Source: Sorghum bicolor
Taxonomy: Eukaryota; Streptophyta; Magnoliopsida; Poales; Poaceae
Assembly (NCBI RefSeq): GCF_000003195.3
Contig: NC_012875.2
Coordinates: 11,808,174 to 11,872,173, forward strand
Direction of reading: 5' to 3'
Length of the DNA stretch: 64,000 bases
A model generated the notes under the pieces. That model saw only the letters and a list, made by a program, of their open reading frames with translations. It had not been told where the DNA came from and ran no database searches. Within the stretch, counting starts at the first letter, position 1, and every line of letters starts with the position of its first letter. Below, in pieces: positions 1 through 64,000 of the stretch. A program made the translations under genes and the position numbers.

Positions 1-1989
1 TTCACTCCTTAATTGGTATGCTATTAGAACATTTTCTTACCGCCTTCTTGCGTCTTTGAAATATAAGTTTTAGGATCTTTACCTTACTATGAAGAGAACG
101 ATAGTATCGCAAGTTGAGTGAAGTGTGAACCTTCAATGCTTAATTGGTTTGTTATTATGCTTACGCTTGATTTGGATCTTTGTAATGAGTGCAATGATCT
201 TGTGGGATTTCTCTATAATTTCATTTAGTTTATAGGCCTAGGTATAAGAATTAGTGAAATAAATAGTTGGGTTTTGGTTTTCTCTTGTTATCCTATCATA
301 TCTTTTCCGAGTATCCTGTCTTTATCAGTTAATAGCTCTATTCTGGGATCACCAAAAATCATGAGACAATTCTAGATGATAGTAGACTTCATGATTTTTC
401 TCTGACGAAAGGAATCACGCCCATAGCTAGTGTGGTTTGAAAGATACAAAAATCACAAGATGGTACAGATGGGCTGTCAAGAGTCTGGACCAGTTTCGGT
501 TAATTACTATTTGAGACAAATATAGCTATAGAATTTGGAAAAGTGTTCTATAGAAAAGTTGTCGACAATTTTCTAAGCTTTCCAACAGTATAATCTAGAA
601 CTCATTTGGATAAGTAGAACCTGAGATATGACATTTACACTTGGATGGTTCTGTTCTGTAATACAGTCGGGACAGTTTTGGTATGTTCTTTGTTCAGGCA
701 AATTAACATCAGAATCTGGGAAAAGGTTGTATACGAAAGTTGTAGAGAATTTCCTAAGCGTTTCAAAAATATAATGATCATCTCCAGATGAGTTAAGTAG
801 CTCGAGATATAACTTCTGGAATTTACTGCACCTTTGCGGAGACATTGTCAGGATGGAATTTAAGTTTGGCTATTTTACCTAAGCTTAAAGACAGAAACTA
901 AGGAGGTTTTGTACATGAAATTGTAGGGAAGTTCATAAGCTTTCTAATGGTATAAGCTACAACTCTATTGGATTCACAGAATAAGAGTTATGTCCATTTT
1001 ACTATGCTGGTGTTTTTCATATCACGAGAAAATTTCTGGATACCTGTTTGTTCTCTTGCACATAAGTCCTTTGGGATGTCAGAATGTTAACTTGTCTGGA
1101 AAATACGCGAGCTACCTTTCTTGTGCCCCCTAGTTGACCATTTTAAGAGGGCTAGCCTAATTAAAGGAGTTACAATGAGAAGGATTGGCTAATGTTGGAT
1201 CATATATGAGGATCACAAGTGTTCGGTGAATTTGGTTTTGTTTCAAGATATCATCTCTTTTAGAGAATATCAATGGAGGTATATGTCATTGCTGATACTC
1301 ATAGATTGAGAGCTATGCTTATGAGGATCAGATGACACCAAAGTCTACAAAGTTATACATACAATGTGAGAGTGAAACAACTTGATTGTGATAAAGGTAC
1401 CAATAGATGGAACATAGTGATGAAACCAACCTTGGATTAAGAGACTTGGTACAATGAATTTAAAAGACTATGATGTGTACCGTCCAAAAAGGATAGGAGA
1501 GCTAGTCCCTAGTGTTCCCCAATCAATGTCATCTTAAGGGGGTAGTACCTTGATCTCACGAGATGATGCATTTTAAAACTATATTGAAGAGATAATTGTC
1601 TTCTGAGATATCTTAGGGTTATGGTCATCTATCCTTGCCGTGCTACTGACATTGATCACTTGATGACAAGGAGTGTAGTGTCCCATGGATTAGGAGAATA
1701 ATATGACACCTCTCATGGATATGTGGGAAGATTATGATCATCTCGCCTTTGAAGAAAGATGCATAAGTCACAAAGTTAGTAGTTAAGATGGACTTCAATC
1801 AATTATGAATAATAGACATTCTGTGGAAAACCTTGATTCACAAGTTGTGATCCCGAGACATAAGTGCTTGCATTTGGAATACAAGCTGTGAAGTTGAAAC
1901 AGTGATCAATATCTTGCTCTTGTTTTCTCTTCTGGAATCCGTGCCTCTCTCGAATCTCGCGGACGAGATTCATTTTAAGGGGGTAGAAT
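1..1989 (+). other. Decayed 3' internal region of a Tekay-like gypsy element
   Basis: No open reading frame here resembles a retrotransposon protein. The stretch ends in a GGGGG-containing purine tract (about 1974-1989) directly before an LTR that begins TGTAACACCC, which is the arrangement at the 3' end of Tekay-type Ty3/gypsy elements. I infer that it is the degenerate or non-coding end of such an element on the plus strand, with its 5' part outside the window. A second purine tract followed by GTAGTACC lies near 1535-1550. Confidence 0.5.
478..1040 (+). repeat. Three diverged ~180-bp tandem units
   Basis: Three successive blocks share the order: a GTC/CAG-rich start, a GGAAAAG/GGAGG purine stretch, GAAAGTTGT-like sequence, TTTCTAAGC, TTTC(C/T)AA, and a closing GAGATATGAC-like segment. 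Equivalent points lie near 530, 711 and 894, giving a period of about 181-183 bp. The copies are well diverged. The GAAAGTTGT core also occurs in the LTRs of the young chromovirus in this window. Confidence 0.55.
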
Positions 1990-4903
1990 TGTAACACCCT
2001 AAAAAATTGCTTCTTTTGAAATAGGGCTAAAATAATTTAATTATGTATTTTTTGGCAAACATAGGAAAATAATTTTTATCATCAAATTAAAATTTATCAT
2101 AGGATTTAGCAACATTGTCATGTATACATGCTGGTGCATAAGATTTGATGCAATTTGCTTATTTCTCGTTGTGTGTTGATAGTGAGAAAAATATTTAAAA
2201 TATGTTTATTAGATCGATCTTCCTTTTTCGCATATATTTATCTTTTTCTACAATCAAATTCCTTGTCTCTCACATTAATATTTCGTCCATAGTCTCTCAG
2301 AATCTTCTTTTAAATCTAAGTCACTCCTTCAAGTTTCTCGTCCATCAGGAGATCTCTACAAAAGTTCTCGCGATTTTTTTTCGGCCTTTTTCTGTGAGCA
2401 TGATCTAAATTATCTCATCATGAGCTCCAAATACTTTATTTGGGTTCTTCATATTCCGTAATGTCTCTTATAATTTTTCCCTGAATTTTTGGAGCTCCCG
2501 GAGTATTTTTCGTGCCTTAAATATTAATTATGGTCTTTTCTAAAATTATTTTATGCACAAAAATAATTAAATTCAAAAATAATAAATCGTTCATTTTACC
2601 CTAATCCAACGTCATCATGATTCAAAGGCCAAATGTCGTTATTTACTAATGGGCTTTAATAATTAATTAGGCCTATTAATAAGTAATAAAGATGGAGAGT
2701 GCAACATTAATTAGTACCATATTACTAATTGATGTAGATGTGGAGAGCTTTCCTCCCTATATATACGTACCAACCCTTAGGAGGAACACAAAAATACCGT
2801 AAATGGAGCTCCTAGTCTGGGAATTCCACGGTAGTAAATTAGATTTTTTCGTCATCTCTCCAGTCCATAGCCTGTGATCATCATCATCTCTTCTGGTGCG
2901 TGACTCCCTTTTTGTTCAGTACTCATCATTTGTTTTGCTTCTTATTTTCTTTCCGTTCAATACTTGATCTCTCATTCAACAAGCTAAATATCAAGTCACG
3001 AAGGAACAAGCAGGATGCCTCCTTTTCATTTGCACTTGCCGCACGTCTAGCCCTCAAGATGAGCCCCTCTCCTTTTGTTGCCGCCTGCTGCTTGCGGAGT
3101 CCTGTGGCCTGTGTTCCAACTAGCCAGCAAATTGGACATATATGTTGCTACTCACGCCAGGCACATGGAGGCCAAGTTCCCTGCTCTGACAAGCCTGATA
3201 CAAGTTTAAAAGGCTGCCGTAAGCATCAACGTTTGCAGTTAAGCTCCTGGCTTCTATACTAATCCTTCCTTTATTCTCGGATAGGTCTATATTGATTTAT
3301 CAATCCAGCTCTGAACATAGTCATCCGTTTAAATCAAATTGCAGTCTGCATGTTACGATTACGTTCTCCCTCATGCAAGTTAAATACTCCCTTGTTATTC
3401 CGTAACATTCATAAATAAATGATAAAATATTATTAATATACAATATGTCTCAAATTAATTTTATTTTTAGTTTAAACATACTTGATAACTCGCCTAGATG
3501 CTCTCACAAGTTTATTTCTTTCGTAAAATAAATTTTAAATGACTTGAATAATAAGAGACATGTTTGCAAATAAAATACGACTAGTAACTCAACTTTATAA
3601 TTAAAATGTAAATTGACTAAATTGATATCCCTCACATGGTTTTGTAATTAGAATAAAACAGCATATAGCCTTCACTTTTGCAAATCTTTTGGTAGTTGTT
3701 TCTTTTACACTTTAGCTCCGATTAGCATGCTTTTCGTGTGTGTGTTCGTAGTAATGCGTAGATTAGTTTTTAAACCTTTTTATTGTTTGGTGTTTGTTCT
3801 AATTTAGTTCATTTGTTTGTTTCGTGTATGTTGTCTCCGTTTGTTTGTGTGTTGATGATCAATGATCGAGTTTAGTCGAAAAGCAGTTTTTCGTGATCAA
3901 GATCAGAGCCTTGGACAAGTGAGACCAGCAGGACCAAAACGATAAGCAAGAGCAATTGGATTAAGGCAAGTATAGTATTTAGATTCTATTTCTGTGGCCA
4001 TGATCCTGTGACTAGATTAATGTTAAGCAACAAATGATAAAAATGACTTTTTCGTAACTTGATGATTTGTCTGTATGTGAGCACCCGGGACAACAGTGCA
4101 ACCATGAGGGCTATAATGGCTCTGGCTTTAGCTCAGTATGAAGACTTTTTCTAGCTTGTTAGAGGTTACCTGAAAGGGCGGAGGGGCTGAACTGACACGG
4201 GTATAGTGCGAGCCCTTGTCCCTATGTGTATAGGCTGCGCGTCATTGTGCCATTCGGAAGGGGGGTATCTATATCTGCTCACGAAGGAAACCTTGCAGCC
4301 CTAACATGTTAGACGAACTTTTGAAAGACTTCATAGTGATCCCTGTCGACCTCCCTAGGAAGCGGGTTAAGAGACTAGCTACCTCGGGCGAAAGGGTAAA
4401 TCATGACTCATGGGTAAAGATGTACAACCTCTGCAAAGTGTTAAAACTAGTATACTAGCCGAGCTCACGGTCAGGGGCGGCCTTGGGGACATCTACATTA
4501 AGGGTGATGATTCTTGTGTGTTAAAATACTCATTATTTATTATTTAATGCTTTACATTACTTATGTCACATTGATCATGAGATTGTGGGAGCTATACAAT
4601 CTAGTTGCTATACTTGTGGAGTTCGACATGGACTCACACTTGCTATTTCCCCCAAACCTGAGGAGAAGTTTAGGCTTGTGATCAACCAGTCAGTTTGGAT
4701 CCTGTAGAGAGAAGTTAATACCCAAAGTTTGGAGTTGTCTATCCGTTGTTTGTTATCAAAGGTATTCTCTTTTATTATGTACGTTATATAATTTATTTAT
4801 TATCTTTTGATATTACCCCTTATTTGTAGCTATATGTGAGATTTGGCTTCTAAGACTCACATATGGTGCATATCTGGTTTTGTCCTTAAAATCGGGTATT
4901 ACA
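1990..4903 (+). repeat. 3' LTR of a Tekay-like gypsy element
   Basis: The sequence starts TGTAACACCC right after a polypurine tract and ends GGGTATTACA, so both ends have the TGT...ACA form. At 2,914 bp it is in the size range of Tekay-clade LTRs. A TATATATA box lies at 2758-2765 and fits a U3 promoter. The next five bases, GTATG (4904-4908), are the presumed target duplication; its partner and the 5' LTR lie before base 1. The sequence to the right is a copia element, so this element is nested in it. Confidence 0.7.
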
Positions 4904-6739
4904 GTATGGCCATCAAAATCTTTTGAGTCTCACTTATGATGGTCATATCAATGAAAATCTATGTGGTGATCTATCTACCTTGGCGGTGGTATGTTTCCTT
5001 TGCACAATTTCAGTTGTTGCAAATTTATGATGCCTTGACCAAGGTATAGGATTAACTCCTCTTGACTCTCAAACCGATTCAAATGCACTTTGTAAGTAAT
5101 TTGAGTACTTGCTGCATATATTAAGGGGGAGCCCATTCTATATCTTGTGTCTTTGAGACTAACCTTTTCTTCTAGTGAATTTGTGTAATCTCTCGGTGAG
5201 AATAATTTTCTCATGGGTATGCTACATTAACTCAATCCAAATGGGTAAAGTTATCTCTCACATTTACTTGGATTGCAATTTTACCTCTTAAGTAGCTACT
5301 ATCGATAATATAGCTTAAATTCCCTTATTTGGACTTAATTGACCGAAAAGTGCATATGTTCTTGCCTCCCACTTATATATGTATGCACTATCAAAAAGGG
5401 GAAACTTAGTCTATATTATGAGGTTTTGCAATTAGTGACTTACATGCCTTTCACATCCAAAAGGTCACTAGTTGTGAAACTCTAGCATGTGCAATTTGAT
5501 GCTATCTCTTGTCTTGTGAGCATTATTTAGGTGACAATATGAGATAAAAGCATCCATTCCAATTGGCATCAACTTTTGAAGATTTCTTCAATTGGTGTCA
5601 AAATTGTGAAGATCATATTTCAATTGGTATTGGTGGATAATCTTTCAATCTGGCATATCAAGAAATATGTCTTCATTTGGTATCTCCAAATGACAACAAG
5701 AGCTGGCAATGGAGTTCCAACTGCAATCAAGCACAAGTTTATGATATCTCCTATGATCAAGAGAGATGGGCACAAATGAAGTCTTTTTGCATTTTGCCAA
5801 GCCCATCAAAGCACTAAATTCATAATATCACGATCACAGTGGAGATTATGAAGTTTAGAACAAAGGTATATCGCTCCATGAACTCTTGTATTACCTTTGT
5901 GCATTTAGGCCCTTACATGATAGTGTGTCCATGTGTGTGCAATATTTGAGCCACACCATGAGTTTGTTCTTATGGTGACGATTAAAGAATGATTTAGATA
6001 CTTGGTTGATACCTCTTGTGGTGATAAAGTGAGTTTGTCTCATGTTAGAACTATCATCTAAGTGAGGTATGAGCTAAATATACTAACTTCGCAAGAATCT
6101 TGACTTAAAGTGTTGCATACTTGGTTTGGTAGAAAACTTAGGAGAGAAATCCTATATGCTAAACTTTTACCTACCTCTTGCCCTCACTTGTCTACCATTA
6201 TTTCTTCCTTTCGGTAAAAAGATCCTTTTTGGAGATTAATGCCAAAGGGGGAGAAATATTGGGAGGGAGTGTAAGGAAGGAGAGATTGATATGTGGATTG
6301 AAAGGGGTAAAGGGGAGGCATATAAGATTTTTCAAAATTTTGTGTGGTGTGTGCAAGGATAGTTGATGATCTTGATAAGGACCACTTATGCTAGTGTGTG
6401 ATGTTCTTGACTTGAGTGGTGGTTGCCTTTTTTCTGTGCTGCTCTAGCAAGTGCGGCAGTGCCGCCCTCTGCTGGCCAGCAAAATTTGTGTGCATGACTT
6501 GCCATGAGCATCACGTTTATCATGTTGGCACCTTGCACCCCACGGATGCTAAGATATAGAAGAGTTCCCACACTTCATCTTGAATATGTGCATTTGGCAT
6601 TTGAGGCCAAAATTTGAAATTACATTCTATGCACACATTTAGGAGGAGCTCACTATATCATAGGATTCAAAATCTTAATGTTTATCAATCTCGTGTAAGC
6701 TTTAATTGTGTTGTCATCAATCACCAAAAAGGGGGAGAT
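4904..6739 (+). mobile_element. 3' internal fragment of a SIRE-like copia element
   Basis: This non-coding stretch runs from the end of the gypsy LTR to the polypurine tract AAAAAGGGGGAGA (about 6726-6738). It holds a second purine-rich block (CCAAAGGGGGAGAAA, about 6241-6257), which is typical of the region downstream of pol in SIRE/Maximus copia elements. No pol-derived reading frame remains, so the coding part is left of the window, beyond the nested gypsy element. The assignment rests on the LTR type and the purine tract. Confidence 0.55.
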
Positions 6740-9287
6740 TGAAAGTCCATCTAGCCCTTTGTGGGTTTTGGTGAATTGAATGACAACATAATTAAAGGTC
6801 TAATAAGTTCGCTAAGTGTTGAACAGGATATTGAGTCTATTGCATATACTTGTGGATTGTGTATGAACAAGTATATGCAAGGCTCAACAAGCAGGCAAAC
6901 TTGATGATATGCCACATAGTGTTGAAATGAAGGCCAATTTGTGTATTTGTATTGGAGGATTATGGAAACAATCTAGCTCAAGCAAAAGACAACAATGCAA
7001 ATGAAATCTATGGAATGGCCTCTATGTTGTGGGATATTCATAGCATCATGAGAAAGCAAGCATACTTGGAAAATGGCAAAAGAGACATGAGTCGATGTTC
7101 TTGGATTGGTCGCTACAATGGCTTGCTTTTCATGAACAAGAAGAGTTTGATAGTGAACTAGGTTTGATCAAGCTAGAAGTATGAAGATAAAGATTGAAGT
7201 GAGTATTGAGTGTCAAGCCAAAATAGAGAGGATAAAGAACTATGAATTGGCTTGACCATATTGATGCTGATCCATATATGTCTCTATGTGAGTCAAACTG
7301 AAGCTTGATTGATCTCAATATTTATATCTAGAAGATATTCAAGCAAGCATCACGATATTGAAGAAATGGTTATTCAATGGATGCTTAATATGATATGACT
7401 TGTGTATGGCTTGATAAGGTGAAGATAGAAAGGAAAGGGCTTCGAGGGACTAAGCGGAGGTGAAGGGATAGCGACGGCTTAAGGACCGAGGTACCATGGC
7501 TAAGGTGAAGAAGAGAGTACTTGCATTGAGTCGAGGAACTAATCAAGCTATGAGGAGTCATATTGTGTTGAGAATCAAATCATTAGTAGAAGTGACTTGA
7601 AGCCATGGAGGTGAACTCATATGTGTTGAAATGGGTCAAGTCACATGCTCAAGGTATGTTTGCTCAAAGAAAGGATACAAAGTTGATTGCAACCCTTCAT
7701 AGAGTAATATTGAGCAGAAATGGCATATGAAGACACTGAAGACTCAAGTAATCAAATTAGTTATATTCTCTTGTTCTTGAGTATAGGTATGTCATACTAT
7801 CAAGGGGGATGCAATACGAATGATAGACAAGTCTCAAGTGCTCAAACTAACTGAACCCAAGTGCTAACAAGAGAGAAAACATTTAGCACTGCACCTGCAC
7901 AAGTTGATCTTGGAGCTTGTTCTCTGCAGGGTTGGATATGCCTCGAAACAAGCTTTTCGAAAAGTCCAAGATCACTGCAAACGGAGCTTGGAGTAAAAAG
8001 TTATGGCTTTTTTCGTAAGGTGACCTGTGCTGTTTTTACAAGGGCGGCAGTGCCGCACATGATGGGCGGCAGTGCCACCCCTGTATAGTCACAACGGCTA
8101 GTTTTTGAATCCTAACGGGTAGTTTGAGTGGGATGAGTATATATACCCATCCCACTGTTTCTGGTCGTGCTGCTGATGCTCCAGACTTTCCAAAGCCATT
8201 CCAATGCCTCTACCCAACCCTCCCTTTGTGAGAGTAAAGTGCTTAGTGCATGATTAAGAGTTGGAGCTGTGTGATTAAGTGTTTGTGAGTAGATTAGAGC
8301 AATCGTAACCTTGAGCACTTCCTGGGCTTCGTCAATCTTCATTGTGCATTTTTTACTCTTGGAGGTGAAGCCTCCTAGACGGCTAGGCATCGCCTGGCGA
8401 GCTCCCGTGCTTGTGGTGAGCAGCGGGACAGTTTGTAAGCCTCTATTGCAGCTAGTGAAATCACCCCTCCTTCAAGAGGAAACACTCTTGTTTGGAGAAC
8501 GAGGGAAGGGCAAGCCTTGGTGGCAAGACGGTCCTTGTGTGGGCACCTCAACAACATGGACTTAGGCCAGCCTTAGTGGCGACGCCGAACCACGGGATAA
8601 ATATCATGTGCTGATTTACATTCTTGCATTGCTATTACTGTCGTCATAAAAGAGTCGCCTTATGTGACGGAAGTGTAAATACCGTCACAAAATGTTGGGA
8701 CATATTGTGACGACTTAGCTTGTTACCGTCACATTTCCATTTTGTGACGATCGTTTTGTGACGCTACACGTGACGGTGCTGTGCCGTCATAAGAATCTTT
8801 TTATGACAACATTTAAGCTTTATGTGACAGACTCTTGTTGACATAAAATCCAACTTTTTTTGTAGTGTGATTGTAGCGTTTGTGGCCGATCTACTTGGAA
8901 GTACTTGTTCTGCTGCGTATATCTATTATTCAGTGACTAACATAGTTGCAGGAAGCTAGGAAATTTATCTGATCTAAATTCCCTTGGTTGAATTTTGAAT
9001 TGTACTAAGTTTCTCCTGCGTAGGCCGGCAGTGCCGCCCTCCAAGAGCGGCAGTGCCGCCCTCTAATCTGATAGAGTTTTTAGTTAAAACTTTGCAGATT
9101 TGTCACTGGATATCTCTAGTATATCTTCACCAAGTTTGGGCTGTGTTGGACTCACGGTTGCAAGAAGGCAGTGCCGCCCTCAAAGAGAGGCAGTGCCGCA
9201 CTGAGTTTTAATTTCTATTTGAGCAGAATTTTTGTAGGCCTATTCATCCCCCCTCTAGGCCTCCTAGGCGACATCAAGGTCCTTTCA
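6740..9287 (+). repeat. 3' LTR of the SIRE-like copia element
   Basis: The LTR begins TGAAAGTCCATC directly after the polypurine tract and ends AAGGTCCTTTCA, giving complementary TGAAAG/CTTTCA ends. The following ATTAT (9288-9292) is the likely target duplication; its partner is outside the window. A TATATA box at about 8138-8145 may be the LTR promoter. The LTR carries several copies of a near-palindromic GGCAGTGCCGCC motif and a small CACTA-like insertion near 8640-8867. It lies inside a gypsy gag gene. Confidence 0.75.
8640..8867 (-). mobile_element. Small CACTA-like insertion in the copia LTR
   Basis: About 230 bp holding many short inverted copies of TGTGACGG/CCGTCACA. On the minus strand it begins CACTACAAAAAAAGTTGG, a good CACTA-type terminus at 8867. 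I could not find a matching CACTA terminus on the left, and the left border near 8640 is approximate. It is read as a non-autonomous or truncated CACTA derivative, not a gene. Confidence 0.45.
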
Positions 9288-9292
9288 ATTAT

Positions 9293-9770
9293 TAGTATTG
9301 CAAAGATCACTCCACCAAAACAAAACAAAATTAGTAAACTCACTAGTAGCAAGTTCAACTCTATGCTGAGCATGAACATTATGAGAATCAAATTTTTGCT
9401 GAACAGCAAGCTCCCAATCTAAATATGCCTCAGAATCTACAGTACGAGCAGAAGGAGATAGGTTAAATCTAATTTTAGCCAAAGGATCATTATTACCATG
9501 ATTATTACCTCCCATACTTCGATGATTGAAGTTATAGCGGCGACGGTTGCGTGTATCACTGTCAGCATCCACATCTTCATCATCAAAAACATTTGCATCT
9601 TCATTATCATCATGATGAGATGGAGGGCGTTGCTCGATCTGTTCAATACGGGTGACCAGATTTTTGATATTGCATGTTAACTTGTTCATAAGATTACGTT
9701 GTTCAGAGATGAACGTTGTAAGATTACCCTTGGACACACAATCATTAAAATCCTTCGAAGATCCTACCAT
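9293..9770 (-). pseudogene. Ty3/gypsy gag, N-terminal fragment (truncated)
   Basis: The reading frame starts with Met at 9770 and stays open until it runs into the copia LTR. It encodes about 158 residues of gag. An acidic/basic middle is followed by the capsid-like signature YLDWELAVQQKF and ATSEF..F..FWWSDL, which is typical of Ty3/gypsy retrotransposon gag. The copia insertion at 9287/9288 cuts it off after the FWWSDLCN segment, and the last residues come from the target duplication and LTR. The primer-binding site and 5' LTR of the same element lie to the right, on the same strand. The exact gypsy clade is not determined. Confidence 0.7.
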
Positions 9771-9955
9771 TGTTAGAAAATAGGAAAAGACAACACTAAA
9801 GCATTATCCATATCACCTAAAAGAAATGAAGTGGTGCTGGTGGTGAAAGTGGAATGTAAAATTACAAGCGGCTTACCACCGTCTTACAGGTGTTCGTACC
9901 AAAGTCAAACAAGAGAAAAACCAAATTGACGAAACAATCTGTTGTTGAGCGTGGG

Positions 9956-11078
9956 TGTCGGCATCTAGACTCGCGGTCTAGGCACTAACAAGTATAAGTC
10001 TGCGTGACTGACCAAGCTTGGATGGTGATGCAAGTGAGACACAGTGGGTTTATACTGGTTCGGGCCAAGGATGCCCTACGTCCAGTGTGGCGGTGAATTC
10101 TGTATAACCTTGCACCCAAAGGTGCTTGCAGTAGGGGGTACAAGCTGGATGCGAGAGAGGGCTATGTCCCAGGTCTCGGCTTGGTGTGGACAGAGTGCGG
10201 GTTGTTGCTCTGTGAAAGAGTGTTGTGTGCGTGTGTGTTTTTCTGAACTTGTCCCCTCTCTCTAGTTGTGAACCCTGGCTCCCCTTTTATAGTCTCAAGG
10301 GGAAGACAGGTTTTTACAAGAGTAGATTTCTTCTGTTGAATGGTGAAACCACAGTTCCGACCCTGTTGAGGCTGGTCCGTTTCGTCCTTGAGGGATGGTT
10401 GATGGCACGGCTACTCCTGTAGAGGGTTACCGAACCCTGTAGGGGTCGCGGGGGTCGGATCGCCGGTACTGCTGCATATCTTGTCAACAGTGGGAAATGA
10501 CCACAAACAGTGGTGCTGATTTACCTCGGCCATTCCCTTTCTCCTGTGCGGTAGTGTGCTACAGTGAACAGGGGTAAGGGTGTATAGTGACGGAGGTAAG
10601 GCCACAGTGACCGGGGCGGTTGAAACAGTCGTCGCCTTGCCCTGCCGCGTTATGGGGGCCGTCGCGTCTATCATGTCGCGGGTACGGGCGCCGTGTGGTG
10701 GAAGTCTTTCTACTCAGGCGGAGTGGGGTCCGGCGCCCGAGCCTGGACGGGGTCGGGCGAGGCGGAACATGCGTCCGAGGCCCTGGGGGGTCGGGCGAGT
10801 CGGAACTTGCGTCCGAGGCCCTGGGGGGTCGGGCGAGTCGGAACTGGCGTTCGAGGCCCTAGGGGGTCGGGCGAGTCGGAACTTGCGTCCGAGGCCCTGG
10901 GGGGTCGGGCGAGTCGGAACTGGCGTCCGAGGCCCTGGGGGGTCGGGCGAGTCGGAACTGGCGTCCGAGGCCCTGGCGAGTCGGAACTTGCAACCGAGGC
11001 CCTGATGATTGCGGTTAGTATATTTCTTTTCATTTTTTATTGCTCTGATTTGGGTATCCCTTATTACGGAACCCAACA
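9956..11078 (+). repeat. Solo LTR (1,123 bp) with duplication GTGGG
   Basis: The sequence begins TGTCGGCATC and ends GAACCCAACA. It is flanked by a perfect 5-bp direct repeat GTGGG at 9951-9955 and 11079-11083. There is no primer-binding site, polypurine tract or internal domain, so this is a single LTR left by recombination. It contains the phrase TTTATACTGGTTCGGGCC, common in grass gypsy LTRs, and a 38-bp tandem array near its right end. The orientation is not certain. Confidence 0.75.
10750..11003 (+). repeat. 38-bp tandem repeat array, ~6.7 copies
   Basis: The word TCGGGCGA recurs at 10753, 10791, 10829, 10867, 10905 and 10943, exactly 38 bp apart. A shortened last copy ends near 11003. 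Units differ by single bases (for example ACTTGCGTCC and ACTGGCGTCC). The array is strongly GC-rich in an otherwise mixed LTR. Because 38 is not a multiple of three, long open frames appear in several frames; they are artefacts of the repeat. Confidence 0.9.
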
Positions 11079-12205
11079 GTGGGTAAATTGCAAGATGAAT
11101 CTATGCTGATAGAAGTATATGTGGAGCTTTGGAAAGGCAGACAATAAACAACAAGGAGTAGCAATTAACGAATACAGATTTAGCTAAGTTCAATAAGTAT
11201 CCAGAGGACAAATCACAATTGCTGGCTAAGACATGTCTAGATGTAGCGCAATAAGGTGAAACAAAGTACGATAGAAAGAACTCAGCGAACAAGCAAATAG
11301 AGCGGATTTTTCTTTTTTCATGAATTTACCTCAAATTTTCTAAAAATGCACTAGTAGGAATCAATTTTTTTTATTTTTTCACTATTTTTTATATTTTTCT
11401 CCAAACAAGGACCACAAAAGATGTAACCAAAAAAAATAGAACCTACAACTGAGGTCAGATGTAGTCTACAAAAATTCAGCAAGTTCTCTAAAAAGCATGC
11501 AAAACCCTTGACAATTTTTTTCTTTATTTTCCTAATTTTAAGCAGTTTTGATGAGACCAAACAGGGCGAAGCCGAGTTTGGATCGGGTCCAAATGGTGTC
11601 AAGCAACTGCTGTAAAAATTTCAGATTTTTCTGATAAACAAGCGAAAACTTATGCCTGTTTTACCAAAGGTATCTCAAGTTATGTTGTTTTTCGGAAGGC
11701 ACAACATGGCGGCTACGGCAGTTAGGGCAAAGCGTCCCTAAACTTCAACACCAATCATAGGATGAATCGTCCCTGTGACTAACAGCAGTAGGTATTCGGC
11801 TGATGATGTAAGGAGGGCTGTGATGCAGGCAAAAGAACAGCGGCTGGCAACCTATTATCTACGGTTAGTGCGGCGGCGAGAGATCACACAAGGCAGCTAG
11901 CGGGGGCAAGTCGAGTAATATGGTGGCTTCGACTTGCTGTTTGGGAACATTGGATGAGATAGCGGCGGAAACAAAGAACAACAATGGTGCAGTTGAACTA
12001 CGACGACAAACACAACCGAAACCAGCAAGTAGACTCAAGCACGGATACAAACTCAACAAAGTAATTTTGAAAACGAAATTGCAAGGGACAACGGGTGATA
12101 GGACAACGGAAATTGAAATATTTTTTTGGGCTTTTTGTAGACTATAGGTAACGAACAAATATGAATCTAGGGCAAATGAGATTATACCTCGCAGTAAATC
12201 TGAAA

Positions 12206-12217
12206 GATCTGATACCA
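12206..12217 (-). other. Primer-binding site of the gypsy element
   Basis: On the minus strand the sequence reads TGGTATCAGATC, close to the initiator-tRNA-Met site TGGTATCAGAGC used by many Ty3/gypsy elements (one mismatch near the end). It lies two bases from a TGATGAGG sequence that would be the LTR edge, and upstream of the gag fragment on the same strand. Confidence 0.65.
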
Positions 12218-12219
12218 AT

Positions 12220-13769
12220 TGATGAGGACCATGCCCGACCTTTTAAGAGATAACTAGTAAATTCGATTTGCGGAGATCTCGATGTTGGCGATCCGGCCTC
12301 AAATTAGACACGATTCGAACCCTGCAACCATTACACCACTGCTCTGTTGGTTATCAACCAAGCACAACTTGATTGACCTCGCCAAGAAGGCTGTTAACAC
12401 AAGAAAGAAGGTATAAACACGCAATCTAAAATTGCAAATATGAATGACGTAAATATCAAAAGAGGGTTCAAGAACTTGGTTCCAAAGGACTAATCGACAC
12501 AGTAGAGAAGATCAAGAATGGGGACCCTGGATCATTGTAAAAGGGTTTGTCACCACAGTTACAATGAACGATTCAGTTAACAAAACCCAAGTGTAAACAA
12601 CGGCGGCTGCGTGGAATATAAAGAGATGCATCCTAGGATTAAAGGGGACCAAGGAGAGGCATCCACAACTTGGGCTTAAGACCCGACTCGATACATGGCC
12701 AAGTTGGCCTAAAATAGGTGACGCAGCACTTTGTCATGGTCACACAGATTAATCCACGAATGATATGGAGCTGGGACCAGACCCAAAACAACGACATCAT
12801 CGCTCCCTTTCCAATGAGTCCAAGATCACCCTGTTTCGATGTCGTATGAAGAAGTTATGATCGAAACACTGACAGCATGTCTGCTGAATCCGAGAGTGAC
12901 GTGGTAGCTGACTTGGAGATAAATTACAACTTGAGAAAGACAATGGTGTTGACGTGTCCAGCGTGGCGATGTCCTCATCAATATATATGGTTCGGATCCC
13001 GAGGAAGGACTTATCAAGTTCTCGACGTGTACACCAGGCCATCAAACTAAGACCATATTGATAAACTGAGTCATCCTGGGCCTTGTTTAGTTCCAAAAAT
13101 TTTACAAAATATGCATAGTACCACTTTCGTTGGTATTTGACAAATATTATCCAATCATGTACTAACTAGACTCAAAAGATTCGTCTCGTCAATTTCGACC
13201 AAATTGTGCAATTAGTTTTTATTTTCGTCTATATTTAATACTTCATGCATGCGTCTAAAGATTTGATGTGACGGGAAATCTGAAAAATTTTACAAAATAT
13301 GTTGGGAACTAAACAAGGCCCTATTGCAATGCACGAGCACGCCACCATGGCTCACTAAGCTGCTCAGACGCTTGTGAGATGGATACACGGCAAAGCTCCT
13401 AGGGCTACAATTGCTGGTATGTTGCATTCGTGAGATGGTCTTCAAGGTTGGATTGGGCCAAGGATGGGCCAAGGTGGAAGGGAGGGATGAAAAGGAGCAA
13501 TAGAGCATGGTACTATGGCAGTGTGGCCAGTGAAGTCCCGTGGCTCTATGAAAAAATAGTAAAGTCAAGTGGCTTTCGTTGGTCAGTTTCTGGAGGCTGG
13601 AAAGTCGAAGCTAACCAAAAAATACGTGCACTAAATTATACATATCTAGGAACTGAAGTCAAAACTGGAAAAACTAAAAGCTTGGTTTGGTTTGGTTTGG
13701 TTCTTGGTTTTGGGGTTAAAAGTGCCTAACCCTACAAGAAAGGAACTTCTAGAAAAAAATTCAGTAACT
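12220..13769 (-). repeat. 5' LTR region of the gypsy element, far end unresolved
   Basis: The LTR edge at 12220 (TGATGAGG on the plus strand) is set by the adjacent primer-binding site. I cannot place the other end: no second LTR is in the window for comparison, and the region contains a MITE (13079-13320) and is cut by the young chromovirus at 13770. A short GGTTT-repeat run lies near 13684-13712. No gene is recognised here. Confidence 0.4.
13079..13320. mobile_element. Tourist-like MITE (242 bp)
   Basis: The ends are GGCCTTGTTTAGTTCC and GGAACTAAACAAGGCC, a perfect terminal inverted repeat. The interior is AT-rich and has the usual sequences of this family (ATTCGTCTCG, TTCGTCTATATTTAATAC). 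The flanking triplets are CTG and CTA, so the target duplication is imperfect. PIF/Harbinger-derived by comparison with the other copies here, which have TAA-type duplications. Confidence 0.85.
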
Positions 13770-13774
13770 ATTAT

Positions 13775-16700
13775 TGTGGCAGAACCTCCTGGATCAAGTG
13801 GCCCACATACACCCATCGTTGTCTCAAAGACTTCCAATCGGCGTGTACGAGTTCCAAATGACTCAAGAGGTCTGTCGGGTGTCCTCGGGAAACCCGAATC
13901 ATCCACGTTACATTCTTTTCAGGAATTCCCTCATCAAGCGTCACAGTATTACAACATTTCATAGATAAGAGAAATCAGAGTAAAAGCGGAGAGATTACAT
14001 AACATAGATTGAAACTTAAGTTCAACGGTTACAAACCATAAGTATTTAATACATAAAAGGTTCGGAACATATTATTACATAAACCATAGATCACACAACA
14101 AGTTTTACTTGCCCAAGGTCACACATCAGATTCCTCATCATCACTTTCCTCCATAAGAGTAAAGTAACAACGACCTTCAAAAGGATAATCAAGAGGTTCA
14201 CCTGCAACAGGGGTTAATAAACCCTGAGTACAAAAGTACTCAACAAGACTTAACCGACTATAAAAGAGGTGGAGACTCAGGTATGCTGGCTATAGGGATT
14301 CAAGGTAAAGCTTTATCCAGATCAAGTATTTCTTTTGCATAAAAGCTTACTAAGAGTAAAGCCTACTTTCAAGTTTTAACTCAAGATTATCACTTATAAC
14401 TAGCCAAGATCATTATCCAACTTTCATAAGCAAATCACCTCTTTCTTATACCAAAGATTCACTTATTACTACGATGATGGGGTGAGGATTGAGGCTCCAT
14501 ATCCGAGGAAACACGGCGATTCGAATCGATTAAACCCAGCTGGGGATTCAGTACCACACGACATATGTAGAACTTAATCTTGCATACGTCAACCTTTTCT
14601 ATAGATCCTCCCAAACAAGAACGGGTCCAGCGTCACCCGAGAGTACAGTACACCACCATCCTACAGCCAATCTAGATGTTTCCCGGTCATCTCAGATCCG
14701 TAAGGTGGGTACACGCTACTCTCGCCATCTCTCCACTCCCAGTACGCGGTTAGCCGTTCTCAAGTATCGGAATAGCTATAGGTAAGGCTTACCAGCGCAT
14801 GTGGGCTGTACTCAAAGGTCTCAATCACAACAGGCCAACAACGGTACGGTCCTTAATCGACACAGTTGGAGACACTACTTTAAGACTCCATTCTTAAAGC
14901 AAATCCGCCGACCGGTCTCAAGTTTAACATTATCGACTACAAAAGTATGCCACAACAACCCTTCAAACTTTCTCATTTGAAAACTTATCTAATAAGCAGG
15001 GCTAAGCATACTAAGCATTTTCATAAAACAAGTATCAAGGTTAATATGGAATCATCAAGGTAGATAATGCAGCAAATAGGATTCACTCAACTCCTATTCA
15101 CCTAATGCATCATATTAACTCAAGTGATATAAATAACTTTATGAAAATACAAGGATAGGGTTTAATGTCCGGGGCTTGCCTTGACCGGAAGGGACGTTCG
15201 ACAACTCAGCGAAACCCGAAGGATCCACAAACTCGGAAGCAACCCACTGAGGATCAGATTCTTCCGGAGCGTATTCTATACGTAAAAGTGCATATGCATG
15301 ATTATGCTATACTCAAGGCATAATAAAGACAGGTTACATGTTCTTGGACGATAACAACAAAATATGATTATCTCGAGTACAATTTACCTTCATGGTAAAG
15401 AAACTAACTAATCTAGCTATCAAAGCATGGATTATTACTAAACCAATTTTATCATCTTTATTAAGCAATGTTGTGGACTTATCATATCACAAGGATCATT
15501 TACATGAATTAAACCATAACCAGGGAGCATATCATGCTAAGTAACCACTGGTTGCCAATCAATCCAAAATATCACACAAAGCCTAAAGGAATAATTATTT
15601 CTATTTCTTTTATAATTATTTTAAATAGCTTTATTAAGAGACAGAGCATACTTTATCAAACAGAGCTGAAATTATTCTTGAAGCTAGATAACAGTAACAT
15701 AAGATCACATATTAAATTTCATGATTTTTGGATATACCCATAATTTACTAAAAATCATGGAAGGTTTATTCATTAATAAACAAAGGCAATTTATAGATAC
15801 ATGCAAACTATCATAAAATAAAATTTAATATTTTTCCTACACTATTTACATTCTCTGGAACCTACACAAAAATTTTCATAAATTTTGGATCAACACATAA
15901 TTTATAGCATAAATTCAAACATCAATCATTTTTAAACAAAAAGAAAAAGAAAAGCAACACTGTGCCTCTGCGGCCCCGGAGCTCGGCCCAAGCTCGCGTG
16001 AAACTTGGCCCAGCCGGCCTCCCCCCGCGCGCGCTGACGGTTTTGCAGAAAAACCCTCGACTTCCATAGAAACCAACCCGCAGTCCAGACTACTATTCAC
16101 ATGAGTCTACGACTTCACAAACAAACCCCTCCCCTTTCTCATCTTTACAACTGCGAGGTCCCCGACGCCCCGGCCGTCCAGAGCGCGACACCACGCGGCG
16201 GCGCGGCTTACGCCGGCCAACTCCGGCCACCCCGAACCAAACGGAGGCGAGCACAAGCACCAGCAAGCAACCCGCAACCGAAAGAGCTAGAAAACCCTAA
16301 CTCTACTGTTCTAGCGAACTCTGGCCACGAGCGGCGGCGGACATGGCCGCGGCGGTGCTTACTCCGGTGACCCTGTACCGGTAGAGAAAGAATGGAGAGG
16401 TCAGGAAGCAACGGTTTCTCACCCTGGGTGTGCTGACGCCGAAAGAAGGAGTGTAGAACAACCGGGTGATACTCGCCCACGCGAACAGTGACTCCGGCGG
16501 CGAGCTCCGACGAAGAAGAAGATGTCCCAGTGACAGCTGTGAAGCAAAGGAGAAAAGAGCGAGCCGATGAACATCACGGAATCATGCCGAAGCAAAGACG
16601 AGAGAAAAAGAGAGCAGAAAGTTGCCCGGATGGGCTGACCACGACGAGCTTGACCACGGTGGCGCTCTGTCGCCGGCGGAAAGGAGAATGGTGAAATTCG

Positions 16701-17810
16701 GTGCTCTGGTGCGAAAGAGGAAAGAAGGGTGGGTTCTAGAGATGCGCAAGGAAGTAACGAAGATATGCCCACGGTGAATTTGGATATGGATCAACCGTGG
16801 CGGTGAATTTTGGATTGGAGTGGAAAGCTGTCCGTCGGTGCTCCGGTGGCAATCGACGTCGGTGAGCGCGAAAGGAAGGGACACGTCGCGCTCCACTTCG
16901 CCAGCAGCTGCTTCACCTTGCCATGGACGCGAGCACGTGCTTGGACAAGGTGAAACGGTGGTTCACGCGCTGGCAAACGCCGATCAACGCTCGGCTGTCC
17001 ACCGCCATGAACAGGGCTAGAACTTATCCCCCCCCTTCCCCATTTACCCCTTTCTGTCCTTTTGCAAAAATCGACCAAAAGTTGAACTGAAGTCAAATTT
17101 TCACCAAAAAGAAACTTGTGTAAAATTTTGTGAGTTACAAAACATCTTTTGGTGGCCAGAGCTAAATCTGAGTGGAATGTAGCTTATTTGGCCAAACAGT
17201 TTTGAAACTTAAAGTAAATCCAAAGAAACCCAAATTTTTGAATTGGGGCAAAATAGTATTTCCAAAATTACTTTTGATTTTGCATAACAACTTGAAAAAC
17301 TCCCAACATGAAAGTTGTTCAACTTTTTAAGCTCTACAACTTTCATGTTGACCATTTTTCAAAATTCCAAACAGATTTTGAATTGGAGATTCAAATTGGA
17401 AAAGGGGACACTTTTTGGAAAACTGTATTTTCAAAATTACTTTGAATTTTGTACTGAAACTTCAAAAACTCAAAACACCAAAGTTGTACATCTTGACAAG
17501 ATCTATAACTTTGCTTTTGAACTCAACTTCAAATTTTGCTTGGTTTTTGAATTGCACAAAAGGGGGCAAATCTAGGGTTTTTAAACTAGGGTTCCCCCCT
17601 AAGCTTCTCGGAAAACTTCCACCCAAGGTTTTTTTAAAACTCCAACACAATCATCCATACACAAAATAAACACACTTAAATTCTTAAGCACATCCAACCA
17701 AATTTAAACTTATTTTAAGTTCGGGCATCAGTGTGTGCTTAAAAAATTTACGATGCAATGCTCATGATGACATGTCAGGATTTTAGTCTGCTTAACACCA
17801 GAGTGTTACA
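13775..17810 (-). repeat. 3' LTR of the young chromovirus (4,036 bp)
   Basis: Plus-strand ends are TGTGGCAG and GTGTTACA. It matches 23601-27635 almost base for base. A GC-rich island of about 1.1 kb (near 15955-17030) is embedded in AT-rich flanks. Short frames inside it are not recognised as genes. A hairpin with 13-bp arms (17306-17318 and 17336-17348) carries GAAAGTTGT. Confidence 0.95.
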
Positions 17811-17824
17811 GCTCTTTCCCCCTT
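17811..17824 (-). other. Polypurine tract of the young chromovirus
   Basis: On the minus strand the sequence is AAGGGGGAAAGAGC, immediately before the 3' LTR. This is the expected priming site for plus-strand DNA synthesis. Confidence 0.9.
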
Positions 17825-17939
17825 AAAGAAATCTCGTCCCGAGATTTTAACTTGAAAGCTAACTAATGGAAAAGGAAGTTTGTCAAGCACTTCCAAAACC
17901 AACCTTTACAAAAACAGGGGTAGATCATTACACTACAGA

Positions 17940-20900
17940 TTACAAGGATAGCTCAGAAGAAAGAAACTCAGGAAAACTTTCTAAGAGAAACTCTTCGGGC
18001 TCCCACGTGGCTTCATCTTCGGTATGTTGATTCCATTGCACTTTGTAGTATTTGATAGTTCTTCTACGAGTAACTCGATCTTTTTGATCTAGAATCTTGA
18101 TAGGATACTCTGAATATGTCAGATCAGGCTTTAACTCAATTTCTTCAACATGAATGATATGATCAGGCACTTGAAGACATTTCTTTAATTGAGAGACATG
18201 GAACACATTGTGAACTGATAACAACTGTGGTGGTAAATCTAGACGATATGCCACTTTTCCACACCTTTCAAGGATTTGATATGGACCTATATATCGAGGT
18301 GCCAATTTTCCTTTTACTCCAAAACGAGTGACTACTTTCATAGGTGACACTTTGAGGTATACATAATCACCAACCTCAAAGCTAAGAGATCGACGTCTCT
18401 TATCAGCATAACTCTTTTGCCTGGACTGCGCTATCTTCATGTTATCTCGAATGAGCCTGACTTTCTCTTCGGCTTCTTTGACTAAGTCAACCCCGAAGAG
18501 ACTATGTTCTCCAAGTTCGGACCAATTCAAAGGTGTCCTGCACCTTCTGCCATATAGAGCTTCGAATGGTGCCATCTTAATGCTTTCTTGATAACTATTA
18601 TTGTAAGAGAATTCTGCTAGTGGCAAACATTCATCCCATTTCTCTGAATAACTGAGCACACAAGATCTTAACATATCTTCTAAGATCTGATTGACTCTTT
18701 CAGTCTGACCTCCAGTCTGTGGATGATAAGCTGTACTATGCAAAAGTTTAGTACCCAAGGACTTATGTAGGTGCTTCCAGAAAGCATTTACAAACTGTGT
18801 CCCTCTATCAGATACGATAGTCTTTGGAATACCATGTAAACTTACAATTCTGTTAAAGTATATCTTAGCATAGATGGAAGCTCGATACTTCTTTCTTACG
18901 GGAATGAAATGAGCTGATTTGGTCAGACGATCAACAATGACCCATATGGAATCAAACCCTTTCAATGTTCTGGGTAAACCCACTATGAAGTCCATACTGA
19001 TGTCATCCCACTTCCAAGATGGAATTGGCAATGGTTGCAATTCTCCAGCAGACCTAAGATGAACTGCTTTCACTTTTTGACAAGTATCGCATCTAGCCAC
19101 ATAACTAGCAATTTCAAGCTTCATCTTAGTCCCCCAGAATCTTTGTTTCAAATCATGATACATCTTATTACTGCCTGGATGGATTGAAAGTCTTGTTGCA
19201 TGAGCTTCATCAAGAATTTGTTTTCTGAGTTCAGGGACTTTTGGAACTACTAAACGATCCTTGAACCAAATCACTCCAGCTTCATCTATTCTGAACTTGG
19301 AATTTGGTTCAGACTGAACCTTTCTTTTCAAAAAGATTATACCCTTATTTTCTTGCTGGGCTGTAATAATCTGATCTTTGATAGATGACTGAACTGTCAT
19401 ATTTGTCAAACTCCCTTGTGGAATCATCTCAAGACCTAACTTTTCAATTTCATAACATAAGGTAAGGTCTATAGGCTTGAATTCTAGACAATTGCAATGA
19501 CTCTTTCGACTGAGTGCATCTGCCACTACATTGGCTTTGCCTGGGTGATAGTGTACTTCAATATCATAATCTTTTATCAGTTCTAACCACCTTCTCTGAC
19601 GCATATTCAACTCTGACTGAGTAAAGATGTATTTCAAACTATTATGATCAGTATATATGTGACAAGTATTGCCCAATAGATAATGTCGCCAGATCTTCAG
19701 AGCATGGACTACAGCTGCCAACTCTAGATCATGGGTTGGATAATGCTCTTCATGACGCTTAAGTTGTCGTGAAGCATATGCAATGACTCTGCCTTCTTGC
19801 ATTAGTACACACCCAATGCCTTTGCCTGAAGCATCACAATACACATCAAAAGATTTTTCAATATCAGGTTGAGCTAGCACTGGTGCAGTGGTCAACAACT
19901 TTTTCAAAGTCTGAAAAGCTTCTTCACACTCGGATGACCACACAAACTTGGTATCATTCTTTAGCAGTGTTGTCATTGGTTTAGAGATCTTGGAGAAGTC
20001 AGGGATAAACCTGCGATAATACCCCGCCAATCCTAAGAAACTCCGAACTTGATGTACTGAAGTTGGTGACTTCCAGTCAAGAACTTCTTGGACTTTGCTT
20101 GGATCTACCGCAACACCTTCAGCTGACAGGACATGGCCCAAAAATTGAACTTCATCTATCCAGAATTCACACTTGCTAAACTTAGCATATAACTGATGTT
20201 CTCTCAGGCGAGTTAACACTATCCTGAGATGCTCCTCATGCTCTTCTTTAGTTTTGGAATAGATGAGAATGTCATCAATGAATACCACCACGAACTTATC
20301 TAACTCTGGCATGAACACTGAATTCATCAAATACATAAAATGTGCTGGGGCATTTGTCAGACCAAAAGACATGACCAGATATTCATACAAACCATATCTG
20401 GTAGTGAATGCCGTTTTCGGAACATCTTTTGGTTTAATCTTAATTTGATGATACCCAGATCTCAAGTCTATCTTCAAAAATACCTTAGCTCCAGTTAGTT
20501 GATCAAAGAGAAGATCAATACGGGGTAAAGGATACTTATTCTTAATTGTTACTTCATTCAAAGGTCGATAATCTACACATAACCTCAAGGTATTATCCTT
20601 TTTCTTCACAAAGATTGCCGGACAACCCCATGGTGACGAACTAGGTCGAATGAAACCTTTGTCCATCAATTCTTGCAACTGAGTTTTTAATTCTGCTAAT
20701 TCTTTTGGTGGCATTCTATAAGCTCTTCTGGATATTGGTGCTGTCCCTGGCTTGAGCTCTATTTCAAACTCCACATCACGATCAGGTGGCAGACCAGGTA
20801 AATCCTCTGGGAACACATCAGGAAACTCACAGACCACTGGAATGTCCTTGATTTCCTTGACAGAGATAGCACATACTTGCTCAACTGCTCTCTTAAGGGT

Positions 20901-21341
20901 AGGAAGATGGATAAGAAGTTGAGACTTGCTATTAGGTAAGTTGACCTTGATGGTTCTATTTAAGGTGTCTATAACTGCACCTCTCTGACTCATCCAGTTC
21001 ATACCCAAGATCACATCTATACTCGGATCTTTTAACACTATCATGGATGTTGGAAATATATATCCACCCAAGTCTATTGGTACCTGATGTACCATTTCCT
21101 TAGTGCATAGTCGACCCCCAGGTGACTGTATAAAGAACTCATCTTTGGTTGCACCAATAGGTATATTATGCTTTTCCGCAAATGCTCTATTCATGAAAGT
21201 ATGTGATGCACCAGAATCAAAAAGTGTAAGCGCTGAGTGTTGGGCAACAGGGAACATACCAAGCATCACTGGTTCTCCTTCAGGTATAGCCTCAACTTGA
21301 GTGTGGAAAACCCTTCCTGTTTTCGGAGTACCCTTACCCTT
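17940..21341 (-). CDS. pol polyprotein: PR-RT-RNaseH-IN with chromodomain
   Basis: The frame is open from the codon after the gag UAG to 17940. Counting from the GTG at 21269, it encodes 1,109 residues, with 24 more upstream in frame. Visible in order: protease DSG (18-20); reverse transcriptase with D268 and FIDD (330-333); RNase H with D479, E516, D541 and D584; integrase zinc finger H690, H697, C727, C730; integrase catalytic D760, D821, E857 with the usual 35-residue spacing; a GPY/F-type module near 985-1010; and a C-terminal chromodomain at about 1054-1104 (EYPIKIL ... YKVQWNQ ... ATWEP). All catalytic residues are present. One oddity is HPQTGGQTE where HPQTDGQTE is usual. The chromodomain keeps the Y and the first W of the methyl-lysine cage, but has H where a third aromatic is expected. 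The product would copy the element's RNA and insert it, with the chromodomain guiding target choice. Expression depends on getting past the UAG. Confidence 0.95.
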
Positions 21342-22424
21342 CTACTGATTCTGGGCATTAACTTTGTTTTGATTTGCTTGCTGATTTCCAACTGGTCTTG
21401 GTGCATTGACATTTGGAACATTTTGCCTTGGATATGGACATTCACGAGAAAAATGTCCACTCTTCCCACAATTGTAACAAGGGTTGTTTGCAGCTTGTGG
21501 CACTGGCGGACGAATGGCAGGAGCATTCGGCTGACGTTGAACATTGAACGGCATTGCCGGCCTTGCAAAACTCCTCTGCATATTCTGTTGCTGAGGCGGC
21601 TGATAAGAAGGGCGATAAGATGGGCGGAACTGCTGAGCTGGATGATATATGAGCCTCTGGCGCTTCTTGTTGCCGCCAGATGATCCAGACCCTGAGACAA
21701 ACCCCTTCTTCTTCTTAGCCTCCTTATGTTTGCGGTTCTTTTCTTCACTGGAGATAGCGATGTTCACTGCCTCATGATAAGATATATTGCCACAGGATGC
21801 CATCATCAGCTGAAGCTTTGTATTCAAGCCTCTCATGAAACATTCCTTCTTCTTTTCATCAGTGTTGACTTGCTCAATTGCATATTGGGACAGATGATTA
21901 AACTTTCCAATATACTGCATGATTGGTTCATCCCCCTGACGGAGAGCTAAGAACTCTTCGAGCTTCATTTTCATAACTCCCTTGGGAATGTAATGAGCCC
22001 TGAAGGCTTCCTTGAATTCTCCCCAAGTGATTCGGTGGCGGGCTGGTTGAACAGCCAGTAAGTTTTCCCACCAAACCCCTGCTGCTCCTCTCAGCTGCTG
22101 AGCGGCGAAAACTGGCTTCTGGGTTTCAGTACAGTTGATGAGACTGAACTTTTGCTCCATAGTACGAAGCCAATCCTCAGCTTCAAGAGGTTCATCAGCT
22201 TTTGTGAATTCTGGGGGACGGGCATCGGTGAAGTCAACATATGTGGTTTCTTCTCGATTATTGCGACCACGGCCACGCTGACCAACATTCTGGTTTTGTG
22301 CTAACAGAGTTGTTGCATTGACCAATGCTGCAATTGCATCAGCCAAAGAGGGTGGAACTGGTGGTGCATTAGGAAAATCATCCCTACCCTGGGAAGAACT
22401 AGCTCCATGGTTGTTAGCAGACAT
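21342..22424 (-). CDS. gag (360 aa)
   Basis: The protein has a low-complexity N-terminus, a retrotransposon gag capsid domain (GVWWENL, then WGEFKEAFRAHYIP and LEEFLALRQGDEPIMQY), a basic Ser/Gly/Lys linker, a Pro/Gln-rich stretch, and one CCHC zinc knuckle at 316-329 (CYNCGKSGHFSREC). It forms the virus-like particle and binds the RNA. The ATG is preceded directly by TTTTTAAACAG, an intron-acceptor-like sequence, so this mRNA may be spliced. The frame ends at UAG (21342-21344) in the context CAG-UAG-AAG, and pol continues in the same frame. Confidence 0.95.
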   Translation of the reverse strand: MSANNHGASSSQGRDDFPNAPPVPPSLADAIAALVNATTLLAQNQNVGQRGRGRNNREETTYVDFTDARPPEFTKADEPLEAEDWLRTMEQKFSLINCTETQKPVFAAQQLRGAAGVWWENLLAVQPARHRITWGEFKEAFRAHYIPKGVMKMKLEEFLALRQGDEPIMQYIGKFNHLSQYAIEQVNTDEKKKECFMRGLNTKLQLMMASCGNISYHEAVNIAISSEEKNRKHKEAKKKKGFVSGSGSSGGNKKRQRLIYHPAQQFRPSYRPSYQPPQQQNMQRSFARPAMPFNVQRQPNAPAIRPPVPQAANNPCYNCGKSGHFSRECPYPRQNVPNVNAPRPVGNQQANQNKVNAQNQ

Positions 22425-22649
22425 CTGTTTAAAAACACATCACACTTCGATTAACATACTTACTTAAACATCATACATCATGACTTTCATAGCACAAACA
22501 CGTTCATCTTATTTATCATACAAGTCCGCTCCTGGGCAGGACTACCGAAACCACTATCTTACACAACTTCCCATACTAGAGGTTTTCTGACTAACTAAGT
22601 TACAAAGTCAGAAGAGCACACTAGGTCATACTTCGTGCCTACTCAACAC

Positions 22650-23117
22650 CTAGTCGTCATCCATATCCGACTCACTGGTGGTAACATCCTCATCTGGAGT
22701 GGGAGTTCCTGGTTCCTCTGCTTCATCCTCAGAAGTATCACTATCCACTTGGATGACAACTGGTCCTTCCTCTGCTGCTTCAGGAGCCTCGGGTGGATTG
22801 AGGGCATCTTGCAGCTGGTGCACTTCCTCATGGAGGATGTTGGTATAGGCCTCAAGGTTGACCACATACCCTGCCATATGGTACAGCTGAACTTCCATGT
22901 TGATGTTGTCAGTGAGCATCAGGCGCAGATCATTCTTCATAAGCCTGTAGGTCCTTGGCGAAGGAGGACCTCCGCTCGTGTCACTCCCGTTTCCGTCGCT
23001 GGAGTTATCAGTGCTGCTGTCGCTGCTGTCGGAGGGTGGCGGATCCCTTGATGCCAACTGGTGCCTGGGAACACGACCTCCGGTGGACTTGCGAGCGGTT
23101 AGGCGGGTACGAGCCAT
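22650..23117 (-). CDS. Accessory ORF with histone-H3-tail-like N-terminus (155 aa)
   Basis: I do not know a named family for this protein. It starts MARTRLTARKSTGG and continues RVPRHQLASR. Against the plant H3 tail (initial Met removed), 16 of the first 23 residues match, including an unbroken TARKSTGG around K9/S10. H3 K4, K14, K18 and K23 are R, R, H and R here. The whole protein has only two lysines: K10 (the H3K9 position) and K61. Residues 25-55 are a Ser/Asp/Pro-rich linker, about 55-107 look helical with heptad-like hydrophobics (LRLMLTDNINMEVQLYHM...), and 108-155 are strongly acidic. There is no histone fold. It lies between the primer site and gag, in sense with the element. The codons of the tail also resemble an H3 gene (CGCAAGTCCACCGG), suggesting capture of an H3 fragment. 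The function is unknown; chromatin mimicry is inference. Confidence 0.85.
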   Translation of the reverse strand: MARTRLTARKSTGGRVPRHQLASRDPPPSDSSDSSTDNSSDGNGSDTSGGPPSPRTYRLMKNDLRLMLTDNINMEVQLYHMAGYVVNLEAYTNILHEEVHQLQDALNPPEAPEAAEEGPVVIQVDSDTSEDEAEEPGTPTPDEDVTTSESDMDDD

Positions 23118-23277
23118 CTGCCAAAATATTTTTATTTTGAATATTAGAACTATATATGTTCCAAGGTTAAAGGATAGAGTTTTACAATTAGATGGACATA
23201 TTACCTCTAATTATTAACAACTTTAAGGAGGAAAGTTAATTACATGTTATCAATAATGATGCATGAAACGTACTTAC
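23118..23277 (-). other. Predicted intron ending at the H3-like ORF start
   Basis: On the minus strand there is a consensus donor TTC|GTAAGT (GTAAGT at 23277-23272). An AT-rich 160-nt stretch follows, with a CTAAT branch-like element about 35 nt from the end, and then an acceptor TATTTTGGCAG placed exactly before ATG 23117. The gag ATG has a similar acceptor. Splicing from the same donor to the gag acceptor (22425) would remove the H3-like ORF. This is a prediction from sequence only. Confidence 0.6.
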
Positions 23278-23586
23278 GAACAAAGCATACATCAAACAAG
23301 TAATTAACTTTAAATTAGTCACTTGATATAAAAGTGCATAAACTTGCTTTTCATAAATAGGGCAATATTATAAGCATTGTTCCTTGTATATAAATATCAC
23401 CACAATCATACTAAAAACATATCCATTTAGAGAGAAGGATAAGTCTAAAGAATGAATTGAGACAAGTTAGAAGCATACGACAAGCTTAGAAGCAATTTGG
23501 ACTCAAACTAATTTGAAATTTAGTTTGACTCAAAAGCTTTTGAAGTTTTCAAAATCGAATACTGCTATACTTTCTAAGGGAAACCT

Positions 23587-23598
23587 GCTCTGATACCA
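23587..23598 (-). other. Primer-binding site, initiator tRNA-Met
   Basis: Minus-strand TGGTATCAGAGC, the exact sequence complementary to the 3' region of initiator tRNA-Met. It is two bases inside the 5' LTR edge at 23601. It fixes the orientation of the element. Confidence 0.95.
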
Positions 23599-23600
23599 GC

Positions 23601-26600
23601 TGTGGCAGAACCTCCTGGATCAAGTGGCCCACATACACCCATCGTTGTCTCAAAGACTTCCAATCGGCGTGTACGAGTTCCAAATGACTCAAGAGGTCTG
23701 TCGGGTGTCCTCGGGAAACCCGAATCATCCACGTTACATTCTTTTCAGGAATTCCCTCATCAAGCGTCACAGTATTACAACATTTCATAGATAAGAGAAA
23801 TCAGAGTAAAAGCGGAGAGATTACATAACATAGATTGAAACTTAAGTTCAACGGTTACAAACCATAAGTATTTAATACATAAAAGGTTCGGAACTTATTA
23901 TTACATAAACCATAGATCACACAACAAGTTTTACTTGCCCAAGGTCACACATCAGATTCCTCGTCATCACTTTCCTCCATAAGAGTAAAGTAACAACGAC
24001 CTTCAAAAGGATAATCAAGAGGTTCACCTGCAACAGGGGTTAATAAACCCTGAGTACAAAAGTACTCAACAGGACTTAACCGACTATAAAAGAGGTGGAG
24101 ACTCAGGTATGCAGGCTATAGGGATTCAAGGTAAAGCTTTATCAAGATCAAGTATTTCTTTTGCATAAAAGCTTACTAAGAGTAAAGCCTACTTTCAAGT
24201 TTTAACTCAAGATTATCACTTATAACTAGCCAAGATCATTATCCAACTTTCATAAGCAAATCACCTCTTTCTTATACCAAAGATTCACTTATTACTACGA
24301 TGATGGGGTGAGGATTGAGGCTCCATATCCGAGGAAACACGGCGATTCGAATCGATTAAACCCAGCTAGGGATTCAGTACCACACGACATATGTAGAACT
24401 TAATCTTGCATGCGTCAACCTTTTCTATAGATCCTCCCATACAAGAACGGGTCCAGCGTCACCCGAGAGTACAGTACACCACCATCCTACAGCCAATCTA
24501 GATGTTTCCCGGTCATCTCAGATCCGTAAGGTGGGTACACGCTACTCTCGCCATCTCTCCACTCCCAGTACGCGGTTAGCCGTTCTCAAGTATCGGAATA
24601 GCTATAGGTAAGGCTTACCAGCGCATGTGGGCTGTACTCAAAGGTCTCAATCACAACAGGCCAACAACGGTACGGTCCTTAATCGACACAGTTGGAGACA
24701 CTACTTTAAGACTCCATTCTTAAAGCAAATCCACCGACCGGTCTCAAGCTTAACATTATCGACTACAAAAGTATGCCACAACAACCCTTCAAACTTTCTC
24801 ATTTGAAAACTTATCTAATAAGCAGGGCTAAGCATACTAAGCATTTTCATAAAACAAGTATCAAGGTTAATATGGAATCATCAAGGTAGATAATGCAGCA
24901 AATAGGATTCACTCAACTCCTATTCACCTAATGCATCATATTAACTCAAGTGATATAAATAACTTTATGAAAATACAAGGATAGGGTTTAATGTCCGGGG
25001 CTTGCCTTGACCGGAAGGGACGTTCGACAACTCAGCAAAACCCGAAGGATCCACAAACTCGGAAGCAACCCACTGAGGATCAGATTCTTCCGGAGCGTAT
25101 TCTATACGTAAAAGTGCATATGCATGATTATGCTATACTCAAGGCATAATAAAGACAGGTTACATGTTCTTGGACGATAACAACAAAATATGATTATCTC
25201 GAGTACAATTTACCTTCATGGTAAAGAAACTAACTAATCTAGCTATCAAAGCATGGATTATTACTAAACCAATTTTATCATCTTTATTAAGCAATGTTGT
25301 GGACTTATCATATCACAAGGATCATTTACATGAATTAAACCATAACCAGGGAGCATATCATGCTAAGTAACCACTGGTTGCCAATCAATCCAAAATATCA
25401 CACAAAGCCTAAAGGAATAATTATTTCTATTTCTTTTATAATTATTTTAAATAGCTTTATTAAGAGACAGAGCATACTTTATCAAACAGAGCTGAAATTA
25501 TTCTTGAAGCTAGATAACAGTAACATAAGATCACATATTAAATTTCATGATTTTTGGATATACCCATAATTTACTAAAAATCATGGAAGGTTTATTCATT
25601 AATAAACAGAGGCAATTTATAGATACATGCAAACCATCATAAAATAAAATTTAATATTTTTCCTACACTATTTACATTCTCTGGAACCTACACAAAAATT
25701 TTCATAAATTTTGGATCAACACATAATTTATAGCATAAATTCAAACATCAATCATTTTTAAACAAAAAGAAAAAGAAAAGCAGCACTGTGCCTCTGCGGC
25801 CCAGGAGCTCGGCCCAAGCTCGCGTGAAACTTGGCCCAGCCGGCCTCCCCCCGCGCGCGCTGACTGTTTTGCAGAAAAACCCTCGACTTCCATAGAAACC
25901 AACCCGCAGTCCAGACTACTATTCACATGAGTCTACGACTTCACAAACAAACCCCTCCCCTTTCTCATCTTTACAACTGCGAGGTCCCCGACGCCCCGGC
26001 CGTCCAGAGCGCGACACCACGCGGCGGCGCGGCTTACGCCGGCCAACTCCGGCCACCCCGAACCAAACGGAGGCGAGCACAAGCACCAGCAAGCAACCCG
26101 CAACCGAAAGAGCAAGAAAACCCTAACTCTACTGTTCTAGCGAACTCTGGCCACGAGCGGCGGCGGACATGGCCGCGGCGGTGCTTACTCCGGTGACCCT
26201 GTACCGGTAGAGAAAGAATGGAGAGGTCAGGAAGCATCGGTTTCTCACCCTGGGTGTGCTGACGCCGAAAGAAGGAGTGTAGAACAACCGGGTGATACTC
26301 GCCCACGCGAACAGTGACTCCGGCGGCGAGCTCCGACGAAGAAGAAGATGTCCCGGTGACAGCTGTGAAGCAAAGGAGAAAAGAGCGAGCCGATGAACAT
26401 CACGGAATCATGCCGAAGCAAAGACGAGAGAAAAAGAGAGCAGAAAGTTGCCCGGATGGGCTGACCACGACGAGCTTGACCACGGTGGCGCTCTGTCGCC
26501 GGCGGAAAGGAGAATGGTGAAATTCGGTGCTCTGGTGCGAAAGAGGAAAGAAGGGTGGGTTCTGGAGATGCGCAAGGAAGTAACGAAGATATGCCCATGG

Positions 26601-27635
26601 TGAATTTGGATATGGATCAACCGTGGCGGTGAATTTTGGATTGGAGTGGAAAGCTGTCCGTCGGTGCTCCGGTGGCAATCGACGTCGGTGAGCGCGAAAG
26701 GAAGGGACACGTCGCGCTCCACTTCGCCAGCAGCTGCTTCACCTTGCCACGGACGCGAGCACGTGCTTGGACAAGGTGAAACGGTGGTTCACGCGCTGGC
26801 AAACGCCGATCAACGCTCGGCTGTCCACCGCCATGAACAGGGCTAGAACTTATCCCCCCCTTCCCCATTTACCCCTTTCTGTCCTTTTGCAAAAATCGAC
26901 CAAAAGTTAAACTGAAGTCAAATTTTCACCAAAAAGAAACTTGTGTAAAATTTTGTGAGTTACAAAACATCTTTTGGTGGCCAGAGCTAAATCTGAGTGG
27001 AATGTAGCTAATTTGGCCAAACAGTTTTGAAACTTAAAGTAAATCCAAAGAAACCCAAATTTTTGAATTGGGGCAAAATAGAATTTCCAAAATTACTTTT
27101 GATTTTGCATAACAACTTGAAAAACTCCCAACATGAAAGTTGTTCAACTTTTTAAGCTCTACAACTTTCATGTTGACCATTTTTCAAAATTCCAAACAGA
27201 TTTTGAATTGGAGATTCAAATTGGAAAAGGGGACACTTTTTGGAAAACTGTATTTTCAAAATTACTTTGAATTTTGTACTGAAACTTCAAAAACTCAAAA
27301 CACCAAAGTTGTACATCTTGACAAGATCTATAACTTTGCTTTTGAACTCAACTTCAAATTTTGCTTGGTTTTTGAATTGCACAAAAGGGGGCAAATCTAG
27401 GGTTTTTAAACTAGGGTTCCCCCCTAAGCTTCTCGGAAAACTTCCACCCAAGGTTTTTTTAAAACTCCAACACAATCATCCATACACAAAATAAACACAC
27501 TTAAATTCTTAAGCACATCCAACCAAATTTAAACTTATTTTAAGTTCGGGCATCAGTGTGTGCTTAAAAAATTTACGATGCAATGCTCATGATGACATGT
27601 CAGGATTTTAGTCTGCTTAACACCAGAGTGTTACA
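23601..27635 (-). repeat. 5' LTR of the young chromovirus (4,035 bp)
   Basis: Ends TGTGGCAG and GTGTTACA on the plus strand; the partner of 13775-17810. As the 5' LTR it should carry the promoter for the element's genomic RNA, but I could not place a convincing TATA box. The same GC-rich island lies near 25780-26855. One C fewer in a C-run accounts for the 1-bp length difference. Confidence 0.95.
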
Positions 27636-27640
27636 ATTAT

Positions 27641-28040
27641 CCAAGAGATCGAAGAATAAAATACATAGCAAGGAACAACCTTTTAAATACAAATTAATTA
27701 AATGTAAATTATATGTCACGAACATTAAAACATTTTCATGAAAAAGGGAAGTTACATCCTATTAGGATACATAATTCGAGTACATGTTATTGATGATACA
27801 ACCTAGTTAATAGGAAAAAGATAATCTTAAATTCTGAGCCTCTCCTTGGCCGATCTACATTTGATATTGAAACCTCATTTTTTTCAAAATAATTTTTGAT
27901 TTTTTGGATTTCTATTTTTCTTCGATTGCGACGTACGGATGTATAAGTGATCATGCAATAAATTATATGTCCCATAATCCCGTTGCAACACACAGATATT
28001 TTTGCTAGTATATAAAATAGACCCCTTTTAAAATATGTTA
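27641..28040. other. Intergenic, no gene seen
   Basis: AT-rich sequence between the chromovirus and the next MITE. A 68-codon minus-strand frame (27787-27993) has no recognisable family and is probably chance. Confidence 0.5.
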
Positions 28041-28294
28041 GGCCTTATTTAGTTGGTGAATATTTTTTGGGTTTGGCTAATGTAGCATTTTCTTTTGTAT
28101 TTGATAATTATTGACTAACCATAGACTAGCTAGGTTTAAAAGATTCGTCTCGCAAATTATAGACAAACTGTATAATTAGTTATTTTCGTATTCTATATTT
28201 AATGATCTCTATATATATATATATATGCCGTAAGATTTAATGTGATGAAAAATCATAATTTTTTTTTTGATTTTAGGGTAAATTAAATAAGGCC
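28041..28294. mobile_element. Tourist-like MITE (254 bp), duplication TTA
   Basis: Ends GGCCTTATTTAGTT and AATTAAATAAGGCC, flanked by TTA at 28038-28040 and 28295-28297. It contains AGATTCGTCTCG and a short AT dinucleotide run. It lies about 330 bp upstream of the TATA box of the FPF1-like gene. Confidence 0.9.
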
Positions 28295-28500
28295 TTAGTT
28301 TGGGATAAGAGTCCCACACTACTTTGCAATGAGAAGAAGAATACTGACACAGGTAACTGTCACCATCTGATAACACATCTGACGGCTTAGATTATCCCGT
28401 GCTTTCACTAGGCAAAGGATCGGAATCTTAAAATCGCGGCTCTTGTTCCTGAATCGTACGGCGTAGAGGCAGCCTTCGCTCGGAAGCTTCCAACGATTCG

Positions 28501-28712
28501 ACGGGCCCACATCAACTCCTTCCAATGGGGAATGGTGAGCCGGCGGGACCCACCTTAGCCGATGGAACAGGTGGGCGAGCAGTGGGCCCCCTTCGCTCAC
28601 GTCAGCATCTTCCCCTCTTTTCGGCAGTATTTATACCTCTGCCTCCAGCTGCTCCTTGCATACCGAATAATATTCTACAGCCTCGAGGAGCTCCTGTAGC
28701 AAGAAAGAAACG
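28501..28712 (+). promoter_or_regulatory. Promoter and 5' leader of the FPF1-like gene
   Basis: A TATTTATA box lies at 28628-28635, about 78 bp before the ATG. Upstream are two GGGCCC-centred sites (CGGGCCCAC near 28502-28510 and GTGGGCCCC near 28582-28590), which resemble TCP-factor/site II elements. CACGTCA near 28598-28604 has an ACGT core of the kind bound by bZIP factors. The motif roles are known from plant promoters; their use here is inference. Confidence 0.6.
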
Positions 28713-29051
28713 ATGTCGGGTGTGTGGGTGTTCGAGGACGGGATCGTTCGGCGTGCGGACAGCGACCCGCCCAGCGGCGCCGCCGCCGGCGGGTCGCGCC
28801 CAAACAAAGTGCTGGTGCACGTGCCGAGCGGAGAGGTGGTGACGTCGTACGACGTGCTGGAGCGGCGGCTCCGCGAGCTCGGCTGGGAGCGCTACCTCTA
28901 CGACCCCTGCCTGCTCCAGTTCCACCAGCGCTCCACCGTGCACCTCATCACCGTGCCCCGCGACTTCGGCCGCCTCAAGCTCGTCCACATGTACGACGTC
29001 GTCGTCAAGACCCGCAACGTCTTCGAGGTCCGCGACGCGGCACCAGCCTGA
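28713..29051 (+). CDS. FPF1-like protein (flowering promoting factor 1 family), 112 aa
   Basis: A single-exon, GC-rich frame encoding 112 residues, the normal length for the family (about 110). It has the family start MSGVWVFEDGIVRR and the conserved blocks KVLVHVPSGEVVTSY, LGWERY, LLQFH(Q)RS, LITVPRDF and MYDVVVKTRNVFEVRD. FPF1 proteins are small plant proteins linked to flowering time, gibberellin response and, in rice (RAA1), root growth; they have no known enzyme activity. No signal peptide or membrane segment is visible. The ATG is chosen because the MSGVWVF start is the conserved N-terminus. It is the only intact host gene I recognise in the window. Upstream are a TATA box and a MITE; downstream is a TA microsatellite. 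Confidence 0.92.
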   Translation: MSGVWVFEDGIVRRADSDPPSGAAAGGSRPNKVLVHVPSGEVVTSYDVLERRLRELGWERYLYDPCLLQFHQRSTVHLITVPRDFGRLKLVHMYDVVVKTRNVFEVRDAAPA

Positions 29052-29503
29052 TGGTCATCGTGAACACGCTACAGCTACCTGCGGCTGCATGTGCGCCTTC
29101 ATCCTAGCACGTCGGAACCGGTGCTGGGAGGGTCTGCCTGCCGCCGCCGTATCAGCGTACGTACGATTGTATTGTAAGTTTGTGATTGGTATGGTCAAGT
29201 ACACACGCGTGATTAGCATGGCGCAGCGCGTGCTCGATCGTGTGGCCGCTTCTTGCATGGTGTCCTACGTGGTCTGCCGCCAAATAAATGTTACGCGAGA
29301 CTGCGCCGCCGCTGCCATATGCATGCTTCTTATATGTCGATTTGAGGGTGTGTGTTTCTTCAATTTGAAACAAAGGTTTGTACATACATAGCTAGATTGA
29401 TTTTATATGGCCAATCATGGTTCAAAATAGCTAATTTTTGGTATTTAACTTTGTCATAGCCTTTTTACCGTCGATTTCGTCTTCTGGATCAGTTGCTCTT
29501 GGC

Positions 29504-29505
<2 letters not shown>
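29052..29505 (+). other. 3' flank of the FPF1-like gene
   Basis: AATAAA at 29283-29288 is a candidate polyadenylation signal, about 230 bp after the stop. Overlapping short frames on both strands have no recognisable family. No second gene is seen. Confidence 0.5.

Positions 29506-29551
<46 letters not shown>
29506..29551. repeat. (TA)n microsatellite, ~46 bp
   Basis: An uninterrupted TA dinucleotide run about 450 bp downstream of the FPF1-like stop codon. It is probably polymorphic. Confidence 0.95.
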
Positions 29552-29553
<2 letters not shown>

Positions 29554-30190
29554 GTTCAATTTTATTCTGTTCCTAAAAAAAAGTTCAATTTCTACCTCGA
29601 TTATCCTTTTTCATTATCAAATATCTGCACTCTTTATTATATTGATTTTGATATCACAACTTTTTGGATTATTGCTTTTCAGAGAATACTAAAATAAAAA
29701 ATTTATATTGAAGAAGTCATCAGGGACAGTACTGCGTATATTATGCTTGAGTTACATATATTTTGTATCCAATAATAATAGAACTATATCGCATCCATTA
29801 GCAACCATATAGAATAGTGTTAGTTATTAATACTTTTGAATTCTCTCGAAAAAGATTGAATAATTTTTTTATTTAAATTCTTCATGCACGTACACAGTGT
29901 GTATAAACCTTGCTATATTATTGCATGGTAAACAATAATTTATACTTATTAATTCAAAAAAAATATTCATAATAAAGTAGAACCCACATAACTCTTAAAC
30001 ATAATGGTTGTCGATATGGTTCAGAAGTTCTGTAGTAAGCAAGCATATCTTCAAGAATCAGTAAAAAAATTCATCATTAATACTAGCCTATTTTTTTTGT
30101 TAAAAGCCATGGTTGAAAAATAATATTCGCTGATTTATCTTCACAGAAAAACACTATAGGTTGATAGAAAAAGTACGACCGATAAGATAA
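29552..30190. other. Intergenic, AT-rich
   Basis: No coding frame, RNA gene or transposon end is recognised. Confidence 0.5.
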
Positions 30191-30425
30191 GGCCTTGTTT
30201 AGTTCACCCCGAAAATCAAAAACTTTTCAAGATTCCCCATCACATCAAATTTTGGAGCACATGCATGAAGCATTATATATAGACGAAAATAAAAACTAAT
30301 TGCACAGTAAATCACAAGATGAATCTTTTAAACCTAGTTAGTCTATGATTGGATAATATTTGTCAAATAAAAACGAAAATGCTACCGTGCCGAAATCCGA
30401 AATTTTTTTAGAACTAAACGAGGCC
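30191..30425. mobile_element. Tourist-like MITE (235 bp), duplication TAA
   Basis: Begins GGCCTTGTTTAGTTC and ends GAACTAAACGAGGCC, flanked by TAA at 30188-30190 and 30426-30428. The TAA duplication supports a PIF/Harbinger origin. Confidence 0.92.
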
Positions 30426-30428
30426 TAA

Positions 30429-31540
30429 GTGAATGGAACTCAGTTTGCTAACCTACCTCTATCTACGACCTAAATAGAAGAACTCTACCAGCCTATTTAC
30501 ATGAAGCCACGTCATCCAAAGGTCTTATCACAACAGGTCCTCATGCAGGAGCCGATATTAACTAATCACAACTTTCTTTCATTCGCTAATTGTAACTGAA
30601 GCCATCCCTTACGAAGTCTGAACGTCCGAAAACTCAAGCATCAACTCCTCATGTGTCGGATGTCCGTTGCACTTCAACTTCTGCGCCCCACCACTCTTGT
30701 AGCGAATCTAGGATTTTAGCTTAGAGTATGCCATTCGAAAAATTTCAAATCGAATTCAATAAATCTATTTTAACAATTCAGTAATAATTATAAAATTGAC
30801 AAGGTAATTTGGTATATATGTGCACTAATAAGATGATATGGCTTAGATTGATGCATTGAGATGAAATCATCCACTAAATATAATATAAATAGTTAAAAAT
30901 TCATATTGATAATTGAAGTATAGGCATAAAAGAGTACGGAAGACTTATAACTATTTTATTCAACGCTTTTTAAAAACATAAATGCCTTGATTATATCATA
31001 TTCATCGACTTCAAAAAAATATATGGTTAAATAAAAATGAACCCAAAATACTGTTCACATGTTCAACCGGATCAGGGGAACGATTACAAGAGAACATATA
31101 TTAGAAACCACTAAATAATTAGTCAATTTATTGTTGGTGATGCTAATAAATATATACCAAAGTAGAAAATAATTTTCTAAAAAAGATGAACAACAAAAGA
31201 TAAAAATTTACCTAATAGAAATAGGGATTATAGAATATAAAAATCCAAAAGAAAACACGTGTACGTATTGACTAATGAGGTCTGTGGACAGCCCTTGGCG
31301 TGGGGGCCGCCACGTGGGCCTTGTGACATCCGGCTTCCGTAATAGATGGCGTGATGGCGATCCCAGCGATTTCTTTTTCCTTTCCTTTCGGAGGAAGCTG
31401 ACGACATGCCGGGATCATGTCCACGGCGCGGGCCTCTGAGGAAGCTGACGAGTGACGACGACACTGGAGATCTGGAGGGCCGCGGCTATGATCCAGGCGG
31501 GGAGACTCGAGAATGATGAGGTCGTCAGGGCCAGGTGATA
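30429..31540. other. Intergenic, no gene seen
   Basis: AT-rich up to about 31260, then a GC-richer stretch (31270-31530) with overlapping short frames that match no family I know. It could be a decayed exon, but nothing supports that. Confidence 0.45.
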
Positions 31541-31784
31541 GGCCTTTGTTTGGTTGCGAAAAGATTTCGGATTTTGGTACTGTAGTATTTTCGTTTGTTT
31601 GTGACAAATATTATCTAATTATGGACTAACTAGAATCAAAAGATTCGTCTCGCGATTTCTAGCTAAACTGTGTAATTAGTTTTTGCTTTCGTCTATGTTT
31701 AATGGTCCATACATGTGCCACAAGATTCAATGTGACGGAGAATTTTGAAAACTTTTTGCTTTTTAGAGTGAACTAAACAAGTGC
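31541..31784. mobile_element. Tourist-like MITE (244 bp), decayed end, duplication ATA
   Basis: Starts GGCCTTTGTTTGG and ends AACTAAACAAGTGC; the last four bases have drifted from GGCC. ATA flanks both sides (31538-31540 and 31785-31787). Older than its neighbours by its end mutations. Confidence 0.8.
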
Positions 31785-31889
31785 ATACTTGCCGCATACA
31801 GCCGCCGCCTCCTCAATGCCGAAGGATCCCATCATGGCTCTTCGGCTTTGGATCCTTCTCTAAGGAAAGAAGCTTCGATGGGTGATTTG

Positions 31890-32378
31890 GGCCTTGTTTA
31901 GTTTACCCTGAAATCTAAAAACTTTTCAAAATTTTCTATCATATCGAATCTTGCGGCACATGTATGAAATATTAAATATAGACGAAAATAAAAACTAAGG
32001 CCTTGTTTAGTTGCCAAAAAATTTTACAAAATTTTTCAGATTCTCCGTCACGTCGAATCTTTAAATATATGCATGGAGTATTAAATACAGACGAAAATAA
32101 AAACTAATTGCATAGTTTGGTCGAAATTGACGAGACGAATCTTTTGAGCCTAATTAATCCATATTTGGACAATATTTGTCAAATACAAACGAAAGTACTA
32201 CTGTGTGGATTTTCTAAAAATTTTTTGAACTAAACAAGGCCTAATCACATAGTTTGACCGTAAATCGCGAGACGAATCTTTTGACCTTAGTTAGTCTATG
32301 ATTAGACAATATTTACAACAAACAAACGAAAGTGCTATAGTAGCGAAATATAAAAAATTTTCACATCTAAACAAGGCC
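31890..32378. mobile_element. Outer Tourist-like MITE carrying a nested copy, duplication TTG
   Basis: Begins GGCCTTGTTTAGTTTACC and ends TCTAAACAAGGCC, with TTG on both sides (31887-31889 and 32379-32381). Its middle is split by a second MITE at 31999-32241. Removing the inner copy and one TAA leaves about 243 bp, the size of the other copies. Confidence 0.88.
31999..32241. mobile_element. Inner Tourist-like MITE (243 bp), duplication TAA
   Basis: Ends GGCCTTGTTTAGTTGCC and GAACTAAACAAGGCC, flanked by TAA at 31996-31998 and 32242-32244. It inserted into the interior of a related element, so it is the younger of the two. Confidence 0.92.
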
Positions 32379-32565
32379 TTGAGGAAAGAAATTTGGAGTT
32401 TTCTCCGGAGGAGGAAATTGTATATTTAGGACTCTAAACCATAAGCTCTACAAATTTAGGACTTCAACGCATAAATAACCCTCCAAACCTGGATGGATGA
32501 TTTCGTCCCTGTGGCATCATGTGCCTTGGGCTCGGTTTGGCTCGTTGGCTGGCCGCCGCTAGTGC

Positions 32566-32867
32566 TTGCTGGCTCGCTGGGCGTACAGCGCAACACAGGG
32601 GACTGCAAGGACGTTCTTGACTTCTTGTGCTGCCGTTTCTCCAGTCCACCAGCGGCTACCAGCGCACGCCGGTGCACACGTTCCTGCTGGGCTCCGAGTA
32701 CTACCAAGACGCGGCAGCGCGGTGGCTATGCACAAAATCTCAGAAGTGACAGGCGGTATGTTCTCCTTCATCGAGGACCACGCGGTCATCCAGGACGCGC
32801 TGGCACAGTGCATCGGCGGCTTCTATCAACCATTGTGCAATATGCCTAGATCAACGTCGAATGCTGG
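32566..32867 (+). pseudogene. VWA/RING-type protein pseudogene, 5' part
   Basis: Two frames carry pieces of a plant von Willebrand factor A domain protein of the RING-finger (WAV3-like) group: TPVHTFLLGSEYYQDAA in one, then AMHKISEVTGGMFSFIEDH and AVIQDALAQCIGG in another. The second matches the family pattern AMH.I.E.(T/S)GG.FSFIE....QDAFAQCIGG. A frameshift lies between the blocks. The first part of the gene, with the RING finger, is not recognised upstream. A CACTA element inserted after the CIGG block, and the rest of the gene continues at 42949. Confidence 0.7.
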
Positions 32868-32870
32868 TAC

Positions 32871-33420
32871 CACTACACGAAACAGGTGCTTTGCCGGGTG
32901 GCTACGGCAGTCGGCAAAAGCACTATTACACTCGGCAAAGTCTTTACCAAGTGTTACACTAGGTAAAGAACTTTCGGCAATTTTTCATCGGTAAAGGGTT
33001 CTTTGCCGAGTGTCTTTTGTCGAACACTTGGTAAAGATTTTGTCGAGTGTCTCCAGGAGCCCTCTGCAAAGAAAAGTTGTTGTCATGGTGATTTTGTAAC
33101 TGACGGTCGCTTTGCCGAGTGTCTTCTCGAAGGGCACTCGGCAAAGACAATTTTTTTTAAAAAAAATTATTTGCCAAGTGTCTCCAGGGTGGGCACTCGG
33201 CAAAATTCTTTGACAAGTGAGTCATGGGGGCACTGGGCAAAGGCTATTTTTTTGAAAATTCTGTCGAGTGCATCTAGGGATTGCACTCGGCAGAGATTTT
33301 TTTTTTTGAAAAATCTTTGTCGAGTGCCCCTTATCAAAGCTGGGAAATTTGCTGGGGCAAATGGTTACTTTGCCGAGTGCCATCTCCCTGACACTAAACA
33401 AAGTGACCAGAAACGACCTA
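32871..33420. repeat. Left CACTA subterminal repeat region
   Basis: At least seven cores of CTTTGCCGAGTG or its complement, for example at 33001, 33110, 33134, 33194, 33285 and 33369, many in facing pairs around short spacers. Such clusters bind the CACTA transposase accessory protein in the family. Confidence 0.85.
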
Positions 33421-34099
33421 TTTTTCTTATTTTTATATTTTACCACGACAAACACAATATATCACATATATTTCACGTCCTTCAAAGATATCTCAGACAA
33501 ATCTCATAATCATCACAAAAATATCACATCTATCACATAAATATCATATGCATCACATAAATCTCACATCCATAAGTTTTTAAGTCCATCTAAACAAATC
33601 CACAAGTCCATCACAAGTGCAAATAATTAACACAAGTGCATTGTAAGTCTATCACTAATTGAACAACAAATACAAAAACAACTACCCGATTCCCCAAGGT
33701 CCCCACTGCGACTGTGGTGTACCATGACCTAAATCATCAGAGGGTCCGACAGGTGGATTACTTGAATCGGACGATGGAGGCTGCACAAAAGAGAAGACGT
33801 TGCATGTGTCACACAAAAAGTCCACTACGCTATATGTAGTGTTGTGGTTTGATCCTAAGCATTTAGAAACAAACTTAAACACTCATACTTATAAGAGTAT
33901 CATGTGCGGGAGGTGGAAATGGAGGTGGAGGTGGAGGTGGAGGTATAGAGAAGGTGGCGCAACTAGACCCGTATGTTACCCAAGAGATTGCATGTACTCA
34001 AATCTCCGCCATCTACTATTCCTGCCGATGCTGCTATGCCACACGCTGGGCCACTGCAACCTCCATAGCCTCTATCCTCTGCTGATCGGCCTCCCACTG

Positions 34100-35560
34100 G
34101 GCCTCTATAGCATGGACCTAGGCATACAACATTTCACCATAATGTTTGAATAATGCAAAAGCTAAGATATGTAAATATCAAGTTACAACAAATAAAATAA
34201 GAATCACCTATACTGATACAATCTGCTGCTATGAAGTCTCTGGCTATGGGTGTATGGAAATGCTTGTGTCTGTGATCCGTGCTTGGATTTGGGAGAGAGA
34301 GCGAGAGGGAGTAGAGATCGCATCGATGACGCCATCACCAAGATAGTACCACCCATGCTTCTTGGCTCCTCTAATCCTCATGACAACCTCTAGATCGTAG
34401 TCGTGGGAGCTCGGGTTTTAGTCATTTCTATGGATAGACCTTGCCACCGACGTGTACTCATTGATGTGATCATAGACGATTAGGTTTGTGTACGCCTCAG
34501 GTGGGTCGTCTGAGTTGTAGGAAATGTCGGACGTCACCTTGCCCTTGTGGGCTATAGGATATACCATGAACGTAGTGCACTCCTGGCCCGCATGTGCTGT
34601 CGACTACAAGAAACAAGAAATGAGTAGAAATCAAGCAAAATTGAGCATTAAAATAGAAAAATGATTTTGCGTACCCATGCTTATACGTATGCGGTGAGCC
34701 TGTGGCAGCCTTGATGGTGTGTTACACCTGGCATAAGCAATCACCACTCTCGGGCAGTGTTGTGCGCTTCGGCTCACTCGGGGCCGCACGACCTGTAAAC
34801 TATCATCGCCCAGCACTTAGGATACGCGGCGCACCACCAGGGACACATCTGCAGGTGATCAAGTATTTGGCATATGTGAGGAACAAATTATGACTAATGA
34901 ATTGAAAAGTTCTTTATCTGCCTATATGTACTAGTCTTGGGTCAGCATCACGCTTCTTGCTTGTGGCTTCTTCACATTCTCACCAAGGATTGACTTGTGG
35001 TAAGTGACGATAGCCTAGACACATTCATCATAATGAATGTCCACAACAAGCTTTTTGCATGCTTTGGTAAGCACTGCCTTCGCCCGGACCTTAAATCCCT
35101 CCTCACATCTGAAATAAAGCTGCATACAAGCACAATGTACCCATTCATTATTTAATGAATGTGATGTATTACCAATATGGTGCAATAAAGACTTACCCAA
35201 AAGTCCCACTTGACCCACATCGCCTTGTTGGCAGCCTTCGCATCACGGGTGGAGACGTAGTGGTCAAAGGTGTAGGTCGGCTCTGTCCTGCTAGCAAGCT
35301 CAACTAGGCCAGGGAAGTGGGTCTTGCATAGAAGACCCAGGATGCCATTAACATGGCATGCAAGACCACCACCCAACACAACCGTCCAGTTCTTGCATAA
35401 GTGATTAAGAACAAATATTAGTTAGTACTTAAACTTTGAACATATCATATAATGAAGTATTGATTACAATATATAAAGTTACTTACTTTTGCCCTTCAGG
35501 ACAAATCACCGGGCGTCGATGAAGAGGCGGTGGAAGAGGGAGGCTCATGGGTCCTCGCAA
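34100..35560 (-). pseudogene. CACTA tnpA-like gene (plant transposase family), broken
   Basis: Minus-strand exon pieces match the TNPA/Transposase_24 type of CACTA protein: LGLLCKTHFPGLVELA, TYTFDHYVSTRDAKAANKA and WVKWDFW (35379 to about 35195), then YFRCEEGFKVRAKAVLTKA and CKKLVVDIHYDECV (about 35120-35034). A clear intron (GTAAGT to TATGCAG, about 75 nt) separates these two exons. Further pieces follow at about 34860-34670 (QHCPRV-type Cys/Arg-rich block), 34600-34430 and 34345-34215. In-frame stops (after DECV and later) show it is not functional. TNPA proteins bind the subterminal repeats and help excision. Confidence 0.65.
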
Positions 35561-35631
35561 GTAGACACCTCATGAAGTAGAAGAAGTAGAACCAATGCCT
35601 ACCACCTCCTCTACGTCGTCCTCGTCCCCAC

Positions 35632-37261
35632 TGTTGGGTATTCTTAACATCATTACCAAAAGTAGACTAAGTTCTCTAAATCTAGTAATGGTGCCAAAAA
35701 TTCCAAACCTATCCCTCACACCACTTAAGCCAAGTTGTCATCCCCAGCATGATATAAGAGACGCGGTATTGAAATATGCAATTGCTCTTCTAAATAAATA
35801 ATGAATGGGATCTGCAAGCGCACAGATTAATACCGATGTAGCATTTTAACCGGGAAGTATTCCAGGTATCATTATTTATATTTTTACCACTGGGAAGGGA
35901 TTAGCAATCATCAATATTGATTACAGAATAGAATATGAGATTGAGCATCTATCATTGCATGTATAATTGAGAACATTATATCTAACTCTTCATACAGGGA
36001 TAAGTGTCACATAAAAGATATATGAAATAACAAATAGTGACAAGGATAAATATGATAAGCACCTCAATTAGATACTCTAGAAAGTCATTAGCATGGTATT
36101 AGAACGAACTACAAGAATATTCCCTAAGTTATTCTCAACTATATAGTCTAACATTATCATAGTTAGTGCAAGCATACTTAGCAATCATTGCGAGACAAGA
36201 CTACGCCCATGCATAGTGATATTAGCAAGGAATATGAGAAACATAGCAATCACTCCCCTGTAATAATATTGCTCTGCCAGCCCAATACACGAGAGGGGGA
36301 CTATATAAGAATCAATGAAGCTGTCACTATCACGAACCACCCCACGATCTGGCATATTGGGTACAATCGCAGATAAATACGGTATAAGCACCACGCCTAC
36401 ACAATATCTATCATTTACCCATGGATCCGATGGATAAACGCTATACGATCCTAAGCATGTATATAGATCCAATCTAACTAAGCCAAGTACATAACTATGA
36501 TAAACTAAGAACAATATAATCTTGAATATAAGCAAGTAGAGCAAAGTCATAAACAATATATTGAAATAGAACAAAGTCATATTCATAATATTGAAGAACA
36601 AAGATAATTAGAAAGTAATTAGAAGCACAATTAGAGAATTACCAAGAATCCTCCTGACAGATCCGGAAACCAATCGAAGATTGACTCCTTCTAGTTCTAA
36701 TCCTATGTCGCTATGCTAATCTAGATATCTAATTGATGTGGTGGCTCTAGTCTTGATCAGAGGCTTCTTCTCCCTTGAAGAACAACGAATTAGGGTTGAG
36801 AGGCTCTCTCCTCCAGGGGCCAGGGGGTCTGGTTTTATAGTCCCTTTAAGTGAATATGGGTCATTGGATCAAACCGACATAGATTGTATGGTTTAGATTC
36901 ATCCTTTAGGTCGGTGGAGATCTCCCACGAAGCAGAGTCCTGATTGGACTCCCAGAGGGGGCAGGCGCCCAGGGCAGGAGGGCGGGCGCCCTGCCTCTGG
37001 CCCCGTTTCGCCTCCGCTTCGGTCTCGTGGCTTCTGGAGTCTTCTAGATGTAAGATAATCGCGCGGCACGTTAATATCTCTATGTAATCCCGACGTGTGG
37101 GGCTTTCTTCCGTATTTCCTGATAACCCCCTACAGAAATAGACAAACACCAAAACTCGTGGAATTCTGTCAGATAAAACCCTAAGTCTAGATGTTGATTT
37201 CATTTGGATCCTTTTCTTTATTTATCTGATAATTAAATTTGATACTTAAGGACCGTCAACA
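35632..37261 (-). repeat. Solo LTR (1,630 bp), Athila-like, duplication CCCAC
   Basis: Plus-strand ends TGTTGGGTATTC and GGACCGTCAACA, flanked by CCCAC at 35627-35631 and 37262-37266. It shares the block ACCGATGTAGCATTTTAACC and the TTTATATTTTTACCACTGGGA block with the other Athila-like LTRs here, read from the minus strand. A minus-strand TATAAAA lies near 36830-36840, and a GGGCGCC-rich palindromic block lies about 120-150 bp upstream of it. No internal region or second LTR is present. Confidence 0.85.
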
Positions 37262-37629
37262 CCCACACTCCCCTTCCTCCTCCTCCTATCGACCCTGCTC
37301 GTCCTCGTCCCTGTCCTTGTCCGCATCCCCGTCCCCATTGGTAGCCACCTCCTCATCCTCCATTGGCGTGGGAGGACGAGCCTACCTCCCGCCCCTCCTC
37401 CTCCTCCTCCTTGTGTCTAACGGCTCCTCTTCTGGACCTGGCGTAAGGCATGTCCTTTGGTAAAGTGAGAACACATTCCTCTGACAGTTGCCCACCATCT
37501 TTGTTCAACCACCTACAATTGGAAAGAAAAAATAAGAGCTAATTAGAAATTAAAAATGATAAACAAGAAGTAATTAAAAAGTGCAAGATAAATAAAACAT
37601 AATTAGAAAAGAACATTGTATTACATGTA

Positions 37630-37932
37630 CTAGAAATAATCTTCATGATCAGGATTTGCTAGATCATAAGTCTCATCATCACTATAAACCATGTTGAAAT
37701 AATCAACACTATTCGAAGGAGGAATGTCATCTTCATTGTCATTGCCTAAACGTAATCGCTCAAGCATTTGTAAGTCCTTGACATTTTGCACGTCATCTCC
37801 ATCGTCCTCGTTATCGACCCTATCGTTGTCTACAGCCATTCCTATCACTTTGATTAATTCTATCATAAACATCCCTTGTAGCCCCTCTTCTTGATAGAAC
37901 TCTTCGTCATATGTGTTTGTGTTTGTTGGCAT
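37630..37932 (-). pseudogene. Acidic 100-aa frame, possible CACTA transposase remnant
   Basis: Encodes a strongly acidic peptide (NDRVDNEDDGDDVQN, DDIPPSNSVDYFN, YSDDETYDLANPDHED). The first residues overlap the adjoining LTR edge, so the start is artificial. Acidic C-termini like this occur after CACTA TNPD/TNP2 transposases, and it lies inside a CACTA element on the same strand as tnpA. I cannot confirm homology. Confidence 0.35.
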
Positions 37933-39973
37933 CTCTTACGCCGCACCCGCTAGGTTGTCATCCCTAGGATGACGTAAGAAATGTGGTTGTACTTATAATC
38001 ATGGCACTTATAAAATATGAATTAAAAGTTATCTGCAAGCGCACAAATAAAATACTCCCATTATAGCAATTCATCCAGGAAAGTTTCAGTTATCATTATT
38101 CATAAGAGGAGCAAATTGATATGGCTAAAAGAATTACAAATACATACTCAGATTCAAATCAATTAACCACTTCTATCTAAACAGGGGTACGGCAAATATG
38201 ATGACAATAATAATGATAATGATAATGAGATAATGATAGGAAATCCATAATTAGAGATGACTCATAGGATCAAGTAGGGTAGAATAAAGTGATACGACAA
38301 GTATGTTGTACATTAACTGATAGTATAATATTGACGTTAAGAACTATCAACAAGCTCCCCCAAGCTTGCCTTTTGCTAGTCCCTTAGCAAATTACTGTGA
38401 TGTACTACAATGCTTTCACACCTTTAAAAGTACACAAATATTGTCCAATCTCCAAACGCTCATGTATTGTTTGACTATAGACCTTAATGCTGCTACTTGG
38501 TTCTTAAGTAATTGAAAGATAGAACGGTATATCCATGAATAATTTGAATTCTTTGATGAACCTTCTTTCTAGAGTTTTGTAAACTTTTCAAAATAAAGAT
38601 TAGAGATTCCTTTGTATGATCCTTTCAAGTCTCTCATTTGTGGTATTTGTGGATTTCTTTCTAAGGTGTTGACTATTGTACCTTCCCTCTTCTCTCGCTA
38701 CTAAGACTTATGTGGAGCTAAAGGTAACTCAAGGATACAACATACTTACCTTGCATATATTGCCTAGTCAAACCGGGATCCTCGATGAGGAAACCATAGC
38801 CTTAGATCAAGATGTGCATGTGTGGTTTAAAATGAATATTTATAGTAGAGAATATTTATGGAGAGGAAGGGTGAAAGAGTTACTCTACAGTGCTCATTTA
38901 CAAAAGTACCTCTCTTGGTATGATTTTTTTTGAGGAACAGGGGCTTTATCTTTATTTCTTTCTTTCTTTCTTTCCCTTTTTTTAAATAAGAACATAATAG
39001 CCTAATTTCTAATGAAAAGTTCTTTGAGAGGATAAACAATAAATTAGAGCACTTGTTTTTGGGTGTTTGGCTAGCAATCAAGGAAAAACCTATGGCAAAG
39101 TATTTTTGGTGTTTACTCCGAGTGTAGGAGCAGAACATTTTTGAGTGGATCTAAATAGGTCAATATGGTGGTGCGTCCTTCCAGGATAGAAATAGCAAGG
39201 GGTGCAAAGTGTAATCTTCTTGATCTTGGGAGCATGATTAACCTTTCAACAAGAGTCTAACACAAGTTGACTAAACTCAATACAAAACAAGTACCTTATG
39301 AGCTAGTTTTCTTATTATAGTAAATGTATGGCTATGGTAGGAATTAAAGGTCTCATCATACATGAACTCATCATGTGATAATTTTATGTTTTCACAATAT
39401 AAATCTCTAGATTTCAAGTATCTCTTGGAATAAGATGATAGTAGCTCAGACTTTCAATATCACATCCACCAATTACTTAGACTTAGATCAAGCAATTGCT
39501 CGCAAGTTTCAGATTAGAGTAATTTCTTAAATGAGAATAGCCACATCCAAAACTTAGGAGATTTCAAGACTTAATACTAGGCACTTTTAAAGAAATTTAA
39601 GCAGAGCAACTATTCATCATGGTTTCCACTTTCAAGTTCATTCTGGGTTTTGATCTTGTTAATAACAAGGGAAATAATTTTTTTGGTTTATATTATTATT
39701 TTATTATTTAAATGGAAATAAACTATAAGATAACTAACAGGATTTTACGGGATACCTGTCTCTCGGGTTACCTCCCGGAAGGTGATGCAGCAAGAACTTG
39801 AGATCTCCTATCTCAAGTCAGGAAGAAGAAAGAAGTTGGGGGCTCCTTGCCAAGGTTGTTGTCGTCGGTGTCATATGAGTTGTTGATGGAGAGACCTTGG
39901 GAACTCCTTCCCAAGGGTGTTACTGATGAGGTGGCCTAAATGGGTAGAACCAAGGAATAGTGTAGAAGGCTTC
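37924..39973 (-). mobile_element. 430-bp LTR plus 3' internal region of a gypsy element
   Basis: The LTR runs from TGTTGGCATC (37924) to AACTATCAACA (38353). It is followed by a minus-strand polypurine tract AAGCTTGGGGGAGCT, so it is a 3' LTR of a minus-strand element. About 1.6 kb of non-coding internal sequence follows (CTAGTCCCTTAGCAAATTAC...), up to the next LTR at 39974. No primer site or coding region is found, so the element is truncated. Confidence 0.6.
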
Positions 39974-40945
39974 GTGTTGACACTTCTAACACCACTTAAG
40001 CTAGGTTGTCATCCCCAACATAATGTAGAGATGTTGGTATTAAATGTATATGCTTTTGTAGAAAACTAATAAAGGATCCGCAAGCACACAGAAAATACCG
40101 ATGTAGCATTTTAACTTGGGGTAATCCAGGTATCGTTATTTATATTTTTACCACTAGAAAGGGACTACATTGGATAATGAGCAATGAGCACTGCATATGA
40201 TTAATAGAGAGCTTAACCATATCTTTATCTATCTCTCATGTAGGGTAAGTGTCACATAAGATAAATAATATGAAATATGAATGATAAGTGATAAAATATA
40301 AATGTGAGAACATAGCCACATATAAATATGTTAATCATCTCAATAGAACTCTAAGACTATAACACTAGCATGCATTAGGATGATCTACAAGAATAAATTC
40401 TAAGTAGTCTAACTATAATGTCAAAGCATACAATGATTAGTGCAGTTACACCTAGCATCATCATAAGAAAAGGTTATACTTATGCATAGTGATATTACCA
40501 AAGAAGATCATGAACAGAGCAATTACTTCTCTGTAATAGTGGTGCTCTACGGTCCTTATACTCGAGAGGATGACTACAAAGGTCTCAACAGGACTGTCAC
40601 TACTGCAATCTACCTCACGATCTGGGCACCTCGCCTACACAATATTTACCACTTACCCATTGGCCCAATGAATAAGCACTATACGATCCTATGCATAAAC
40701 ATAATTCTAAACTTGCTACACTAAGCATATAATGAAAGTAAACTAATAACAATATAATTGCAAACATAAAAAAATATAAAAAAGTCAATTATGATATAAT
40801 CAAATAGATCAAAAAAGTCATATTCATGATAGCAAGAACTAATATGAATACTACAATGAAGAATAAGAAATTACCAAGAACAAAGATAGATCCGGACTCT
40901 AAGCTAGGCTTGACTCACTCCATATCTATTCCTAAGTGTTAATCT
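39974..40945 (-). repeat. Truncated Athila-like LTR
   Basis: Begins TGTTGACACTTC on the plus strand and shows the same order of blocks as 56391 onward (CTTAAGCTAGGTTGTCATCC, ACCGATGTAGCATTTTAAC, TTTTTACCACT). Similarity stops near 40945 without a matching LTR end. Related to, but clearly different from, the 37924 LTR, so the two are not a pair. Confidence 0.6.
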
Positions 40946-41374
40946 CAAATTTTGATGAGTCAAGGAATTGCCTATGGGCCTGCTTCGTGAAAGAAGGGAC
41001 AACCGGATAAGTGGATCGACTAAACAGAAGTGTGGATGGAAATAGTTGATCAGAGGGATATTGAATCAAGGCAAGATACGGAAGACGTGTCGAGTTTCAT
41101 TATGAAGGAAAAGTTAGAGTCCGGAATACCTTTTTGAATAGTCGTGTAATATTAGAATATGAGACTAGGTTTCTGGGCCATAAATATTGGAAATCCAATC
41201 ATTGTAACAATATATACACAATCATAATACAAACCCTTTTCGGCTCCAGCCACCAACTCTAGGAAAGGTTATACATAGGGTGACAGTGGAGTCAGGCTAG
41301 TGAAGCTGTGGTGGCATGGACGTGGTGGGCGCGGGCGAGGCAACATGGGCACGGTGGGCACATTTGGACTTTAA
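40946..41374. other. Unassigned sequence inside the CACTA element
   Basis: Looks like the end of another LTR (TTGGAAATCCAATCATTG followed by ATATATACACAATC), but I found no matching ends or duplication. No gene is seen. Confidence 0.35.
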
Positions 41375-41945
41375 GTCCTATCTTTGCCAAGTGCCACATC
41401 AGGGCACTCGACAAAGAATTTTTTTTAAAAAAACTAGTTTTTCAAAAAATATTTTCCATTATTTTTTAGAAAATGCCAAAAATCTTTGCGTTGTGTCAGA
41501 CCAGGACACTCGGCAATGAATTTTGTTATCTTTTAGAAAAAAATTATTTTTTAAAAAAATCTTTATTTTTTTCCGAGTGCCACCTGATCTGATACTCGGC
41601 AAAGCATATTTTTATTTTGTAAAATTCTTTATTCTTTGTCGAGTGCCACCTGATCCGGCACTCGACAAAGAGTTCTTTTATTTTTTTGTTTTCTAAATTT
41701 CTTTGCCGGCACTCCGCAAAACGCAAAACCTGTATTTTTTAGAAAATTTATTCGTTGCCGACTACCATCTGCTTCGGCACCGAGCAAAGCCTATTTTTAT
41801 TATTTTTTAAAAAAATATTTACTCTTTACCGAGTGCCACATGATAGGACACTCGGCAAAGGTGTTTTATTTTTTATATATTTTTCTTTGCCGAGTGTCAT
41901 CTCAAGGCACTCGACAAAGTTTTTGATGTTTTTGGCCTCCAAACT
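41375..41945. repeat. Right CACTA subterminal repeats, inner cluster
   Basis: Repeated pairs of the form TTTGCC(A/G)AGTGCCAC ... CACTCG(G/A)CAAAG, separated by T-rich spacers, at roughly 41385, 41500, 41575, 41640, 41830 and 41880. A second short cluster lies at 42775-42935, next to the right terminus. Confidence 0.8.
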
Positions 41946-42045
41946 ATTTTCTTTTCTCTTTACATATTACTTTTACATATATGTTAAATTTTGGCATATT
42001 TCTTGACCTATTTGGTATATATTTGTAATTTATTATGGAAAATGG

Positions 42046-42692
42046 AAGTTTTAACCGTAGGTGCATCGAATCATAGAATTTGACAATTACAAAAATGATA
42101 TTCACAATACGTATTATAGTTTGAGGCCGTTTTGAAGAGCACGCCCGAAATTTTTAAAGTGTTATACACGAAACATGGCCACAAACTTATGGGATAGGCA
42201 AATTTCAATTATATAAAATTTATTATATAAAATGCAAATGAAGTATGAAAATCATGAAATCTGGCAACACGTCTTGACATCACATGAGGAGGCTATGATA
42301 AAAATTTTGGAACATTTCGCGAAAGTTGTCATGTACGATAGTTATAAACCTACATCTCTCACTTCATCTCGCATGTGATCACAGGTGAGAGGTGTAGGTT
42401 CATAATTAACGTACGTGACATTTTTTACAAAAATGTTCCTAAATTTTTATCATAGCGTCTACATGTGATGTAAAAACGTTTCGCTAGGTTTTAAGATTTT
42501 CGGGCTTCATTTGTAATTTATATAATTAAAATTTATTTCTACCGCAACTTGTCGTCATGTTTTGTGTAGAAGACATTCGAAATTTTAGACGTGCTCCTGG
42601 AAACAGCCTCAAACTACAATAAGTATCGTGAATATCATTTTTCCAATCATCGAATTCTATGATTCGATGCACATGTAGTTCAATATTATATT
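42046..42692. repeat. ~320-bp imperfect inverted repeat (fold-back)
   Basis: The left arm (about 42046-42362) and right arm (about 42385-42692) are imperfect reverse complements along nearly their whole length. For example, GTGCATCGAATCATAGAATT on the left recurs inverted near 42645-42675, and CCTACATCTCTCAC (42349-42362) faces GTGAGAGGTGTAGG (42385-42398). The central loop is about 22 nt. It lies between two clusters of CACTA subterminal repeats. A transcript across it would form a long hairpin. Confidence 0.8.
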
Positions 42693-42948
42693 TTCAGGAA
42701 AAATTCGTTTAAACAAAATAAATTAAAGATATGTAGGAAATACATTGAGAATTATGCCAAATTTAAACATGCACTTTGTCGAGAGTTGAACCGTGGCACT
42801 CGGTAAAGCCTGACGAGGTGTACCACCGTTAACCGTTGCCGAGGGCCAACCTTTGCCGAGTTTTGGCACACGGTAAAGCGGTTTTTTGCCAAATGTCTGA
42901 CTTTTAGCATTCAGCCAAGCATATAACACTCGGGTTTTTTTAGTGTAC

Positions 42949-43383
42949 CCCGACATGGTCGTCAACACTGTCTAGTCCGGAGGATACAAGAGACGTGTCG
43001 GTGACGGTGGCGACTCCAAGGAAGCAGCCTGGGTCAACGTCAGTGACCTCTACGCGGACGAGGAGAGACGCTTCCTGTTCTTCTTGGATGTCCCAGTACA
43101 AGACAACCATACCGTGGCCCGACCAGTCTTGTCAAGGTTACCTGCAATTACACGGACATTGGCGAGCTGGCAGACCTTGAATGTGGCCCCGACAGATGGG
43201 TACGCCGAGGTCCAGAGGAAGTTGTTGCCGACAAACGTGGTGCGGTGCCTGGAGGTCGAGCGGCAGCTCCCTACGCATGGCAACGTCGGAGGACATGGCA
43301 CTGGCGCTAGAGGCGGCCGAGCGCGGCACCTACACTGAGGCCGCACGCATCCTCGACGCCCGCCGGGAGTTGCTGGGCTAGTT
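42949..43383 (+). pseudogene. VWA/RING-type protein pseudogene, 3' part
   Basis: Continues the gene cut at 32867. One frame gives VNVSDLYADEERRFLFFLDVPV, typical of the region after the VWA domain in plant VWA/RING proteins. Another frame gives ALEAAERGTYTEAARIL and DARRELLG, ending at the stop near 43381. A frameshift separates the blocks. Together with the 5' part, this shows a gene fragment that was already damaged or decayed after the CACTA insertion. Confidence 0.7.
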
Positions 43384-43983
43384 GCCGGCGTCACTGTCTG
43401 GTGACACGACGTGCGAGACGCTGGCGGCCGAGCTACACGAGCTGAGCCTACGCATCTCTACCAGGCTACCAGCTGACATGCCGCACGTGCTTCCTCAGTA
43501 GCGTGAGCCTGCATGCCCGGCAGCGCAGCTCGTTCGTACCTCCATCCCTCTCCCTCCTCGTTCGCGATGTCCCTCCTCATTCAAGGTCGTTGTCGTCGGC
43601 TGTCCCTCGTCTCGGCGTGTTTTAGAGAAACGGTCGTGGTGTCGTCCTGAGCCATTGAAGCATTTAGCAAATGCTACTAGTTTGGGTCGGGGGTTCGGGA
43701 GAGAACGGCGGCGTCGGGTTTGGGAGGGAACGGCGGCGCCATGGGGGCATCAGGAGGGAACTGGAATGATGGGGCAGATGAAACGATAGGTGAGGCCACA
43801 ATGGGAAAAGGATTAGTTTATTGGAGACAAAGACATGTATTTAGATTAAGAAAGAGAATAAATACACTAAATGTCATGGAAATCAAAAGAACAATGTTAA
43901 GAGAGTTATTTATACGACGTTGATGTTTGGAGTTCTAAATTTACGAAGCTCACTGTTTAGAGTTAAAATAAATAATTCTCTCT
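43384..43983. other. GC-rich to mixed flank, no gene seen
   Basis: Begins with GC-rich sequence that may be the rest of the VWA-type pseudogene (43384-43500). It then changes to AT-rich sequence near 43800. The boundary with the Athila-like element lies somewhere between about 43790 and 43984. No reliable reading frame. Confidence 0.4.
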
Positions 43984-45956
43984 GTGGAGCGGTGCGAGTC
44001 TACGTCTCTTGCAGAACATTTAATACAAGACATGACATTAATCTTTACAATAAAATTTATGAGACGTCTCTCAGAACATATTATCCCCAGTTTAGGAATT
44101 CTACACATCCTACCCATTCAGGTAGAAGGAATCCAAGTGCATTTAAGCTTTTATATCTTTGACACATGGGACTTCGACCTGTTGATAAGACACCCTTTTA
44201 AATGACTTCTCTATGAAGGACAATTTGGAAAGCTAAAAATTCGCTTAGGCAAGAAACATCAATTCACATTGTCCATCTCGCACTCTTTAAACTCTAGGAC
44301 CAAACCTTGTCCACAAGATGACCTGTTGGAGGAATTCAGGGCTGCATCCTTAGACTTTTTAGCCAAACCAGGATTAGAATACAAAGCTAGATTTTTCAAA
44401 GAGGAAGAAGCTGACCCTGTTGAGGAAGAACCTTTAGATGAGTTTTGCCAACCGGTCTTAGATATGCTTTTCTAGGTGACGATCCAGAGTCTCCTATCAT
44501 TATAAGTCATAATCTCACTCAGGAGCAGACTCTTCGTCTAATGGCAGTCCTAGAAAAACATTACTCAGCCTTGGCTACTCAGGACCTCAAGGGAATTGGT
44601 CCTGCTCTCTGCACCCATCGCATTCCTATAGATCCTAATATTCCACCATCTAGAGAACCCCAACGTAGACTAAACAATATAATGAGAGAGGTTGTAAAGA
44701 ATGGAGTTTTAAAACTATTGCATGTAGGCATCATTTATGTTGTGCTGCATAGTGAATGAGTAAGCCTTGTTCAAGTTATACCTAAGAAGGGAGGTATGAC
44801 TGTTGTCCAAAATGAGTGGAATGGCTTAATCCCTCAATGCACTATCACAGAATGGCAGATGTGCATAGACTATAGAAAGCTTAATAAGGCAACTAAGAAA
44901 GATCACTTTTCATTACCTTTCATTGATGAGATGCTAGAGCGGTTAGCCAACCATTCATTCTTTTGTTTCTTAGATGGATATTCAGGATATCACCAAATCC
45001 CTTTCCATTCTGATGACCAAAGCAAAACCACCTTTACATGTCCCTATGGAACCTATGCCTATCGTAGAATGTCTTTTGGGTTATGTAATGCACTTGGTTC
45101 TTTTAAAAGATGTATGATGTCTATATTCTCTGATATGACTGAAAAGATTATGGATGTTTTCTGTTTACGGAAAAACCTTTGATGATTGTCTAGAAAACTT
45201 AGATAAATTTTTGCAAAGGTGTGAAGAAAAGTACTTAGTCCTTAATTAGGAAAAAATTTATTTTATGGTTAGAGAAGGAATAGTGCTATGACACTTAGTG
45301 TCTGAAAGAGGCATTGAGGTAGATAAAACTAAAATAGAAGTAATTGAACATTTACCTCCGCCTGTTAATGTAAAAGGAATTAGGAGTTTCCTTGGCCATG
45401 CTGGTTTTTATCGTAGGTTTATAAAAGATTTTTCATTTATTGCTAGACCTCTTACTCGCTTATTGGCTAAGGATGTTCCTTTTTAATTTGATTATGCATA
45501 TTTACAAGGTTTTGAAATTCCTAAGAAAGCACTCATCTCGGCACCAATTATTCAACCCCCTGATTAGTCTTTACCTTTTGAAATTATGTGTCATGCTAGT
45601 GATTATGCTGTAGGGGCAGTGTCAGGACAAACTAAAGATAAAAACCATGATGCAATATCTTATGCTAGCAGAACTCTAACAGGACCTCAACTTAATTATG
45701 CTACTACTGATAAAGAGCTTCTAGCTGTTGTTTTTGCTATTGATAAGTTTATATCTTACATAGTGGGAGCTAAAGTAATTATTTATTCTGACCATGCTAC
45801 TTCAAAATATTTGCTCACTAAGAAAGATGCTAAACCACATTTGATAAGATAGATTTTATTACTCTAAGAATTTGACTTAGAAATAAAAGATAAAAATGGA
45901 GTAGAAAATTTTGTTGCCGATCATTTGTCTAGAATGCAATTTGAAAATCCACAAGA
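43984..45956 (+). pseudogene. Athila-like pol: protease, RT and RNase H (broken)
   Basis: The protease region is seen as HIIPSLGILHILPIQVEG and FYIFDTWDFDLLI. RT fragments include CIDYRKLNKATKKDHFSLPF, FLDGYSGYHQIPF, TFTCPYGTYAYRRMSFGLCNA and, after a frameshift, GIRSFLGHAGFYRRFIKDF. RNase H pieces are [50 protein letters not shown] and NFVADHLSRM. The expected YxDD box is lost at a frameshift after SDMTEKIMDVF. Stops occur at about 44757, 45180, 45248, 45484, 45567 and 45850. The order and motifs are those of Athila-type Ty3/gypsy pol. The nested element cuts the coding region at 45961, just after RNase H. Confidence 0.85.
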
Positions 45957-45961
45957 ACTAC

Positions 45962-47198
45962 TGTTGACGGTTCTTAAGTATCAATTTTAATTATCAAATA
46001 AACAAGAGAAAGGACCAATATGCAACCATCACCTAGAATTAGGGTTTGATCTGACAGAATTCCACGAGTTTTGTTGTTTATCTGTTTCTGCAGGGGGTTA
46101 TCAGGAAATAAGGAAGAAAGGCCCACATGTCGGGATTACATAGAGATATCAACGCACCGCGCAATTTTACATCATCTAGAAGACTCCAGAAGCCACGAGA
46201 CCGAAGCGGAGGCGAAGCTGGGCCAGGCCCAGGGCGCCCGTCCTGGTAGCCTGGGCGCCCGCCCCCCTGTTGGAGCCAATTCAGGACTCCTTCGCTCGGG
46301 ATATTCCACCGACCTATTGGATCAAGAAAAACATAGTACCACCTCGGCTATCGACCCAAAAACGCATAGAAGGGGAGGACTATATAAGCGAGGCCCCCCT
46401 GGCCCCTGGAGAAGACATGAAGAAATTATCATAGAGACTGAGGGGTGCCCTCGAAGGAAAACCTCTTCTCTAATTAATATTTCTTTTTAGGCTTAGCAAT
46501 CAATGTAAGGTAGAAATAGATCTTCTAGTTTCTACTAGATTGAGAGAGATAGAGTGGAGGTGTAGAGTGGAGGAAGCCCGGCCTGTCGGTGTCTACTCCA
46601 AGCTTGTACCTGCGGGATCAAGTTCTCCTAACCCGAAGCTTGCTCCTAGGATTCTTCAGTAATTCGACTTCTAAATTCTAGTAAGTTCTTGTTTTATTGT
46701 TCTTATGGTTTATGAGTTTACTTTAATCTCTTCGCGTAGAGTTTAGAGTAATCATTGCTGGCGTAAACGTGGTGTTTAGGCTGGGGTACTCATAGATATT
46801 CCCTGACTAGCTGGACCGTGGTAGTAGTGAGGAACGTGACATTTCCGAGCTACCTTTGTAGATCACATCTCGTTAGCAGGAAGGATAGGGTTTATAGGTG
46901 CGGGTTGAACATCCTTTGTGTTGTCTAGATTCCGTTAGCCTCCCCATTAGAGCAATAGATCATCCTTACCAAGGTTAGAAGGAGACTACGGTTGCAGTCT
47001 TCTCTATTTATCACTCACATCGAAAGACATTCTTTGTGCCTAAAGGGATAGTAGCAATAGATTTGGTTAGTCAGATGCACCCTTTCTCCCAGTGGTAAAA
47101 ATATAAATACGATACTCTGGAAAACCTCCCGGGTGAAATGCTCACCGATATCCGTGCGCTTGCGGATCATTTCCTTATTGCGTTACCAAATATCAACA
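45962..47198 (+). repeat. 5' LTR of the non-autonomous element
   Basis: Starts TGTTGACGGTTC and ends AAATATCAACA. TATATAA at 46381-46387 is the likely promoter. A GC-rich block with GGGCGCCC palindromes lies at about 46229-46265, some 120-150 bp upstream of the TATA box. Confidence 0.95.
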
Positions 47199-47206
47199 AG
47201 CATTTC

Positions 47207-47223
47207 TGGCGCCGTTGCCGGGG
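47207..47223 (+). other. Primer-binding site, tRNA-Asp type
   Basis: TGGCGCCGTTGCCGGGG, eight bases after the LTR. It is complementary to the 3' end of plant tRNA-Asp, the primer of Athila-type elements. Confidence 0.85.
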
Positions 47224-47311
47224 AGAAAGACGGTTTGCTGAGATAACTTTGAGTCTTGCTATTATCTTGTATTATACTTTTATACTTTTATTCTTTTATC
47301 TTTTTATCTTT

Positions 47312-48238
47312 ATGGATATCTCAAATTCCATAACTATTATTAAATTCTTTGCACCTTCGGAGACCAGCCATAGACCATGGGAGTCAACACGTCCTGCCCC
47401 TAATTATGATCTGTGTCCGGAGTTGATTGCAATAGGTCAAAACCAACCCTTTTCTATAGCCGAGGTCCTATCTTTTAATCAAGAAGATAATGCACTTTTA
47501 GCTACACCTAGGGAATCTGTTAATCTTTCTATAAATTCTGGTTTAGACCTAGCCTTGCAAGACCATGTTTTTCCTAGATATTTTCACATTGGTCTTATTC
47601 ATATAACCTTTGGTAGAGTCCTTCTTTCTTTATCAGTTAGTAACAGAAGGTATGTCTTCATTCGTGGACATCCTTCTTGTACTAGTCTTCATAGAAAAAT
47701 CATAGAGATAGAGAAGGAATCATCTCCCATACAAGGAGAGGAAGTTTCAATAGCCGATTTCCAAACTTTCCAATCCCATGATTCGGCTATCCAACCCATC
47801 CTTGAGCTTAATAATTTCTACTATGCTTTTTCTCTTGAACCTCCCGATAATCCTATGAATCTCTCTAGACATCCCATGCATAAGAAGGAGGATCGAGAAG
47901 AGCGACATCAATGGCTAGAGGGCATTAAAAATCCATGTGCTATCACCATTGAATGGATAGATAAAACAAACTTGAGAGACAATCCTAGAGGAATTTTAAG
48001 CATTCATGAAGAATCATTCTTGGAGTTTAAGAATGAGAGAAACAACAGTGAGCATGGAAGTTATTTCGTAAATACCTCACCCAGTCCTTGCTCATATAAA
48101 ACATCTCTCCAATCAATTTGTCTCTCCATCCTTACCACATTTGAGATCTCCAACCCCCTCTCCCTCTTCATTTATAAAAACTTTAAAAGGGTGGTTGTCG
48201 ATGCATATGTCTATAATAAATATTGCAGATCTCGTTGA
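47312..48238 (+). CDS. Unrecognised 308-aa ORF at the gag position
   Basis: Intact from ATG 47312 (MDISNSITIIKFF) to TGA 48236-48238; the upstream in-frame extension into the LTR is unlikely to be used. I do not recognise the family. There is no CCHC knuckle and no usual gag capsid signature. Visible pieces are SINSGLDLALQDHVFPRYFH, IGLIHITFGRVLLSLSVSNR, a charged Glu/Lys middle, and HKKEDREERHQWLEGIKN. The C-terminus is Ser/Tyr-rich. There is no obvious signal peptide, but a hydrophobic stretch lies near residues 50-70 of the VFPRYFHIGLIHITFG region. Its position right after the primer site and the youth of the element suggest it may be expressed. It could be a divergent gag or an unrelated accessory protein. 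Confidence 0.6.
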   Translation: MDISNSITIIKFFAPSETSHRPWESTRPAPNYDLCPELIAIGQNQPFSIAEVLSFNQEDNALLATPRESVNLSINSGLDLALQDHVFPRYFHIGLIHITFGRVLLSLSVSNRRYVFIRGHPSCTSLHRKIIEIEKESSPIQGEEVSIADFQTFQSHDSAIQPILELNNFYYAFSLEPPDNPMNLSRHPMHKKEDREERHQWLEGIKNPCAITIEWIDKTNLRDNPRGILSIHEESFLEFKNERNNSEHGSYFVNTSPSPCSYKTSLQSICLSILTTFEISNPLSLFIYKNFKRVVVDAYVYNKYCRSR

Positions 48239-49619
48239 GTTGATCTTGATATAGGTAGGTGTCGGAGGGGAAACCACTTCACCAACATAACTTGATGGTT
48301 TCCCAAGGACAAGCTTAGTGTCCTAAAACAAACACTTATCAGATCATAACATGAACTTCTAATTATTTGCAACATTGCCTTGTGTATTGAGCATATAAAG
48401 ATAATTGTAGAAATATTCCTTCGGGTATTCTTGTCACTAACCTTTCCAGGATTGGAGCAAGAAGACCGGATGAATGACAAGCGCAAGGTATGCCCAACCA
48501 ATCAACATGCAACATTGAATTAAATTCATCCAATCTTGAATTTTGCAAAATTCAAGCTTAGGGGAGTACTTCACATAAAACATCCTTTGCCATGTTGCTA
48601 TGTTGGTTGTCCTTACCTTTGAGACATGCTCAATTTGTTAAATACTAATCACACTACTTCATCTTCACTTAAGTAGATCTCTATAAATGCCATCACGCTA
48701 CCTTTGTTTATCCTAGTAAGTGTTAGTTTGGAAGTACTGCACATACTTCTATTGGCTTTTAAATTAAGCATGGTGCTTAGGTTAAACAGCCTTCCTTAAT
48801 CTGATTAGACATGGAGTCTAGTTCGGTTATCGAACTAAAAATTGCTTGTGTAGACATTGGTATATTTTGTGGGACTAACCCCTGCAGGAAAACTTTCAAT
48901 ATCAACCTGGGAAGTCCTGAGATAAACTCACATTGGAGATGAAGAAAGTGACACATGAAGTTTAACAATTTGCACAAGAAAGACGTAGCTCATAAGAGAT
49001 GATCCATGGAGGGAGCCACAAACACGATGCACAACCGCTAGAAAGGAAAGCTTCTACAAGGTGATACTGTACCATCACTCTTCAAAGGTAACATCTTAAG
49101 GTACTTGACTATCCTTTTATAAGTTTCTCCTTGGTTCTGGCGTTCACATAAATAAAGAGACAAACATGTATGATTTATAACTCTAAATGAACCAACCTAA
49201 CTGATTCAACATGTCTAGTCCCTTAATCTTTGTTCTTAGTACTACCTTCGTAATCCCACGCTCCTAAACATATAAGCTAATATGTTGCACATTCAATCTT
49301 TGGAAGATAAAAACAAAACATAAATATAGATAGATTATCTTTCCATTAGGTTGAGCCATCTGATCTAACAAATGTTTTAAATGCTACACTCATGATCCAT
49401 CAACTTTGTCTTGCTCACTATGCTTAAGGTTAGAAAAGAACAAATACACTTTTGGTTCTGTTGGTGTTTTCCACCAACAGAGCCCATGCACTTGATCTCT
49501 GCCTTGTCTCTATGAGCAGGACACATTTTGAGAAACGTGAAGGCGTTTTACAACTCCCAGATTCCATTAAGTGAAGAACCGGGATCTACGAGCACAAACA
49601 CAATGGAGATCAGGCACTT
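48239..49619 (+). other. Non-coding internal region
   Basis: AT-rich, with scattered short frames of no family. Contains a purine tract AAGCTTAGGGGAG (about 48554-48566) and a hairpin with 13-bp arms and a 5-nt loop (49454-49484). Confidence 0.5.
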
Positions 49620-50572
49620 AGTTTCCCAAAGGAAATATTAAAGAACCTCTGTGTCCAAGTTGGTACCTTGTACGCTCCAGCAAACTTCGTGGTGGTAGAG
49701 ACTGGTACTGAGGAGAGGGCACCCATCATCTTAGGGAGGCCATTCCTAAACACCAGAGCTGTCATCTACGCTAATGATGCCAAGATCAGTCTCTACATCA
49801 AGGGGAAGAAGGAGACTTTCCTTCAAGAACAAGACTACATAAACTTCAGAGCAATCCCGACATGAACCAAGGAAGAGGACCAACAGGAGGAACAGGAACA
49901 AGCAAATGTGGACCGAGTCAGCTAAGATGGTCACTGCAGCTCAAGGAGGTCAAGATCGTCGACTAAAAGTCACCTTTCTTGATCAAGAAGGACGACCCTG
50001 GTGTTCCAAGCATCGAGTGCACAACCAATAGATACTTTTTTTTAGAAAACACTCTACGACACCGGATCTAACGTCAACATAATGGCCGCAGTCACTTATC
50101 AGCTCCTGCATGGAACCATGCCCCTACACCCAATATATATTTAGCTCCAGATGATTTTCAGAACATTGATATGGGAGAAGACGAGTACGATCCACCCATC
50201 ATCCTTGGAAGACCATTCCTCAACACTATCCAAGTTATCATCTACATTGGAACCGGAGAAGTCCACGTGTATTTCCCCTCTGAGAAGGTACGCCATTACT
50301 TTAATGATTCTAACTATATAGTTGAAGATTCTAAGCAGGTCAGGACAAGAAGAAGACGACGCAACCGCAACCAGAGGAGGCAAATCATCAAGGACGGATG
50401 GGCAGACTACGAAAGAAAAGTTGTAAGGTCAGAAGACGTTGAGTTTAAACAGAATTATCCAGAGGAGACCGAAGTACCAAGTCAGGTGTGGAAAATGAAG
50501 ATAACTATACATGAAGAGGAGGCACTGCCAGAAGTACCGACTACGCCACCCAACGAACCTCAGGACAATTGA
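49620..50572 (+). pseudogene. Duplicated aspartic-protease-like segments
   Basis: Two copies of the Athila protease motif occur in different frames: IILGRPFLNTRAVIYANDAK (49710-49780 area) and IILGRPFLNTIQVIIY (50195-50250). The active-site box DTGSNVNIM is at about 50058-50084, between them. The second segment continues into a Lys/Arg-rich and then acidic tail and ends at 50570-50572. Neither segment is a complete protease in one frame. The repeat suggests an internal duplication followed by decay. Confidence 0.6.
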
Positions 50573-52992
50573 GAAGGAGGAGAGTCCCGTTCGGAGGACT
50601 TAAAAACACCGAACGCCTTGCCAAGAGGTAAACTTGGTAGTTATCCTTTCCCTTTCAATTATTTCAAGTAGTTCACTTAGTTAATTAAGTTCTAAACAGA
50701 AAGTAAAAATGTGAAAAACAGTAAGCCCCATGTGAGGATACGAGTGGCATAAAACCCATAACTACATTCACTGTGGTGGCATAAAAATAAAATAAAAATA
50801 TTTTTCTGCTTTATAAAATAAAAATATAAAAACAGGGAGTAATAATTATTAAGGAGTCTCAACATGATAAAGGCTAGATATTTATGCTAACACTTAATTA
50901 GTTCCACAAGCTTTGTTGTCTATTTGAGCTCCACAGAATCTAAGAATCAAGAAGACTGGCAGACGGAGGATATTCTAATCGCTGTCACAATGCTACTGAC
51001 TTTCAAATACACCTCTGCCACCTGCTAGCTACATCAAGAGAAATTACGTCAAAATTCAGCTTGGGGGAGAGCACCCCATTTATCTCGATAAGTATTTCTA
51101 TCTATCTATCTTTATACTTATATTATTTTAGAATATAAATATACATAACTATGAAAAACCAAATAAAGATTTTATGCTTATATATATATGTCTTTTGCTT
51201 AGTGTGTTTAATAAATAAATAAAGTGGCTATGCTAATCTGTATCTAAATAAAACTCAAGCATGGAAATGATGAATAGTTGCTCTGCCTAATTTGCACATT
51301 TTAAGTTCTCACTCAAGTTTAGACATAACTGTTATAATTTAAAGCTTGCTCTAGACCTAAACTTGTGGGTTGAAAACTTGATCTGAAATCTAATATGGGA
51401 AGGTTGAGCTGCTGTTTATCTGTTTCTAGAGATGCTAGAATTCTGGAGAATTTTATCTTTGGAAATCTTTAAAATGTTGCATGATGAGTTCCTGTATGAT
51501 GAGAGTTTAAATTCCTACCACAGCCATATATACATGCTTGCTAGACTTCGAGCCACACATTTACTTTTTACTACTTATGAGCATTGAGTGTGGTCAAGCT
51601 GTGTAGACCCTTAGGAGCTTGTCATGTGGTTAAATCAAGATTCACTTGCACGTTCACTCACACATGCTACTTCTACTTCGGAAGTACCATCCACATATAT
51701 CCATACATTTCCATCTCCAGAATCACCCAAAAAATATTCTACTCCTAATCCGGGAGAGAATAGCCAAAAATAATTTTGTTCTTCCTTGTGTAATAAATGC
51801 CTCAAGATCAATAAAGAGTATTATTATTATGTCTTGTGTGTCTCTACTTTATTTTTGTGCAAGAAAGCAGAAAACAAGTATGGGGGAGATCCCTCGACAT
51901 GCTAAACACACTCCGACTACACCACTCCACGATTCAGGTACACACTCTGCACACTTTACTTTACACATATATATATTTTAGATTATGCAGAATATTGTTC
52001 CCGACATGATAAAATAAAAAGATTAAAATATTTCTAATCATGATTAATCTCAATCTGTGATATTTCCTGAAAACTTGCAAATTATTATAAAATTATTTTA
52101 AAACCCTGTGTTACTTAAGTCAATATGGAATATGTGATGGTAGAGTATGAGTTTCTTATTCTTGATATCATTGTTGCTTGGAGAATTTATTTCAAAATAT
52201 TCAAATTCCTAGCTACCATCCTCAGTGTTTTATATGCCTGATAAAACTGAAATATTAAATATGATTATAAAAGCTATCTGCTCTGTATTGAGTTTGTTCA
52301 AAATGAGTTAGACCCTTGTTGAGAGATTTATCATGCTTCTAAGATCAAGACACTATTTCAGTAAGATTCACTCTTCCGAAGTATTATTGCATTAGAGGCA
52401 TGGGCTATGCAAAAATAGAAGATATTTCGAGGAAATAAAAAGGAGCAAGTGCTCGACAACCTCACAGAAAAAATGGACAAGTGTCCGGCAGTAGAATTAG
52501 GGGTACCTCGGTATCCACTTAAAAAAAAAAGAGAAAAAAAAATGATAGCCCATGGTCCCTCTAATAAGCAATATGCCAGCAAGAGTTGACAAAGTTTTTA
52601 ATTTCCAAAGTCTTTGATCTAAGAGTATGACATTTCCCTCCTCGGATCCCGTTTTGATCAGGCAATAAGTCCAAAGTAAGTATGCTTGAGAATTTTTGCA
52701 AAATAAAACAGCCTCAGTGAGATATATATATAAGAGATAATAAGTGATCTGAGAGAACCTATGAGGATCAAAAGGTATGCTAACTTTCTTTCAAAAATAT
52801 ACAAAAACTCCAAGTGACAGGATTGAAAAGAAAGAATCTTTACTCTTAACCATATACTTCCCTGACTACAGTACACAGTGGAATTTTAACACCCTGCAAA
52901 TTATATAGAGAATGTTTTAAATGTATACCCCAGATATTGTTCTTAACCATCCTTTTCTCGAGGACGAGTAAAAGCCTAAGTATGGGGGTATT
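50573..52992 (+). other. 3' non-coding region with repeated purine tracts
   Basis: No coding frame of known type. Purine tracts resembling polypurine tracts occur at about 51058 (CAGCTTGGGGGAGAG), 51886 (AAGTATGGGGGAGATCC) and 52977 (AAGTATGGGGGTATT); the last is the functional position, next to the 3' LTR. The region resembles 59260-60104 of the host element. Confidence 0.6.
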
Positions 52993-54229
52993 TGTTGACG
53001 GTTCTTAAGTATCAATTTTAATTATCAAATAAACAAGAGAAAGGACCAATATGCAACCATCACCTAGAATTAGGGTTTGATCTGACAGAATTCCACGAGT
53101 TTTGTTGTTTATCTGTTTCTGCAGGGGGTTATCAGGAAATAAGGAAGAAAGGCCCACATGTCGGGATTACATAGAGATATCAACGCACCGCGCAATTTTA
53201 CATCATCTAGAAGACTCCAGAAGCCACGAGACCGAAGCGGAGGCGAAGCTGGGCCAGGCCCAGGGCACCCGCCCTGGTAGCCTGGGCGCCCGCCCCCCTG
53301 TTGGAGCCAATTCAGGACTCCTTCGCTCGGGATATTCCACCGACCTATTGGATCAAGAAAAACATAGTACCACCTCGGCTATCGACCCAAAAACGCATAG
53401 AAGGGGAGGACTATATAAGCGAGGCCCCCCTGGCCCCTGGAGAAGACATGAAGAAATTATCATAGAGACTGAGGGGTGCCCTCGAAGGAAAACCTCTTCT
53501 CTAATTAATATTTCTTTTTAGGCTTAGCAATCAATGTAAGGTAGAAATAGATCTTCTAGTTTCTACTAGATTGAGAGAGATAGAGTGGAGGTGTAGAGTG
53601 GAGGAAGCCCGGCCTGTCGGTGTCTACTCCAAGCTTGTACCTGCGGGATCAAGTTCTCCTAACCCGAAGCTTGCTCCTAGGATTCTTCAGTAATTCGACT
53701 TCTAAATTCTAGTAAGTTCTTGTTTTATTGTTCTTATGGTTTATGAGTTTACTTTAATCTCTTCGCGTAGAGTTTAGAGTAATCATTGCTGGCGTAAACG
53801 TGGTGTTTAGGCTGGGGTACTCATAGATATTCCCTGACTAGCTGGACCGTGGTAGTAGTGAGGAACGTGACATTTCCGAGCTACCTTTGTAGATCACATC
53901 TCGTTAGCAGGAAGGATAGGGTTTATAGGTGCGGGTTGAACATCCTTTGTGGTGTCTAGATTCCGTTAGCCTCCCCATTAGAGCAATAGATCATCCTTAC
54001 CAAGGTTAGAAGGAGACTACGGTTGCAGTCTTCTCTATTTATCACTCACATCGAAAGACATTCTTTGTGCCTAAAGGGATAGTAGCAATAGATTTGGTTA
54101 GTCAGATGCACCCTTTCTCCCAGTGGTAAAAATATAAATACGATACTCTGGAAAACCTCCCGGGTGAAATGCTCACCGATATCCGTGCGCTTGCGGATCA
54201 TTTCCTTATTGCGTTACCAAATATCAACA
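52993..54229 (+). repeat. 3' LTR of the non-autonomous element
   Basis: Same ends and length as the 5' LTR; TATATAA at 53412-53418. Differences seen by eye include two in the GC block (CACCCGCC against CGCCCGTC) and one T/G near 53952. Confidence 0.95.
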
Positions 54230-54234
54230 ACTAC

Positions 54235-55562
54235 CCATCGACGACTCACTCCGGGACGACATGCTCTACAGAATCAACAGATCTGACCCTTGGTATGCAG
54301 ATATTATTAATTTTATGGTTACAGGTTATGTACCACTGGGAGGCAACAAAAGGAAGCTAAATCCAGGAGAGCCATTCTCACATATGGGATGAACCATACC
54401 TCTTCCGAGTATGCTCTGATGGCTTTCTCAGAAGGTGTGTGCCAGCTGAAGAAGGAATCAAAATCATTGAAATATGTCATTCATCACCATATAGAGGGCA
54501 TTATGGGGCATTCCGAACACATGCACAAATATGGCAGCGTGGATTCTTCTAGTCAACAATGTATGAAGACACAAGAGAATTTATTTGGAGATGTGGCCCA
54601 TGTCAGAGACATGGTAATATCAATTAAAGGGATGACATGCCACTCATCAGTAATCTCTAGATTGAGCTCTTTGATGTCTAGGGGATTGACTACATGGGGC
54701 CATTTCCGCCATCAAAGAAGTATGAGTATATCCTGGTGGCAGTAGATTATGTCTCCAAGTGGGTTGAAGCCGTGCCATGTTGGAATGCTGACAGTATGCA
54801 TTCCAAGAAGATGTTCGAAGAAATAATATTTCCAAGATTTGGGGTTCCAAAGATAGTGATAAGTGATGGAGGTTCTCACTTTATCGACAAATGCTTCAAG
54901 CAATACTTGTCAAAGCAGGGGATACGTCACAATGTCGCTACTCCTTACCATCCTACAAGTGGCCAGACAGACATCAACCAAGCAAATTAAGAATATTCCA
55001 TAGAAGACAGTAAATGAGATGGGGACAGCTTGGAAGGATAAGCTTCATGTTGCACTCTGGGCATACCGGACGACATATAAGACACCCATCGAGATGTCAC
55101 CCTATCAAGTTGTCTATGGAAAAACATGTCATTTACCAGTGGAGCTAGAATTCAAAGCTCACTGGGCTATCAAGAGATGGAACATGGACTTAGAAGCAAC
55201 TGGAGACAAGAAGAAGATGCAACTCTCTGAGCTAGAAGAATGGAGAGAAAAAAGCATATCACAATGCCAAGATTCATAAAGAGAGAGTAAAAAGACAGCA
55301 TGACTAAAGGATCAAGAAGGAGTTCACCCCAGGCGATAAGGTATTACTTTGTAATTCTAGGGTGATGCTCTTTGAGCATGGAAAACTTCAAAGCAAATGG
55401 GAAGGACCGTTACAGGTGGTGAGCTCATCGTCGCATGGAGCCATCACACTTCGCAACAACGAAGGCACGTTATTCAAGCTAAATGGTCAATGCCTTAAAA
55501 TATTTTTAGAGCCTAACAATGAATTAGAGGAAGTAGACATAATTACTTTCTTTCTCAATTAA
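54235..55562 (+). pseudogene. Athila-like integrase (broken)
   Basis: Continues pol of the host element after the insertion. The zinc-binding region is spread over shifted frames (CHSSPYRGHYGAF ... RCGPCQRHGN). The catalytic core shows YILVAVDYVSKWVEA, VISDGGSHFIDKCF and HNVATPYHPTSGQT, where the usual Glu is replaced by Asp (GQTD). Then come WKDKLHVALWAYRTTYKTP and SPYQVVYGKTCHLPVELE. Stops and frameshifts occur near 54988, 55010 and 55278. The C-terminal piece ends ...GQCLKIFLEPNNELEEVD at 55560-55562. Non-functional. Confidence 0.82.
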
Positions 55563-55841
55563 AATATTTAGGCCCGACCATTTTATTTTTGAATTATCGG
55601 AGAAAATCAACTTTTTTCGAATAAAAATAGAATTAGTAAAGTATACAAAAAAGTTGAGGTAGAGGGGGCTCGAAGGGCGGGTGGTCGCTCAAAACCCTAG
55701 GGGCGCCCGCCCCCCGAGGCCATTCGCCACCGTCTTTCTCCATTTATATCATGAGACCTTCCTTGTTTATAAAAAGTGAATCTTTGGATTTTCTTCCCAT
55801 CTTTCATCATTTCACCTTCCAAAAATACTTTTCCAGACCCC

Positions 55842-55848
55842 TATATAA
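55842..55848 (+). promoter_or_regulatory. TATA box before the 3' ORF
   Basis: CTATATAAGC about 86 bp before ATG 55934, followed by a CT-rich leader of plant type (TTTTCTCCTCTTCCTTAG). This looks like a dedicated promoter inside the retroelement. Confidence 0.55.
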
Positions 55849-55933
55849 GCAACCCATGCCTATGGTCTAATCTCATCCCATCATAAGCTTTTCTCCTCTT
55901 CCTTAGAAGCTAGCAACGCCTCTCTAGTCAGCA

Positions 55934-56390
55934 ATGGATAAGGAAAATTTAGAGAGGAGAATGATCCCCTTTGGGATTTATCTCAACACCATCCCTAGAG
56001 AAGAGCCTGAGTGCAAAGCTATCATTCCCATAGATGAGCCTCTCCCTCTAGCCACCATACCACCACAACCACACTGCTATGGACACTCTTATTTTGCTCA
56101 GCCCATTCGCATCAAGCCTCTCCTCTTGGAAGGAGCTCCGTCAAAGGGCCCCATCATCACTTTACCGGCAGGGACTAACATCCTACCACTGAAGCGCAAT
56201 GAGAAGCTGTTAGGAGTGAAGACCAATAGACAGGGGGAGGTTGCTTGCACCAAATACACCACCGGAGATCGTACATACTTTGAGGGGGTTTATGCTCATC
56301 CAACGAAGGTTAAATTCCTCCCCCCAAAGGAAGCTCCGAAGTCCACCATGGCCGCAGCCAAGACTCCACGAAAATGCCGGAAGACGATGG
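55934..56390 (+). pseudogene. 3' ORF of the Athila-like element, N-terminal part
   Basis: ATG 55934 opens a frame (MDKENLERRMIPFGIYLNTI...) of about 152 codons up to an LTR insertion at 56391. Features are a Pro-rich stretch (PPQPHCYGH), GPIITLPAGTNILPL and a basic end (AAAKTPRKCRKT). I do not recognise the family; it is not an env by membrane segments, as none is visible. The frame continues exactly in register on the other side of the insertion (59087-59259), which adds a coiled-coil-like tail. The intact protein would have been about 209 residues. The insertion ends any normal product. Confidence 0.65.
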
Positions 56391-59081
56391 TGTTGACACT
56401 TCATAACGCAATTACTAAAAATAGATTCTTAAACCAATCCCTAGCAATGGCTTCAAAATTACTTAACATCACTTAAGCTAGGTTCTCATCCCTAACATGA
56501 TGTAGAAGTGCACAGATAATACCGATGTAGCATTTTAACCAGGTGTATTCCAAGTATCATTATTTATATTTGTACCACTGGGAAGGGACTTGCAATGGAT
56601 AATTAGCAATGAGCACTGCATGTAATCATGGAGACCTTAACCATGTCTTTATCTACCTCTCATGTAGGGTAAGTGTCATATAAAATAAATATATCAATAT
56701 GAATAATAAGTGACAAATGATAAATAAGAATTCATATAGCATGATAATCATCTCAATTAGATTACTCTAAGTCTATAGCATTAGCATGGTATTAGGGCAA
56801 TCTACAAGAATAAATCCTAAGTATTCTAAGAATACTGTCAAAGGATACATTGATTACTGCAAGAACACCTAGCATCATCACTAGAAAAAGTTATATCTAT
56901 GCATAGTGATATTAGCAAGAAAGATCATGAACATAGCAATCACTTCCTCTGGACTATAAGGGGCAAGCGAAGATAAATATGGTCCAGCCACCTCGCCTAC
57001 ACAATATCTATCACTTACCCATTGGCCTAATGAGTATGCGTATACGATCCTATGCATAGACATAATTCTAATCTTACTATGCTAAGCATATAATCAAAGT
57101 GGACTAATAACAATATAATTGAGAACATAAGCAAATAGAATAAAATCAATTCTAATACAATCAAATAGATCAAAGTCATATTCATAGTAGCAAGAACTAA
57201 TATAAATACAACAAAGAGAATAAAAGTTTACCTAGAGCTAAAGATGGATCCGGACCTCAAGATTAACTTGACCCCTTCTAGATCTATTCCTATGTAGCTA
57301 TGTTATGAGACTATAGAGATTTAGTTGAGATGGTGGCTAAGAACCCAATAGAGACAGATCCATTTGAGGGACCCCTCTCTGTCTAATTCTTCTCTTGATC
57401 TTCTTAGAGAATTGTTATTGACTCCTCTCTAGGGGGGCCAGGCTTGTATTTATAGCCCCCTAGCAAGCACCACAACCCTTTCATCAAACTGAATTAAATG
57501 TACGCTTAAGTTTACTCCTCAAAGGCGGTGGAGGCAGGATCCGTGAGGTTCACCCTGATTGGTGGAGACCTCTGGGTGGCCGCCCCTAACAATGTGGGCG
57601 CCCACCCCTGCCCTATGGCAGGTGGGCCCCACCTTTTAGGTGGTGTCTTCCCGAGTCTTCTAGAGTATTCCTGAGTTGACATTTCATGTATTCCTTCTAT
57701 GTAAATCTGACATGTGGACCTCATTTTGTTCTTATTCTGATAACCCCCTACAGAAATAGAGAATCACCAAAACTCATGGAATTCTGTTATTGATAACCCC
57801 TAAAGCTAGATAGTATTCTGATTTTAATCCTTTATGTTGGGAATATGCCCTAGAGGTAATCATAGTGATGATTACATTATGATTGTATCCATGACATATA
57901 TTTTGAGTTCAATGAATATCCATTATAAACAAACATGTATTGACTAACAATTGTGTGAATTGGTTGTGAAACTCTTTTACTTGTATGGTTATACTAAAGT
58001 TATCCCTGATCAGAGTTCATGTGAGGATACACATGAACATTAGATTAGCACATGTATTAGTTGATGACTTTGTTTGACAAGTCATAAACATAGAGATTTC
58101 AAACTAATAATGTGGGCACATGTATGACATGGGGCTGGACTGACCCAACATGAGATGTTCTTATTATCTCTTTATAAAACATGTACGTTATGACCTTAGA
58201 TCTGAGATTGCCGTATGTTCTCAAGATGTGACATGACCTACTTAGGGACTATTAAACGCTACTCCGTTATAGGGTAGTTATAAAGGTGGTCTTCGGGTTT
58301 TTCGGGGAACATGCTGTGAGACATAGAGATCAAGATGGAACTTGCCCCACTCTATGTGAGAGAGATATCACTGGATCACTCAAGTGATTGGATCAACAAA
58401 TGCATGGCCGTGCTTGGGTTAAGTGTTAACCCACGAGTTGGACCAAATATCGTGTGGCAAGGGAATTACATGTATATGTATGTAGTGGTTCGTCTGACAT
58501 CATCTTTGCATATGTATAGGAGTTGTCACACCTTCCTAGAGGCTGCTGTCAACTATTGGGCGAGTAGGAGTACTCAGCCCATGCCTATATGTACGTGAAC
58601 CCATAGGGTCGCACGCTTAAGGGGCTGGAAACCTAATTCGGGTTGGAACCGATTTAGACAAGGCTTAGGGTTTCTAATTGGGCCCCCGACTCGGGGATAA
58701 TTGGAGGATGCCTATATAAGAGAGGGAGGGGGCACCGCTAGGGTTAATCCCATGCCATTAATCAGCCGCCGCTCTCCCACGCTCGCGCCTTTTGCTCCTG
58801 GCAGACCTAGTAGTACAGAGGCGCAACACTTCTTCCCCACATGTGTGGGATACCTCAAAGGTGTTGCATCTAGAGCACAAGGACAAATTATGCGCACGAC
58901 TACACCGAGTCGCTTCCGCTGCATCTACATGTCTAGTGGTAATCCCATGATCTATAACTTGCAGTTGATCCTGTTTTATGAGGTCGAAATTTTTGTCTCC
59001 TAGCAAGCGTTGCGTCCTCATAATCCTTCACTTTCTCAGGCTATGTTGATGGTTAAAAAGAGTACTTATCTACCGTCAACA
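56391..59081 (-). repeat. Solo Athila-like LTR holding a copia LTR, duplication GATGG
   Basis: Ends TGTTGACACTTC and TACCGTCAACA, flanked by GATGG at 56386-56390 and 59082-59086. It carries the same minus-strand block order as the other Athila-like LTRs (ACCGATGTAGCATTTTAACC, TTTGTACCACTGGGAAG). A minus-strand CTATAAATAC lies near 57449-57463, with GGGCGCCCACC about 130 bp upstream of it. A copia LTR starting at 57835 interrupts it near its end. There is no internal domain, so this is a solo LTR. Confidence 0.88.
57835..59045 (+). repeat. Copia-type LTR inside the solo LTR
   Basis: Starts TGTTGGGAATATGCCCTAGA, a familiar grass copia LTR start. It includes TTGGAGGATGCCTATATAAG (promoter near 58711) and, near the end, CTTCCGCTGCATCTACATG. 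The right end is uncertain (about 59000-59050), and I did not find a clear target duplication. No primer site or coding region follows, so it is a solo or truncated LTR. Confidence 0.65.
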
Positions 59082-59259
59082 GATGGTAGACTTGGAGAAA
59101 GAGCTAGCTGAGCAGCACACAATAATAGCCTCTCTAGAAGCCTGTCAGTGTGTCCAAAGTAGTTGCATCACTTACAACGATACGAGAGTGTCGAAGTTAG
59201 AGCATGATTCCACCACTCTAAAAGAGAGGGTGAAAGCCCTAGACCACCCTAAGAAGTAG
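59082..59259 (+). pseudogene. 3' ORF of the Athila-like element, C-terminal part
   Basis: Continues the 55934 frame after the inserted LTR, in register across the GATGG duplication. It encodes VDLEKELAEQHTIIASLEAC and further heptad-like sequence (SKLEHDSTTLKERVKAL), then stops at TAG 59257-59259. The pattern suggests a coiled coil, so the protein may have formed dimers or oligomers. Cut off from its promoter, it is not expected to be made. Confidence 0.65.
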
Positions 59260-60104
59260 GGTTGATTTATCTTAGCATCCAATAGGGCGAGTGTTAGTTT
59301 AATTAAAGTGTGTTTACTTTTGAAAGTTTACTATTGTAATAATAAGCCCAACATGAGGATGAATAATATGATTATTATTATTATGTCTTGTCTCAACTTT
59401 GACTCTCTTTTGTCTCCACCATGTTGTGAATGAAGGATAATAGGAAACTAGTGTGGGGGAGACACCTAACGATCGAAACAAACAAATTTTCGTGAAATGA
59501 TTACAATATTAGAGAAGACATGACATGAAGACCACGCTCGACAAAGCTGACCCTGAAGTGCCACAGGCCATGGGTGGCTGCCCCATTCTTCTAGGGCGCC
59601 CACACAAGGGGTGGAGCCCCTTGGTCTCTACCTTGAACCACGATCACGTATGATTTCTCTATGTTATAATTTGTTAGTCGCTGCTGTTTCAATTCAGAAT
59701 AAAATATCTCTAGTTAAAATCACCCTATGCTTAAATATTTAAAAGATATTTTTATTCATGACAACAAGATAGACTTACACCATGATAATTCCTAGAAATT
59801 CCTGTTGTTGTTGGGAACTTTAATATAGGGACCCCAAATTACTTAAGTTGTTGTGGAAAGAGAGATAGTATGAATATGAGAACTTGATTTCTGATGTCTA
59901 GTCATTTGGAGAATTTTACTTTTGAAAAATCTTAAAATTATTAGCTATACTTCTACTCTGTAGCAAGAATTAATATCCTACTAGAGCCATGCATGATAGA
60001 TATAAACTAGCTCATAAGCTACTTGCTTTGTATTGAGTTTTGTCAAACCTTATTGACCTATGTTGAGAGGATTATCATGCTCCTAAGATCAAGATCATGT
60101 ACAC
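59260..60104 (+). other. 3' non-coding region of the Athila-like element
   Basis: Related to the equivalent region of the nested element: TTATTATTATGTCTTGT, a GTGTGGGGGAGA purine tract and ATCATGCTCCTAAGATCAAG recur in the same order. No gene. Confidence 0.6.
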
Positions 60105-61004
60105 TGTTGATATTAGTGACGCATATGAAAGAATCTAAAGAAATAATCCATAAGCGCACGGATATCGGTGAGCACTTCACCTGGGAGATAAGTCCAGAGT
60201 ATCGTATTTATATTTTTACCACTGGAAGAAAGCGTGCAAAAGACTAACCTTGGTCTTAACTACTACCCACGGGCTGCAAGACAAGATAGTGAGATATGAG
60301 CGATATAGAGAGAACTCGTTCGTCAGTCTTCTTCTAACCTATGGTAAGCTGTGTAGATATTGTTCTAAGGGGAGTAACTAGAGAAAAGAGACACCTCAGA
60401 GAGTGCTTAACCCTAGTACCATATATCATACCTTACCACCCAACAAGATGTGGATTACTAAGACCTGAGAGGATTGTCACTCCCCCCAAAAGGCTACCAC
60501 AAATCCGGCCAGATAGGGACTATCTATGAGTGTTCCTAGCCCAAGCACCACGCTTACACTATGAACGATTACTCTATTTCCAAGCGCAAGCGAATAAAGT
60601 AAACTCATAAACTAAAGAACAATAAGAACAATAGACTTACTTGTATTAGAAGTTGAATTGCCGAATGATTCTAGAAGAAAGCCTTGGGTTAGGAGACTTG
60701 ATCCTACAGATATGAAGAAGAAGGCACCGATAGGTCAGGCTTCCTCAACTCCTATCTTCACCCTATACTCTCTCAATCTCTCTTGTTGCTGTCACCCTAA
60801 AGAGATAGATCCATTCCAGGTACCCATCTCTGACTAACTCTCTCTGGGAAATATGAATTAGGGATTCAGAGTTACATCTCAAGGGGGGTACCCCTTAATT
60901 GATAGCCTCCTAGGAATAACCATAGCCCTTGGATCAAATCAACTTAAACGTGCGCTTAAGATTAACCCTCAAAGTTAGTGGAGGATGATCCGTGAGACTC
61001 GCTG

Positions 61005-61466
61005 TGTCGACGAAAGCTGGTCGGCAGTCTACCTTGGGGTATACCCACGGTAGTAGTTTATCGGTAGACGGTGCGCAAACTACGAACTCGATGGTGACGC
61101 AAGACACGGACAAGCTTTTTATCCAGGTTCGGCCGCCGAGTTGGCGTAATACCTACGTCCTGCGTTTGGTTGTATTGATTTGTGTTGAGAGAATGTGATG
61201 TGTCCTAGGGGGGTCCCTTGCCCCTCCTTATATAGTCTGGAGGGCAGGGTTACAGATCTGGAAACTAATCCTAGTCGGTTACAATTGCCATGGATAATTC
61301 GATATCAATTCCTATTCTAACCGACTAGAATTCTGCTTGATCTCCACATCTTGCTTCCTTGCGCGAAACTCCAGGCTATCGGATCAAGCCTTGAACTCGT
61401 CTCGTAATGGGCCAAGCCTCCTGGCCCAAGTCTAGCCGTAAGGATATAGGGGTTTATACCCCCACA
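61005..61466 (-). repeat. 3' LTR of the short element
   Basis: 462 bp; ends TGTCGACG and CCCCCACA. Contains CTTATATAGTCTGG (minus-strand TATA, near 61237-61245). Confidence 0.9.
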
Positions 61467-61973
61467 GCTAGTCCCCGAGCACCATGTATTGTGATGTAAC
61501 ACGCCGTCTTGAGCTTCTTCGATCAGTGAGACTTGACGTCTTCAATAAGTGGGAAAGTCGCCCAAACAGTTGCAACGGTTCTTTGACCAACTCAAAAGAC
61601 AGTTGATCAACATTGACATCGAAGAAGCGAGTTGTTCGAAGAATGCATGGTGCTCTAAATTAAAAAAGATTTCTTTCCTGGTGAAGTGTGCCCACTTTAC
61701 TTTTTTGAAAGGTATAAACATCAAAAAAGCAAGCATATTCACCGCAAGGTGAAGTGTGCCCACTTAGTCCCCGAGCCTGGTAGTAGGTGACGTAGGCACG
61801 TGGTGCCAGGGTCAAAATAAAAGTCCTCAAAGAAATTCTGTAACTGAGATGCATCGCCAGATGCATCGTACCGATGTAGTCCCCGAGCTTGCTGGAAGGC
61901 GAAGTATGAGCCTTGTAGCAAGGTCTAGAAAATTGAATTTACCAGTCCGTCTGCAATTGAATAGACTAATCGA

Positions 61974-62450
61974 CCAGTCCCCGGATGTATAATAGTATGA
62001 CGACCAGTCCCCAAGCACCAAGTGCGCTCCTTAGAATTCTGCGTTGCTATACTGTACGACCAGTCCCCGAGCATCGAGTTCTCGGTGGTCGGTGCAGTCT
62101 TTGAAGTTCCGAGCAGATAGACTGGGCGACCAGTCCCCGAGCGTCGAGTGCTCGGTGGTCGGTGCAGTCCCCAAGTTCTTAAATTGGTGAGCTGGTCGAC
62201 CAGTCCCCGTGCGTATAGTGCTCGGTGGTCGGCACAGTCCCCGAGCACGGCGTAGGGACCGGTGGACAAGTCCCCGAGCGTGGTTGGGAACGTAAACGTG
62301 CTCGGTGGTCGGCACAGTCTTCGAGCACAGCATAGAGAGTAGTCGACAAGTCCCCGAGCGTGGTTGGGAACGTAAACGTGCTCGGTGGTCGGAGCAGTCC
62401 CCGGGCACAGCGTAGGGAATAGTCGACGAGTCCCCGAGCGTAGCTTGTCG
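61974..62450 (-). repeat. Irregular tandem repeats with purine-tract-like cores
   Basis: Units of about 64-80 bp contain CTCGGTGGTCGG (near 62084, 62150, 62221, 62301 and 62380) and CAGTCCCCGAGC. On the minus strand the latter reads GCTCGGGGACTG, nearly the same as the element's polypurine tract. Overlapping long frames in several registers here are products of the repeats, not genes. Confidence 0.8.
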
Positions 62451-62999
62451 ACTGGGCCAAACCCCTGAAAAATAAATATAAAGAATATGTAGTACATGAT
62501 GTATAAATAAACTTTAGATAAAAATCAGTACTGAGATAAGTTTTAGATTTTTTGTTATAAAATTAGCACAAGTAGTTAATTCATCCTAGAGCTTGTACCA
62601 GCTCTGGTCTAGCCAACAATCAGCATGAGGTGCGGAACCTAGACACGCGTGGGATTGTCAGCCTCGCCAGAGAGCTACTGCCGACCACCCGGATCGCAGA
62701 GGGCGGATCTCGTGCACGTGTAGGGAGGAGTCGGAGACAGTACCGGCTCTGGAAAGCTCGTGTAGGAGAAAAAACTAGTGTGGCTAAATAAAAAGTTTTT
62801 TTTGAATGATAATAAAAAATATTATGCCAAAAATAAATAAGATATTAGAAGTGTACTTATCTTTGGATGAAAGTCTAGTCGGTGACGACAAAATTGTCCG
62901 GCCCTCGAGCTTTTCGACTTGTCATGACGGTGGTCGCTGTTGTCGTAGCGTCGTTCTTCGCGGCGATTATTTTTGCGACTGGTGGTCAGAGCAAGTAGG

Positions 63000-63300
63000 C
63001 TAAACAATTTGGTCGATGGCCCGAGCAGGTCGGTGTTGTCGATCTGCCTCTCTTTGTAGCAGGGAAGCGGGTGACGCGTTGTCGGCGTGGTCGGAGACGT
63101 TGCTGGAGTAGTCGGAGTCGTAGCCAGCGTGGTTGAAGCCGCCGCCGACGTCGATGAAGAAGTGGTTGGCGCGGATCGGATCTACACCTCCTCCGTGGTC
63201 ATGGCGGTGAAGTTGTTGAAGCTGACGGTGAACGTGAAGTCGCCCGCCATGGCCGCGAAGTCGGGGATGATGGCCATCTTGTTCGTCGGGAGAGCTGTAC
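63000..63300 (-). pseudogene. gag-like remnant of the short element
   Basis: A short minus-strand frame starts MAIIPDFAAMAGDFTFTVSF soon after the primer site and stops after about 31 codons at a TAG. A neighbouring frame continues with HFFIDVGGGFNHAGYDSDYS and SNVSDHADNASPASL to about 63000. The position fits the start of a gag gene that has been frameshifted. Homology is not certain. Confidence 0.4.
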
Positions 63301-63325
63301 GCACACCCCCTACCTGGCGCGCCAC

Positions 63326-63786
63326 TGTCGACGAAAGCTGGTCGGCAGTCTACCTTGGGGTATACCCACGGTAGTAGTTTATCGGTAGACGGTGCGCAAA
63401 CTACGAACTCGATGGTGACGCAAGACACGGACAAGCTTTTTATCCAGGTTCGGCCGCCGAGTTGGCGTAATACCTACATCCTGCGTCTGGTTGTATTGAT
63501 TTGTGTTGAGAGAATGTGATGTGTCCTAGGGGGTCCCTTGCCCCTCCTTATATAGTCTGGAGGGCAGGGTTACAGATCTGGAAACTAATCCTAGTCGGTT
63601 ACAATTGCCATGGATAATTCGATATCAATTCCTATTCTAACCGACTAGAATTCTGCTTGATCTCCACATCTTACTTCCTTGCGCGAAACTCCAGGCTATC
63701 GGATCAAGCCTTGAACTCGTCTCGTAATGGGCCAAGCCTCCTGGCCCAAGTCTAGCCGTAAGGGTATAGGGGTTTATACCCCCACA
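63326..63786 (-). repeat. 5' LTR of the short element
   Basis: 461 bp, one G shorter in a G-run than its partner, otherwise almost identical (for example TACATCC against TACGTCC). Adjacent to the primer site. Confidence 0.9.
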
Positions 63787-64000
63787 CGCTGTGATTGGTG
63801 GAGATACAGGGGCGGGCGACCCTACCCTTCTCGGGCGGCCGCCCGGAGTCTGGATCTGATTTGTCCCCCGTTTGGTCTGGAGCCTCGTGAAACCTTCTGG
63901 ATTACTCTAGAGTTGACGTTTCTGGTATTCTCTCTATGTAAACCTGACATGTGGACTATCTTTTGTTATTATTCCGGTAAGCCTTGTAGAAATAGACAAT

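Follow-up and report, generated by a model that had tools for sequence, protein, structure and literature searches.

A histone H3-tail-like N-terminus on an accessory protein of a young Ty3/gypsy retrotransposon and its conservation among relatives

Introduction

Histone mimicry and transposon accessory proteins are both already known kinds of phenomenon, and a retrotransposon protein with a histone H3 tail falls under both. Viral histone mimics such as influenza NS1 carry short H3-like motifs located away from the start of the protein. Plant transposons are silenced by H3K9 writers and readers of the SUVH and CMT types, and the VANDAL elements among these transposons are DNA transposons. The VANC proteins of Arabidopsis VANDALs counter epigenetic silencing and bind specific noncoding regions, with no histone mimicry described in the excerpts of the two reports consulted here (PMC10398659, PMC5735166). 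In plant LTR retrotransposons, the conserved aORFs covered by the excerpted text of PMC7264820 are mostly situated between pol and the 3' LTR. Finally, Ty3/gypsy elements of orchids contain an ORF for an m6A demethylase, according to the excerpt of PMC9289625.

Here, we describe an accessory ORF whose 155-residue product (P0001) begins with an H3-tail-like sequence. It shares with the viral mimics the presence of an H3-like stretch in the protein of a parasite, but the stretch in P0001 spans about 20 residues, lies at the true N-terminus and belongs to a transposon family. Compared by published description, P0001 and VANC are both encoded by plant transposons, and anti-silencing activity, shown for VANC, may be proposed for P0001; the two differ in the class of their elements and in the binding of VANC to specific noncoding regions. 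As with the aORFs, P0001 is encoded by an extra conserved ORF besides gag-pol, yet this ORF precedes gag, and none of the extra ORFs in plant LTR retrotransposons treated in the excerpted texts of PMC7264820, PMC6317226 and PMC12786077 has an H3 tail. The orchid case likewise concerns a Ty3/gypsy element with an extra ORF of host-like activity, but that ORF specifies an RNA-acting enzyme domain rather than a histone tail (PMC9289625). In the literature searched, which consisted largely of open-access journal papers, we met with no account of a retrotransposon protein that carries an H3 tail.

A young chromovirus with an accessory ORF before gag

The accessory ORF is surrounded by a complete Ty3/gypsy chromovirus, which occupies positions 13775-27635 on the minus strand of the 64,000-nucleotide stretch of DNA that was analysed (the window; Table 1). 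Paired LTRs, a target site duplication (TSD), a primer binding site and a polypurine tract are all present. The domain order is that of a chromovirus, with gag followed by protease, reverse transcriptase, RNase H and integrase, and a chromodomain at the integrase end, as detected with Pfam. Pol matched RVP_2, RVT_1, RT_RNaseH, Integrase_H2C2 and Chromo (8.9e-7) above the cut-off, and its rve match (1.4e-5) fell under the curated Pfam cut-off. We take the primer binding site to be of the initiator-Met tRNA type, and the 4 kb LTRs together with the chromodomain presumably place the element in the Tekay/Del clade. A blastn alignment of the two LTRs spans 4,036 columns at 99.36% identity and contains 25 mismatches and 1 gap opening. 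At the grass substitution rate of 1.3e-8, this divergence would mean an age of about a quarter million years. The retrotransposon is young, and its host is probably a grass.

Table 1 Features of the element and of the accessory protein in the window
Feature	Positions	Strand	Basis
TSD ATTAT, right copy	27636-27640	.	sequence
5' LTR	23601-27635	-	blastn of LTR pair
Primer binding site TGGTATCAGAGC	23587-23598	-	sequence; 2 bases inside 5' LTR
Accessory ORF, 155 aa (P0001)	22650-23117	-	translation; relatives
H3-tail-like part, residues 1-24	23046-23117	-	PDB match to H3 1-24; predicted unstructured
One long helix, predicted, residues 54-106; includes LHEEVH (95-100)	22800-22958	-	AlphaFold2, block pLDDT 89-97
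Acidic C-terminal part, residues 107-155	22653-22799	-	charge count; predicted unstructured
gag, 360 aa, with CCHC knuckle	21342-22424	-	Pfam Retrotrans_gag 9.5e-20, zf-CCHC
pol, 1,109 aa: protease, reverse transcriptase, RNase H, integrase, C-terminal chromodomain	17940-21269	-	Pfam
Polypurine tract CTTTAAGGGGGAAAGAGC (minus strand), adjoins 3' LTR	17811-17828	-	sequence
3' LTR	13775-17810	-	blastn of LTR pair
TSD ATTAT, left copy	13770-13774	.	read directly, same as 27636-27640

The TAG that ends gag (21342-21344, minus strand) lies in the pol frame and is the sole stop between gag and pol in a frame check; either a site of readthrough or an ordinary mutation could account for it. Elsewhere in the window, two further Ty3/gypsy pol-like stretches (44856-45948 and 54403-55141, plus strand) show 26-43% identity to the pol of the element, and a 38-base GC-rich tandem unit is present in 6.2 copies with 94% matches at 10749-10984. 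Rfam searches returned no match anywhere within the window, and five other ORFs of the window had no Pfam match.

The accessory ORF is open on the minus strand only, from 23117 to 22650, and the plus-strand reading of the same interval contains stops. On the minus strand, a CAG immediately precedes both start codons, at 23118-23120 for the accessory ORF and at 22425-22427 for gag, and T-rich runs lie ahead of both, a context that resembles 3' splice sites. There are donor-like GTAAGT sites at positions 23277 and 22463 as well as 12 upstream ATGs in the leader, so that splicing of the leader could select which ORF is read. Among the 27 relatives for which a pattern search caught an upstream extension, the residue preceding the tail methionine is Q in 2, D in 13, K in 10 and E in 2; the relatives thus agree only weakly with a putative splice-acceptor role for the two ATGs (Q in 2/27).

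An H3-like tail on a non-histone body

The N-terminus of P0001, MARTRLTARKSTGGRVPRHQLASR, is identical to H3 residues 1-23 at 16 of 23 positions, at the same distance from the start methionine, with TARKSTGG unbroken. A phmmer search against PDB chain sequences gave histone H3 as the best match, aligning residues 1-24 to 1-24 with an E-value of 5.9e-5. When the 23 codons following each of the 2,476 ATGs in the window, on both strands, were compared with H3 1-23, P0001 scored 16 and the runner-up 6, and 200,000 composition-preserving shuffles of the tail reached a maximum of 11. On these three grounds we reject a chance resemblance to H3, and the PDB match and the ATG comparison identify the start of P0001 as an H3-type N-terminal tail.

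The remainder of P0001 is not a histone. Over its full length it matches no Pfam family above the cut-off (best E 0.32), a histone fold is lacking in that there is no Pfam histone match, and the AlphaFold2 model contains only one helix. In this model, the disordered tail leads into a Ser/Asp linker (residues 25-53) that is also predicted to be unstructured, followed by the helix and by a disordered acidic end. The C-terminal part contains 19 D/E and 0 K/R, and carries a charge of -19 compared to +7 for the tail. The preliminary description had reported an intact 155-codon ORF between the primer site and gag, a 16/23 match to H3 with an intact TARKSTGG, and a non-histone rest made of a Ser/Asp linker, a helical middle and an acidic end. 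We recover each of these, on the minus strand, from the feature positions, from direct comparison and the PDB search, and from the AlphaFold2 model, charge count and Pfam, respectively.

P0001 also departs from H3 within the tail. K9 is its sole tail lysine, and the lysines at H3 positions 4, 14, 18 and 23 are replaced. Two relatives, P0161 and P0167, start with the exact sequence of H3 1-13, and a third, P0159, retains K14. On the basis of these sequences, a genuine H3 is very likely the ancestor of the tail, which has since shed most of the lysines that can be acetylated while keeping K9.

Relatives of the accessory protein

Three protein searches returned 41 rows (E up to 0.1), 2,425 rows (a profile search with E up to 0.001 and 7,998 candidates scored, from which the best 120 of the 2,425 related proteins were listed) and 26 rows (E up to 1). 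Pooling these gave 178 distinct proteins, P0001 included. An H3-like start was found in 157 of the 178 with a scored pattern that does not require K9, a count that applies to better-scoring matches, as the pool is skewed to good matches (best 120 of 2,425) and shared five-letter tail words aid detection. The motif LHEE(V/I)H was present in 148 of the 178. Of the 21 proteins recorded without an H3-like start, P0005-P0010 are close relatives with a shorter ORF call, and the other 15 belong to a group with a double-stranded RNA-binding domain (dsRBD)-like fold, in which the ORF call opens inside or past the tail. P0005 and P0006, for example, are 81% and 73% identical to P0001 and are recorded without a tail. 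Judging from their numbers, in clusters of up to 439 members, and from their likeness to P0001, the relatives probably sit in retrotransposons too. A pattern search for their DNA in viral and prokaryote genome contigs matched 9, 16 and 62 stretches, none of which encodes a relative, as expected if the element is, as is likely, a plant one.

We compared conservation along the protein using seven representatives that share no more than 55% identity in the body and were chosen among the 138 proteins that have both tail and motif. Mean identity was 0.76 in the tail (range 0.62-0.88), 0.21 in the middle (0.08-0.57), 0.95 in LHEE(V/I)H and 0.27 in the C-terminal part, and tail identity exceeded middle identity in 21/21 pairs. 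Within the largest clade (132 proteins), mean diversity was 0.119 in the tail, 0.127 in the Ser-rich linker, 0.146 in the LHEEVH stretch, 0.306 in the middle and 0.332 in the C-terminal part, and 17 of 140 equal-length windows were as conserved as the tail. At this range the tail is hardly better kept than the linker or the LHEEVH stretch, and far better kept than the middle and the C-terminal part.

The preliminary description had held that its mimic idea would fail if relatives lacked the H3-like start or showed it drifting; we saw neither among the better-scoring matches. Its reading of the protein as an H3 mimic therefore stands in part: in a retrotransposon, a start derived from H3 is joined to a body that is not a histone, and related proteins retain this start. 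The support does not extend to the decoy action itself.

The exact H3 1-13 starts would also be expected of a captured H3 exon fragment carried without function, and plant LTR elements do capture pieces of genes, as the excerpted text of PMC7264820 describes. Such passive carriage sits poorly with a tail so much better kept than the middle in the representatives, and because the family is large (2,425 search matches) and widely spread, we judge a functionless single capture very unlikely.

Some relatives contain an extra domain after the tail with a predicted dsRBD-like fold. In their predicted model, which is of middling confidence, fold comparison recovers the alpha-beta-beta-beta-alpha arrangement of a dsRBD, and Dicer/DRB-type domains are among the best fold matches. 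The extra domain had no dsRBD sequence match in Pfam or PDB, and the best 60 of 145 matches in the search made with the relatives contained no dsRBD, all being histones or Cse4. P0001 has no such domain; the AlphaFold2 model has the unstructured linker after its tail, with no Pfam match.

Possible partners of the tail

Inspection of the 157 tails revealed which H3 positions are retained. K9 is kept in 156, and around it T6 is kept in 153, A7 in 126, R8 in 145, S10 in 147, T11 in 155 and G12 in 148; nearer the start, R2 and T3 are each kept in 150. A second block comprises P16 (156), R17 (142), Q19 (154), L20 (157) and A21 (156). The spacing between K9 and P16 is H3-like in 15 tails and one residue longer in 142. 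The other H3 lysines are largely gone, with K4 kept in 19, K14 in 1, K18 in 0 and K23 in 1. Position 4 is arginine in 138 tails, a lysine is gained at position 5 in 115 and Q5 is retained in 6. A1 is changed to proline in 99, and many tails start MPPRT, one residue longer than H3. S10 is replaced by histidine in seven proteins and R8 is lost in 12 tails. Changes of R to H or C and of A to T make up many of these losses and would fit methylated-CpG decay in dead copies. The single tail without K9, that of P0052, has a methionine there (1/157). H3K9M-type tails inhibit H3K9 enzymes.

Since the predicted disordered tail is retained although much of the body diverges, it should be held by a partner, and since the kept letters include those around K9, we favor H3K9 writers and readers. 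We propose that the accessory protein is a K9-centred copy of the H3 tail that acts as a decoy, occupying the H3K9 silencing machinery of the host. This proposal, which draws on sequence comparisons, is tentative, and we hold it at somewhat less than an even chance. The predicted helix may assemble as a coiled coil and thereby bring several tails together. These tails would be bound, and perhaps methylated at K9, by SUVH-type H3K9 methyltransferases, or bound by CMT-type H3K9me readers. Enzymes and readers captured in this way would be drawn off the chromatin of the element, so that silencing would weaken and the element would be transcribed. Two features of the tails qualify this decoy proposal. 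The conservation of P16, R17, Q19, L20 and A21 is close to that of K9, so that a K9 enzyme alone is an insufficient explanation, and the retained PRxQLA block implies recognition that extends past the K9 pocket. Moreover, the lysine gained at position 5 means that K9 is no longer the sole lysine in those tails, which slightly lowers our confidence. Also counting against the decoy are the frequent change of A1 to proline, the tails with S10H or without R8, the small margin by which the tail surpasses the linker and the LHEEVH stretch within the largest clade, the tail-less records of P0005 and P0006, and the skew of the pool to good matches.

A conserved stretch that reaches A21, together with the change of K4 to arginine in most tails, could also mean that the tail engages, as a pseudo-substrate, H3K4 demethylases or a different enzyme requiring some 20 tail residues, so that active H3K4 methylation would persist on the element. 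LSD1-type enzymes need about 20 residues of the tail, and LSD1 inhibitors that mimic the H3 tail exist. However, K4 itself survives in few tails, Q5 changes freely and A1 has often become proline, whereas the best-kept lysine, K9, is not known to be a target of such enzymes. A demethylase pseudo-substrate is, in our estimate, quite unlikely.

The opposite charges of the tail and the C-terminal part would suit a simpler role, in which the tail is a basic segment for nuclear import or chromatin tethering of the protein, and of gag particles, via histone chaperones or importins, with no decoy function. H3 tails do contain import signals, in which K14 and K23 are the import lysines. These are the lysines that have been replaced in all but one tail each, and any basic run would suffice for import, leaving the exact TARKSTG and PRHQLA needless. 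We regard import or tethering as improbable.

A partner could also be supplied by the element itself. The tail, perhaps methylated at K9, may be a ligand of the chromodomain in which the pol of the element ends, either scaffolding integrase or keeping it off chromatin until integration. The nearest PDB sequence matches of this chromodomain are the chromodomain proteins MPP8, CLR4 and HP1. Against this, the present copy reads WNQH where MPP8 has WKGY, whose tyrosine we take to be an aromatic-cage residue, and its cage looks incomplete. In type II chromodomains, the first aromatic-cage site is missing and so, usually, is the last (excerpt of PMC6317226). The idea remains attractive because the excerpted texts of PMC6317226 and PMC3350952 name no partner for the type II chromodomains of plants. 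We consider binding by the element's own integrase unlikely.

Discussion

The H3K9 decoy proposed above can be extended to the relatives with the dsRBD-like domain, in which this domain would be a second arm directed against Dicer/DRB-type RNA silencing, an arm that P0001 lacks. A large family of plant retrotransposons would then encode a two-armed suppressor, in which the K9-holding H3 tail captures the H3K9 machinery and the dsRBD, in some lineages, engages Dicer/DRB proteins, blocking both chromatin and RNA silencing. We think it rather unlikely that this full version holds.

How plant retrotransposons escape silencing by H3K9 and DNA methylation is little understood, and an H3 tail encoded by a transposon family with 2,425 search matches offers an answer at the level of a peptide that is directly testable. 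Type II chromodomains may have their missing partner in this tail, or the tail may be a naturally occurring peptide inhibitor of H3K9 enzymes. Relatives with the dsRBD-like domain suggest that one protein may meet both chromatin and RNA silencing.
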